A DNA stretch of 45,685 nt from Terriglobia bacterium. Lineage in GTDB: Bacteria > Acidobacteriota > Terriglobia > Terriglobales > SCQP01. A model generated the notes under the pieces. That model was not told where the DNA came from. It worked only from the letters and a program-made list of their open reading frames with translations, and made no database searches. The stretch is from positions 1-45,685 of the forward strand of contig JAJPKR010000015.1 of the NCBI GenBank assembly GCA_021323595.1, given 5' to 3'. Of the stretch, positions 1 to 45,685 are shown piece after piece. Position numbers and translations under genes: made by a program. Each line of letters opens with the position of its first letter. The stretch's first letter is position 1.

Positions 1-1
1 C

Positions 2-139
2 TCAGCCGAACGCACCCAGGAGCTTCGCTCCTGGGTCCACCAGTACAACTGGCACCGGCCTCATGCTAGCTTGGGTCTGTCACCGCCCATCAGCCGTTCC
101 GGCCTTGAACGGAACAACCTATTGCGCCTCCACACCTAG
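2..139 (+). mobile_element. IS481-like transposase, C-terminal end only
   Basis: An open frame enters from the left edge and stops with TAG at 137-139, giving the last 45 residues of a DDE transposase. The piece contains YNWHRPHASLGLSPPISR, the highly characteristic tail of the integrase core (rve_3 type) of IS481/IS3-like transposases. The catalytic DDE residues would lie left of the window and cannot be seen. No terminal inverted repeat was identified to its right. The element sits beside degraded genes and a tRNA-like end, which fits a mobile-element-rich accessory patch. Family assignment to IS481 is by motif memory only. Confidence 0.8.
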
Positions 140-237
140 CCCACCACCGCTGGGGCGCCGAGCCGAAAACCGGTCCCCCGTCCGCCGCGTCCAGTGGACT
201 ATCCTGTGGCGCAAACGTCGCAATCGCGCTCGGGCTT

Positions 238-492
238 GTGGTGGTTGCCGCGACCGTCTATCAGGGTCGCAGGCAGCGGGCCGACGCCAATCGTGGAAAC
301 GCCTCCCCCGCAGATGTCGCAGCACATGTGCAGTCCGCCCACGCCCCGCCTGACGCTTGGTGGCCTTGGGCCGCCGGGGGCATTATTCTGGCCGCGACCT
401 TGATCTTGGCCGCCTCGGGGCCCGCGCGCCAAAATTGGGGCATAATCGCTGGTGCCGGGGCGCAGCTGCTGGCGGTGGCGCTGCCGGTGTAG
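238..492 (+). CDS. small membrane protein of unknown function
   Basis: I do not recognise this gene. From the GTG at 238 it would encode 84 residues with a second hydrophobic stretch near residues 48-62 (GGIILAATLILAAS). The frame stays open back to 109, and the residues just before the GTG (NVAIALGLVVVAATVYQ across the junction) complete a first membrane helix, so 238 is probably not the true start. No ATG, GTG or TTG exists upstream in this frame. A GTG at 194 in another frame begins VDYP, echoing the MDYA start of the next gene, so a one-base error or frameshift near 205 is possible. It ends 15 bases before the next gene. Confidence 0.4.
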   Translation: MVVAATVYQGRRQRADANRGNASPADVAAHVQSAHAPPDAWWPWAAGGIILAATLILAASGPARQNWGIIAGAGAQLLAVALPV

Positions 493-507
493 AAATTCGA
501 GGGCCCA

Positions 508-1116
508 ATGGACTACGCAGCGTGGGTTAACGTTGTGCTCGCGGCGGCCCTCGTCGGCGTAACCGCATGGTACGCGCGAGACGCCGGAAAAATGCGCAAA
601 GCCGCTGAGGCGCAGGCTGATGCGACGCGGCGGACCCTCGACCTGTTAACGAAGCAATCGGAAGAACAGGCCGGGGTCCGCAAGACTATTGTCAAGACCG
701 CGATCGAAACTGCGCGTGTGAACCTCAATTACTGGAAGGAACAGAAAATCGCTGATCTCGCCGCCCTGCGCATACTGCCGCAACCTGTCCAGCTCACGCC
801 TCCCGAGTCGGCGTCAGCGGTGCGCCACGCCAGGGCCATCTCCGTAGACGGTTCGGAGCAGCTGTCCAGCGCGTTCGACTCCTTTCGGCTAGCCGAGTGG
901 GAGATCACCATGCTCGCGCTGCTGAAAGAGGATTCTGTCCAGATAGTAGAGCGCTTGCGCACTGGCTTCCATCAATACCTCGACGAGGCGGGCACCTCAC
1001 TTGACCGTGCGCAAAGGTGCCTGTATCTGCACTCCAGCGCGCCTGCTGACGGCTCCCCCACGGACGGGCTATGTGGCGGTGACTACCCGAAGGTCGGGGC
1101 CGATAGACGTCCCTAG
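508..1116 (+). CDS. membrane-anchored coiled-coil protein, unknown function
   Basis: This is an unrecognised protein of 202 residues. Residues 5-21 form one N-terminal membrane helix (AWVNVVLAAALVGVTAW), followed directly by a charged, alanine-rich, probably coiled-coil segment of about 60 residues, then a mixed soluble domain. The topology is short N-terminus, one helix, large soluble part most likely cytoplasmic. Proteins of this shape are common as small unknown cargo in mobile islands. The last 40 residues are low in secondary-structure signal and rich in Ser, Pro and Gly, which may mean that the C-terminus is frameshifted. The start is the first ATG, with a weak purine-rich stretch (gaggg) before it. 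It probably forms an operon with the small gene 15 bases upstream. Confidence 0.5.
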   Translation: MDYAAWVNVVLAAALVGVTAWYARDAGKMRKAAEAQADATRRTLDLLTKQSEEQAGVRKTIVKTAIETARVNLNYWKEQKIADLAALRILPQPVQLTPPESASAVRHARAISVDGSEQLSSAFDSFRLAEWEITMLALLKEDSVQIVERLRTGFHQYLDEAGTSLDRAQRCLYLHSSAPADGSPTDGLCGGDYPKVGADRRP

Positions 1117-1152
1117 GCTCAGCACCCTGCGGCAGCGAAGGGGAGCGCGCCG

Positions 1153-1590
1153 ATGGGAATTATGCGCAGGGTTAGGCCGTGCGAGCTCACGCAGCGGTCG
1201 CACATCAACATGTGTGTTTTCGATAGCCGCTGGGAGGCGAGCGAGGCGTTCGAGCTTGACCGGAATAGGGGGCTTGTGTCCGCGTGGGCCAAGAACGATC
1301 ACCTGGGTTTTGAAGTCACCTGTTCGTTCAAGAGCGTCATCCGGAAATTCCGCCCGATTATTTGGTCCGCCTTTCCAACGGCAGGATGCTGGTGCTCGAA
1401 GTGAAGAGACAGGACAGCGAGGAGCAGCGCGTGAAACGCGAATTCCTGGCGGAATGGGTGCGGGGTTAATGGCCACTGCGGCTTCGGTGCCTGGGCCGCC
1501 GGCGTGTCGCATCAACCCGGCGACATTCGCGAAATCCTCGCCCGCCGCGGTTCTGTGGGCGGTGGGAAGCTGCAGGAGCGTAGGCGGTGA
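1153..1590 (+). pseudogene. decayed C-terminus of a helicase-type (type III-like) restriction enzyme
   Basis: Three consecutive frames together read as the conserved C-terminal domain of large DEAD/DEAH-box restriction subunits (the type III-like group often named BPTD_3080 family). Frame one (1153 to about 1355) carries SRWEASEAFELDRN and WAKNDHLGFEV. Frame two (about 1355-1469) carries LVRLSNGRMLVLEVKRQD, an endonuclease-like ExK strand, and EFLAEWVRG before a TAA. Frame three (about 1466-1590) carries NGHCGFGAWAAGVSHQPGDI. At least two indels are therefore needed, and the helicase core is absent upstream. This is a gene remnant, not a working enzyme, unless the indels are sequencing errors; even then only the tail exists. 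The terminal TGA overlaps the GTG of the following gene. Confidence 0.7.
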
Positions 1591-2234
1591 ACACACCCGG
1601 TGCGGGCCTGGAGGGAATCGGGGCGCGAGCCACGATAATGGTTGACCCCTCGCTGCTCCTCTCGCCTCGAACGGCCCTTGAGGCGGAAGTCGCTATTAGG
1701 GGCGCTGCAGGCCGGATCGTGGTGCCTCGGGCGTTTGTCCGTCTCGCTCGATCGGGCGAGCTGTCCGAGCGGACGCGCCGATTCTATGGTCGCGGTCAAG
1801 GCTCGGAAGGCGGCCTGTCTCCTGTGGCTCTGGAGCGGTTCGCTGATTTCGCGGGACCTGAGCTTGGGCCCCAGGAGGGCGAAGTTGCCGCTCGGCTTAG
1901 GCGCCATGCTGAATTGGGGGAGGTGCTGCTGGAGGAGTGGGCGTTCCTGAACCAGCGTTCCTGGATCGCGTCGCGCGTCAAACGTCCGTTCGCCCATTTT
2001 GTTAAGGCGGGGGCGGTGGCCGTTGAGGCGGGGAGGCGAGTGTTCGAGCGCGAAGCTCTTCGGGTCCTTCGCAGGGAGCCGGATCAGGGCGAGCTGTCAG
2101 CGTTAATGCGGCTGAGGGCGTTATCCAAGTGGCTCGCAGTGGCCGGTGTAAGCGCTGCTCCGCTCGTGCACGAAATGGGCTTACAGATTGCCGTGCGCGC
2201 TGTGGCCGGGTTTTTCCTCCTATACGACCCGTAG
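1587..2234 (+). CDS. unknown protein, possibly PIN-like, coupled to the restriction remnant
   Basis: This encodes 215 residues from a GTG that overlaps the stop of the preceding remnant as GTGA, the usual signature of translational coupling in an operon. The start region (IMVDPSLLLSPRTALEAEV, then GRIVVPRAFVRLARSGEL) has the beta-alpha-beta layout of PIN-domain proteins, with an early Asp after a hydrophobic strand and a VVP strand. The remaining PIN acidic residues cannot be placed with confidence. The C-terminus has hydrophobic stretches (WLAVAGVSAAPLV and AVAGFFLLYDP) that may be membrane helices or buried helices. An internal ATG lies at residue 18, just before VDPS, and could be the real start. 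Its partner role in a restriction locus is inference from position. Confidence 0.5.
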   Translation: MNTPGAGLEGIGARATIMVDPSLLLSPRTALEAEVAIRGAAGRIVVPRAFVRLARSGELSERTRRFYGRGQGSEGGLSPVALERFADFAGPELGPQEGEVAARLRRHAELGEVLLEEWAFLNQRSWIASRVKRPFAHFVKAGAVAVEAGRRVFEREALRVLRREPDQGELSALMRLRALSKWLAVAGVSAAPLVHEMGLQIAVRAVAGFFLLYDP

Positions 2235-2421
2235 GGGCTGCACTGGGGAGCGCGCTTGGGGCATGTGACGCGATTATCACGCAAGCCCGCCTTCCATCGC
2301 CAGATTTCAACGGATCACGCGGCGGCAGCTAGTTAGGATCACGCGGGTGTGGCGCTTCGGAAACAGTTGGAGCCCGTAGCGATTAGCGTCGATCCGCACC
2401 CTCGAAATTGTCGCAGTAGAG

Positions 2422-2451
2422 GTCGAGGGTTCGAGTCCCCTCGTGCCTACC
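2422..2451 (+). other. tRNA 3'-end-like sequence, possible att remnant
   Basis: The bases match the T-arm and acceptor 3' end of a tRNA: a GAGGG stem side, the invariant TTCGAGT loop at 2430-2436, a C-rich return strand and a TGCCTACC tail that resembles a discriminator plus partial CCA. The stem is imperfect (one A-C pair). No matching 5' acceptor, D-arm or anticodon arm is found in the preceding 150 bases, so this is not a complete tRNA. Such 3' ends are what site-specific integrases leave at island borders. It lies exactly between the accessory genes on the left and the ordinary chromosomal genes on the right. Confidence 0.5.
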
Positions 2452-2590
2452 GTTCGTTTCGGTGACTTTACTGGGCTTTGGGAAATGGGGGCGGATCAGG
2501 CTGTCCCCGTTTCGCGGTGCGCGGGGGCGGTTGCGGGGGCGAGGGGGAAGCGCCTACACTGGCCGGTTGCTTTCGACTCGGGGACACACA

Positions 2591-4558
2591 ATGAAATCCG
2601 TCCGCTTCGCAGCCGCCGCCCGCTTCGCAGTTCCCGTCCGCTTCGCTGTTCCCGCCCGCTTCGCCGTCGCCGGCCTGTTGGCCGCCGGCCTCACGCTGGC
2701 CGCGCAGACGCCGCAAACGGCGGCGGCGCCGTCGCAATATCCGGCGCTGCCGACGGAGTTTCCGGCGCACTTCCAGCCGCCGCAGCCCAACCGCCCGTAC
2801 GTCGAGCGCATCGCGGCCATCCCCATGCGCGACGGGACGAAGCTCAACACCGTGATCCTCATCCCGAAGGGGGCGACGCACGCGGGCATCGTGCTCGACC
2901 GCACGCCCTACAACGCCGACGGCCGCGCCAGCCGGGAGGGGTACGATCCCATCCTGGAGGCCGGCTACATTCACGTGATCCAGGACGTGCGCGGCAAGTA
3001 CGGCTCGGAGGGCGATTACATCATGAACCGCTACGTGCTCGGGCCGCTGAACCCGACGGGGGTCTCCGACGCCACTGACTGCTCGGACACGATCAGCTGG
3101 CTCGCCAACCCGGCGAATCTGCCGGAAGGGAACGGGCGCGTCGCCACCATCGGCATTTCCTACGACGGCTATGAAGCCGCCATGTCGCTCGTGCACCCCA
3201 ACCCGCACCTGAAGGCCGCCATCCCCGAAAACCCGATGGTGGACGGCTGGCGCGGCGACGACTGGTTTCATTACGGCGCGTTTCGCGAGCAGATGATTCC
3301 TTATATCTACCAGCAGGATTCGAGCCGCGACAGCCGGTATCGCTGGTGGCAGGACGAAAGCGACGACTACACGATGTGGCTGAAGGCCGGCAACCCGAGC
3401 GTCGTCGCCCGCGCGCACGACATGGAGCAGCTTGGATTCTGGCGCAAGCTCGTCGAGCATCCCGCCTACGACGAGTTTTGGCGGGATCAGGCGGTGGACA
3501 AGATCTTGGCGCAGGAGCCGCTGACGGTGCCCACCTTGCTGGTCGGCGGCGAGTGGGATCAGGAGGATATTTACGGGGCGCTGGCGATCTATCGCGCGCT
3601 GTACGCGACGCCGGCGAACCGCGCGAACCTCTATCTCGTCTTGGGCCCGTGGTACCACGGCGAGGAGGCGCGGCCGACGGGCGACCGGCTGGGCGCGATC
3701 CGGTGGGGCTCGGATACCTCGGCGTACTTCACCGAGCACATCTTGCTGCCGTTCTTGGCGCAGCATATCGGCGACGGCGCCGACGCGCATTTGGCGCACG
3801 TCAACGCCTTTCTGGCCGGCGCCGATCATTGGGAACAGCTCGCCAGCTGGCCCGCCTGCCCGGGCGACTGCGCAGTGCACGAGGAAGCGCTTTACCTGCA
3901 AGGGAACCACGGCCTGGCGTTCCATCCGCCGGCGGCGGACGGGGAAGGCTACGATCAGTACGTCTCGGATCCCGCCAACCCCGTGCCCTACCGGCCGCGG
4001 CCCACGCCGCGCGCGGAGACGCCCACGTGGCCGGAGTGGCTGGTGGGCGATCAGCGCGAGGTTTCCGGGCGGCCGGACGTGGAAGTTTACGAGACACCGG
4101 TGCTGACGCAGGCGGTGCGCATCAGCGGGCGTCCCGCCGTCCATTTGGCCGCCGCGACCAGCGGCACGGATGCGGATTGGGTGGTCAAGCTGATTGACGT
4201 GTATCCCAGCCGCGACCTGAAAGAGCCGGACATGGACGGCTATGAGCTGGCCGTCGCCATGGATATTTTCCGCGGGCGCTATCGCACGAGCTGGTCGCAT
4301 CCGGAGGCGCTGACGCCGAATGTGCCGCTGGTCTATCAGTTCCACCTGCCGGCGGCCAATTACGTCTTCCTGCCCGGCCATCGGATCATGGTGCAGATCC
4401 AGTCGAGTTGGTTCCCGCTCTACGACCGCAATCCGCAGACGTTCGTGGCGAATATTTTCCAGGCGACGCCGGCGGATTATGTGAAGGCCACGCAGCGGAT
4501 CTACCATACGCCGGAGCACGCCACCTACCTGGAATTGCCCGTCGCGCAAGGGCGGTGA
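2591..4558 (+). CDS. CocE/NonD-family secreted hydrolase (S15-like alpha-amino acid ester hydrolase or acyl-peptidase)
   Basis: The 655-residue protein belongs to the X-Pro dipeptidyl-peptidase S15/CocE group: an alpha/beta hydrolase domain with a cap, then a C-terminal jelly-roll (about residues 440-650). The nucleophile elbow GISYDGY puts Ser190 as the nucleophile, with Asp323 (GGEWDQED) and His356 (GPWYHGE) as the likely triad. The family hydrolyses acyl or ester bonds of amino-acid-like substrates; the exact substrate cannot be told. The start at 2591 follows a GGGA stretch. The open frame continues upstream to 2462 but those codons look non-coding. The N-terminus is odd: four 18-bp tandem repeats put several VRFAVP-like hexamers ahead of the hydrophobic core of the signal peptide. 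It stands alone, with no obvious operon partner. Confidence 0.9.
   Translation: MKSVRFAAAARFAVPVRFAVPARFAVAGLLAAGLTLAAQTPQTAAAPSQYPALPTEFPAHFQPPQPNRPYVERIAAIPMRDGTKLNTVILIPKGATHAGIVLDRTPYNADGRASREGYDPILEAGYIHVIQDVRGKYGSEGDYIMNRYVLGPLNPTGVSDATDCSDTISWLANPANLPEGNGRVATIGISYDGYEAAMSLVHPNPHLKAAIPENPMVDGWRGDDWFHYGAFREQMIPYIYQQDSSRDSRYRWWQDESDDYTMWLKAGNPSVVARAHDMEQLGFWRKLVEHPAYDEFWRDQAVDKILAQEPLTVPTLLVGGEWDQEDIYGALAIYRALYATPANRANLYLVLGPWYHGEEARPTGDRLGAIRWGSDTSAYFTEHILLPFLAQHIGDGADAHLAHVNAFLAGADHWEQLASWPACPGDCAVHEEALYLQGNHGLAFHPPAADGEGYDQYVSDPANPVPYRPRPTPRAETPTWPEWLVGDQREVSGRPDVEVYETPVLTQAVRISGRPAVHLAAATSGTDADWVVKLIDVYPSRDLKEPDMDGYELAVAMDIFRGRYRTSWSHPEALTPNVPLVYQFHLPAANYVFLPGHRIMVQIQSSWFPLYDRNPQTFVANIFQATPADYVKATQRIYHTPEHATYLELPVAQGR
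2600..2671 (+). repeat. four 18-bp tandem repeats inside a signal-peptide coding region
   Basis: Four consecutive 18-base units, each containing CCGCTTCGC, encode the hexamers VRFAAA, ARFAVP, VRFAVP and ARFAVA at the N-terminus of the CocE-type hydrolase. The units preserve the reading frame, so gain or loss of copies would lengthen or shorten the positively charged n-region of the signal peptide without breaking the gene. Confidence 0.85.
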
Positions 4559-4699
4559 GCGGGCGCGGGGCGCGGGCTTCCGGGCGGAGAGCGAGCGGCG
4601 GGCGGGCTCCAAACTAGAGCCCCGGCTTGCCGCGGCAGGCGGACGGGGAACGGACGCCGGGCGCGGGCAGGGGGCATGGAGGCAGAGCGGAGGCGGAGG

Positions 4700-5959
4700 A
4701 TGACGGGCGGCGCGAAGCGGGCGGCAGCGATCGGGTTGGCGCTAGGGCTGGCGGCGGTGGCGGCGGCGCAGGCGCGGCCGATCGTGCTGCGCACGAGCAC
4801 GGCGCTCGACGGGCGCGGCCATGTTTTGCACGACGCCGCCATCGTGATCGAGCACGGCAAGATCCTGCGCGTCGGCGAGGCAGGGGACGGCGGCGGGCGC
4901 GTATACGATCTGCGCGGGCTGACGGTGATGCCCGGCTGGATTGACGTCCACGAGCATATTTCCTGGCACTTCGGGCCGGATGGGAAGCTGGCGGGCGCGG
5001 GGGTGGGCAAGGGGGAGACGCCCGAACAGGCCTATTTGGCGATGGCGGCGAACGCCTGGGCGACGCTCGAGGCGGGCTTCACGACGATCCAGAGCGTGGG
5101 GGCGCCGGCGGATGGGCCGCTGCGCGACGCCATCGCGCGCGGGGAAATTCCGGGGCCGCGGATTCTCACCGCGCTGCGGCCGCTGGTGGGGCGGGGCGAG
5201 AAGACGGGGACGCCGGAGCAGATTCGCCGCTTCGTGGACGAAGACAAGGCGATGGGCGCGGATTTGATCAAGATTTTCGCCTCGTCGAGCATCCGCGACG
5301 GCGGCCGGCCGACGCTTTCGCCCGCGCAGTTGACCGCCGCCTGCCAGGAGGCCAAACGCGACGGCTTGCGCACGCTGGTGCACGCCTATGGGCCGGCGGT
5401 GGAGGAGGCGGTCGAGGCCGGCTGCGGGGAGATCGAGCACGGCATGCTGATGCCGCTCGGAGATCTGCGGCTGATGGCGGCGCGGCATGTGTATTTCGAT
5501 CCGCAAGCGGGGCTGGTGTTCCAGAACTACTTCGACAACGAGGCGCGCTATCTGGGCAGCGGCGGCTACACGAGCGCCGGCTTCGCGGCGATGCGGCGCG
5601 TCTGGCCGCAGGATCTGGCGATGATCCGGGCGGCACTGGCGACGCCGGGCCTGCAGATCGTTTTCGGCACGGACGCGGTGGCGGGCGCCTTCGGTCACCA
5701 GGCGGAGGAGTTCGTGGCGCGGGTCGAGAAGGTGGGCATGAGCCCGATGCGGGCGCTGGAGTCGGCGCAGGGGGTGGCGGCGGCATCGCTCGGCATGGAG
5801 GATCAGATCGGCGCGCTGGCGCCCGGACTCGATGCCGACATCATCGCCGTCGAGGGCGATCCACTGCGCGACATCACGGCGGTGCGGCGGGTGGCGTTCG
5901 TGATGAAGGGCGGCGTGATCTATAAGAATTGGGCGGGACAGGCGGGCAGCGGGGAATAG
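4700..5959 (+). CDS. secreted amidohydrolase (imidazolonepropionase/prolidase-like)
   Basis: This is a metal-dependent amidohydrolase of 419 residues with an N-terminal signal peptide (IGLALGLAAVAAAQA). The metal-binding HxH is His84/His86 in PGWIDVHEHISWH. Further ligands are visible in LVHAYG, EIEHGM and the catalytic Asp of FGTDAVAGAFGHQ. The C-terminal composite beta domain ends with the typical GALAPGLDADIIAVEGDP. The family cleaves C-N bonds in cyclic amides or dipeptides; acidobacteria carry many exported copies and the substrate is unknown. I chose the ATG at 4700 over 4676 because GGAGG sits six bases upstream of it. The gap to the hydrolase upstream is about 140 bases, so it may be its own unit. 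Confidence 0.88.
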   Translation: MTGGAKRAAAIGLALGLAAVAAAQARPIVLRTSTALDGRGHVLHDAAIVIEHGKILRVGEAGDGGGRVYDLRGLTVMPGWIDVHEHISWHFGPDGKLAGAGVGKGETPEQAYLAMAANAWATLEAGFTTIQSVGAPADGPLRDAIARGEIPGPRILTALRPLVGRGEKTGTPEQIRRFVDEDKAMGADLIKIFASSSIRDGGRPTLSPAQLTAACQEAKRDGLRTLVHAYGPAVEEAVEAGCGEIEHGMLMPLGDLRLMAARHVYFDPQAGLVFQNYFDNEARYLGSGGYTSAGFAAMRRVWPQDLAMIRAALATPGLQIVFGTDAVAGAFGHQAEEFVARVEKVGMSPMRALESAQGVAAASLGMEDQIGALAPGLDADIIAVEGDPLRDITAVRRVAFVMKGGVIYKNWAGQAGSGE

Positions 5960-6326
5960 TGGGCGGGGCCGCGAGGGTTCAAAGCCGGAGATCGAGGATC
6001 GGGGGTCGGGAGCGGGCGAGACGGCCCCAAGGCGGCCGCTCTGCAGCGGGACGGAGCGCGGCGCCAGCGCGCGAAAGCCGGCCCCAAGCGCGGATTCATG
6101 CCGCGTTCAGGCTGCGCGTGCTAGGCTCCCGCTCGGAGGATTGTAGAAGCAGCGAGGATGAGCGCGGGGCGGGTTCGTGCCGCCGGGTTGGGCACGCGCC
6201 GCGGGCGCGCGCGAGCAGCGGCGGAGGCAGGGCGAGGGCGGAGGCAGACACGCTGGCGCCGGCCGCGACGGCCGCGGCCGCGGAGGGCGGGATTGCGGAT
6301 GCAGTCGAAGAGGCGGTGAAAAGATC
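5960..6326. other. gene-free stretch
   Basis: About 370 very GC-rich bases with no convincing coding frame. The frame of the next gene is open through part of it, but the codons encode Arg/Gly/Ala-rich low-complexity sequence without homology signals. Short purine-rich repeats such as GGAGGCAG are present. I see no clear promoter or terminator. Confidence 0.5.
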
Positions 6327-7331
6327 ATGAGGAGGCGCATGCACGTGGGCTTATGCGCGGGGGCGCTGGTCTGGCTGGCGGCGGGAGCGGGCAGCGCGCC
6401 GCCGTTGCGGCTGCGCGCGGAGATTCCGCTGCCGGCGGTGCAAGGGCGCATCGATCATTTCGATGCGGACGTGCCGGGGCATCGGGTGTTCATGTCGGCG
6501 CTGGGGAACAACACCGTCGAGGTCTTCGATACCGCTGCCGGCAAACTGACGGCCACGCTGCGCGGGGTGCGGCGGCCGCAAGGGGTGACCTACGCGCCGC
6601 GCTCGCACCGCCTATTCGTCGCCAGCGCCGCGGACGGAACGTGCCGGATCTTCGACGGCCGCACGCTGCGCCTGCTCAAGACGATACGATTCTCGAGCGA
6701 CGCCGACGACACGCGGTACGACGCGGCGTCGAATCGGGTTGTCGTCGGGTACGGAGAAGCAGGCGACGCGGGGCTCGCGATTTTGGACGGCAGCACGGGG
6801 GCGCTCGCGGCGAAGATCGCGCTGCCGGACCATCCCGAGTCGTTCCAGCTCGATGCCGGCGGGGCGCGGGTGTACGTGAACATTCCGGACGCGGGCAACA
6901 TCGTCGCGGTCGTGGATCGCGAGCGGCGCCGGATCGCGGCGACGTGGACGCTGGGGGGCGCGCGGGACAATTTTCCGATGGCGCTGGACGCGGCCGATCA
7001 CCGGCTGTTCGTGATCTGCCGCAATCCCGCGGAGATGCTGGCGCTCGACACCGCGTCGGGCCGCATCGTCGCGCGCGTGCCCTGCGCCGGCGACGCCGAT
7101 GACGCTTGGTATGACGCCGCGCGGCGGCGCATCTACGTCACCGGCGGCTCCGGCTTCCTCACCGTGATCCAGCAGAGCGGCGCGGATGGCTATGCCCGGC
7201 TGGTGCAAATCGCCACCCGCCCCGGCGCGCGCACGTCGCTCTTCGTGCCGCAATGGCGGGAGCTATTTCTGGGACTGCGGCGCGAGGGCGGGCATCCGGC
7301 GGAGCTGCGCGTCTATACCGCGCAGCCCTGA
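6327..7331 (+). CDS. secreted YncE/YVTN-type beta-propeller protein
   Basis: The 334-residue protein has a signal peptide (GLCAGALVWLAAGAGSA) followed by repeated propeller blades of the NHL/YVTN kind. Each blade shows a short strand with a turn such as NNTVEVFDTAAGKL, GTCRIFDGRTLRL, AGNIVAVVDRERRRI and PAEMLALDTASGRI. Such proteins are exported and act as binding scaffolds; no enzymatic residues are evident. The start at 6327 has GAGG upstream and is followed by the Arg-rich n-region RRRM; the frame is open further upstream but not signal-like. Directly after its stop, in the same frame, is a porin-tail remnant, described separately. Confidence 0.75.
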   Translation: MRRRMHVGLCAGALVWLAAGAGSAPPLRLRAEIPLPAVQGRIDHFDADVPGHRVFMSALGNNTVEVFDTAAGKLTATLRGVRRPQGVTYAPRSHRLFVASAADGTCRIFDGRTLRLLKTIRFSSDADDTRYDAASNRVVVGYGEAGDAGLAILDGSTGALAAKIALPDHPESFQLDAGGARVYVNIPDAGNIVAVVDRERRRIAATWTLGGARDNFPMALDAADHRLFVICRNPAEMLALDTASGRIVARVPCAGDADDAWYDAARRRIYVTGGSGFLTVIQQSGADGYARLVQIATRPGARTSLFVPQWRELFLGLRREGGHPAELRVYTAQP

Positions 7332-7508
7332 GGAAGACGCGATCGCGGCGGCCGGCATGATCGTCCCGAAGGCGCCGACGTGCGCGCGACCTGGGGCGCG
7401 GGACTGCTGTTCAACGACGGGCGGCGGAAGACGTCGTTCAAGCTGTTCTTCGGGACCACGAGGGACGAGGGGCATCGCTGGTTCTTGACGCTGGGACCGA
7501 CATTCTAA
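7332..7508 (+). pseudogene. remnant of an outer-membrane beta-barrel C-terminus
   Basis: Fifty-eight codons follow in frame after the propeller stop and end in TAA at 7506-7508. The translation shows alternating amphipathic strands (RATWGAGLLFND, TSFKLFFGTT, HRWFLTLGPTF). It closes with Phe as the last residue, the C-terminal signature recognised by the Bam machinery in outer-membrane barrels. No start codon with a ribosome site precedes it, and only two or three strands remain. It is best read as the tail of a deleted porin-like gene, or less likely as a part of the propeller protein cut off by a nonsense mutation. Confidence 0.45.
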
Positions 7509-7570
7509 ACGCCGAGCGCGCCCCCAACTCGCCGCGAAGAGACTCGCCGACTGACTCTGCCGAGGATCGG

Positions 7571-7620
7571 GCATGCCCCGGCAGGCACCGTTCAGGCGAT
7601 CTTAAGCCTGCGCCGGGCAT
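7571..7620. terminator. imperfect hairpin between the remnant and the Cache-like gene
   Basis: ATGCCCCGGCAGGC at the left and GCCTGCGCCGGGCAT at the right form an imperfect GC-rich inverted repeat around a loop of about 19 bases. No T-run follows, so a terminator role is only a guess; a structured leader for the gene starting at 7660 is equally possible. Confidence 0.25.
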
Positions 7621-7659
7621 ACTGCAGGCGACGGTGGGACTGCCACCGCGGAGATCAAA

Positions 7660-8133
7660 ATGAAAAATTTCGGCGTGACGATTCCGTGCATGGCCGCATT
7701 TCTGTGCATTGCGGCGCTGCCGAGCGCGGCTGCGACTTCAGCCCAGGCCGGCAAGGCGAAGAGCTTCGCGCAGCGGCTGGTCGAGAGCACGATGGCCCAG
7801 CATCCGGATGCGACCGAGGTCGGCATCGCGGCGCGCACCGCGCGCGGCTGCCGCGGCATCGCCTCGACCGACCCCGGCGACGTGGGCGAGCGCTGCGAAG
7901 CGGAAGACGTGCGGGCGATGACCAGCGGCCGCGCGACCGTGGCCAAGGAGAAGGACGGGTACGATGTTTCGCTGCCGCTGCACGACGCCGCGGGCGCGGT
8001 GGTCGGAGCGGTGGGCATCGAGTTTAAGCTGTCCGCGGCCAAGACGCGGGCGGATGCGCTGAAGGAGGCGCGCGCGATCGAGCAGGAGATGGCGGCGAAA
8101 ATCTCCTCGAAGGCGCAACTGACCAGCCGCTAG
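7660..8133 (+). CDS. periplasmic protein with a Cache/PDC-like domain
   Basis: The 157-residue protein has a clear signal peptide (residues 1-25, ending SAAATSAQA) and one small alpha/beta domain. An N-terminal helix (AKSFAQRLVESTMAQH) is followed by strands with the spacing of a single PDC/Cache fold (TEVGIAARTARGCRGIAS, then YDVSLPLHDAAGAVVGAVGI), and a C-terminal amphipathic helix. Cache domains usually sense small ligands in receptors; here no membrane anchor or signalling domain is attached, so it would be a free periplasmic binding protein. Two cysteines (CRGIAS, ERCEAED) could form a disulfide. The ATG at 7660 follows GCGGAGATCAAA. Confidence 0.65.
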   Translation: MKNFGVTIPCMAAFLCIAALPSAAATSAQAGKAKSFAQRLVESTMAQHPDATEVGIAARTARGCRGIASTDPGDVGERCEAEDVRAMTSGRATVAKEKDGYDVSLPLHDAAGAVVGAVGIEFKLSAAKTRADALKEARAIEQEMAAKISSKAQLTSR

Positions 8134-8143
8134 GCGGGAGGGC

Positions 8144-8179
8144 TGAGGTCGCGGCGCCGGTTTAACATGCGCGACCTCA
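8144..8179. terminator. 10-bp perfect inverted repeat after the Cache-like gene
   Basis: TGAGGTCGCG at 8144-8153 and CGCGACCTCA at 8170-8179 are exact reverse complements around a 16-base loop, starting 11 bases after the stop of the Cache-like gene. It lacks a T-run, but its place between convergent genes suggests a transcription stop or 3'-end-protecting structure. Its right arm overlaps the permease-like remnant. Confidence 0.4.
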
Positions 8180-8217
8180 AGTACGCCCTGCGGCGGCTGG
8201 CGATATTGCCGCCTTGA
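8167..8217 (+). pseudogene. possible start fragment of a MacB/FtsX-type (ADOP) permease
   Basis: ATG followed by RDLKYALRRLAILPP and TGA. The segment MRDLKYALRRLA is nearly the standard opening of the acidobacterial orphan permeases (ADOP family) and other MacB-like permeases, in which it is normally followed by about 800 residues with eight to ten membrane helices. Here the reading stops after 16 codons and nothing permease-like follows. The match is short, so this is a suggestion only; no ribosome site is obvious. Confidence 0.35.
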
Positions 8218-8413
8218 CGGCCGCGGGGCGCGGCGGCGTGATGCGCTTGAGCGGTTTTGGAACCGGCACACATTGGCGCAGGGCCGGCCTGCTTGCGGCG
8301 GGCGGGAGCTCCGCGGCGGGCGGAAGACGCGCCGGCGAGGATCGCTCCGGGCGATGAGCGGCGCGGGGCGGGCGGCGCCGCAAGCGGCGCCGTCCGCGAC
8401 CGCCGCGCCGCCG

Positions 8414-9775
8414 CTAGTGTTTGTCCTCGCCGGCTGGAGTCACCGGGCGGCGGAGCCAAGGCGTGAAGGTGATGTTCGCGCCGCCGGCGGTGGAGCAGTT
8501 GGGCGCGCCCGGTCCTCCGGGGCAGCCCCAATAATTTTCGGTGGCGTCGATCGTGCCGGTGCAGATGCTGGCGCCGTCGAGGGCGCAGACATCGGCCACG
8601 CCGATCTTGCCGGGGGCGAAATCGTTGAGGTGCAGATCCACCTCGGCAGGCGTGTTGACGGCGATCGCCACCGCCTCCTGGCGAATCACATTGCCGGCGA
8701 TCACGGTGCCATGGACGGGCGAGCCGCCGCCGCTATTGATGTTGATGCCGACCGGGCCGGGCGTGGCGGTGTCGCCCTGGTCGGCGAGGTTGCGGGCGAT
8801 GAAGTTGCCGATGATCTGGTTGCCATCCATGTCATCGGCGGGCAGGCCGAAGGCCGGGCCCACGTGCGTGTGCAAGGCGACGCCGGCGAGGCCGTTGTGA
8901 ATGAGGCGGTTGTGGATGATCACATTGCCGGTGACATGGCCGCGGCCCATGCCGTCGGTGAAGAGCCCGACGCCGGAGCCGCCGATCTGCACGCCGTTGT
9001 CCTGGGAAAGGTTCTCGGCCACGGTGTTGTGGTCCACGCCGAAGTGCGGCGCGAAGGGCGGGCTGGTCATGTTCATCGGCGGATGGGAGGCGAGCACGAT
9101 GCCGCACTCGAGCGGATTGTCCTTGACCGTGTTGCGCGCCAGCAGGTTGCCGCGGCTTTCACCGGTCTCATCGCTGACGAGGATGCCGTCGGCATTGCCC
9201 GCGATCTCGTTGTCGCTGACGATCGAGTCCATGACGCCGACGAGATGGATCGCCCCGCCGCAGTCGCCGGTCTCGTCGGTTTCGTAGATGCCGCTGCCGG
9301 GCTGATTGGGACAGCCGGCCGGCGCGCCGGTGAAGGCGGCGCCGGGCACGGTGTCGTTGTTCAGCACGCGGTTGCCGCGCAAGGTGACGTCAGCGGCGCT
9401 GACCACGAGAATGCCCTCGTAGAGCGCGTGCTCGACGGTGAAGCCGGCGATGGTAACGTTGGCGAGGCCGGCGTTGTCGAAGCCATCCACGAAAACGCCG
9501 TGCGCCAGGTTGGCGGCATCAATGACGGTCGCCTCGGCATCGGCCCCGAGCAACGAGAGGGGGATGGCGATCGTGACCTGCTCGTGATAGGTCCCGGGCG
9601 TGACATAGACGATGTCGCCGGGATGCGCGTGATTCACCGCCGCTTGGATGGTCGTATAACAGCCCATCGCGCCGCCCGGGTTCACGCATAGCGTCGCCGC
9701 CGGCGAGGCCGCCGCCGTGAGAAACACGAAGGCCGCTGCCGCGGCCAGGCCGAAGCCGAAAGTTCGAAATTTCAT
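8414..9775 (-). CDS. secreted right-handed parallel beta-helix protein (NosD/pectate-lyase-like)
   Basis: The 453-residue protein has a signal peptide (FGLAAAAAFVFLTAAASPAA) and the opening layout of PbH1-type beta-helices: CYTTIQAAVNHAHPGD then VYVTPGTYHEQVTI. Many coils with N-rich turns follow, for example LRGNRVLNNDT, VSDNEIAGNADGI, VTGNVIIHNRL and DGNQIIGNFIARN. Proteins of this fold bind or cleave polysaccharides; no lyase active-site residues can be assigned. Six or more cysteines near the ends (CVNPGGAMGCY, CPNQPG, CALDGASIC, GCPGGPGAPNC) suggest disulfide caps. The ATG at 9775 is fixed by an excellent AGGAGG ribosome site and signal peptide. The open frame extends further upstream but is not used. 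Translation may be controlled by a hairpin over the ribosome site. Confidence 0.82.
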   Translation of the reverse strand: MKFRTFGFGLAAAAAFVFLTAAASPAATLCVNPGGAMGCYTTIQAAVNHAHPGDIVYVTPGTYHEQVTIAIPLSLLGADAEATVIDAANLAHGVFVDGFDNAGLANVTIAGFTVEHALYEGILVVSAADVTLRGNRVLNNDTVPGAAFTGAPAGCPNQPGSGIYETDETGDCGGAIHLVGVMDSIVSDNEIAGNADGILVSDETGESRGNLLARNTVKDNPLECGIVLASHPPMNMTSPPFAPHFGVDHNTVAENLSQDNGVQIGGSGVGLFTDGMGRGHVTGNVIIHNRLIHNGLAGVALHTHVGPAFGLPADDMDGNQIIGNFIARNLADQGDTATPGPVGININSGGGSPVHGTVIAGNVIRQEAVAIAVNTPAEVDLHLNDFAPGKIGVADVCALDGASICTGTIDATENYWGCPGGPGAPNCSTAGGANITFTPWLRRPVTPAGEDKH

Positions 9776-9782
9776 GATTGCC

Positions 9783-9810
9783 CCCTCCTCAGGTGAATAC
9801 CTGAGGAGGG
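9783..9810 (-). promoter_or_regulatory. perfect 12-bp hairpin covering the Shine-Dalgarno of the beta-helix gene
   Basis: CCCTCCTCAGGT (9783-9794) and ACCTGAGGAGGG (9799-9810) on the plus strand are exact reverse complements separated by four bases. In the minus-strand transcript the second arm contains the AGGAGG ribosome site, ending about nine bases before the ATG at 9775. A folded leader would therefore hide the ribosome site behind a 12-bp GC-rich stem. Alternatively the palindrome is an operator for a dimeric repressor, because it lies just downstream of a likely -10 element. Confidence 0.7.
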
Positions 9811-9811
9811 C

Positions 9812-9841
9812 AGTGTACTCCGGCCGATGCTGGAAAAACAA
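9812..9841 (-). promoter_or_regulatory. candidate sigma70 promoter of the beta-helix gene
   Basis: Read on the minus strand, TTGTTT (9841-9836) and TACACT (9817-9812) are separated by 18 bases. The predicted start of transcription, near 9805, would fall inside the first arm of the hairpin, leaving about seven base pairs of stem in the message. A promoter further upstream would leave the whole stem. Confidence 0.35.
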
Positions 9842-10082
9842 TATCGCCGAATGAGCAAAGTTTTGCAGAAGGCCGCAGCCGGGAGCGCCGGGAGCGCGTC
9901 GGCCAGCCGTGGGCTGCATGCCGGGGCTGTTGGCGGGGGGGGGTGCGAAGGCGGCAGAGGCGAGATGGGGGCAGTCCGCTGCTCTATATCTCTATGCTCT
10001 GGGTTCTGGGCTTGGCCAGGCGGGCCAAGTTGCGGGACGAAGCGGGGGGCGGTAGAGTGGCGGTTCGAGGATGGGAGCGACG
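9842..10082. other. intergenic stretch with a G9 run
   Basis: No gene is apparent between the divergently oriented beta-helix gene and the next amidohydrolase. A run of nine G residues lies at 9935-9943. The stretch before 10083 has a purine-rich GGGAGCGACG that can serve as ribosome site. No clear promoter box is seen for the plus-strand gene. Confidence 0.4.
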
Positions 10083-11897
10083 ATGCGTTTTTGGCGGCTG
10101 ATGATGATCGCGGCAGTGTGCGGGGGGCTGGGCGCAGCGGCGCCGGCGCGGGGAGCGGCGGGGCCGGCGGCGGGGTTTCCGCCAAAGCTGCCGGCGGCGG
10201 ATTTGGTACTGCGCGGCGGGGTGGTGGCGACGCTCGATCCGCTGCAACCGCGGGTGGCGGCGCTGGCGATACGCGGCGGGCGGATCGAGGCGATGGGCAG
10301 CGACGCGGCGATCGCGCGAACCATCGGTGCGAACACGCGCGTCGTCAACCTGCATGGGGCGTTCGTGACGCCGGGCTTCATCGAGGGTCATGGGCACCTG
10401 ATGGGCACCGGCGAAGCCGCCATGGAACTGAAGCTGGGGCGGGCGCCGAATTGGGACGCGATCGTGGCGATGGTGCGGGCGGCGGCGGCGAAGGCCAAGC
10501 CGGGGGAGTGGATTCTGGGCGCGGGCTGGCAGCAAAGCAAATGGAATCGCACGCCGCAGCCGAACGTGGACGGACTGCCGCTGCCGGCGAGCCTCGACGC
10601 CGCCTCGCCGCATAACCCGGTGATGCTGGAGCACGCGAGCGGCCACGGCATCTACGTGAACGCGGCGGCGCTGCGGCTGGCCGGCATCACGCGGACGACG
10701 CCCGATCCGCCCGGCGGCACGATCGTGCGCGACGCGCAGGGCAACGCGATCGGCATGCTGCGCGACACCGCCATGGGTCCCGTGCGCCGCGCCTACGAAC
10801 GCTATCTGCGGACGCTGCCGGCCGGCGAGCGCGAGGCGCGGCGCGAGCGGGCATTGCGGCTGGCGGTGGAGAACGAGGTGAGCCAAGGCATCACGACGTT
10901 CGTGGATATGGGCGAGGACTTCGCCACCATCGCCTGGCTCAAGCGACAGGCGGCGCGCGGGCTGCCGCTGCGGCTCTATATTAATGTTGGGGTGGCGCCG
11001 GCGGCCACGCTCGCCGCCAACTTGCCCGCGGTGCGGACGATCGGCTACGCCGACGATCATTTCACGGTGCGCGGCGTCGGCGAGGTCACCGCCGACGGGG
11101 CGCTGGGCACGCGCAGCGCGTGGTTTCTCGCGCCCTATCGCGACGCGCCGACCGTCACCGGCAAGAACGTGGTGGCGATGAGCACGATCCGGCAGATCGC
11201 CGAACTCGCCGCCGAGGACGGCTATCAGCTTTCGGTCCACGCCATCGGCGACCGCGCGAACCGCGAAACGCTCGACCTGTTCCAGCAGATCTTCACCGCC
11301 GATCCGGCGGCGCACGCGCTGCGCTGGCGCATCGAGCACGCGCAACACTTGAGTCCCGCGGATATTCCCCGCTTCGCGCAATTGGGCGTGATCGCGTCGA
11401 TGCAGTCCATTCACGCCTGTTCGGATGCGCCGTTCGTGGCGCCGCGGCTGGGCGAGCAGCGGGCGCGCGAAGGCGCGTACGTCTGGCATTCGCTGATCGC
11501 CAGCGGCGCGCTCGTGCTCGACGGCACCGACACCCCGGTCGAGGACACCAACCCCATCGCGAACTTCTTTTGCGGCGTGACGCGGCGCGAGGGCGACGGC
11601 AGCTATTTCTTTCCGGCGCAGGCCAAGACGCGGCTCGAAGAGCTGCGCTCCTATACGTGGAACAACGCCTATGCGATCTTCGCCGAGGGCGATCTCGGCT
11701 CACTGGCGCCGGGCAAGCGCGCCGACCTCGACGTGTTCTCGGGCGATCTGCTGACGCTGCCGGCGGACGAAATCCTGCGCACGCGCGTGCTCTATACCAT
11801 CATCGGCGGCAAGATCGTCTATCAGAGGCCGGGGGCGGCGCAGTGGCGGAGCGGGCAGCTCTTTCCGCCGATGCCGGAGTTCAATCACGTGAATTGA
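10083..11897 (+). CDS. secreted amidohydrolase, YtcJ-like (amidohydrolase family 3)
   Basis: This encodes 604 residues with a signal peptide (MMIAAVCGGLGAAAPARGAA). The N-terminal beta domain opens with ADLVLRGGVVATLD, and the metal-binding HxH is His103/His105 in PGFIEGHGHL. Later metal or catalytic residues lie in QLSVHAIGDRAN, IEHAQHL and the Asp of LDGTDTPVEDTNP. The end shows the standard GSLAPGKRADLDVFSGD. Relatives (YtcJ, NfdA-like) hydrolyse N-substituted formamides or similar amides; the substrate here is unknown. The ATG at 10083 is preferred to 10071 because GGGAG lies eight bases upstream. It converges with the outer-membrane gene, leaving only 21 bases between stops. Confidence 0.88.
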   Translation: MRFWRLMMIAAVCGGLGAAAPARGAAGPAAGFPPKLPAADLVLRGGVVATLDPLQPRVAALAIRGGRIEAMGSDAAIARTIGANTRVVNLHGAFVTPGFIEGHGHLMGTGEAAMELKLGRAPNWDAIVAMVRAAAAKAKPGEWILGAGWQQSKWNRTPQPNVDGLPLPASLDAASPHNPVMLEHASGHGIYVNAAALRLAGITRTTPDPPGGTIVRDAQGNAIGMLRDTAMGPVRRAYERYLRTLPAGEREARRERALRLAVENEVSQGITTFVDMGEDFATIAWLKRQAARGLPLRLYINVGVAPAATLAANLPAVRTIGYADDHFTVRGVGEVTADGALGTRSAWFLAPYRDAPTVTGKNVVAMSTIRQIAELAAEDGYQLSVHAIGDRANRETLDLFQQIFTADPAAHALRWRIEHAQHLSPADIPRFAQLGVIASMQSIHACSDAPFVAPRLGEQRAREGAYVWHSLIASGALVLDGTDTPVEDTNPIANFFCGVTRREGDGSYFFPAQAKTRLEELRSYTWNNAYAIFAEGDLGSLAPGKRADLDVFSGDLLTLPADEILRTRVLYTIIGGKIVYQRPGAAQWRSGQLFPPMPEFNHVN

Positions 11898-11918
11898 GCC
11901 CGGCGATCCGGGACGGAG

Positions 11919-13322
11919 CTAGCGGAGGCGGAGGCGGAGGAAGACCTGGACGCCGAGGGGATGCTGGCCGTACACGGCGCGGACGGGAGCAGGGACGAGA
12001 TAGGCCGCGAAACTGGCGCCCAGCGCCGAGCGCAAATGGGGCAGCGACGGAATCTCGTGGGCATAGCCGAGGGTGAGGGCGTTGATCCAAAAGCCGGGCT
12101 GCTCCGGCTGCGCGAGCGCCTGCTGGACGGTGAGGCCGCGGGTGAAGAGCTCGTCGTTATTCAGGCGCTCGATGCGGCCGAAGAGATCGTGCACGCGGGC
12201 GAAGTGCCAGGCGGCCTCGGCGGTATAGGCGTCGCTGTTGCGCGGCGCGGGGGCGGTGAAATGGTTGCGGCCCCAGATCAGCGAGGCCGCCCACCAGTCG
12301 CGATCGGGAGAGGCGTCGTGGGAGCACGCGTAGGTGACCGAGGCGGTGGCGCGCACGACGTCGTTGACGGCCGTGGCTTCGGGGCGGCGCAGGCGGCCGA
12401 CGGAGGCTTGCGCGACGATGCGCGCCGACGGACTCCAGCTCAGGCGCGAGGCCCAAGAGTCCACGGGCGGCAGCGGCAGATTCCAGCGATTTTCGCCGGG
12501 CTCTTGGCCGTTGAAGGCGCTCGCCTCCCAGCGCCAGGCGCGCCACGAGAGAGCGCCGGTGACGACGCTGCGGGCGATGTGGGTGGAATCCTCCCAGTGG
12601 TGGGCGAGGGGCGCGGCGAATTCGAAGCCGGTGCTGGAGACGCGGTGCGGATAGGCGACCGGGCCGAGCGCGATATCGCCGACCGGCCCGCCATAGATCG
12701 TGAACGAGGAGCGCGGTGAAAGCGGGCGCGTATATTCGAGCGCCAGCTCCATGAAAAAGTTGTGGGGATGCTGCGCGTCCACGAGAACGCGGCCGAAGGC
12801 AGTCTCGCCGGTTTGGAAGAGCAACGGATAGCGGCGTTCGGTGACCGTGGCCGGCTCCAGGCTCAGCATGGTGCGGAACGCGAAGATGCCGCCGGCGAGA
12901 GCGCGGCTGGCGCGGAACATGCCCCAGTTGGTGGAGAACAATTTATCGCCGCCGCGCGGCCCGCTTTGCTGCGTATCCACGAGGAACGCTTCGCCCATGA
13001 GCATGGTCTGCCAGCCGTGAGTCTCGCCCATAAGCATGTCGAGCGGCGCGGCGGCGGGCGCGAGGCTGGTGCCCGAGGCTTCGCGGGCCGTTTCATACGC
13101 GGCCGAGCCCGGCAGCGCGGCTGCCGCTTGCGGCATCTGCATCGGCATCGCGTGCGCCTGCCGGGGGCGCGCGGCGGCGCGGCCAGCACTTCGCGATTCG
13201 GCTGACGCGCCCGCGACGGCGGCCTTGGCGGCACGCGACGCTGGACGGCGCGCCGCGAGCACCGGACGGAACGGCACCAGCAGCCCCAGAAGCGCGGCAA
13301 GGGATTTTAGCGGCAGCGACAA
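11919..13322 (-). CDS. outer-membrane beta-barrel protein of the type found in metal-resistance clusters
   Basis: The 467-residue protein has a signal peptide ending VLAARR or a little later, a Met/His-containing segment (QAHAMPMQMPQ), and a barrel built of amphipathic strands. The conserved pieces GGDKLFSTNWGMF, LFQTGETAFG, VDAQHPHNFFMELAL, HWEDSTHI and FNGQEPGENRW match a family I know from copper and multi-metal efflux neighbourhoods of proteobacteria and acidobacteria, where it is unnamed or called a copper-resistance outer membrane protein. The C-terminus (GVQVFLRLRLR) lacks the terminal Phe but is strand-like. No efflux genes lie beside it here, so the metal link comes from the family only. 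The ATG at 13322 is followed by a normal hydrophobic leader. Confidence 0.65.
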   Translation of the reverse strand: MSLPLKSLAALLGLLVPFRPVLAARRPASRAAKAAVAGASAESRSAGRAAARPRQAHAMPMQMPQAAAALPGSAAYETAREASGTSLAPAAAPLDMLMGETHGWQTMLMGEAFLVDTQQSGPRGGDKLFSTNWGMFRASRALAGGIFAFRTMLSLEPATVTERRYPLLFQTGETAFGRVLVDAQHPHNFFMELALEYTRPLSPRSSFTIYGGPVGDIALGPVAYPHRVSSTGFEFAAPLAHHWEDSTHIARSVVTGALSWRAWRWEASAFNGQEPGENRWNLPLPPVDSWASRLSWSPSARIVAQASVGRLRRPEATAVNDVVRATASVTYACSHDASPDRDWWAASLIWGRNHFTAPAPRNSDAYTAEAAWHFARVHDLFGRIERLNNDELFTRGLTVQQALAQPEQPGFWINALTLGYAHEIPSLPHLRSALGASFAAYLVPAPVRAVYGQHPLGVQVFLRLRLR

Positions 13323-13528
13323 GATTTCCTTTCAGTTTACCTGCCCGGCGCGCTGCCGCGCGGCTTGCGCCGTAGGCGTACAAGCGGGGACGATCGCGGT
13401 GCAACGCCAAGGCGGCGGGCCCGCGCGTGCGGGCGATGGGCACCGCTGCCATTGGAGGCCGCTCCGAGACGCGAGCGCCCTGCCCGGCCGCGCAAGTACC
13501 ACGATGGTTAAGAGCGGCGCGTTGACCG

Positions 13529-15100
13529 ATGCCCGGCCAAGGCGTGAAACTGTCGATCTTCCCCCGTACTGCCAAGATTCGCGCGATGCCAGGCAAGAAA
13601 AAAGCGGCGCGGGAAGCGCAACGGCACCGGCAGCAGGATGGCGGCGCGCAAGCGTCCATTCAAGGAAGAATCAGACCGGCGGGTAGCCCGGTGACGCAGG
13701 GCTCCGGAGCTTCGCGCTTGAGCCAGGCTGGGTCGCTCGGGATAGCGCCGCTCGCGCTGGCGTGGGCTGCGCCGCTGCCCGTCGCGCCGGCGCGGTGGCT
13801 GGCGGCGGGCGGCGGTATCGCGCTCGGGGCTTTGATGCTGGCGGCGTGGCTGGAACGGGCTGGGCGCCGGCGAGCGGAGCGGCGGCTGGAGGCTGCCATG
13901 CAAGAGCTGCGATCGGCCGGCTTTCAGGCGCAAATGCTGCTGGAGGCGACCGAGGACGGCATTTACGCGCTCGATCCCGAAGGCCATTGCATCTGGGCAA
14001 ATCCGGCCACGGCGCGGATTCTCGGCTACCCCAGCGCCGCGGTTCTGGTCGGGCGCCAGATGCACGACGTCATTCATCACACGCGCGCGGACGGCTCGCC
14101 ATTTCCGATCGAGGAATGCACCGGGCTGCAGATGCTGAAGGAGCGGCAACGCGTCATGCAGGCGGAAGAACTGCTATGGCGAGCCGACGGCACGAGCTTC
14201 TACGCCGACGTGCGCGTCAATCCCATGGTGCGCGAGGGGGAGATGGTGGGCGCGGTGGTGGTCTTCCGCGATCTCACGGAGCGCATGCGTCTCGAGAGCC
14301 AGTACCGGCAAGCGCAAAAGATGGAGGCGGTGGGGCGGCTGGCGGCCGGCATTGCGCACGATTTCAATAATCTGCTGAGTGTGATCACGGGCTACACGGA
14401 GTTGCTGCTACAGCGGCCGGCGCTGGCGGCGAACGACGAGCAGCGCTTGCGGGCCATCGAACGCGCGAGCGGCCGCGCCGCCGAACTGACGCGGCAGTTG
14501 CTGGCCTTCAGCCGCAAGCAGGCGGTTCAGGCCACGGTGCTGGATTTGAACGACGTCGTGCGCGGCGCAGAACCCATGCTGCTGCGCGTGCTGGGCGAAG
14601 ACCTGGTTTTCGAAGTGGAGCTCGAACCCAATCTGGCGCCGATCAAGGCCGACGAGGGACAGCTCGAGCAAGTGCTGATGAATTTGGCGGTGAATGCGCG
14701 CGACGCGATGCCGGAAGGGGGACGACTGCGGATCCAAACCGCCGGCGCGGTTCTCGATGCGGCGGCGGCCGAGGCGTTGAACGTTGCGCCAGGCAGCTAC
14801 GCCACGTTAGCGGTGGCCGACACCGGGGTCGGCATGGATGCGGAGACGATCCGGCACATCTTCGAGCCGTTCTTCACGACCAAGCCGGTGGGCAAGGGAA
14901 GCGGGTTGGGGCTCTCCATGGTCTTCGGCATCGTCAGGCAAAGCGGTGGTGCGATCAAGGTGGAGAGCGAACCGGGCCGGGGGACGGCGATGAAGGTCTT
15001 CTTGCCGGTGTACAACACCGCGGGCGAGGAAACGACGGCGCCGGCCGCACCGGATGCCGCAGGGGCTGCCGCCGATCAGCCGAGCGCAAGCCGCGCCTAG
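13529..15100 (+). CDS. PAS-domain sensor histidine kinase, membrane-bound
   Basis: This encodes 523 residues from the first ATG; a second in-frame ATG at residue 20 is also possible and the start is uncertain. Two short hydrophobic segments (about 70-88 and 91-107) form a membrane hairpin with almost no periplasmic loop, so sensing is likely cytoplasmic through the PAS domain (about 130-255). The DHp phosphoacceptor is His277 in AAGIAHDFNNLLSVI, the HDFNN subtype. The ATP-binding domain has NLAVNARDAM (N box), VADTGVGMDA (G1) and GKGSGLGLSMVFG (G2). No receiver domain is fused and no response regulator is adjacent, so its partner is elsewhere. The last 25 residues are Ala/Pro-rich and probably disordered. 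Confidence 0.88.
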   Translation: MPGQGVKLSIFPRTAKIRAMPGKKKAAREAQRHRQQDGGAQASIQGRIRPAGSPVTQGSGASRLSQAGSLGIAPLALAWAAPLPVAPARWLAAGGGIALGALMLAAWLERAGRRRAERRLEAAMQELRSAGFQAQMLLEATEDGIYALDPEGHCIWANPATARILGYPSAAVLVGRQMHDVIHHTRADGSPFPIEECTGLQMLKERQRVMQAEELLWRADGTSFYADVRVNPMVREGEMVGAVVVFRDLTERMRLESQYRQAQKMEAVGRLAAGIAHDFNNLLSVITGYTELLLQRPALAANDEQRLRAIERASGRAAELTRQLLAFSRKQAVQATVLDLNDVVRGAEPMLLRVLGEDLVFEVELEPNLAPIKADEGQLEQVLMNLAVNARDAMPEGGRLRIQTAGAVLDAAAAEALNVAPGSYATLAVADTGVGMDAETIRHIFEPFFTTKPVGKGSGLGLSMVFGIVRQSGGAIKVESEPGRGTAMKVFLPVYNTAGEETTAPAAPDAAGAAADQPSASRA

Positions 15101-15137
15101 CGGCAGCGCCATCTCCATGCCATTCCTGCTCCGGGTT

Positions 15138-17954
15138 TCAGTACTCGTAGTCGAGCGAGAACTCGACGACGCGCGCGCCGGAACCGGCGATGGGCGCGCC
15201 GAAGCTCGGCAGCGGCGACGGGCCGAGGCCGAAATCGGGATTGAGCGCGGCAACATTCGGGTGATTGAAGAGATTGAAGGCTTCGGCGACGACATCGAGA
15301 TGCGCGAACTCCCCGTGGGGAAAGTACTTGAGCACGCGCAAATCGAGATTCGCGGAGGCCGGCAGGCGGAGGGTATTGCGGCCGAATCCGGACGGGCGGG
15401 CGGCCAGCGGGAAGGCGAGCGAGCGGTTGGCATCCACGCCGACCAAGGGGTTGACGGGCGTACCGCCGGCGATCCATAGAATGGGCGCAATCTCGATGTG
15501 ATCGAAGGTGTTTTCGAACCAGCCGTGAACGGGCTGCGGCCCGGAATCCTCATCGGGGCCGATGGGCAAGTCCCAAAGCGCGTCGAAGGCAAACCGCTGG
15601 CGCTGATCCTGCAAGGAATAGCCGCGTTCGGCGCGCAGGTTGTAAGGATCTTGGGGCTGTTCGTCGAAGCTCGAAGCGTCGTCGAGCGTTTTCGACCAAG
15701 TATAGGTGGCGAGCCATTCGAAGTCGTTCGCCATGCGCCGATTGAAGGTGAGGGTGAGGCCGTTGTAGGAGGCGCTCGCGGCATTTTCGAGCTGATAGAC
15801 GGCGTCGAACGCGGGATCGAGACGGGCGGGGCCGAATGCGGCGGCGCCGGCGAGCGGCGCGAGATTCACGTTGCGCGTGCGCGGCAACTTGACGCCATGG
15901 ACGAAGAGGTAATCGGCGGCGACGGAGGTATCGTGGCCGAGCCAGCGCTCGACACCGGCGCTGAGGTGCTGGCTATAAGGCGTGGCGAAATGGGGATCGG
16001 GACGGAAGATGGAAGGCGCCAGGCCGGGCCACGGCGCGGCGAGCGGCGCACCCAAGGTGGAGCGAAAGATGGCGGCGGCCAAGGGGCCTTCGGCGACTTG
16101 CTGCGATCCCGCGGCGCCGTTGAATACCAAAGCCCGATTCAGGTTGGCGAGGATATAGCGGTCGTAAAAGATGCCATAGCCGGCCCGCAAGATCCAGCGC
16201 GGGGCGGGACTGAAGGCGAGGCCGAGGCGCGGGCTGAAGTTATCGGCATCGGCGGCGAAGGGCGAGGGCAGCGACTCGAAATCGTAACGCAGGCCGGCGT
16301 CGGCGGTCAGGGTGGGGGTGAGCGTCCAGTGGTCCTGCACGAACGCGCCGTAGGCCGTGACGCCGTAGGCGGCGCCGGGAGCGCCGAAGCTCTGGCGGAA
16401 GGAGTCGGGATTGGCGGCAAAGAAGTCGGCCAGCGTGGCGAAGCGGTAAAGGCCGCCGAAGCCGTCGCGCATGACCGCGTGCTCGTGAACATGATTGACC
16501 GTGGCGCCGAGCGTCCAGAGATGTGGGCCGGCGGAACGCAGGTAGGTGTAGGTCGCTTGCCAATGATTTTCGCGGCGGTAGCCGTTGCCGGCGTAAGGGC
16601 GGCCGAAGTCCAATAAGCCGGCGATGGCGATCTCCGGGCCGGCGGTTTGGTTGGTCGCCAGCGTGACGCGGCGCGTCGCCGCTTGGAAACGCAGATCACC
16701 GACGGCGTCGGCGCCGTACGTCGTCACCAGCGCGCCGGCCAGGCTCTGATCGGCGACGAAGCTATTGCCGAAGCCGCTCGGATCGAAGAGGCCGCCGGTG
16801 CCGAAGGCGCTGCCCGCCACGCGGTTGTTGGTGAGAGCGTAGCGCAGCATCAAGGAGCGGCGCGGGTCGAGCTGGTCGTCAAGCTTGCCGGACAGTTCGG
16901 TTTCGGCGCGCGCGATCGGGACCAGGCCGGTGGCGAGCTGCCGCACCGGCAAGCCGGGAAAGGCGCCGGCGGCCAAGCCGGCATCGATCGCCGCGACGGC
17001 GGCGGGATCGAGATCGTCGCCGGTCTCGCCACGATTGTGCTCCTGCTCGAGGGCGGCGTAATAGAAGACGCGGTTCTTGCGGAGCGGGCCGCCGATGGCG
17101 AAGCCGACGCGGGCGCGGCGGAAGGGCGGCTTGCGCGGCTGGGCGGCGAAGGGATCGCGGGCATTGAGCGCGGAGTCCTGCGCGAAGATGAAGGCGTCGC
17201 CGTGGATGATGTTGCCGCCGCTGCGGGTGACGACATTGATCGAGCCGCCGGAAGCGCCGCCGTATTGGGCGGAGAGCCCATTGTTCACGACTTGATATTC
17301 CTGCACGATTTCCGGCGAGAGCTCGGTGCGGCTGGCGCCGGTGAATTCGTCGTTGTTGTCGAGGCCGTCAATGGAGATGCTGTTGCTGCGCGGCCGCACG
17401 CCGCCGACGCTGAAGCCGCTCGAGGGCAGCGCGGCATGAGGGCTGCCGGCGGGCGCGGCCGGCGCGGCACTGACGCCGGGCTCGATGAGCGCGAAGTCGA
17501 GCGCGTTGCGGCTGTGCACCGGCAGCTCTTCGATGCGCTCGCGATCGACGCGCGAGACGAGCGAGGTTTGCGAGAGATCCAAGCCGGGCGGCGTGCCGGT
17601 CACGGTGACTTCCGAATGCAGCGACGCGGGCTGCAAGGGGACCGTCAGGCGCAAGTCGGCGCCGAGCTCCAGGACCAGGCCGGAGCGCGTATAGGGGGCG
17701 AAGCCGGGATGGCGAACGCTCAGGCTGTAGGTTCCCACCGGCAAGTCGCCAGCGCGGAACACGCCGCGCGAATCGGCGGTGGTTTGGCGCACGACATGAG
17801 TGGCGCTTTGCGTGATCTGGACGGCGGCGCCGGCGATGCCGCCGCCCGAGGCGTCGAGCACGCGCCCCTCGATCACACCACCCACAGCCGACGATTGCGC
17901 CGCGCACGGAAGGCCGCACGCGAGCATACAAAGACAGGCGATCAGCGATTTCAT
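15138..17954 (-). CDS. Oar-type TonB-dependent receptor with carboxypeptidase-regulatory domain
   Basis: The 938-residue protein has a signal peptide (SLIACLCMLACGLPCAAQ). A carboxypeptidase-regulatory-like beta-sandwich follows at about 25-105 (GVIEGRVLDASGGGIAGA and FRAGDLPVGTYSLSVRHPGF), then a plug domain (about 115-240, with SISIDGLDNNDEFTGASRTE) and a large barrel ending in VVEFSLDYEY with a terminal aromatic residue. Such receptors are very numerous in acidobacteria and are thought to import polymer-derived substrates across the outer membrane; the ligand is unknown. The ATG at 17954 is set by GGAGGAG three bases before it. A small membrane protein gene lies 87 bases upstream on the same strand and may be co-transcribed. 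Confidence 0.92.
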   Translation of the reverse strand: MKSLIACLCMLACGLPCAAQSSAVGGVIEGRVLDASGGGIAGAAVQITQSATHVVRQTTADSRGVFRAGDLPVGTYSLSVRHPGFAPYTRSGLVLELGADLRLTVPLQPASLHSEVTVTGTPPGLDLSQTSLVSRVDRERIEELPVHSRNALDFALIEPGVSAAPAAPAGSPHAALPSSGFSVGGVRPRSNSISIDGLDNNDEFTGASRTELSPEIVQEYQVVNNGLSAQYGGASGGSINVVTRSGGNIIHGDAFIFAQDSALNARDPFAAQPRKPPFRRARVGFAIGGPLRKNRVFYYAALEQEHNRGETGDDLDPAAVAAIDAGLAAGAFPGLPVRQLATGLVPIARAETELSGKLDDQLDPRRSLMLRYALTNNRVAGSAFGTGGLFDPSGFGNSFVADQSLAGALVTTYGADAVGDLRFQAATRRVTLATNQTAGPEIAIAGLLDFGRPYAGNGYRRENHWQATYTYLRSAGPHLWTLGATVNHVHEHAVMRDGFGGLYRFATLADFFAANPDSFRQSFGAPGAAYGVTAYGAFVQDHWTLTPTLTADAGLRYDFESLPSPFAADADNFSPRLGLAFSPAPRWILRAGYGIFYDRYILANLNRALVFNGAAGSQQVAEGPLAAAIFRSTLGAPLAAPWPGLAPSIFRPDPHFATPYSQHLSAGVERWLGHDTSVAADYLFVHGVKLPRTRNVNLAPLAGAAAFGPARLDPAFDAVYQLENAASASYNGLTLTFNRRMANDFEWLATYTWSKTLDDASSFDEQPQDPYNLRAERGYSLQDQRQRFAFDALWDLPIGPDEDSGPQPVHGWFENTFDHIEIAPILWIAGGTPVNPLVGVDANRSLAFPLAARPSGFGRNTLRLPASANLDLRVLKYFPHGEFAHLDVVAEAFNLFNHPNVAALNPDFGLGPSPLPSFGAPIAGSGARVVEFSLDYEY

Positions 17955-18041
17955 CAACTCCTCCCGCGTAGTCCGGTGGAACGGGAATGCGCCTGCGCGC
18001 AACGCGCGGAAGGCGCACGAAGGCGCGACGCGGAAGCTGGT

Positions 18042-18344
18042 CTAGACCCGCTGGGGCGGAGGCGGCGAGATGTCGGGACTGACAGGAAGCCAAGGACCGC
18101 GCCGCTCGCTTCGCGGAGAGCGCTGGGAGACGGGAGCGGTCCGCGCTGGGCGCAAAGGCCGGGCGGCGGCGGCGCGCGCGAGCCAAAAGCCGGCGGTGGC
18201 CAGCACGGCCAGGGCGCAAAGATTCAATTCCGCGTCACGGGGGGTGAAGCGGTCGTGGCGATCGAACGCCTGCGAGAGCGGCGCGAACAACAGCACCAGC
18301 ACGGCGCCCGCCAATAGAACGCGCACAATCGGTGACCGCCGCAT
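18042..18344 (-). CDS. small two-helix membrane protein
   Basis: This encodes 100 residues with two hydrophobic segments, VRVLLAGAVLVLLFAPLSQA near the N-terminus and LNLCALAVLATAGFWLARA in the middle, joined by a short charged loop (FDRHDRFTPRDAE). A basic, proline-rich tail follows. I do not recognise a named family. The start at 18344 is chosen because MRRSP directly precedes the first helix. The reading frame is open further upstream, but that would place it across the divergent gene. It shares a 52-base divergent control region with the GH79-like gene and lies upstream of the TonB receptor. Confidence 0.5.
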   Translation of the reverse strand: MRRSPIVRVLLAGAVLVLLFAPLSQAFDRHDRFTPRDAELNLCALAVLATAGFWLARAAAARPLRPARTAPVSQRSPRSERRGPWLPVSPDISPPPPQRV

Positions 18345-18396
18345 GACCGCAGTGTAGCACCCGCGCGCGGCAGGCAATGGTAGTGTAAGAGTCGCC

Positions 18397-20043
18397 ATGG
18401 AAAAGGCGAGCGCGACGAAAACTAGCACGGCATTTCCCAAGGCCCGGCGAGCCGGGGCCGAGCGGCGGCGATGGGGATGGGCGGCGCTGGCGGCCAGCAT
18501 GGTCTGTGTGCCGGCCGCGGCCCGCGCCGGAGGCCGCGGCGCCGCGGGAAGCGCGCCGGCCGGCGTCATGGCGCGCGTCGTCGTGAGTCGCGGTCAATTG
18601 GGACGAGCGATCCCGCGCGACTTCGTGGGGTTAAGCCTGGAGGTCTCGACGGGAGGGCAGGGAATCGGCGCCTTTCACGGCGGGAGCGCGGCGGGGGCGG
18701 CGGCAGGCGGAGGCGAGCGGGAATGGAGCGAGCAATATGCGCTCGGGCATCCCGGGGCGCCGAACGCGGGCTTTTTTCGCTTTATGCGCAATTTGGGGCC
18801 GGGCGTGCTGCGGCTGGGGGGCAATAGCCAGGACAACACCTGCTGGGCGCAGGCGCCGCATCCGGCGGAGTGCCAGGCGACGCTGACCGCGGCCGATCTG
18901 CGGCTTTTCGCGGCGGCGGCGCGGGCGAGCGGCTGGCGGCTGATTCTGGGCCTGAATCTCAAACAGGACGACCCAGCCTGGGCGGAGCGGGAGGTGGCCG
19001 ACGGGGTGGCGAAGACGATTCCCGCCGCCGCCATTTGGGCGCTGGAGATCGGCAATGAGCCGGATTTGTTCGCCCGCGGCGCGCGGCCGCGGGGCTATTC
19101 GCCGCAGGACCATGTGGGCGAGTTTCTCGCTTACCTGCGAGCGCTGCGGGCAAATCCGGCGACGCGCGCCTACGCGGTGGCGGGGCCTGCGACCTGCTGC
19201 CGCTGGCGCAACCCGCGCGACCTCGGCGTATTTCTCGACGGCGTGGGAGCGAACCACCTGGCGCTGGCGACGGTGCACAACTACGCCGGCACGGTGTGCG
19301 GCGGACGGGCACTGACGGTCGCGCAGCTGCTCGATCCGGCGCGGCGGGCGCGCTTCGCCGCCGCCGCCCAGGCGCTGGCGGCCGCCGCGCGCGCGCGCGG
19401 CGTTCCCCTGGCCATGGCGGAGACGAACTCGGCCTCCTGCGGCGGCATGCCCGGCGTCAGCGATGCGTTCGCTGCCACGGTGTGGGCCATGGATTATATG
19501 TTCACGCTCGCGCGCGACGGCTATCGCACCGTCAACTTCCACATCAGCTACCGCCCGGGCGGCGGAAGCTCCTACGACGCGGTGCGCACGTTCGGCGAGC
19601 GCGGCGGCGGCGGCTGGCGTTACCGCAATCAGGCCGAGCCGCTGTACTACGCGATGTATCTGTTCGCGCGCCACGCTTCCGGCGCGCGGCTGGCGCCGGC
19701 ACGGGTGGAGGCCAGCACGAACGTCAGCGCCTTCGCCGTGAGCCAATGCGCCGGCTGCGGCGTGCGGGTTTTCGTCATCAATGCCGATGCCCAAGCAAGC
19801 GGGCGCATCGTCGTCGCCGGGGCGGGCGGCGCGGCGGCGCGGCTGCTGTTCCTGCGCGCGCCGAGCCTGAGCGCGACCGCCGGAGCCGTCAGCCTTGGGG
19901 GAGCGAAATTCGACGACCAGGGGCGGCTGGGGAGGGTGCGCGCGACCGAGATCCGGCCGGATGCGGGGGGCGATTACACCTTTGACCTGCCCACCGCCGC
20001 GATCGCGCTGCTGGAAACCGAGCCTGGCACCACGCGGCGCTGA
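18397..20043 (+). CDS. GH79-like glycoside hydrolase (beta-glucuronidase/heparanase-like)
   Basis: The 548-residue protein has a long basic N-terminus and a hydrophobic leader (WAALAASMVCVPAAARA), suggesting export. The TIM barrel contains GVLRLGGNSQDN, and the acid/base candidate is Glu221 in WALEIGNEPDLF (the clan A NEP motif). The nucleophile candidate is Glu342 in LAMAETNSASCGG. The C-terminal part (from about 440) is a beta-sandwich as in GH79 enzymes (RVFVINADAQASGRIVV). GH79 members cleave beta-linked uronic acids or related residues from glycans. Several cysteines (CCRW, CGG, SQCAGCGV) suggest disulfides, in keeping with export. It lies divergently from the TonB receptor unit, which would fit a glycan-use locus, though this is inference. 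Confidence 0.78.
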   Translation: MEKASATKTSTAFPKARRAGAERRRWGWAALAASMVCVPAAARAGGRGAAGSAPAGVMARVVVSRGQLGRAIPRDFVGLSLEVSTGGQGIGAFHGGSAAGAAAGGGEREWSEQYALGHPGAPNAGFFRFMRNLGPGVLRLGGNSQDNTCWAQAPHPAECQATLTAADLRLFAAAARASGWRLILGLNLKQDDPAWAEREVADGVAKTIPAAAIWALEIGNEPDLFARGARPRGYSPQDHVGEFLAYLRALRANPATRAYAVAGPATCCRWRNPRDLGVFLDGVGANHLALATVHNYAGTVCGGRALTVAQLLDPARRARFAAAAQALAAAARARGVPLAMAETNSASCGGMPGVSDAFAATVWAMDYMFTLARDGYRTVNFHISYRPGGGSSYDAVRTFGERGGGGWRYRNQAEPLYYAMYLFARHASGARLAPARVEASTNVSAFAVSQCAGCGVRVFVINADAQASGRIVVAGAGGAAARLLFLRAPSLSATAGAVSLGGAKFDDQGRLGRVRATEIRPDAGGDYTFDLPTAAIALLETEPGTTRR

Positions 20044-20120
20044 ATTCGGCGCCACGGGGTTTGAGGCTGCGGGTTTTGGGCCCGCGACTGGCCTGGAACC
20101 GGGACAGGAGTGGAATTCTG

Positions 20121-20897
20121 GTGCAAGGCTTCGGGGGCGGAGCGTTCTACCGTTCTACTAAAGTTGTGGGAAAGCATTCCTTAGCGCTACTTACGTTGGG
20201 CGCCCTCTGCGCTGTGGCTGTGCCCGGATGGGCGCAAGCGCCGAACGCGGCGTCCGACGCGCCTCCGATGATCGAGTTGACGTCGAGCCGCGACCTCAAG
20301 GCGCTATGGCTGCCAGCGCCCGCGCCCGGCGGGGAGAGCCAGCCGCAATCGCAGGAACAGCAGCAGAAGCCCACGGAAGGGCAGCAGGCGGGGAAGGTTC
20401 CGTCGCTGCAAGGGCTGGGCTTTCCTGCGAGCGAGATTCACGGCAGCACGGCCGAGCAGGCGCTGCTCGACAAGCGCTCGCACATGCTGCAGATTCATCA
20501 GAAGCTCGGGTTGATCACCACCATTCCGATGTTCGCGGCGCTTTTCACAGGGCCGGGGGCCAAGGGGCATCGGGGACTGCCCGGCAGCCCTTCGCGACGC
20601 GATCTGCACGCGGCGCTGGGATTCACGGCCGCCGGCATGTATTTCGCCACGGCATATTTCGCGCTGCGCGCGCCGAAGGTCGCGGGCACGCGGTCCTACG
20701 GCTTGATCCGGCTGCACAAGGCGCTGGTTTGGATTCACCTGCCCGGCATGATCTTGACGCCGATCTTGGGGACGATCGCGTTCCGGCAATTGAGCCGGGG
20801 CGAGCGGGTGCACGGAATCGCCCGCTACCATTCCTGGGTGGCAGTGACGACCGCGGGCGCCTACGGGCTGGCATTGCTCTCGGTGACGTTCAAGTGA
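20121..20897 (+). CDS. four-helix membrane protein, cytochrome b561-like
   Basis: From the GTG at 20121 (AGGAG ten bases upstream) it encodes 258 residues; a GTG at 20166 right before the signal-like GKHSLALLTLGALCAVA is an alternative. After a Gln-rich linker (residues near 80-100, QSQEQQQK) come four hydrophobic helices: LITTIPMFAALFT, ALGFTAAGMYFATAYFAL, VWIHLPGMILTPILGTIAF and SWVAVTTAGAYGLALLSV. Histidines fall at helix ends (MLQIHQKLG, RRDLHAALG, RLHKALVWIH, RYHSW), as expected for haem ligation. It is followed after 10 bases by a YceI-family gene, the same order as yceJ-yceI in E. coli. This makes electron transfer in the membrane plausible. Confidence 0.6.
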   Translation: MQGFGGGAFYRSTKVVGKHSLALLTLGALCAVAVPGWAQAPNAASDAPPMIELTSSRDLKALWLPAPAPGGESQPQSQEQQQKPTEGQQAGKVPSLQGLGFPASEIHGSTAEQALLDKRSHMLQIHQKLGLITTIPMFAALFTGPGAKGHRGLPGSPSRRDLHAALGFTAAGMYFATAYFALRAPKVAGTRSYGLIRLHKALVWIHLPGMILTPILGTIAFRQLSRGERVHGIARYHSWVAVTTAGAYGLALLSVTFK

Positions 20898-20907
20898 TGG
20901 AGATGCG

Positions 20908-21453
20908 ATGACGAAGGCACGGCTTTTCGCCATTCTCGTGATCTTCGTGCTGCCGGCGTGGCTGCGCGCCGATCAGACCTGGACGCTGGCAAGCTCGACG
21001 CTGACTTACCACATCTCTCATCCTCTGCACGAGGCGGACGGCGTGAGCCATGCGGCGCGAGGGGAGGGGATTTGCACCAAGGGCACGTGCAATTTCTTGA
21101 TCGCGGTGCCGGTGAAGACCTTCAACTCCGGCAACAGCAACCGCGACCTGCACATGCTGGAGGTGGTGCGCGGCGGGCAGTATCCGCTGGCGGTGGTGCG
21201 GTTCCGGCTGCCCGCGGCGGAACTGCAGCAGCCGGTCATTCGGGCCGATCTGGAAGTTCAGCTGGCGGGACGGACGGCGGAATACAAGCAGGTGGCGTTT
21301 CATCGCGCCGATCAGGGCAAGGACGTTCGCGTGACCGGCACGATCCCCCTGAAGCTTTTGGATTTCAAGATCAAGCCGCCCTCATTGCTGGCGATTCCCA
21401 TCAGAAACGACGTGCCGGTGCGCGTGGACACGGTCTGGCGGCTGCAATCGTAA
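20908..21453 (+). CDS. YceI-family periplasmic lipid-binding-like protein
   Basis: The 181-residue protein has a signal peptide (FAILVIFVLPAWLRA) and the beta-barrel of the YceI/lipocalin-like fold. Visible strands include TWTLASSTLTYHISHP, CNFLIAVPVKTFNSGN, LAVVRFRLPAAEL and DVRVTGTIPLKLLDF, with the typical DQTWTL start and the MLEVVRGGQYP loop. YceI proteins bind isoprenoid quinone-like lipids in the periplasm. The gene has GGAG upstream and is 10 bases behind the cytochrome-b561-like gene, so the pair is likely one operon acting on quinones or redox stress. One cysteine pair (ICTKGTC) is an unusual addition inside the second loop. Confidence 0.82.
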   Translation: MTKARLFAILVIFVLPAWLRADQTWTLASSTLTYHISHPLHEADGVSHAARGEGICTKGTCNFLIAVPVKTFNSGNSNRDLHMLEVVRGGQYPLAVVRFRLPAAELQQPVIRADLEVQLAGRTAEYKQVAFHRADQGKDVRVTGTIPLKLLDFKIKPPSLLAIPIRNDVPVRVDTVWRLQS

Positions 21454-21490
21454 GGCGTCGCGGGCAGCAGGAGGGCCGGCGCCGAGAAAT

Positions 21491-22603
21491 CTAGGCGAAG
21501 ACGGTCGCGCGCTGGGGAATGTAGGCGCAGCTTGGGTCGGCGGCGAACATATCGCCTTCGAGCGCGAAGGCGCGCGCGCGCGAGCCGCCGCAAATTTGCC
21601 GGAACTCGCAGTCGCCGCACTTGCCTTTGAGATTGGCCGCATCGCGCAGGGCGCGGAAGACGGGCGAGTCGCTGTAGATCTCACCCAGCGGGCGCCGGCG
21701 GATATTGCCGGCCGGCACCGGCAAGAAACCGCTGGGAAAGACCTCGCCGGTATGGGAGATGAAGACGAAGCCCTTGCCATCATTGATGGCGCGGGGCGCG
21801 CGTTCGCGGGCGCCGGCGCCGAGCCATGGCGGCGTGGCGGGCACCGGCAGGCCCGCCTGGCGGTCGCGCAACCGCCGCTGCACAACGTAGCGGCGATAGT
21901 GCATGCCCTCGGTCGTCTTAACGTCGAAGGCGACGCGGCGCGAAAAGTCATAGAGCCTGCCGAAGACGGTTTCGATCTCGTCGGCCGAGAGCAAATCGCG
22001 CCGCCGGGCACGGCCGGTGGGCACGAGGAAGAAGACGCTCCAGAGCACGGGATCGAGCGCTTCGACGAGCGCGGTCAGGGCGTCCCAGTCGTCGTAGTTC
22101 CAGCGGCTCATCGTCGAATTGATCTGCAGCGGCAGGCCGGCTTCGTGAATCCAGCGCACCGCCGCGAGCGTGCGCGCATACGAGCCGGGCACGCCGCGGA
22201 ACTGGTCGTGAATGCCGGCCGACGCGCCATCGATGCTCAAAGCGAGGCGCGCAAGTCCCGAGGCGGCCAAGCGCGCGACGACATCGCGCGTCAGCAAGGG
22301 CGTGGCGCTGGGCGAGAGCGAGACGCGCACGCCGCCGGCCACGCAATATTCGATCAGGTGAAAGATGTCCGGCCGCTTGAGGGGATCGCCGCCCGTGAGC
22401 ACGAAAACGGGAACTTGCAAGGTGCGGATCTCATCGATCAGCTTCTCTCCGGCGGTCGTGTCGAGCTCCAGCGGCGAGCGGAGCGCTTGCGCGCTGGCGC
22501 GGCAATGCACACAGGCCAAGTCGCAGGCGCGGGTCACTTCCCAGATGGCGATGAATGGGCGGTCGGCGGCGCGGGCGCCGTCGGCGGCGTGAGAATCGTT
22601 CAT
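21491..22603 (-). CDS. radical SAM/SPASM protein (TIGR04053-like)
   Basis: The 370-residue protein has the radical SAM cluster motif CDLACVHC (Cys27, Cys31, Cys34), SAM-binding FVLTGGDPLKRPD and a C-terminal SPASM-type cysteine cluster (CGDCEFRQICGGSRARA, with another Cys in ADPSCAY). The start WEVTRACDLACVHCRASAQ and the Asp/Trp-containing MSRWNYDDWDAL segment match the group I remember as TIGR04053, whose substrate is not established. SPASM enzymes typically modify peptides or make cofactors such as haem d1 precursors. The ATG at 22603 has GAGGAG nine bases upstream. Its ATG overlaps the TGA of the SQR remnant as ATGA, so it was once translationally coupled to a sulfide or quinone oxidoreductase. 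Confidence 0.8.
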   Translation of the reverse strand: MNDSHAADGARAADRPFIAIWEVTRACDLACVHCRASAQALRSPLELDTTAGEKLIDEIRTLQVPVFVLTGGDPLKRPDIFHLIEYCVAGGVRVSLSPSATPLLTRDVVARLAASGLARLALSIDGASAGIHDQFRGVPGSYARTLAAVRWIHEAGLPLQINSTMSRWNYDDWDALTALVEALDPVLWSVFFLVPTGRARRRDLLSADEIETVFGRLYDFSRRVAFDVKTTEGMHYRRYVVQRRLRDRQAGLPVPATPPWLGAGARERAPRAINDGKGFVFISHTGEVFPSGFLPVPAGNIRRRPLGEIYSDSPVFRALRDAANLKGKCGDCEFRQICGGSRARAFALEGDMFAADPSCAYIPQRATVFA

Positions 22604-22990
22604 GAGGCAACTCCTCGGGCTTGGGTGTCGGCGGCGGCGAGCGCCTCCAAGGGCACGCCCTCGACCTTGTGCATCAGCGGCGGCAGGCCGCCGCGCAGCA
22701 GCACGTGCCAATAGAGCCAAGGCAAGCCGTACTTTTTCAGCAGCCACATATCCCGCCGCTCGCGAAATGTGTTGAGAAAGGGAAGCTAGGGCGCCGGCGC
22801 GCCCGAGTAGTCGAGCTCGCACAGCAACATGCGGCCGTAGCCGGTGACGATGGGACAGGCGATATAGCCGTTGTAGCCCATTGCCGGCGGGCGCCGCGCG
22901 CGCGAGAGAGCCAACGCGGAACGGGGTGCAACGCGATCGCCGGCGGCATCTTGCATCACGTCGACGTGCGCCTTGCCCGTTTGGGAGGCG
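22600..22990 (-). pseudogene. C-terminal remnant of a sulfide:quinone oxidoreductase
   Basis: On the minus strand one frame reads YNGYIACPIVTGYGRMLLCE, then LDYSGAPAP, a TAG stop (around 22784-22786), and in the same frame FLNTFRERRDMWLLKKYG with LPWLYWHVLLRGG to a TGA at 22600-22602. This is the hallmark tail of SQR-like flavoproteins (YDGYTSCPLVTGYG, then RERWDMWLLKKYGLPWLYWH in typical members). The nonsense codon splits it, and the FAD-binding N-terminal 300 residues are gone. The upstream limit near 22990 is uncertain because similarity fades. The remaining stop still overlaps the radical SAM start, so that gene may have lost its translational driver. Confidence 0.75.
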
Positions 22991-23231
22991 TGGTGGTTGA
23001 GGTGGATGGGCTCATGGCGGGCTCGGGACTTTTTTCCGTTCGCCTCATGCGGTTGCACGCAAGATGCCGAAGCACGTGCGCCGGATGCGGCAGATGCAAA
23101 CCAGCGAACGATTGCCCACCTGTTGGGGAAGTTGCCCCAAGTTTGAGCCTCATGACGCAGGCGTTGCGCACGGGCCCGAGGGGCCGCGGCGGTGGCGTCC
23201 GGCGTGCAAGAGGTCAAGGCGGGAGGCCTAT

Positions 23232-24122
23232 TTGGCAGCGCAACCGGCAGCAGCCGCATCGGCCACGTGCTTTCGCAACATCTTGGTCTTGTCGGATCTT
23301 TCCCCGGCCGCCGAAGCTGCATTAGGCTACGCCGCGACCTGGGCGCGCCGATTCAATGCGGCCATTCACGTGGCGCATCTCATTCGGCCCTTGAGCATCG
23401 TGCTCGCGAAGGGCGCTTATGGACCGCTGGTCGAGAGTCGATGGCGGCGCGCGCGCGCGGGCTTGGATTCCATTGCCGCGAGCGAGATGTTGCGTGATAT
23501 TCCGCACTCCATTTATCTCGAAGCGGAACAAATGGAGCAAGGGGTTGTGGACTTGATTCGGGAAGAGAGGGCAGATTTAGTGGTAATGGCCAGCGAGGGC
23601 AGGCGGGGATTTTCCAAGCTGGTGGCCGGCTCGGCAGCCGAGTCGATTATACGTTCGGCGCTTTGCCCGGTGCTCATCATCGGGCCGGCAGCGGACCGCA
23701 AGCCGCCGCATGATCCGCGTCACATCCTTATCGCGACGGATTTCGGACCGGCTGCCGAACGCGCCGCGGCCTGGGCGGTGCAGGTGGCCCGAGTCTGGGG
23801 AGCGACGGTGCACATGCTCAACGTTTTGTCCGTTCCCGACGGCGACTGCGCATACTGGCTCAGCGAAGTCGAAGTCACCGAGGCGCGGCTGCGCGACGAG
23901 ATCAGGACGGCCCAGGGCGCCGATCTGGACAGCGAGCCGATCGTCAAGTTCGGCGAAGCCGGGTCCGAGATCCTCGGCGTCGCACGGAGTATTGATGCGG
24001 ATCTGATCGTGCTGGGAGCGCGGCGGGGGCCCAAGTACTCGCTGGGCTCCGCGGGCGCGGTCGCGTACCGAGTGCTGAGCGAGGCGCGCTGTCCAGTGTT
24101 GACGGTGGGCGAGGCGGCCTGA
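23232..24122 (+). CDS. tandem universal stress protein (two UspA domains)
   Basis: This encodes 296 residues from a TTG at 23232, chosen because GGGAGG ends five bases before it and the first UspA strand (NILVLSDLSPAAEAAL) begins soon after. The open frame reaches back to 23064, but that stretch looks non-coding. Domain 1 ends with LVVMASEGRRGFSKLVAGSA, close to the ATP-binding G-x2-G-x9-G-S pattern except that the first Gly is Ala. Domain 2 (HILIATDFGPAAERAA to GARRGPKYSLGSAG) departs further from the pattern and may not bind ATP. The gene lies 17 bases ahead of an ADP-forming acyl-CoA synthetase, an arrangement seen in acidobacteria and anaerobes that suggests a stress or energy-starvation operon. 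Confidence 0.82.
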   Translation: MAAQPAAAASATCFRNILVLSDLSPAAEAALGYAATWARRFNAAIHVAHLIRPLSIVLAKGAYGPLVESRWRRARAGLDSIAASEMLRDIPHSIYLEAEQMEQGVVDLIREERADLVVMASEGRRGFSKLVAGSAAESIIRSALCPVLIIGPAADRKPPHDPRHILIATDFGPAAERAAAWAVQVARVWGATVHMLNVLSVPDGDCAYWLSEVEVTEARLRDEIRTAQGADLDSEPIVKFGEAGSEILGVARSIDADLIVLGARRGPKYSLGSAGAVAYRVLSEARCPVLTVGEAA

Positions 24123-24139
24123 CCCGCTGGGAGCGAGGA

Positions 24140-26359
24140 ATGTCGCATTCCTTGCGCAGCTTTCTCCTCCCGCAAGCGATCACGGTCCTCGGAGCTTCCC
24201 GCCGCCGCGGGACTCTGGGCGGCGAACTGTTTCACAATCTCATCAACTGCGGCTTTCCGGGGCCAATTTATCCGGTGAACCCCAACGCGGAGGCGGTGCA
24301 CGGGGTGGCGGCGTACCCGGATTTGCTCGCAGTGCCGGGGCCGGTGGAATTGGCGGTCGTCGCCGTGCCGGCGGCGGGAGTGGTGGCGGCGGCCGAGCAG
24401 TGCGAACGCAAGCGAGTGCGCGCCCTGCTGGTGATCTCCGCGGGATTCGCCGAAGCCGGCTACCCGGAGCGGCAGCGCGCGCTGGTGGAAGTGTGCCGGC
24501 GCAGCGGCATGCGCCTGATTGGACCCAATTGTCTGGGCATCGTCAATACCGACCCCGACAGCCCGCTGAACGCGACCTTCGCGCCGCGGACACCGCCGCC
24601 CGGGAACATCGGCTTCCTGTCGCAGAGCGGAGCACTGGGGCTGGCGATCATCGAATACGCGCAACGGCTCGAGCTCGGACTTTCGAGCTTTGTCTCGGTC
24701 GGCAACAAGGCCGACGTCTCGAGCAACGATCTTTTGGAGTATTGGGAAGCGGATGCGGCCACGTCGGTCATCCTCCTGTATCTGGAATCGTTCGGCAATC
24801 CCCGCAAATTCGCGCGGCTGGCGCCGCGGGTGGCGCGCCGCAAGCCGATCGTGGCGGTCAAGAGCGGACGCAGCGGCGCCGGCGCGCGCGCGACCGCCTC
24901 GCACACCGGCGCGCTGCTCGCCGCCTCCGATGCCGTCGTCGAGGCTCTCTTCCGCCAAGCCGGCGTGATTCGCACCGATACGCTAGAGGAGCTTTTCGAC
25001 GTCGCCATGGTGCTCGCCAACCAGCCGCTGGCGCGCGGCCGCCGCGTGGGGATTTTGAGCAATGCGGGCGGGCCGGGCATTCTCTGCGCCGACGCCTGTG
25101 AAGCGGCCGGGCTGAGCGTGCCGCTCCTGCCGCAAGCGACGCAACGGCGGCTGCGCGAGATCCTCGGGCCGAATGCGGGTGTAGCGAATCCCGTGGATAT
25201 GATCGCCTCGGCGTCACCGGAAAACTACCGGCGCGTGATCGGCGCGCTGGGCGAGAGCGGCGCTTGCGACGCGCTGGTGGCGATCTTTGTTCCTCCGCTG
25301 GTGACCGGCGGCGAGGAGGTGGCGCAGGCGATTGGGGAAGGCGCTGCCGGCCTGCCCGCGGAGTTGCCGGCGGTTGCGGTGTTCATGTCGAGCCAAGGCA
25401 TGCCGGCGGAGTTGGCGGGGCGCGGGTTAGCGGCGAACTCCCCGCCCGGCGCCCGCGCCGGCGCCGCGGCCGCGCGCCCGCGGCTGCGCGTTCCGGCTTT
25501 CACGTTCCCCGAGGCGGCGGCGCGCGCGCTGGCGCGGGTGGCCGATTACGCGGAGTGGCGCGAGCAACCGGCCGAGGAGCCGGTGCGGCCGTGCGGCATC
25601 GCGCGCGAACGCGCCGCCGCCATTTTGGCTGCCGCCGAGGCGCGAGCGGCGGAGTGGCTGACCGCCGACGATCTGCGCGAATTGCTGGCCTGTTACGGGC
25701 TGACTTTGCCCTGGCAAGCCGTCGCGCGCACGGGCGACGACGCCGCGCAACTCGCCGCGCAGCAAGAGGGTGCGCTGGCGCTCAAAGGCCTCGCGCCGGG
25801 AGCGACCCACAAGAGCGACCTCGGACTGGTGAAGTTGGGGCTCGCCGGCGCCGGCGCGGTACGCCAGGCGGCCGGTGAAATGGCCGAACGCGCGCACCAG
25901 GGCGGACTGGAGTTGACCGGCTTCTTGGTGCAGGCCATGGCCGAGCCAGGCGTGGAGATGATGGGCGGCTTCGTGCAGGATCCGATCTTCGGACCGGTGC
26001 TCGTCTGCGGCCTCGGCGGCAAGGCGGTCGAGCTGTTGCGCGACATCAGCTTGCGCCTGGCCCCGATCGGGGCGCGGGACGCGGCGGCCATGGTCCGCGC
26101 GCTACGGACCTTTCCGCTGCTGACGGGGTTCCGCGGCGCACCCCCGGTGGACCTGGCGGCGCTCGAGGATGCGCTGGTGCGGCTGGGTGCGCTCGCGGCG
26201 GATTTTCCGGCGATCGTGGAGATGGATTGCAACCCCATCGTGGTTCACACGCGCGGGGCGAGCATCGTGGACGCGCGGGCCCGGCTGCGCAAGAGCGCCG
26301 GCGGCGAAGGCAGGCCGGCGGCGGCGGAGCGCTATGACGTTCCGGTTGCCTCCGGCTAG
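24140..26359 (+). CDS. ADP-forming acyl-CoA synthetase (acetate--CoA ligase type, fused alpha-beta)
   Basis: The 739-residue protein has the full fused layout. The CoA-binding Rossmann domain (ITVLGASRRRGTLGGELFHN, then YPVNPNA) is followed by succinyl-CoA-ligase-like domains with GPNCLGIVNT and FLSQSGALGLAI, and the phosphohistidine candidate His255 in ATASHTGALLAASD. The ATP-grasp domain comes last (about 510-720, with LALKGLAPGATHKSDLGLV and EMDCNPIVV). The enzyme interconverts acyl-CoA plus ADP and Pi with acid plus ATP, conserving energy from acetyl-CoA or related thioesters. It is probably cytoplasmic. Its start has GGAG upstream and it follows the tandem UspA by 17 bases. A truncated P-type ATPase begins immediately after its stop. 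Confidence 0.9.
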   Translation: MSHSLRSFLLPQAITVLGASRRRGTLGGELFHNLINCGFPGPIYPVNPNAEAVHGVAAYPDLLAVPGPVELAVVAVPAAGVVAAAEQCERKRVRALLVISAGFAEAGYPERQRALVEVCRRSGMRLIGPNCLGIVNTDPDSPLNATFAPRTPPPGNIGFLSQSGALGLAIIEYAQRLELGLSSFVSVGNKADVSSNDLLEYWEADAATSVILLYLESFGNPRKFARLAPRVARRKPIVAVKSGRSGAGARATASHTGALLAASDAVVEALFRQAGVIRTDTLEELFDVAMVLANQPLARGRRVGILSNAGGPGILCADACEAAGLSVPLLPQATQRRLREILGPNAGVANPVDMIASASPENYRRVIGALGESGACDALVAIFVPPLVTGGEEVAQAIGEGAAGLPAELPAVAVFMSSQGMPAELAGRGLAANSPPGARAGAAAARPRLRVPAFTFPEAAARALARVADYAEWREQPAEEPVRPCGIARERAAAILAAAEARAAEWLTADDLRELLACYGLTLPWQAVARTGDDAAQLAAQQEGALALKGLAPGATHKSDLGLVKLGLAGAGAVRQAAGEMAERAHQGGLELTGFLVQAMAEPGVEMMGGFVQDPIFGPVLVCGLGGKAVELLRDISLRLAPIGARDAAAMVRALRTFPLLTGFRGAPPVDLAALEDALVRLGALAADFPAIVEMDCNPIVVHTRGASIVDARARLRKSAGGEGRPAAAERYDVPVASG

Positions 26360-27200
26360 CCCGCACGGCGGCGATCGGCGTCGCCATGGGACAGACCGGG
26401 ACAGACGCGGCGCGCGAGGCGGCGGATTTAGTCCTGCTCGCGACAATTTCGCCACCATCGTCGCGGCGATGGCCGAAGGGCGCGGGACCTTTTCGAACAT
26501 TCGGCGTTTTCTGACTTATGCGCTCACGATCAATATCGCCGAGCTGGCGCCCTTTCTCGCCTGGGCCACCACCCGCGGCCATTTTCCACTGGCGCTGGGC
26601 GTTTTGCAGGTGTTGGCCGTGGATCTCAGCACGGGCATCATGCCAGCGCTGGCTCTGGGGGCCGAGCCGCTCAGCGGCGCCGAACTCAGCCACCCGCCGC
26701 GGCAGTTGCGCTTGATCGACGCGCGCCTGCTCTGGCGCGCTTTCGGCGTGCTGGGGCCGGTGGAGGCGGCGATGCAACTGCTCGCGTACGCGGTGACGCT
26801 GCGCTCGCTGGGCTGGCACTATGGCGGTTCTCCGCCGGACGCCGCCGCGCAACTGGCGGGCTCGGGCGCGGCGTTTCTGGCGATCCTGGCCGGGCAGATG
26901 GCGACCGCTTTTTCTTGCCGCAGCGCGACCGAGCCTCCCTGGCGCACCTTGCGCACGATGGGGCGCAATCGGGCCTTGCTCTGGGCTGCCGCCGCCTCGA
27001 GCGCGCTGACGCTGGCACAGCTGCTCGGACAGCGGCCGCCGCATGGCGCCGGATTGTGGGTGGCGCTCGCGGCATTTCCGGTGATGCTGATCGCCGACGC
27101 GATTTATAAAGTTTCTGAGTGGACGGGACGCGGCGGCGCCGCAACCCGTCCGGTCGCGCCCGGCGCCAACCCACTCTGGAGCGTTGATATGGTGAAGTAA
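26360..27200 (+). pseudogene. C-terminal third of a cation-transporting P-type ATPase, frameshifted
   Basis: The sequence begins with AAIGVAMGQTGTDAAREAAD and LVLLA, the hinge that follows the ATP-hydrolysis motif TGDGVNDxPAL in P-type ATPases. It then needs a single-base insertion near 26440 (GCGAC for GCGGAC) to continue as DNFATIVAAMAEGR with GTFSNIRRFLTYALTIN. The rest is the membrane C-terminal domain with about six helices, including VLQVLAVDLSTGIMPALALG (P2 type, Ca/Mg or H-like) up to the TAA at 27198-27200. The phosphorylation DKTGT motif and earlier helices are missing. A deletion has fused the ATPase stump directly behind the acyl-CoA synthetase stop. It cannot pump ions. Confidence 0.78.
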
Positions 27201-27215
27201 GGGGAAAAAGGGGTA

Positions 27216-28766
27216 ATGCCATCCAGCGAGGCGGCGGATTGGGTCGGCTGCGAGGCCGAGGCTTGGGCTGGCAAAGCTTGCTTGGGCGCGCTGGCGACAT
27301 TGGTGAAGGACGGGGTGTTCTTGGCCGACGGCCGCGGCGGCATGCGCTACGTAAGCGCACGGGCGCAGGCGCTGGGCGGCTTCCGGGGCGCCGAGGCACT
27401 GGGCGATGGCTGGCTGGACCTGATTCATCCCGAGGATCGCAGCCGCGCCCAAACGTCATGGCGTGCCGCGATCGCCGGGCAAGAAGAATGGCGGGAGGAG
27501 CTGCGCTGGAGCCGCAAGGACGGGCGCGCGCGTGCCGTATGGCAGGCGCGGCGGCTGCCGCCCGGCGGTCCCATCCAAGGCTGGGTCGGCACCATCACCG
27601 CGACGCAGGAGCTCTCGAACGAAAACGCGCAGATGCTCATCGAGTTGGTTGAGCACAGCGGCGACGTGATCGAAATGGCGGCTCTCGATGGGACAGTGAC
27701 CTTCCTCAACCGCGCCGGCCTCGAGCTGCTCGGCTGGCAGCGTCTCGAACCGGGCACGACGCTGGCCGACTTCTTGCCGCCCGAACGGCGCGCGCGCACG
27801 CTGGCGGCGATCCGCGCCCGGCAATTGCACGGCGAGGGCTGGGAGGGCGAGATCGATTTTTACAATCACGAGACCCAGGAGCGCATTCCGGTGCATACCA
27901 AAGCGTTCGCAATCCGCGACGGCGAAGGGCGGCCGATCGCGCGTGCTTTCATTGCGCGCGACATGCGGCAGTGGCGCCGCGCCGAAGCGCGCCTGCAGCA
28001 AGCTGAGCGGTTGGCGGCCATGGGCCGTATCGCCGCGACCATGGCTCACGAAATCAACAATCCCCTGGCAACCGCGGTCAATCTCGCTTACGTCTTGCGC
28101 CACGAGCCGGGGCTGCCCGCGCCGGCGCAGGAGCGCGCCGATCAATTGGCGGCGGAGTTGGGACGCGTCGCCAGCGTGGCCAAGCACACTCTGGCTTTCT
28201 ACCGCGATTCGCCGCAGATCGCGCTCGTGCCTTTGGCGGAGGTGCTGAGCGGCGTTCTCGGTTCGTTCGCGCATCGCATTTCCCAAAACGGGGTGCGGGT
28301 GTGTTCGGATTTGGACGCCGACGTGCGCGTGCCGGGATCGCTGAACGAACTGCGCCAGGTATTCATCAATTTGATCGGCAACGCCCTCGACTTCATGCCG
28401 TCGGGCGGGGAATTGCAAGTGCGATTGCGCCCCGGCCGGTCCTGGCGTCCCGGCGAAGTGCGAGGGGCGCGCATCAGCGTGGCGGATACCGGTCCGGGCC
28501 TGGAACGGGGAGACCGGCAACGAATCTTCGAGCCCTTCTTCACCACTAAGGCCGATGCCGGCGTCGGCCTGGGATTATGGATCAGCCGCGAGGTCGTTGA
28601 AAAGCATCACGGAACAATCCAGGCGAGAAACAAGCTGGGCGGCGGCGCCTGCTTCCACGTCTTTCTGCCCGGCGAGATCGACGCCCCTCAGGGCGAGGCG
28701 AGCTCTTCGAGTTTTGTCCGCAATTCCTCCGGTTCGATGGGCTTGGGCAGCAGGGAAAAATCGTAG
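27216..28766 (+). CDS. soluble sensor histidine kinase with two PAS domains
   Basis: The 516-residue protein has no membrane segment. PAS-1 lies at about 25-130 (with DLIHPEDRSRAQTSW) and PAS-2 at about 140-252 (VEHSGDVIEMAALDGTVTFL). The DHp motif MAHEINNPLATAVNL places the phosphoacceptor at His278, and the ATPase domain has NLIGNALDFM, VADTGPGLERGD and GVGLGLWISREVVEKHHG. The first PAS is followed by a PAC-like RWSRKDGRARAVWQARR, typical of ligand or redox sensing. It begins 15 bases after the ATPase remnant with AAGGGG upstream. Its last 27 codons run antisense to the response regulator gene, extending the protein past the usual kinase end. The adjacent regulator is the obvious partner. 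Confidence 0.88.
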   Translation: MPSSEAADWVGCEAEAWAGKACLGALATLVKDGVFLADGRGGMRYVSARAQALGGFRGAEALGDGWLDLIHPEDRSRAQTSWRAAIAGQEEWREELRWSRKDGRARAVWQARRLPPGGPIQGWVGTITATQELSNENAQMLIELVEHSGDVIEMAALDGTVTFLNRAGLELLGWQRLEPGTTLADFLPPERRARTLAAIRARQLHGEGWEGEIDFYNHETQERIPVHTKAFAIRDGEGRPIARAFIARDMRQWRRAEARLQQAERLAAMGRIAATMAHEINNPLATAVNLAYVLRHEPGLPAPAQERADQLAAELGRVASVAKHTLAFYRDSPQIALVPLAEVLSGVLGSFAHRISQNGVRVCSDLDADVRVPGSLNELRQVFINLIGNALDFMPSGGELQVRLRPGRSWRPGEVRGARISVADTGPGLERGDRQRIFEPFFTTKADAGVGLGLWISREVVEKHHGTIQARNKLGGGACFHVFLPGEIDAPQGEASSSSFVRNSSGSMGLGSREKS

Positions 28767-29182
28767 CCTTGCCGGCGCGCCCGATCGAGCAAGTCCACGC
28801 TGCCAGTTTGGCCGGAAATGATCAGGACTTGTACCTGCGGCATCTCGCAGCGGAGGGCGATGGCGGCGTCAATACCATTGAGATTGGGCATGAGCACGTC
28901 CATCAGGACGATGTCGGGACGAAACGCGCGCGCCGCCTCCAGGCCGACGCGGCCATCGTAGGCGCCGCGCGCCTCGTAGCCCCAAAGACCAAGCATCTGG
29001 ACGGTGACATCCGTCAACGTACGTTCGTCGTCGATCACGAGCACCTTGGTCCGTGTGCAAGGCGCTGAGGCGCCGACGGGGTGGGAGCGGGAGGATGCGG
29101 GGAAGGGGGCGTCTGGCTGGGACGGAGAAAGCGTCCAGGGCTGAGTTTCGGGCAGGAATCTAGCCCTCGAGGGCGTGACCAT
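28688..29182 (-). CDS. single-domain response regulator (CheY-like)
   Basis: From the ATG at 29182 it encodes 164 residues, of which the first 45 are Pro/Ser-rich and doubtful; the receiver domain starts at TKVLVIDDERTLTDVTVQML. Acidic residues Asp51/Asp52, the phosphoacceptor Asp95 in DIVLMDVLMPNLNG, the Ser/Thr switch (LIISGQTG) and Lys147 (LLPKPIEPEE) are all present, so it is a complete receiver without an output domain. It would act by protein contact or as a phosphorelay intermediate. It is convergent with the two-PAS kinase and overlaps it by 79 bases at the 3' ends. The overlap encodes the final helix of this protein. Confidence 0.85.
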   Translation of the reverse strand: MVTPSRARFLPETQPWTLSPSQPDAPFPASSRSHPVGASAPCTRTKVLVIDDERTLTDVTVQMLGLWGYEARGAYDGRVGLEAARAFRPDIVLMDVLMPNLNGIDAAIALRCEMPQVQVLIISGQTGSVDLLDRARRQGYDFSLLPKPIEPEELRTKLEELASP

Positions 29183-29318
29183 ATGGCTGAGGTTTTCGAT
29201 TGGCCTCTAGGTTCTACGATGCCGGGAAAAGCTTTTCTGCTGCAAGCGCCGGCGCCGGCGCCAGGGCTGCAGCGCCGGAATGCGCCCAGGACCCCGGTTC
29301 CACCAGGCTGTCCGGTTT

Positions 29319-31301
29319 CTACCGCTCGCGTAAGGCGATCCAGCTATGCGGTTCGGCGGCGAGGGGAAAGACTTCCTCGCTTCTCCCGGCCATCGGAGAG
29401 GGCCCGATCGAAGCGGGCGCGCATCGTCCCAAATCAACAGCACCGGTCACTAAGTTCTCGAGCCGGTGGAAGCGGCCGGTGATCGTGATCGCAGCCGGAT
29501 GCGGCAAGAAGGACTCGACGATGAACGTGCCGTTGTTATAAGGGAAAATGCTAATCCCGCTGGGACCATCGAGGCGCACCGGCAACGCGGCGGCGAGAGG
29601 TTTCTTGATGGCCGCGAGCACGGGCGCCGGGAGACGGTATAGATCGGCGGGGTTCTCGGGCATCACCCAAACGTAGAGCGTGCCGCGGGAGTATTGATCC
29701 ATCAGCAGCAATGGAACCGCGAAGCCATGATCCAGGCCGTGCACCAGCGACCAGGATTCGTTGGTGAAAAAGCTGATCAGCGGAAACATCGCCGGGCCGC
29801 CATCGGCGTTATGCCAGGCGCCTACGGCGTCGTCGGGGTCGGACGGGTAGGAGTCCACCGGCAATTCCCGGCCGGTGCAACGCATCTCGGTGATTTGCGA
29901 GATTCGCCGGTCCGGAGGCAAGTCGCGGGCTTCGCGCTGGAGCGCGCACAGTAGGCCGGAGGTGATCACCACGTTCGCACCGGCACGCAGCGCGGACTCC
30001 ATCTCCAGTACGAGGCGGGGATCGGCCGCCGCGGACTGGGCCAGCAGAATCGTGTCGCCGGGCGATAAAGAATCAGGGAAGCTGGGAGTTAGATCGAGCG
30101 GAAGGCCGAGCATACCCAGGTAGTTGGCCAAAAAATCCTCGCCATCGGATTGGAGAGGCTTATAGGCGGCAAGGCCGATGGGGTCTCCCAGCTCAGCGAC
30201 GACGGGATCCGCGACAGCGAGGGCATAACCGGCGGCCGCCGCCGCGATCGGGGGCGGCGGGTTGAAGCGGCCGGGGGACGATGCCGGAGGCGGCGCAAAC
30301 GCCTGGTGCAACAGCGCGCCGTAATTGAAGCTGGTCGGCAGCGTCTGCCAAGCCGCGCGCGCCCCGGGCGCGGCCGGACGCAACAGGTCGGCCCAGTTGA
30401 AGAGCGTGATTTCCGGCGCTTTGGCGAAGACCGTATCCCAAAGCTGCTCGGCGTAGCGATCGAGATAACGGGTGCCGTAAGTATCGACCCAACCGCCGCC
30501 GTTGCGCCCCGGCGCGATATTCGAAAAATACCGGAAAATCTCAAAGCTCTCGTAGGGCTGAAGCTGCTGGGCTGTGATCTCGGGATCGCGGGTCTCGGTG
30601 CCGGTGTAGATGCCGTCGAAAATCTTGGGTTCTTGCGCGAGGTCGTAGCCCAGTCCTTGGAAATGCTCGTACCAGTTGGGAAATTTGACGATTACGCGCA
30701 CGCGGGGATTGGCGGCCTGGGCCGCGCCTTCGACCAGGTCGCGCGCGACTTCATCCATCATTTGCAGGCGGAAGGCGGTCCAGCTCCGGTCGCCCTTGGC
30801 GGCGATGTCGGCGTCGGTTTTGGAGTTGCTGAAGAAGAAGTCGTCGAGGATGATTTCGTCGAAGTGGCGCGCGGTCAGGGCGGAGATGTGCCGCACGAAC
30901 TCGCGCGTACGCGGGTCGGAATAGTCGAGGGAATGAAATTGGCCGGCGCGCGTCGGGCCTTGAAAGGCGATGCCGCCGGCGGTGGCTACGCCGCGCGCTT
31001 GGAAGAAGCTCTTGACCCGTTCGATCAGGGGTTCGCCGGCGGTTTCGCCGCTGCGAAAGGTTTCGATATAGACCTTATCCACGTGAACGTTGCAACGGAT
31101 CGCCTGCCAGGAGCGAGCCAGCCAATCGGCGTCGGCCATGCGCTCGACGACGCCCACGGGAATGTACACCGCGACATGGAAGTTGCGCATCGGCGCGGGC
31201 GCCGGCCGGCCGCCGCACGCGGCCCGGGCAGCGAGGGGGAGGCAGGAGGCGAGAACAGCGGCCAACAGCGCCGGCGCGGCGCTCGGCAGGAAACGGATCA
31301 T
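29319..31301 (-). CDS. secreted TIM-barrel protein, glycoside-hydrolase-like
   Basis: The 660-residue protein has a signal peptide (SAAPALLAAVLASCLPLAARA). The N-terminal barrel of about 350 residues contains FHVAVYIPVGVVERM, HFDEIILDDFFFSNSKTD and NPRVRVIVKFPNWYEH, which resemble sugar-acting barrel families (GHL10-like) with an acidic pair DD at a strand end as possible active site. The second half (about 360-660) includes a ThuA/GATase-like strand (AGANVVITSGLLCAL) and a beta-rich tail ending AEPHSWIALRER, typical of trehalose-utilisation-like additions. I cannot name a substrate. The ATG at 31301 has CGGAGAA upstream. The gene is divergent from dinB, with a 111-base control region. Confidence 0.6.
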   Translation of the reverse strand: MIRFLPSAAPALLAAVLASCLPLAARAACGGRPAPAPMRNFHVAVYIPVGVVERMADADWLARSWQAIRCNVHVDKVYIETFRSGETAGEPLIERVKSFFQARGVATAGGIAFQGPTRAGQFHSLDYSDPRTREFVRHISALTARHFDEIILDDFFFSNSKTDADIAAKGDRSWTAFRLQMMDEVARDLVEGAAQAANPRVRVIVKFPNWYEHFQGLGYDLAQEPKIFDGIYTGTETRDPEITAQQLQPYESFEIFRYFSNIAPGRNGGGWVDTYGTRYLDRYAEQLWDTVFAKAPEITLFNWADLLRPAAPGARAAWQTLPTSFNYGALLHQAFAPPPASSPGRFNPPPPIAAAAAGYALAVADPVVAELGDPIGLAAYKPLQSDGEDFLANYLGMLGLPLDLTPSFPDSLSPGDTILLAQSAAADPRLVLEMESALRAGANVVITSGLLCALQREARDLPPDRRISQITEMRCTGRELPVDSYPSDPDDAVGAWHNADGGPAMFPLISFFTNESWSLVHGLDHGFAVPLLLMDQYSRGTLYVWVMPENPADLYRLPAPVLAAIKKPLAAALPVRLDGPSGISIFPYNNGTFIVESFLPHPAAITITGRFHRLENLVTGAVDLGRCAPASIGPSPMAGRSEEVFPLAAEPHSWIALRER

Positions 31302-31412
31302 GAATTCTCCGAGAAAGAAGAAGCCATTGTATGCCAGCCGCGCGTGCGGAACGGGCGGACTGCGCGGTCATGGCGGCGCGGTATGATGGAAGCATCGGCG
31401 CGGAAAACAGCC

Positions 31413-32483
31413 ATGGGCACGCGCAAGATTGTGCACATCGACATGGACGCGTTCTATGCGTCGGTCGAGCAGCGCGACGATCCGCGCTTGCGCGGAAGGC
31501 CGGTGATTGTGGCCTGGAAGGGCCCGCGCTCGGTCGTCTGCGCGGCCTCTTACGAGGCGCGGCGCTGCGGCGTGCATTCGGCCATGCCGGCGCTGCGCGC
31601 CGCACGGCTGTGCCCGGAAGCGGTTTTCATTCCGCCCGACTTTGGCCGCTATAGCGCGGTTTCGCGGCGCACGCGCCAGATCTTCCACCTGCACACCGAC
31701 CGTATCGAACCGCTTTCCCTGGACGAAGCGTATCTCGACGTGACGCAGATCAAAAGCGGCCTGGGCTCGGCGACGGCCGTTGCCGAAGCCATTCGCCGCC
31801 AGATCCGGGAGGAGCTGGAGCTGACGGCCTCGGCGGGGGTGGCGCCCAACAAATTCCTGGCGAAGATTGCCTCCGACTGGCGCAAACCCGACGGCCTTTT
31901 TGTGATTCGCCCGCAGGACTTAGCCGGCTTTTTGCCGCCCTTACCCGTGGCGCGGCTGCCCGGCGTCGGCCGCGTCTTGGAGGCCAAGCTGGCGGCGCTG
32001 GAGGTGCGGACCGTGGGCGAGCTTCAGCACTGGAGCCGGGAGGCGCTACGCGGGCGCTTCGGGCAGATGGGGCAGCGCCTTTACGAGCTGGCCCGGGGCG
32101 TGGATGAGAGCCCGGTCGTGAGCGAGCGCGAGACGCGCTCGATTTCCAGCGAGGAAACGTTCGAACGCGACTTATTGCTGGCCGAAACCGAGCCCGTGAT
32201 TCGCCGCCTCGCGGAGAAGACCTGGCGCGCGGCGCGCAAGGAACGCCGCATCGCACGGACCGTGGTGCTCAAGCTGAAGACCAGCGAATTTCGCATCCTG
32301 ACCCGCCATCACACGCCCGCCGCGCCGCCGGCCTCGCGCGCCGAGCTGGCCGAGATCGCGCTCGCGCTGCGTGTGCGCGTTCGCCTCGGCGAGGGGCAGC
32401 GATTCCGGCTGGTCGGCGTGGGGCTCGGCAACTTTTGCGCGCCGGAACCGGCGCAGGGCGAGTTGTTCGCCGGGAGCGGCTAG
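31413..32483 (+). CDS. dinB: DNA polymerase IV (Y-family translesion polymerase)
   Basis: This encodes 356 residues from the ATG at 31413, giving MGTRKIVHIDMDAFYASVEQ, the classic start; ATGs at 31383 and 31386 would add nine or ten residues. Catalytic carboxylates are Asp10 (HIDMDAF) and the pair Asp104/Glu105 in PLSLDEAYLDVT. The palm, fingers (VCAASYEARRCGVHSAM) and thumb (ARLPGVGRVLEAKL, a helix-hairpin-helix) are intact. The little-finger domain follows to about residue 350, then AQGELFAGSG resembles the QLxLF-type clamp-binding tail (QGELF). Its stop overlaps the stop of the convergent membrane gene as CTAG. No LexA box was recognised upstream. Confident assignment. Confidence 0.93.
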   Translation: MGTRKIVHIDMDAFYASVEQRDDPRLRGRPVIVAWKGPRSVVCAASYEARRCGVHSAMPALRAARLCPEAVFIPPDFGRYSAVSRRTRQIFHLHTDRIEPLSLDEAYLDVTQIKSGLGSATAVAEAIRRQIREELELTASAGVAPNKFLAKIASDWRKPDGLFVIRPQDLAGFLPPLPVARLPGVGRVLEAKLAALEVRTVGELQHWSREALRGRFGQMGQRLYELARGVDESPVVSERETRSISSEETFERDLLLAETEPVIRRLAEKTWRAARKERRIARTVVLKLKTSEFRILTRHHTPAAPPASRAELAEIALALRVRVRLGEGQRFRLVGVGLGNFCAPEPAQGELFAGSG

Positions 32484-32932
32484 ACGGCTTTGGAGTGCCG
32501 TTCCCGCAGCTTCTTGGTCATGAACAGCACGCCGAAAGTTTGCGTCCATTCGGAGACGATATTGCCGACCACCTGACCCCAGCGCGCCTCCGAGTTCATG
32601 TGGATATAAGCGATCACCCAGCCGGCGCCGGTGATTAACAGAAAGATGCCGAGCGAGTGGTCGCGAAGCCAGCTTTCGAGCGGCGGCATGGCGCGGCCCC
32701 GAGGCCGGCGGCTTTCCGCCGAACCCTTCTCGTATAGGTACTTGGTCGCGATCACCATCACCAGCACGCCGCTCCAGTCCGCCACCGCATTCCCGAAAAA
32801 GGAACCCCAATGGGTCGCGGGGCTGGAGAGCGAATAGAGGATGATCCAGGCCGCCAAGATGAGAGTGGTGGCGAGGCTCAGCGAGTGTTCATAAAGAAAG
32901 GAATGCGGGTGATGGGGCGGCCTGCGGTCCAT
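32480..32932 (-). CDS. membrane protein built from two similar halves
   Basis: The 150-residue protein has four hydrophobic helices arranged as a duplication. The first half, HSLSLATTLILAAWIILYSL with THWGSFFGNAVADWSG and TKYLYEKGS, aligns by eye with the second half, HSLGIFLLITGAGWVIAYIH with ARWGQVVGNIVSEWTQ and TKKLRERHS. Shared residues are HSL, W, the W-G-x-x-x-G-N core with a following W, and TK(Y/K)L. I know related sequences only as conserved hypothetical membrane proteins, some near low-affinity iron permease-like annotations. The start is the ATG at 32932 (GGTCCAT on the plus strand). It shares four bases of stop codon with dinB. Confidence 0.7.
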   Translation of the reverse strand: MDRRPPHHPHSFLYEHSLSLATTLILAAWIILYSLSSPATHWGSFFGNAVADWSGVLVMVIATKYLYEKGSAESRRPRGRAMPPLESWLRDHSLGIFLLITGAGWVIAYIHMNSEARWGQVVGNIVSEWTQTFGVLFMTKKLRERHSKAV

Positions 32933-33108
32933 GGCGTAAATCGTAGCAGTGGCCGGTGTTGCCGAACGGAGCGGCGCCGAGCGGACGCACGCGGTAATTC
33001 AAGAGTGCCTGCGCGAAAATTTTTCCTGCCGTCTGTCAACAAACGGCTGATTTCGCTGCCAATGTGCCTTGGCCGCGAAATTGCTTTGAGAGCTGTCCGG
33101 AGGAGTGC

Positions 33109-34536
33109 GTGAAAGCCATGACAAAAATTGGCGTCAGTTGTCTTGCAGTGGCAGTTGCGGCGGGAGTGATCACTTGGGCGGCATGTGCATCGAAAAGCGC
33201 GGTGACCAATCCGCCGGCGTCGGGCACGGTGACGACTACCGTGAACGATCCAGCGACATGCTCGGCTAACGGCGGCAACGGCGCCTACAGCCACGTATGG
33301 GTCAGCGTGACCGATGTGCTGATTCATGCGAGCTCATCGGCCGGGCCCAATGACCCCGGCTGGATCGATTTGACACCCAGTTTGAAGGGGGGCGCGCCCA
33401 TGCAGATCGACCTGCTCGGGCAGGCCAACAATCAATGTTTTCTGGCGACGCTCGGCTCTGCGACCGAGATTCAAGCCGGCCAATATCAGCAGATCCGAAT
33501 CATGCTGGCGCCGGACTCGGCGGCCCCTTCGATCAACAACAACCAATGCGGCAATGCGGCCAACTGCGTGGTCTTGGCCGGTGGAACCGTCGTGCCGCTG
33601 ACCCTGACCAGCGAGGCGCAGACCGGCTTGAAGATTCCTTCCGGGCAACTGGCCGGCGGCCAGTTCACCGTGGCCGCGGGGAAGACCGAGGACCTGGACA
33701 TCGATTTCAATACCTGCGCGTCCATTGTCGCGACCGGCAACGGCAAGTTTCTCTTGAAGCCGGTGTTGCACGCGGGTGAAGTCTCGACCACCGCCAGCTC
33801 CATCAACGGCGCCATCGTGGATCATGCCACCGGCAAGCCGATTGCCGGCGGGACCACGCTCGTGGCGCTCGAAACCAAGGACAGTGCCGGGATCGACCGC
33901 GTGCAGATGGAGACCAAAGCCGACGCCAATGGCAACTTTGTCTTTTGCCCCGTGCCGGCCGGCACCTACGACCTAGTAGCAGTGGCCGTGGATCAAAATA
34001 ATGTTGCGTATGCCGCCACGGTGACGACGGGAGTTACCAATGGGACAAGTGTCGGCAATGTGCCGCTTTACGCGGTAACCGCGCCGGCGGATACGGTCAC
34101 GGGCTTGGTGACGAGCACGGGAGGGGGGGCCGCAGTCTCGGTTTTAGCTACGATTTCGGCGCTGCAGGCGGTCGGCGGCAGCGGCTCGACGCTCGTGACC
34201 GTGCCGCTGGCGCAGCAAGCCTCTTCGACGCAATCGCTGCAGACGGCGGCGAGCACGGCGACTCTTACCTGTCCCGCCAACACCGATTGTGCGCAATACG
34301 CGCTGGATCTGCCCGTGGGCCTGCCCACGGTGGGCGCCTTTGCCGCAGGCGGCACCAACTACACACCGGCGGCGGCGACAACCAGCGCCGACTACCTCGT
34401 GGACGGGTTGGCCTTCAACGTCACCTCGAAGGATGCCGATTGCGGTACCCCGCCATCGGTGCAGGCGAAGGTGACGGTGACGGCGCAAGCGCAAAACGTT
34501 ACCGGTCCGGCGATCAACTTCACCAGTTGTCAGTGA
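33109..34536 (+). CDS. exported DUF4382-type protein
   Basis: The 475-residue protein begins from the GTG at 33109, which sits five bases after GGAGGAG; the ATG at 33118 is an alternative. The leader (VSCLAVAVAAGVITWAAC) ends in a Cys that could be lipidated, although the residue three before it is Trp, an atypical lipobox. A DUF4382 domain follows at about 45-240 (VWVSVTDVLIHASS and GQYQQIRIMLAP), then a carboxypeptidase-regulatory-like sandwich (INGAIVDHATGKPIAGG with NFVFCPVPAGTYDLVAV) and a Ser/Thr/Ala-rich C-terminal part. Such proteins are cell-surface or periplasmic beta-rich proteins of unknown role, common in acidobacteria. Codon use is more AT-rich than its neighbours. Confidence 0.78.
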   Translation: MKAMTKIGVSCLAVAVAAGVITWAACASKSAVTNPPASGTVTTTVNDPATCSANGGNGAYSHVWVSVTDVLIHASSSAGPNDPGWIDLTPSLKGGAPMQIDLLGQANNQCFLATLGSATEIQAGQYQQIRIMLAPDSAAPSINNNQCGNAANCVVLAGGTVVPLTLTSEAQTGLKIPSGQLAGGQFTVAAGKTEDLDIDFNTCASIVATGNGKFLLKPVLHAGEVSTTASSINGAIVDHATGKPIAGGTTLVALETKDSAGIDRVQMETKADANGNFVFCPVPAGTYDLVAVAVDQNNVAYAATVTTGVTNGTSVGNVPLYAVTAPADTVTGLVTSTGGGAAVSVLATISALQAVGGSGSTLVTVPLAQQASSTQSLQTAASTATLTCPANTDCAQYALDLPVGLPTVGAFAAGGTNYTPAAATTSADYLVDGLAFNVTSKDADCGTPPSVQAKVTVTAQAQNVTGPAINFTSCQ

Positions 34537-34553
34537 ACGGCGAGCGGTAAGCA

Positions 34554-34606
34554 CGTGTCGCCGGGCGGCGGGCGTTGAACACAACGCCCGACCGCCCGGC
34601 GGCACG
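34554..34606. terminator. long GC-rich hairpin after the DUF4382 gene
   Basis: The segment from 34554 to 34606 folds on itself: the left arm (CGTGTCGCCGGGCGG then GGGCGTT) and right arm (AACGCCC then CCGCCCGGCGGCACG) pair over about 22 positions with small internal mismatches and a six-base loop GAACAC. It starts 18 bases after the stop. There is no T-run, so it is either a factor-assisted terminator or a 3'-end stabiliser. Confidence 0.65.
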
Positions 34607-34625
34607 CCTGGCGACGCTCGCTGCG

Positions 34626-34653
34626 GCCGCTCTCATCGGCCGATGAGAGCGGC
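34626..34653. repeat. 28-bp perfect palindrome
   Basis: GCCGCTCTCATCGG directly abuts its exact reverse complement CCGATGAGAGCGGC, with no spacer. Outward pairing continues with C-G and G-C after one mismatch. It lies 20 bases past the first hairpin and 71 bases before alkA. Possible roles are a cruciform-forming site, a second terminator arm working on either strand, or a binding site for a dimeric regulator. Confidence 0.8.
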
Positions 34654-34724
34654 TGCGCCAGACGAAGCGGCCACCGTCTGCCAACGCGGTGCGCCGTCCT
34701 CGCGAGCGTCTGCTATGTTCGGAC

Positions 34725-35654
34725 ATGCCGTTGCGGGTCGCCGTCGAGCCGCCGTTTGATTTCGAACTGTCGCTGCGGTTCGTATGCGAGCCGCCGCGGG
34801 CGGCGGCGCATCTGATGACGGCCCCGGCGAGCGCTGCGGACGTCTGCTGCGGCCGCGAGTACCGCCGCGTGCTCGCACTGCCTTTGCGCCCGGTTCTGGC
34901 GCTCATCCGCAATCAGGGGACCGTCGATCGGCCGCGCATTGAGGCGCGAACGGTTCCCAGAGATTTAAGCGCGACGGAACGCCAAGAGGTAGGGCGCCAA
35001 GTTCGCCACATACTCTCCGGCGAGGTCCGGTTAGCGGAGTTTTACGGCCTTGCGGCGCGCGATCCCGTGCTGCAGCGACTTGCCGAGCGCTTCCACGGTC
35101 TCAAAGTGATCCGCACGCCTTCGCTCTACGAGTGCCTGGTCGGCACCGTCCTCGAACAGCAGTTGAATTTTCATTTCGCCTCGACGGTAAAACGCCGCCT
35201 GCTCGAAAAATTCGGCGTGCGCGTGGCCTACGGGGAGCGCGAACATTTAGGCTTTCCGCGTCCTGAGGATCTCGCGAAGCTGCATTCGGGCGATCTGCGG
35301 CCGCTGCAAATTTCCGAGCGCAAGGCGAGCTATTTGATTGGCATCGCCGCGGCTACGGCGGGCGGCAGCCTGAACGAAAGCCGGTTGCGCGAGCTGCCGC
35401 TGGCGGCGGCGGCGGAGCGTTTGCAAGTTCTGCGCGGGGTCGGGCGCTGGACGGCGGAATACGCCCTGCTCCGTGGCGTCGGGCATGGTGACGCGCTGCC
35501 GGCCGATGACGTGGGGCTGCAAAAGACCGTGGGCGAGCTGTACGATTTGCGCGGTTACGCCTCGGCGCTGGCCATCCGGCGGCGATGGCGCGCGCTCGCG
35601 CCATGGCGCGGCTATGCCGCCTTTTACTGCTGGTTCACCCAGTGGCAGAGTTAA
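34725..35654 (+). CDS. alkA: DNA-3-methyladenine glycosylase II (AlkA-like, HhH-GPD)
   Basis: The 309-residue protein has the AlkA N-terminal beta domain (FDFELSLRFV, EYRRVLALP), the HhH-GPD core (TPSLYECLVGTVLEQQLNFH), the helix-hairpin-helix LQVLRGVGRWTAEYALLRG and the catalytic Asp262 in LPADDVGLQK, equivalent to E. coli AlkA Asp238. It removes alkylated bases such as 3-methyladenine from DNA. The final helices (PWRGYAAFYCWFTQW) match the usual RPWRSYAAxYLW end. The ATG at 34725 gives a natural start; no strong ribosome site is seen (GGAC). No Ada-type regulator is fused, and the gene lies alone behind the palindromes. Confidence 0.88.
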   Translation: MPLRVAVEPPFDFELSLRFVCEPPRAAAHLMTAPASAADVCCGREYRRVLALPLRPVLALIRNQGTVDRPRIEARTVPRDLSATERQEVGRQVRHILSGEVRLAEFYGLAARDPVLQRLAERFHGLKVIRTPSLYECLVGTVLEQQLNFHFASTVKRRLLEKFGVRVAYGEREHLGFPRPEDLAKLHSGDLRPLQISERKASYLIGIAAATAGGSLNESRLRELPLAAAAERLQVLRGVGRWTAEYALLRGVGHGDALPADDVGLQKTVGELYDLRGYASALAIRRRWRALAPWRGYAAFYCWFTQWQS

Positions 35655-35789
35655 CGCGGGCAGGCGATCAGCGCCCCCGAACCAGGGATTAGGATTGGGG
35701 TCGCACCTTGGCCCGGCGCCGCGCGTTCGCGCTGGGGGTTTCGAAGCAGCCAGCGAGCCGGGGCGCACAGGGTATAATCAGCCCGTCTC

Positions 35790-36551
35790 ATGGGCCCATC
35801 GGCCAATCTTGCGCCAACGCCGGAGTGTCCGATTTGTCAAGACACCGGCTGGCGGATGCTGCCTGCGGATCGGGAAGGCGAACCGGAACGGGCCGCGCCC
35901 TGCACATGCCGCAAAGACCGGCGGACGGCGCGCTGGCTGGAGTTGGCCGGCATCCCCCCCCGCTACCGCCATTGCACGCTCGAAGACTTTGATCCGCAGC
36001 CGTATACCGGCTCGCCCGAGAGTTTGACTTGGGCGCTGATCAAGGCGCGGCGGTTCGTGGAAAATTACCCCGCCGATCGCACCGGCTTGCTCTTGATCGG
36101 GCCGTGTGGGGTAGGCAAGACTCACCTGGCCGTGGCGATTTTGCGACAGTTGATCGAGCAGCGTGGCGTGGCCGGCCGTTTCGCCGACTATCGCGAGCTG
36201 CTGAAGGGTATGCAAGCGACCTACGATCCCGGCAACTCTCAGTCGGAGGCGGCGTTCCTGCGCCCCTACCTGGAAGCCGAGGTCCTGGTTCTGGACGATT
36301 TGGGGGTCGGGCGGGCCACCGAATGGGCGATGGAGACGCTCCACTACCTGCTCAATTCCCGCTACAGCAATGAACGCACGACGGTCCTGACGACCAATCT
36401 GGACGACGGCGATCCGACAAAGAAGGAGCTGACCACGGCGGTGGGCGAGCGGCTGCGCTCGCGTCTCTTCGAGATGTGCCAGACGGTCGCCATCACCGGC
36501 GATGATTACCGGCGGCGGCTGCGCGCGAGGGACTTCTTAGCTCGGGACTAA
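35790..36551 (+). CDS. DnaC/DnaI-like AAA+ ATPase (helicase-loader family)
   Basis: The 253-residue protein has an N-terminal zinc-finger-like arrangement CPICQDTGW with PCTCRKDR (Cys13, Cys16, Cys38, Cys40), as in DnaI/DnaC loaders. It also has Walker A GPCGVGKTH (104-112), Walker B EVLVLDDLGVGRA, a sensor-1 region TTVLTTNLDD and an arginine-finger-like GERLRSRLFEM. The family loads the replicative helicase DnaB on DNA. IstB-type transposition proteins share the fold, but the zinc motif and chromosomal context favour a loader. The start is the ATG at 35790. A hairpin follows its stop and separates it from rpsA. Confidence 0.8.
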   Translation: MGPSANLAPTPECPICQDTGWRMLPADREGEPERAAPCTCRKDRRTARWLELAGIPPRYRHCTLEDFDPQPYTGSPESLTWALIKARRFVENYPADRTGLLLIGPCGVGKTHLAVAILRQLIEQRGVAGRFADYRELLKGMQATYDPGNSQSEAAFLRPYLEAEVLVLDDLGVGRATEWAMETLHYLLNSRYSNERTTVLTTNLDDGDPTKKELTTAVGERLRSRLFEMCQTVAITGDDYRRRLRARDFLARD

Positions 36552-36557
36552 TTCCCC

Positions 36558-36606
36558 GCCAGGGGCCGGCTCAACGCCGGCGGCGTAGGGTGGACGGCCC
36601 CCTGGC
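36558..36606. terminator. nested GC-rich hairpins downstream of the DnaC-like gene
   Basis: An outer stem pairs GCCAGGGGCC (36558-36567) with GGCCCCCTGGC (36596-36606) with one bulged base. An inner stem pairs GCCGGC with GCCGGC around TCAAC (36565-36581). The two are alternatives or nested. It begins six bases after the stop codon, as expected for a termination structure, but no T-run follows. Confidence 0.45.
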
Positions 36607-36666
36607 AGAGGGGCGCCGAGGCTCCAGCGGCGTACCGGGCGCCAGCGGGAAGGGAGGGAAGGCGGC

Positions 36667-36695
36667 GGTTTGACAGTCAAGCTCTTCGCCTATAT
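36667..36695 (+). promoter_or_regulatory. strong sigma70 promoter of rpsA
   Basis: A perfect -35 TTGACA (36667-36672) and -10 TATCAT (36690-36695) are separated by 17 bases, the optimum spacing. The predicted transcript starts near 36702, leaving about 100 bases of leader before the ATG at 36804. This is the best promoter in the window, in keeping with a ribosomal gene. Confidence 0.7.
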
Positions 36696-36803
36696 CATGA
36701 GGAGTGCGCCGTTGATCGCCTTGCGTCATCGTCCTCCCTTGCACGCCAAGTGGTTTTAGGGTCGGATTCGCCGAACGGCGGTCGGGTATTGCCCACCCGT
36801 CCC

Positions 36804-38474
36804 ATGGAAGATTTCGAACAACTACTAGACTCTTACGAACAGCAGACTCAGGCCGTCGAAGGCCAAGTTCTGAAAGGCACCGTCCTCAAGCTGGCCGGCG
36901 AAGAAGTTTTCGTCGACATCGGCCGCAAATCGGAAGGAGTGGTGGCCTTGCGCGAATTCATGGACCTGGCCGGCCAGGTGCAGGTCCGTCCCGGCGATGT
37001 CATTGACGTCGTCGTCGAGCGCGAGGAGGGCGAGCGAGGGCTGCGGCTCTCGCACGAAAAGGCCGTCCGCCTGCGCCTGTGGGACGACCTGGAGAAGGCG
37101 CATCGCGAGGGCACCATCATTCAGGGCCACATCACCGAGCGCATCAAGGGCGGCGTCGCGTGCGACATCGGGGTCAAGGCGTTTCTGCCGGGGTCGCAAC
37201 TGGATCTGCGCCCGCCGCGCAACCTCGACGCCTTTCTCGGCCAAGAGGTTCGCGTCCGCATCATCAAGCTTAACAAGAAGCGCGGCAACGTCGTGGTCTC
37301 GCGCAAGGTGGTGCTCGAGGACGAGCAAGCGCAGCGTCGCGCCAAGACGCTCGAGACCCTGCATGAAGGCGATGTAATTGCCGGCGTGGTCAAGAACGTC
37401 ACCGAATATGGCGTGTTCGTGGACGTGGGCGGGCTCGACGGCTTGCTGCACGTCAGCGATTTGTCCTGGGGCCGGGTCGCCCATCCCAACGAGATCGTGC
37501 AGCCGGGCGACGAGATCACGGTCAAGGTGCTGAAATTCGATCGCGCTAAGATGCGCGTCTCGCTCGGCTTCAAGCAATTAGTGCCCGATCCCTGGTCCGA
37601 TGCCGCCGAGCGCTATCCGATCGGCGCGCGCGTGCGCGGCAAGGTGGTCAGCATTACCGATTACGGTTGTTTCGTCGAATTGGAGCAAGGCATCGAGGGT
37701 CTCATCCACGTTTCCGAGATGTCTTGGTCCAAGCGCACCAAGCACCCCAGCAAGCTGGTGAAAGCGGGGGATGAGCTGGAAGTCGTCGTGCTCGACGTCA
37801 ACCCCGCCGAGCGACGCATGTCTCTCTCCCTGCGCCAGGCGCAGCCGAACCCCTGGGATACCCTGCACGAGCGCTACGCGCCCGGCGCGGTGGTGGAGGG
37901 GCGGGTGCGCAACCTGACCGATTTCGGCGCTTTCGTGGAGATCGAGGACGGCATCGACGGCCTGGTGCACATCAGCGATTTCTCCTGGACCAAGCGCATC
38001 AAACACCCCTCCGAAGTGGTCAAGAAGGGGGACAAGGTGCGGGCCAAGATTCTGGGTATCGACGCCGAGAATCGCCGCCTTTCGCTCGGCATCCGCCAGT
38101 TGGAGCCCGACGCCTGGGAAAGCTTCTTCGAGCACCGGCAGTTGGGCGATATTTTGCCCGGTCGGGTGGTCCGGCTGGCCTCGTTTGGGGCGTTCGTGGA
38201 ACTGGAGGGGGGCATCGAGGCCCTCTGCCACAATTCCGAGATCAATCCCGACGTCACGGGCGGCGCGCCGCTGGAGATCGGGCGCGAGTACGAGTTCAAG
38301 ATCATCAAGCTCAATCCGGCGGACAAGAAGATCGGCCTCAGCTTGCGCGCCCCGCTGCATGGCGCCGAGCGGGAGACGATCGAGGCTTATCGTCATTCCC
38401 CCTCCGGAGCGCGCACGACCATCGAAGAGATGGTGACCCTCAAGCGCGCTGGCAACGGCGACGCCAATCCGTAA
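36804..38474 (+). CDS. rpsA: ribosomal protein S1, six S1 domains
   Basis: The 556-residue protein has six OB-fold S1 motifs at about residues 20-90, 105-170, 190-260, 275-345, 362-430 and 449-520. The typical pattern is clear in GVFVDVGGLDGLLHVSDLSW, GCFVELEQGIEGLIHVSEMS and GAFVEIEDGIDGLVHISDFS. Domains 1 and 2 are the divergent ribosome-binding type (EGVVALREF, VKAFLPGSQLDLRP). S1 helps the 30S subunit bind and unfold messages. The ATG at 36804 (MEDFEQLLDSYEQ) is preferred to an earlier GTG at 36750, as it starts the acidic leader typical of S1. The sixth domain has LCHNSEI in place of the usual LVHISE, a mild divergence. Confidence 0.93.
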   Translation: MEDFEQLLDSYEQQTQAVEGQVLKGTVLKLAGEEVFVDIGRKSEGVVALREFMDLAGQVQVRPGDVIDVVVEREEGERGLRLSHEKAVRLRLWDDLEKAHREGTIIQGHITERIKGGVACDIGVKAFLPGSQLDLRPPRNLDAFLGQEVRVRIIKLNKKRGNVVVSRKVVLEDEQAQRRAKTLETLHEGDVIAGVVKNVTEYGVFVDVGGLDGLLHVSDLSWGRVAHPNEIVQPGDEITVKVLKFDRAKMRVSLGFKQLVPDPWSDAAERYPIGARVRGKVVSITDYGCFVELEQGIEGLIHVSEMSWSKRTKHPSKLVKAGDELEVVVLDVNPAERRMSLSLRQAQPNPWDTLHERYAPGAVVEGRVRNLTDFGAFVEIEDGIDGLVHISDFSWTKRIKHPSEVVKKGDKVRAKILGIDAENRRLSLGIRQLEPDAWESFFEHRQLGDILPGRVVRLASFGAFVELEGGIEALCHNSEINPDVTGGAPLEIGREYEFKIIKLNPADKKIGLSLRAPLHGAERETIEAYRHSPSGARTTIEEMVTLKRAGNGDANP

Positions 38475-38536
38475 CGCGTGACCGGCAACCTTTCCCTGCG
38501 CTGCCGCCTCTAAACGGGGACGCAAGGAGAGGGCGC

Positions 38537-39085
38537 ATGGCCTCGCACACGACTCGCGATCACGCCGAAATTCAACGCTGGGCGGCCGAACATGACGCAT
38601 GTCCCGCCGTCGTCAGCCGCACCGACGGCATGCTGCGGTTCGAGTTCGATCCGGAGCGGGCCTCCAGCCTGACGCAAGTGGATTGGGACGATTTTTTCCA
38701 GGTCTTTGATGAAAAAGGCCTTGAGCTGGTGTACGACGACAAGCCCGGGAGCCGTTTTCACAAGTTTGTCTATCCGGAAACGGTCGCCGCCAAGGCCGAG
38801 CATCGCCCGCGCAGCAAGCCGGCGCGAGCCGCCAAGCGCATGAGCATCGTTCCCGCACAGGGCCAGCAGGCGGGCGGCCAAAGCGCCGGTTCGCGCGCCG
38901 GGCGAACGACGCGCGCCCAAAGCGCCGGCCCAGGGGCGCGCTCGCGCCGCAGCCGAGTTCCGGCGCAGGGCCGCCGCCAGACGGCCGTCGAAACCGCTCC
39001 CCGCGCCAAGAAGACGAGCAGGTCCGAGAGCAGTCGAGCCGGCGCCAAATCCCGGACATCGCGCCACGGCAAGCGGGCCGCCTAG
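38537..39085 (+). CDS. small domain with a histone-H1-like basic tail
   Basis: The 182-residue protein has an N-terminal domain of about 85 residues (TTRDHAEIQRWAAEHDACPA, LTQVDWDDFFQVFDEKGLEL, SRFHKFVYPE) related to conserved hypothetical proteins that contain the TTRDHxEIxxWAE start and WDEFFxxFDE core. The rest is a Lys/Arg/Ala/Ser tail (SKPARAAKRMS, RAKKTSRSESSRAGAKSR) with small repeats such as PAQGQ/PAQGR and AQSAG, like eukaryotic H1 or bacterial histone-like tails. DNA or RNA binding by the tail is an inference. GGAG lies upstream of the ATG. It lies between rpsA and an HU gene. Confidence 0.72.
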   Translation: MASHTTRDHAEIQRWAAEHDACPAVVSRTDGMLRFEFDPERASSLTQVDWDDFFQVFDEKGLELVYDDKPGSRFHKFVYPETVAAKAEHRPRSKPARAAKRMSIVPAQGQQAGGQSAGSRAGRTTRAQSAGPGARSRRSRVPAQGRRQTAVETAPRAKKTSRSESSRAGAKSRTSRHGKRAA

Positions 39086-39150
39086 CCTGCCACCCCGGTT
39101 CGCCAAGCCTCCGCCCTGCACCGGGCCCGCCCTCGCGGTGCGCAACCTGA

Positions 39151-39179
39151 TTGCCCTTGGCCGCGCTCTGCGCTACAGT
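39151..39179 (+). promoter_or_regulatory. candidate sigma70 promoter of the HU gene
   Basis: TTGCCC (39151-39156) and TACAGT (39174-39179) are separated by 17 bases. The predicted transcript would start about eight bases before the ATG at 39194, so the message would have a very short leader. No Shine-Dalgarno is visible. Confidence 0.4.
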
Positions 39180-39193
39180 TCTGCTTTACGCTC

Positions 39194-39523
39194 ATGACCA
39201 AAGCGGACCTGATTGAAGAGGTGTCGCGCACCGTTTCTATGACCCGGCGCGACAGCGAGGTGATCGTCGAAACCATCTTCGACAGCATCATCAAGTCGCT
39301 GCGCGCCGGCGACAAGATCGAGATTCGCGGTTTCGGTAGCTTCCGCACGCGCCAGCGCCGGGCGCGCATGGGACGCAATCCCAAAACCGGCGAACAAGTG
39401 GCCGTGCCGGCGCGCAAGGTGCCTTTCTTCAAGCCGAGCAAGGAACTCAAGGACGGCATCAACTCGCAGAACGACTCGGCGCCCTCCGCAGCCGCACCGC
39501 CGACCCCGCTTGGCCCACAATAG
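39194..39523 (+). CDS. HU/IHF-family DNA-binding protein
   Basis: The 109-residue protein has the canonical HU fold: MTKADLIEEVSRTVSMT at the start, the DNA-binding arm GFGSFRTRQRRARMGRNPKT with the conserved R-x-G-R-N-P tip, and VPFFKPSKELKD in the closing helix. It bends and compacts DNA as a dimer. The length exceeds the usual 90 residues because of a Ser/Pro/Ala-rich C-terminal tail (about 18 residues). Together with the basic-tail protein upstream, it makes a small chromatin-protein neighbourhood. A promoter-like pair lies just before it. Confidence 0.93.
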   Translation: MTKADLIEEVSRTVSMTRRDSEVIVETIFDSIIKSLRAGDKIEIRGFGSFRTRQRRARMGRNPKTGEQVAVPARKVPFFKPSKELKDGINSQNDSAPSAAAPPTPLGPQ

Positions 39524-39616
39524 CGGGCTGGGAGCCGATAAAGGCGCCACTTTCCTCTTGCGCCCCAGGTTGCATTTTCACTAACATTTCGCCCGAGAGA
39601 GTGCCAGAAGAGTCCC

Positions 39617-39994
39617 ATGGCGCTGACTAGCAATCGAATCGGCAAGATCGGGGAGCGCATTCGCGATTTCCGGCTCCAGCGGGGTCTGTCGCAGGGCGAC
39701 ATCGAACAGCGCACCGGGCTTTTGCGCTGCTATCTTTCCCGCGTCGAAAACGGCCACACCACGCCCTCTCTCCAGACTCTCAACAAAATTGCGCGTGCGT
39801 TGGAGATGCCCTTGGCCAATTTCTTCGCTGAGCCGGCCGGTTCGGGCGACGGCGCGCTGCCGACGCTTACGGATGAAGCGGTAACCTTTTTGACCCAGGT
39901 GCGGCGGTACGCTTCGGCCCTCAATGACGCGGATCGCCAGGCGATTTTGGCCATGATCAAGCGCATGGCCTATATGGAAACGCCGCACACCTAA
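39617..39994 (+). CDS. XRE-family transcription regulator
   Basis: The 125-residue protein has an N-terminal helix-turn-helix of the Cro/CI type at about 8-65: IGERIRDFRLQRGLSQGDIE, then RCYLSRVENGHTTPSLQTLN and IARALEMPLANFF. The C-terminal 50 residues are a helical, probably oligomerising, segment (FLTQVRRYASALNDADRQAI). No cupin or peptidase domain is attached. A possible promoter with TTGCGC (39558) and TAACAT (39582) lies upstream. Its target genes are not evident, but autoregulation is usual for the family. It is convergent with hemL, the two stop codons being 18 bases apart. Confidence 0.88.
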   Translation: MALTSNRIGKIGERIRDFRLQRGLSQGDIEQRTGLLRCYLSRVENGHTTPSLQTLNKIARALEMPLANFFAEPAGSGDGALPTLTDEAVTFLTQVRRYASALNDADRQAILAMIKRMAYMETPHT

Positions 39995-40012
39995 CGCCAG
40001 ATCAGAATCCGT

Positions 40013-41326
40013 TCAAGCCCGGGAGCCCACGGCGCGGAAAGCTTCTGCGGCTGCGGCGAGCGTCAAGTCGACTTCCTGGTCTCCGTGGGCGAGGCTGACG
40101 AATGCCGCCTCGAACTGCGCCGGCGGGAGCAGCACGCCGCGCGCCGTCATGGCGCGATGGAACGCGGCGAAGGCCCGGGTATCGGAGCGATTGGCGCAGG
40201 TGAAATCCCGGACCGGTTCCTCCGCGAAGAACACGGTAAACATGCTGCCGACCGACTGCACTTGCACGGCGAGGCCGGCGCTTCGCGCCGCCTCGCGCAA
40301 TCCCGCCGCCAGGCGGGTGCTCGTGGCCTCCAGGCGCTGATAAGCCGGGCGGTCGGCGCGCAGCGTCTCCAGCGTGGCCAGCCCCGCCGCCATGGAGAGC
40401 GGATTGCCGGAGAGAGTCCCCGCCTGATACACCGGTCCCAACGGGCTGATGTGCCGCATAATCTCCGCGCGCCCACCGAAGGCGCCAATGGGCAGGCCGC
40501 CGCCGATGACTTTGCCTAAAGTGAAGAGGTCGGCCTCAAGCTGAAAACGCTCGGTCGCGCCCCCGTAGGCGAGACGGCTGCCGGTCATGACCTCGTCCAA
40601 GATCAACAGCGCTCCGGCGTTGGCCGCCAATGCACGCAGGCCCTGGAGAAAGCCCGGCACGGGCGGAATACAGCCCATGTTGCCGGCCACCGGCTCGACG
40701 ATGACGGCGGCAATCTTGGCGCCCTCTTGGTCGAAGACCGCTTGCGCGGCGTGCAAATCGTTGTAGGGCAGTACGATCGTGGCGGCGACGGCAGCGGCGG
40801 GGACGCCCGCGGAGCTGGCCGTGCCAAACGTCGCCAGCCCGGAGCCGGCTTCGACCAGGAGCGCGTCCGCATGCCCGTGATAGCCGCCGGCGAACTTCAA
40901 GATCAGGTCGCGGCCGGTATAGCCGCGCGCCAGGCGCAGGACGGACATGACGGCTTCAGTGCCGGAGTTGACGAACCGAAGCATCTCAATCGCCGGATAG
41001 GCCTCATGGATTCGCTCCGCGAGTGCCAACTCTTCGGGGGACGACAGGCCAAAGCTGGTGCCGTGGGCGGCGGCAGCTTGCACGGCGGCCGTGACCGCAG
41101 GATGGGCATGGCCGAGCAGCATGGCGCCCCAAGAGCCGATATAGTCCACGTATCGGCTGCCATCCACGTCGTAGAGGTACGCGCCGGCGCCCCGAGCAAT
41201 CCAACGCGGCTCTCCCTGGACCGCACGAAACGCCCGCACGGGAGAGTTGACCCCAGCGGGCAACAGCGCTTCGGCCCGCGCTTGCAGGCGGCGAGAGGCG
41301 CTGAGAGGAGGTTTTGCTTGACTCAT
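40013..41326 (-). CDS. hemL: glutamate-1-semialdehyde 2,1-aminomutase
   Basis: The 437-residue PLP enzyme converts glutamate-1-semialdehyde to 5-aminolevulinate in C5 haem synthesis. The whole family pattern is present: PAGVNSPVRAFRAV, DVDGSRYVDYIGSWGAMLLG, FVNSGTEAVMSVLRLARG, KFAGGYHGHADALLV and LILDEVMTGSR. The Schiff-base lysine is Lys272 in DLFTLGKVIGGGLPIGAFGG. The ATG at 41326 overlaps the stop of the upstream flavoprotein gene as ATGA, so the two are translationally coupled. The length is normal and all key residues are intact. Confidence 0.95.
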   Translation of the reverse strand: MSQAKPPLSASRRLQARAEALLPAGVNSPVRAFRAVQGEPRWIARGAGAYLYDVDGSRYVDYIGSWGAMLLGHAHPAVTAAVQAAAAHGTSFGLSSPEELALAERIHEAYPAIEMLRFVNSGTEAVMSVLRLARGYTGRDLILKFAGGYHGHADALLVEAGSGLATFGTASSAGVPAAAVAATIVLPYNDLHAAQAVFDQEGAKIAAVIVEPVAGNMGCIPPVPGFLQGLRALAANAGALLILDEVMTGSRLAYGGATERFQLEADLFTLGKVIGGGLPIGAFGGRAEIMRHISPLGPVYQAGTLSGNPLSMAAGLATLETLRADRPAYQRLEATSTRLAAGLREAARSAGLAVQVQSVGSMFTVFFAEEPVRDFTCANRSDTRAFAAFHRAMTARGVLLPPAQFEAAFVSLAHGDQEVDLTLAAAAEAFRAVGSRA

Positions 41327-42465
41327 CGCGCGACGAGCACTTCGGCTAGTGTCGGCAGCAACTGCCGGTAGAGACGCCGCTTCAGGCCGAGATAGCCCTG
41401 GGAGCCGGCGAAGAGATCGCGCATGAGCGCCTGGAAGCGCCGGCTCGCCGCCGTGAAGCCCAGCATGCGATCAATGACCGTGGCGCCGAGGAACCGGCCG
41501 CGATAAAAACGCGGCGCGATCCGCGCCGCCCACTCCAGTTCCGGTACGAAGTCGCTGCGCAGCGCCGCCTCGTATCGCTCGGGCCGGTTCGCCAGCAAGG
41601 CCTCGGCGAGCAGTTCGCCCGAACGCAGGGCGTAGTATAGGCCCTCGCCGGTGATCGGATCCACCAGGCCGGCGGCATCGCCGGCCAATGCCCACCCGGG
41701 ACCGGCGAACCGCAGGTGCCTAAGTGTCTCGAGGCGCGGCGCCGGCAGCAGGTGGGCGTAGAAGCGACTGTCCCGGATGCTGAGGCCGGCGGCAGCAAGC
41801 CAGGATTCCAGCCGCCGCCGCAGCGCCCCGTTTCCGCCTTCGGGCACGGCGCCGCAGATGCCGGCGGAGATGTGGTCGCGGCGCGGAAAGGTCCAGATAT
41901 AGCCGTCGAGATCCGGCTCGAATTTGACTTGCAGCCGGGGGCTCGTCCCCGGCACGTAATAGCCCAGGGCGGTCATGAAATCGGCGGAAGTCAGTTGCGG
42001 GGCGAAGGCCGCACGGAAGGGGTTGCGCGCTCCGGCGGCAATGACGGCAAAATCGGCGCGGCCGGCGGCGCCGGCGGCGGTTTTGAAGCGCCAGCCCTGC
42101 GCCGCATCCCGGTCCAAAGCGACCACCCGGTCGCGAATGAGTTCGGCGCCGGCCTGGCGGGCGCGGTCGAGCAATAGACCGTTTAGCTGCAACCGGGGCA
42201 TGACGGCGATAGGTCGGTCGAGCCGCAACGTCACGGAACGGCCGTCGCGGCCGATCAGCTCGCATTCCGCGAGCAGGTGCTGGCGGCATGCTTCCCGCAG
42301 AAACGGGTAGCGGCGCAACGCCTTATCGGTCAGACCGCCGCCGCAAGGTTTCTCCCAAGCGAGCTTCTCGTCGAACAGGGTGACCGACCGGCCCGCCGCT
42401 GCCAGGCGCTCCGCTGCGAGCGCGCCCGCCGGGCCGCCGCCGATCACGAGAACCACGTCGCCCAC
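41323..42465 (-). CDS. geranylgeranyl-reductase-family FAD oxidoreductase
   Basis: The 380-residue flavoprotein has the N-terminal FAD-binding motif VVLVIGGGPAGALAAERLAA, the family cofactor loop KLAWEKPCGGGLT and a second FAD site WALAGDAAGLVDPITGEGLY. The family reduces isoprenoid double bonds (geranylgeranyl groups, menaquinone chains or archaeal-type lipids). The start is taken as the GTG at 42465, directly before the first beta strand; the open frame extends upstream but is unlikely, and no ribosome site is strong. It is coupled to hemL through an ATGA overlap, recalling the pairing of tetrapyrrole and isoprenoid-chain genes in phototrophs; whether pigment-related is not known. Confidence 0.82.
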   Translation of the reverse strand: MGDVVLVIGGGPAGALAAERLAAAGRSVTLFDEKLAWEKPCGGGLTDKALRRYPFLREACRQHLLAECELIGRDGRSVTLRLDRPIAVMPRLQLNGLLLDRARQAGAELIRDRVVALDRDAAQGWRFKTAAGAAGRADFAVIAAGARNPFRAAFAPQLTSADFMTALGYYVPGTSPRLQVKFEPDLDGYIWTFPRRDHISAGICGAVPEGGNGALRRRLESWLAAAGLSIRDSRFYAHLLPAPRLETLRHLRFAGPGWALAGDAAGLVDPITGEGLYYALRSGELLAEALLANRPERYEAALRSDFVPELEWAARIAPRFYRGRFLGATVIDRMLGFTAASRRFQALMRDLFAGSQGYLGLKRRLYRQLLPTLAEVLVAR

Positions 42466-42551
42466 TTTCGCATGATAGCCCGCTTGCGTGCGTGCAAACG
42501 GCGGAGGCGATAGACTGCAGCGAGCGCGATTGCAACGCTTCCAGCGCAAAT

Positions 42552-43365
42552 ATGGCGAAAAGGCGATGGGCGGTGACGGCGCGGGGCTTGGGAACGGCCG
42601 CCGGTCTCTTGATTGCCGCTAGCGCGGCGTTGCGACCGCAGCCGGCCGCTTCGGCCAGGCCGGCCGGGGCGGAACGCTCGCTCTTCGTCAAGATCAATGC
42701 CGCGCGGGGCCGCGCGGGGCTGCCCGCGTTGACATGGGACGACCGCTTGCAGCAAGCGGCGGAGCGCCACGCCGCGGCCATGGCGGCACGCGGAAAGCTC
42801 AGCCATCAGCTTGCGGGCGAAGCGCCGCTGGCAGCGCGTATCGCCTCGGCAGGCGAGGTCGCGCCGGCGGAGTTGGCGGAAAATGTCGCCGTCGGCCCCA
42901 GCGCCGCAGCCGTGCATGAGCAGTTGATGGCCTCGCCGCCGCATCGTGCGAATATTCTCAGCGCTAGGTTGAATGCCGTCGGCATCGGAGCCGTAGCGAG
43001 CGGCGGCGCACTTTGGGTAACGGAGGATTTTGCCCGCCAGCCGCCCGCGCGCGATGCTGCCGGCATGGCCGATTGGATCGCGGCGCGCATGGCAGAAGCC
43101 CGGCGAGCGCGCCGGCTGGCGCCCTTGCTGCGGAGCCGTTTGCCGGCTGGCAACGCGCGGCTCTTTGGACCCGCACGCGGCGCTGGCCCTCTTTCCGCAG
43201 GCCGCGGCCGCTACCGTCTTCTCCACCTTCGGCACCACGCCCTTGCCCCCTGGCCTGCTCGTCCATTTGCGCGAAGCGTCAGCGTGCGCCTTGACCGTCT
43301 GTTTTGCGCGCAACGATCCTTACCCCGGCGGGGTCTACTGGGCCGCCGTCGTGTTCTTCCGCTAG
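42552..43365 (+). pseudogene. CAP/SCP-domain secreted protein, frameshifted
   Basis: The first frame (ATG at 42552) gives a leader (GLGTAAGLLIAASAALRP) and a CAP domain: KINAARGRAGLPALTWDDRL, AAERHAAAMAARGKLSHQLA, AELAENVAVGPS and EQLMASPPHRANIL with WVTEDFAR. Near 43155 the reading must shift by one base: the next frame continues DPHAALALFPQAAAATVFST, then CFARNDPYPGGVYWAAVVFF and a TAG at 43363-43365, the C-terminal part seen in related proteins. Without the shift the first frame runs on through unlikely Arg-rich sequence into the ABC transporter. It is either a young pseudogene or a sequencing indel. It is divergent from the flavoprotein gene. Confidence 0.72.
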
Positions 43366-43479
43366 CCGGCGCCAAGCGAGAGCCATCGCGGGAGGTTGGC
43401 CTTGAGTGTTCCCCGACGCCGCCGTCGCAAGCGGCCCTTATAATTGAGAGTACGCCGCTCCCGGCCAACCGCGGGCTGC

Positions 43480-45228
43480 ATGTCTTTCGCCCTCCTTCGC
43501 ACGCTGGTTCCTTACCTGCGGCGCTATCGCCGGCAGTATGCGCTCGGCTTTACGGTGCTGCTGGTCAACGTCGCCGTTTTCACCACCATTCCGTACATTT
43601 TGAAGCTGGCGATCGACGGCCTGAGCCGCGGCCTGACGCGCGGCCATCTCGCCGACTTGTGCTTGCTATTGGTGGCGGCGGTGCTGGCGCGCGGCCTGCT
43701 GCAATATTGGCAGCGCTTGATCCTGATCACCACGTCTCGTGACATCGAGTACGACCTGCGGAACGACTTGTTGTGGCACCTGGAGAAGCTGTCCATGAGC
43801 TTCTTTCAGGAATACCGCACCGGCGACCTGATGGCACGCTCCACCAACGACCTCAACGCCGTCCGCAACATGCTGGGGCCCGGGATCATGTACTCGGCCA
43901 ACGCCGTGGTGCTGGTGGTCGTGGTGCTGGCGATTCTCTTGCGGCTGGACTGGCGACTGACGCTCATCGCTTTCATCCCGGCGCCGGCGATCTCGCTGTG
44001 CGTGCAGTGGTTCGGCAAGCGCATCCACGACCGCTTCGAGCGCATTCAGGCGATGTTCTCGACCTTGGCCACCCGTGTCGAAGAAAACTTGACCGGATTG
44101 CGCGTGGTGCGCGCCTTCGCCCGCGAGCCGCAAGAAACGGAAGCGTTCGAGAGACTGAACGCCGACTACGTTCGCCGCAATCTGCGCCTGGTGAAGCTGT
44201 CGGGGAGCTTCGATCCGCTGCTGCAGTTTCTGCTGGGCATCGCTTTCGTGCTGGTGCTGTGGTTCGGGGGGCGGGCGGTGCTGGAGCATCAGATCTCGCT
44301 CGGCAGCTTCGTGGCGTTCAACGCCTACATGATGCAGATGTCGTTTCCGATGATCGCGCTGGGGTTTGTGATCAATATCGTCCAGCGTGGCACGGCGTCG
44401 CTCGAGCGCATCCAACAGATCTTTCGCACCCAGCCGGCCATCGCCGACGGGCCGGGAACCGATTTTACGATTCGCGAACTCGAGGGCACCATCGAGTTTT
44501 GCCATTTGACCTTCTCCTACAACGGCGGGCCGCCCGTCCTGAAGGACATCAATCTGCGCATCCCGGCGGGCAGCACGGTGGCGCTGGTGGGCCACACTGG
44601 CGCTGGCAAGTCCACGCTGGCCTCGCTGCTGCCGCGCTTTTATGATGCCGCGCCGGGTATGGTGCGGGTGGATGGACGAGACATCGCGACCATTCCGGTT
44701 GAGGTGCTGCGCCGCTCCATCGGCATGGTGCCGCAGGAGGCGTTTCTATTCAGCGACACGCTGCGCGCCAATATCGCCTTCGGCGTCGCCGACGCCACCG
44801 ACGAGCAAGTCGAGGCGGCGGCTAACGTCGCCAGCCTCGCCGTGGACGTCGCCGATTTTCCCGAGGGGTACCGCACGCGCGTGGGCGAGCGCGGACTAAC
44901 GCTCTCCGGCGGCCAAAAGCAGCGCACCGCGCTGGCCCGGGCGGTACTGCGCGATCCAAAGATTCTGATCCTGGACGATGCGCTCTCGAGCGTCGATACC
45001 TTGACCGAAGAGCGCATCCTCGAGCGCTTGCAAGAGGTCACGCGCGGGCGCACGACGCTTTTGATCAGCCATCGCATCTCGACCATCCGCGGCGCCGACC
45101 ACATCGTCGTGCTGCAAGACGGCGCTATCGTGGAGCAGGGGACGCATGCCGAGTTGATCGGTTTAGGCGGCGTGTACGCCGAGTTGTACGAGAAGCAACT
45201 GCTCGAGGAGGAGTTGGAGAAGGTCTAG
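43480..45228 (+). CDS. ABC exporter half-transporter with a degenerate catalytic site (MdlA-like)
   Basis: The 582-residue protein has a six-helix membrane domain (about 1-310, beginning MSFALLRTLVPYLRRYRR) fused to an ATPase domain. Walker A is GHTGAGKST with Lys377, the Q-loop MVPQEAFLFSD is present, the signature is LSGGQ at 475-479, Walker B is LILDDALSSVD and the switch His is in LISHRIST. The residue after the Walker B Asp is Asp500 instead of the catalytic Glu, as in one half of heterodimeric exporters such as E. coli MdlA. The partner starts six bases after its stop. The ATG at 43480 is preferred to an upstream TTG because the family begins near this point. Confidence 0.92.
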   Translation: MSFALLRTLVPYLRRYRRQYALGFTVLLVNVAVFTTIPYILKLAIDGLSRGLTRGHLADLCLLLVAAVLARGLLQYWQRLILITTSRDIEYDLRNDLLWHLEKLSMSFFQEYRTGDLMARSTNDLNAVRNMLGPGIMYSANAVVLVVVVLAILLRLDWRLTLIAFIPAPAISLCVQWFGKRIHDRFERIQAMFSTLATRVEENLTGLRVVRAFAREPQETEAFERLNADYVRRNLRLVKLSGSFDPLLQFLLGIAFVLVLWFGGRAVLEHQISLGSFVAFNAYMMQMSFPMIALGFVINIVQRGTASLERIQQIFRTQPAIADGPGTDFTIRELEGTIEFCHLTFSYNGGPPVLKDINLRIPAGSTVALVGHTGAGKSTLASLLPRFYDAAPGMVRVDGRDIATIPVEVLRRSIGMVPQEAFLFSDTLRANIAFGVADATDEQVEAAANVASLAVDVADFPEGYRTRVGERGLTLSGGQKQRTALARAVLRDPKILILDDALSSVDTLTEERILERLQEVTRGRTTLLISHRISTIRGADHIVVLQDGAIVEQGTHAELIGLGGVYAELYEKQLLEEELEKV

Positions 45229-45234
45229 GGCGGC

Positions 45235-45685
45235 ATGGCGCGGCAAGAGGAAGAAGTACTCGGCAAAGCCTACGACGGCCGGCTCATGCGGCGGCTCTTG
45301 GGCTACGTGCGCCCCTATTGGCCGCAGGTGCTGCTGGCCACCTTGGCGGCGGTGCTCCATTCCGTGACCCAGGTGGTGGGTCCCTTCCTCAACAAAGTCG
45401 TCATCGACCAGTACCTGTTTCCCACCCACGCCCCCGGCGCGCACTCGTTCCTGTCGCGTTACTTGCCGGCCGACGCCATGCGCGGCCTCACCGCCGTGGG
45501 GGTGCTCTACATCCTGATGCTGGTGATCGGCTTCGGGCTCGATTTCGCGCAGACCTACGCCATGCAATGGGTGGGCCAGCATTCCATGTACGATTTGCGG
45601 CGCGACCTGTTCCGGCATTTGCAGCGCCTGCAGGTGGCGTTTTTCGATAAAAATCCCGTGGGGCGGCTGGTGACGCGCGTCACCA
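45235..45685 (+). CDS. second ABC exporter half-transporter (MdlB-like), 3' end cut by window
   Basis: The first 150 residues are visible: an acidic start MARQEEEVLGKAYDGRLMRR, then membrane helices (LLATLAAVLHSVTQVVGPFL, LTAVGVLYILMLVIGFGLDF) and the coupling segment MQWVGQHSMYDLRRDLFRHL followed by FFDKNPVGRLVTRV, diagnostic of ABC type-1 exporter membrane domains. The ATPase domain lies beyond the window. It follows the MdlA-like gene by six bases and presumably supplies the intact catalytic Glu for the pair. The substrate of such exporters (drug, lipid or peptide) cannot be told. Confidence 0.9.
   Translation, partial: MARQEEEVLGKAYDGRLMRRLLGYVRPYWPQVLLATLAAVLHSVTQVVGPFLNKVVIDQYLFPTHAPGAHSFLSRYLPADAMRGLTAVGVLYILMLVIGFGLDFAQTYAMQWVGQHSMYDLRRDLFRHLQRLQVAFFDKNPVGRLVTRVT

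Follow-up and report, generated by a model that had tools for sequence, protein, structure and literature searches.

Among the described systems that come closest to the locus reported here, pyrC and pyrD offer the case of a message that shuts its own ribosome site: starts at C produce a hairpin that closes the Shine-Dalgarno (SD) sequence (PMC7818426). RNA thermometers form another such class, whose natural examples need destabilising mismatches or bulges (PMC4477652), and palindromes at transcription starts are also known as operators. Rules for the position of the start itself are available (PMC5730371), which place it 7 nt after the −10 element, shift it downstream when the discriminator is pyrimidine-rich and prefer a purine that follows a pyrimidine. 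These rules were derived from E. coli and are applied here to leaders of Acidobacteriota, a phylum for which our literature search found no start-site map.

The initial annotation of the window, by which we mean the whole analysed stretch of 45,685 nt, had pointed to an SD sequence lying inside one arm of a perfect inverted repeat with a four-base loop, and this was confirmed. Read on the minus strand from 9810 to 9783, the repeat is CCCTCCTCAGGT-ATTC-ACCTGAGGAGGG, its two 12-nt arms are 100% complementary, and AGGAGG falls wholly within the 3′ arm, 8 nt upstream of the ATG, which begins at 9775 (Table 1). The leader as a whole can be written TACACT-G-CCCTCCTCAGGT-ATTC-ACCTGAGGAGGG-GGCAATC-ATG. 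The fold of a 77-nt RNA from this region has a z-score of −4.0, with none of 200 shuffles equally stable, and when shuffling is restricted to the sequence 5′ of the SD the leader gives P = 0.004.

Table 1. Features at the start of the beta-helix gene, with the basis of each assignment
Feature	Positions	Strand	Basis
Gene, secreted right-handed beta-helix protein	8414..9775	minus	translation, Pfam matches, homolog starts
3′ arm of palindrome (ACCTGAGGAGGG), nearer the ATG, with SD AGGAGG at 9789-9784	9783..9794	minus	
Loop ATTC	9795..9798	minus	inverted-repeat check
5′ arm of palindrome (CCCTCCTCAGGT)	9799..9810	minus	inverted-repeat check, promoter comparison
Predicted transcription start A9802	9802..9802	minus	inferred from −10 spacing and start-site rules (PMC5730371)
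Predicted −10 element TACACT	9812..9817	minus	promoter scoring; TACATT in relatives
Predicted weak −35 element TTGTTT, spacer 18	9836..9841	minus	promoter scoring

The gene runs from an ATG at 9775-9773 to a stop at 8414 and encodes a product of 453 aa, with Pfam matches to Beta_helix (9e-12) and NosD (6e-9) and a translated N-terminus, MKFRTFGFGLAAAAAFVFLTAAASPA, that resembles a signal peptide. Its homologs begin at the same place; an alternative in-frame start upstream, at 9919, was rejected because it lacks an SD and the homologs, too, begin close to 9775. An amidohydrolase gene (10071-11897) is the divergent neighbour, and no gene neighbourhood is shared with relatives, in which the beta-helix gene alone matches. 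Homologs of the protein are spread across the order, and the named records are nearly all from Acidobacteriota. Within the family of the window, the 5′ end of the gene is present in three of the 14 genomes, namely the window's own and those of two species (G004 and G005) of a single other genus. A third genome of that genus, G006, contains only a C-terminal fragment of the homolog, ~125 residues in length (G006:C208:35481-35858; L007, L076), owing either to a deletion on the 5′ side or to an artefact of assembly. Another homolog, at G327:C107:1355-2581 (L092), carries one in-frame TAG and is possibly a pseudogene.

The palindrome had been described as rare and unlikely by chance, a view that was borne out only in part. 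Of 150 SD genes sampled, no other has a stem over its SD whose arms exceed 6 bp, but perfect repeats with arms of at least 12 and loops of 3-8 occur eight times in a 409-kb sample of the same genome, or about once per 50 kb. By our rough estimate from this density, about half an SD-covering case would be expected per genome of ~3,000 genes, and fewer than 0.01 for this window. The palindrome by itself is thus only mildly improbable genome-wide and, given such a background, is no proof of function. It is single-copy in the 3.55-Mb genome, where the next-best matches have three mismatches and equal a reversed-pattern control, and a repeat family or regulon was consequently rejected.

Several other inverted repeats were recorded in the same genome. 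A second perfect 12-bp repeat with a 4-nt loop, GCCGCTCTCATC-GGCC-GATGAGAGCGGC, occupies 34626-34653 of the window. On contig C6 (L067:10386-10424) there is an 18-bp perfect repeat with a 3-nt loop, CCGGGAGGGCAAGCCGCC-GCA-GGCGGCTTGCCCTCCCGG, followed by GCGTTTTAGG. The hairpin CCCCAAGGCGC-AGCGGC/GCCGCT-GCGCCTTGGGG has three copies in the 409-kb sample (L069:2490 and 2533, 43 bases apart, and L059:6372), and a gene start on contig C7 (L068:9580) shows a similar layout, following TACACT and a CCCTC...GAGGG hairpin (TACACTGAGCCCTCTTGCCGGCGGGGAGGGCCGCGGAGGCGCATG).

The promoter-like −10/−35 pair that had been noted just upstream is present but weak: TTGTTT-N18-TACACT is the best promoter of the window (P = 0.04 versus shuffles of the same leader), and a consensus promoter scan did not report it. 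Its −10 element stops 2 nt short of the first arm, with a single G between them. At the equivalent position G004 and G005 both carry TACATT, and the distance from −10 to ATG is 33-36 nt in all three stem-bearing genomes; the best promoter of G005 is not significant (P = 0.185). Far better promoters lie directly on the gene in distant homologs, with P values of 0.005-0.035 and the −10 element 25-37 nt from the ATG, as in L031 (TTGACG-N17-AATGAT), L038 (TTGACG-N17-CAGAAT) and L040 (TTGACT-N17-AACAAT), and clear promoters are also found in L042 and L035.

In the 14 of 33 homologs whose promoters were usable for this test, positions 5-10 after the −10 element are 82% pyrimidine, whereas 6-mers drawn at random from these leaders average 53% and in none of 20,000 draws reach the observed value; the 11 homologs outside the family of the window alone give 85%. 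No such tract follows the −10 at 37 promoter-like sites of the window's own genome, and the scoring of six further homologs yielded no confident promoter. A C/T-rich stretch at these positions can be seen in leaders L030, L031, L035, L036, L038, L040 and L042 and at 9800-9810 of the window. In the window, this pyrimidine tract of the family is represented by the CCTCC arm (CCCTCCTC, part of the 5′ arm). An SD-complementary arm begins no more than 2 nt from the −10 element in L031 and L035, so its full transcription in these two leaders is hardly possible.

Counting from the −10 element, A9802 is at position 10 and forms the only pyrimidine-purine step within positions 6-13. The start-site rules accordingly predict A10 for the window, together with A7 in G005 and G10 in G004. 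The calculated cost of opening the window SD depends strongly on this position, being 17.5 kcal/mol for a start at position 3, 8.8 at C7, 4.7 at C9 and 2.4 at A10. At the predicted starts of G005 and G004 it would be 0.2 and 0.8 kcal/mol, and any start from position 7 on leaves the SD of these two relatives open (0.2-1.2 kcal/mol); a start at position 1 would cost them 6.8 and 8.2 kcal/mol.

Because the −10 element adjoins the arm, the tract occupies the start region and the SD opening cost at A9802 is low, we favour a compact promoter whose start would lie inside the first arm and whose mRNA would mostly lack the stem. This is the most economical reading, and one to which we would give about an even chance of being right. 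On this view two ordinary signals would overlap in the palindrome: the start region, rich in pyrimidines and placed just downstream of a −10 element of the sigma-70 type, and, some 20 nt further on, a strong purine-rich SD. Transcription would begin within the first arm, near A9802, giving an mRNA leader of ~27 nt that opens with a small stem-loop of 4 bp and leaves the ribosome site largely free, and the full 12-bp stem would exist in the DNA and mostly not in the message. As the predicted start is inside the first arm, the mRNA is probably made without the blocking arm; in other words, since that arm would be the promoter's own pyrimidine-rich start region, transcription probably never produces the stem in full. 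The small inner stem-loop is kept in the two relatives with another sequence; it may shield the 5′ end, or it may result from the way palindromes mutate. Most likely, the palindrome is a by-product or minor elaboration of the compact promoter. The initial annotation held that a start mapped beyond the first arm would speak against its proposals, and a start beyond or inside that arm is roughly what the position of the promoter predicts.

Several classes of element were tried and rejected. An RNA thermometer-like switch, one of the initial proposals, finds no support in the energy model, where at least 93% of the SD pairing in the full stem persists up to 85 °C (in the window the unpaired fraction is 0.02 at 20 °C and rises to 0.07 at 85 °C, the temperature at which the relatives give 0.34 and 0.15); nor does the stem carry destabilising elements. 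The search of the leader against Rfam retrieved no family above the gathering score, the best hit being a chance match to the microRNA mir-605 (E = 4.6), which leaves no case for a riboswitch or known RNA family. An intrinsic terminator was likewise discarded, since no T run follows the stem on either strand and the site is absent from the terminator scan.

The leaders of the relatives bear on what else the stem might be. An SD-covering stem of differing sequence is found in the window, G004 and G005, which rank 1-3 among 33 homologs for this feature (P = 0.004, 0.004 and 0.019). More distant homologs have no such stem, and the SD-hairpin P values of the 30 homologs outside the family are uniform (KS P = 0.59); the feature is real and lineage-specific. 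Searched against the 14 family genomes, a covariance model built from these leaders gave significance to its three training sites only (next best E = 0.75). The initial annotation had suggested searching the leaders of relatives for compensatory changes. Aligned in three rows, the leaders show changes on both sides of four of the seven inner pairs, and 95% of cells are paired, versus 24-52% in slid controls. A comparison of the two congeners alone gives one co-varying pair and one broken pair. From three sequences, the four double-sided changes could reflect selection for the stem as RNA, which would suit a fully transcribed, occluding stem-loop served by a promoter further upstream, with translation either kept low or dependent on a trans-acting factor, on processing or on coupled translation for its release. 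Such a stem-loop would be very stable, however; it has no known opener, and in the model heat does not open it below 85 °C. Moreover, the leaders of G004 and G005 are conserved over only ~78 bases upstream of the ATG, beyond which the intergenic sequence cannot be aligned, and no conserved promoter or leader peptide was found further upstream; we consider a stem transcribed in full unlikely. The same double changes have a mutational explanation, as a single template switch yields runs of adjacent ones in one event (PMC8794818), and a pyrimidine start tract that is complementary to a purine SD could have been perfected in this way and have no function at all. The density of 12-bp repeats in this genome and the mixed record of the congeners fit such an origin, but all three family members that keep the 5′ end of the gene have an SD-covering stem, and we regard a functionless palindrome as very unlikely.

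The changing sequence of the stem also bears on the other initial proposal, an operator at the transcription start for a dimeric regulator. Its attraction is that a perfect dyad overlaps the predicted start. The dyads nevertheless read CAGGT-ATTC-ACCTG, CAGTGT-GCTC-ACACTG and, in G004, a broken one, and the spacing of the arms differs too, so that on this reading both sequence and spacing would have had to change between relatives. Over three sequences this weighs against a conserved operator sequence and would rather favour pairing. The genome has no second site, which is still compatible with a single-target regulator, and the scan of neighbouring ORFs turned up no HTH gene and no other gene for a DNA-binding protein; an operator here seems to us highly improbable. 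The switch and operator interpretations of the initial annotation are, overall, supported only in part. A rather unlikely possibility, and yet one that the layout invites, is start-site-dependent translational control of the pyrC type, in which starts at C early in the arm would shut the SD, later starts would leave it open, and nucleotide pools or the state of the promoter would set expression. The steep fall in SD opening cost along the window's arm and the pyrimidine tract common to the homologs agree with it, as does the same layout in pyrC and pyrD (PMC7818426). Against it, the switching range is not conserved in G004 and G005, which are open from position 7 on, and this beta-helix gene has no link to nucleotide metabolism. 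That start choice within the tract should decide whether a 7-12 bp stem shuts the SD on the beta-helix mRNA, making this a pyrC-like device outside nucleotide metabolism in Acidobacteriota, is accordingly a doubtful proposition.

If the compact promoter is the right explanation, a striking SD-covering palindrome can arise where the pyrimidine start region of such a promoter meets a strong SD, and a stem that can be read in the DNA may be absent from the mRNA. Should the choice of start site vary, pyrC-type control would extend beyond nucleotide genes. Compared with known systems, the locus shares with the hsp17, fourU and ROSE thermometers an SD paired with an anti-SD strand in a single hairpin, but here the stem is a perfect, GC-rich one of 12 bp, without mismatches, bulges or a U-run. 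Palindromic operators at transcription starts have in common with it the perfect dyad at the predicted start, and differ in that here neither sequence nor arm spacing is conserved, the genome has one site and no neighbouring regulator was found. With respect to pyrC and pyrD of E. coli and Salmonella, the gene is another one, the start is a predicted one and the switching range is not kept in G004 and G005, but both cases present a promoter sitting on the gene, a pyrimidine-rich start, a stem with its 5′ arm at that start and its 3′ arm over the SD, and an access to the SD that depends strongly on where transcription begins (in the window, 8.8 kcal/mol at C7 and 2.4 at A10).
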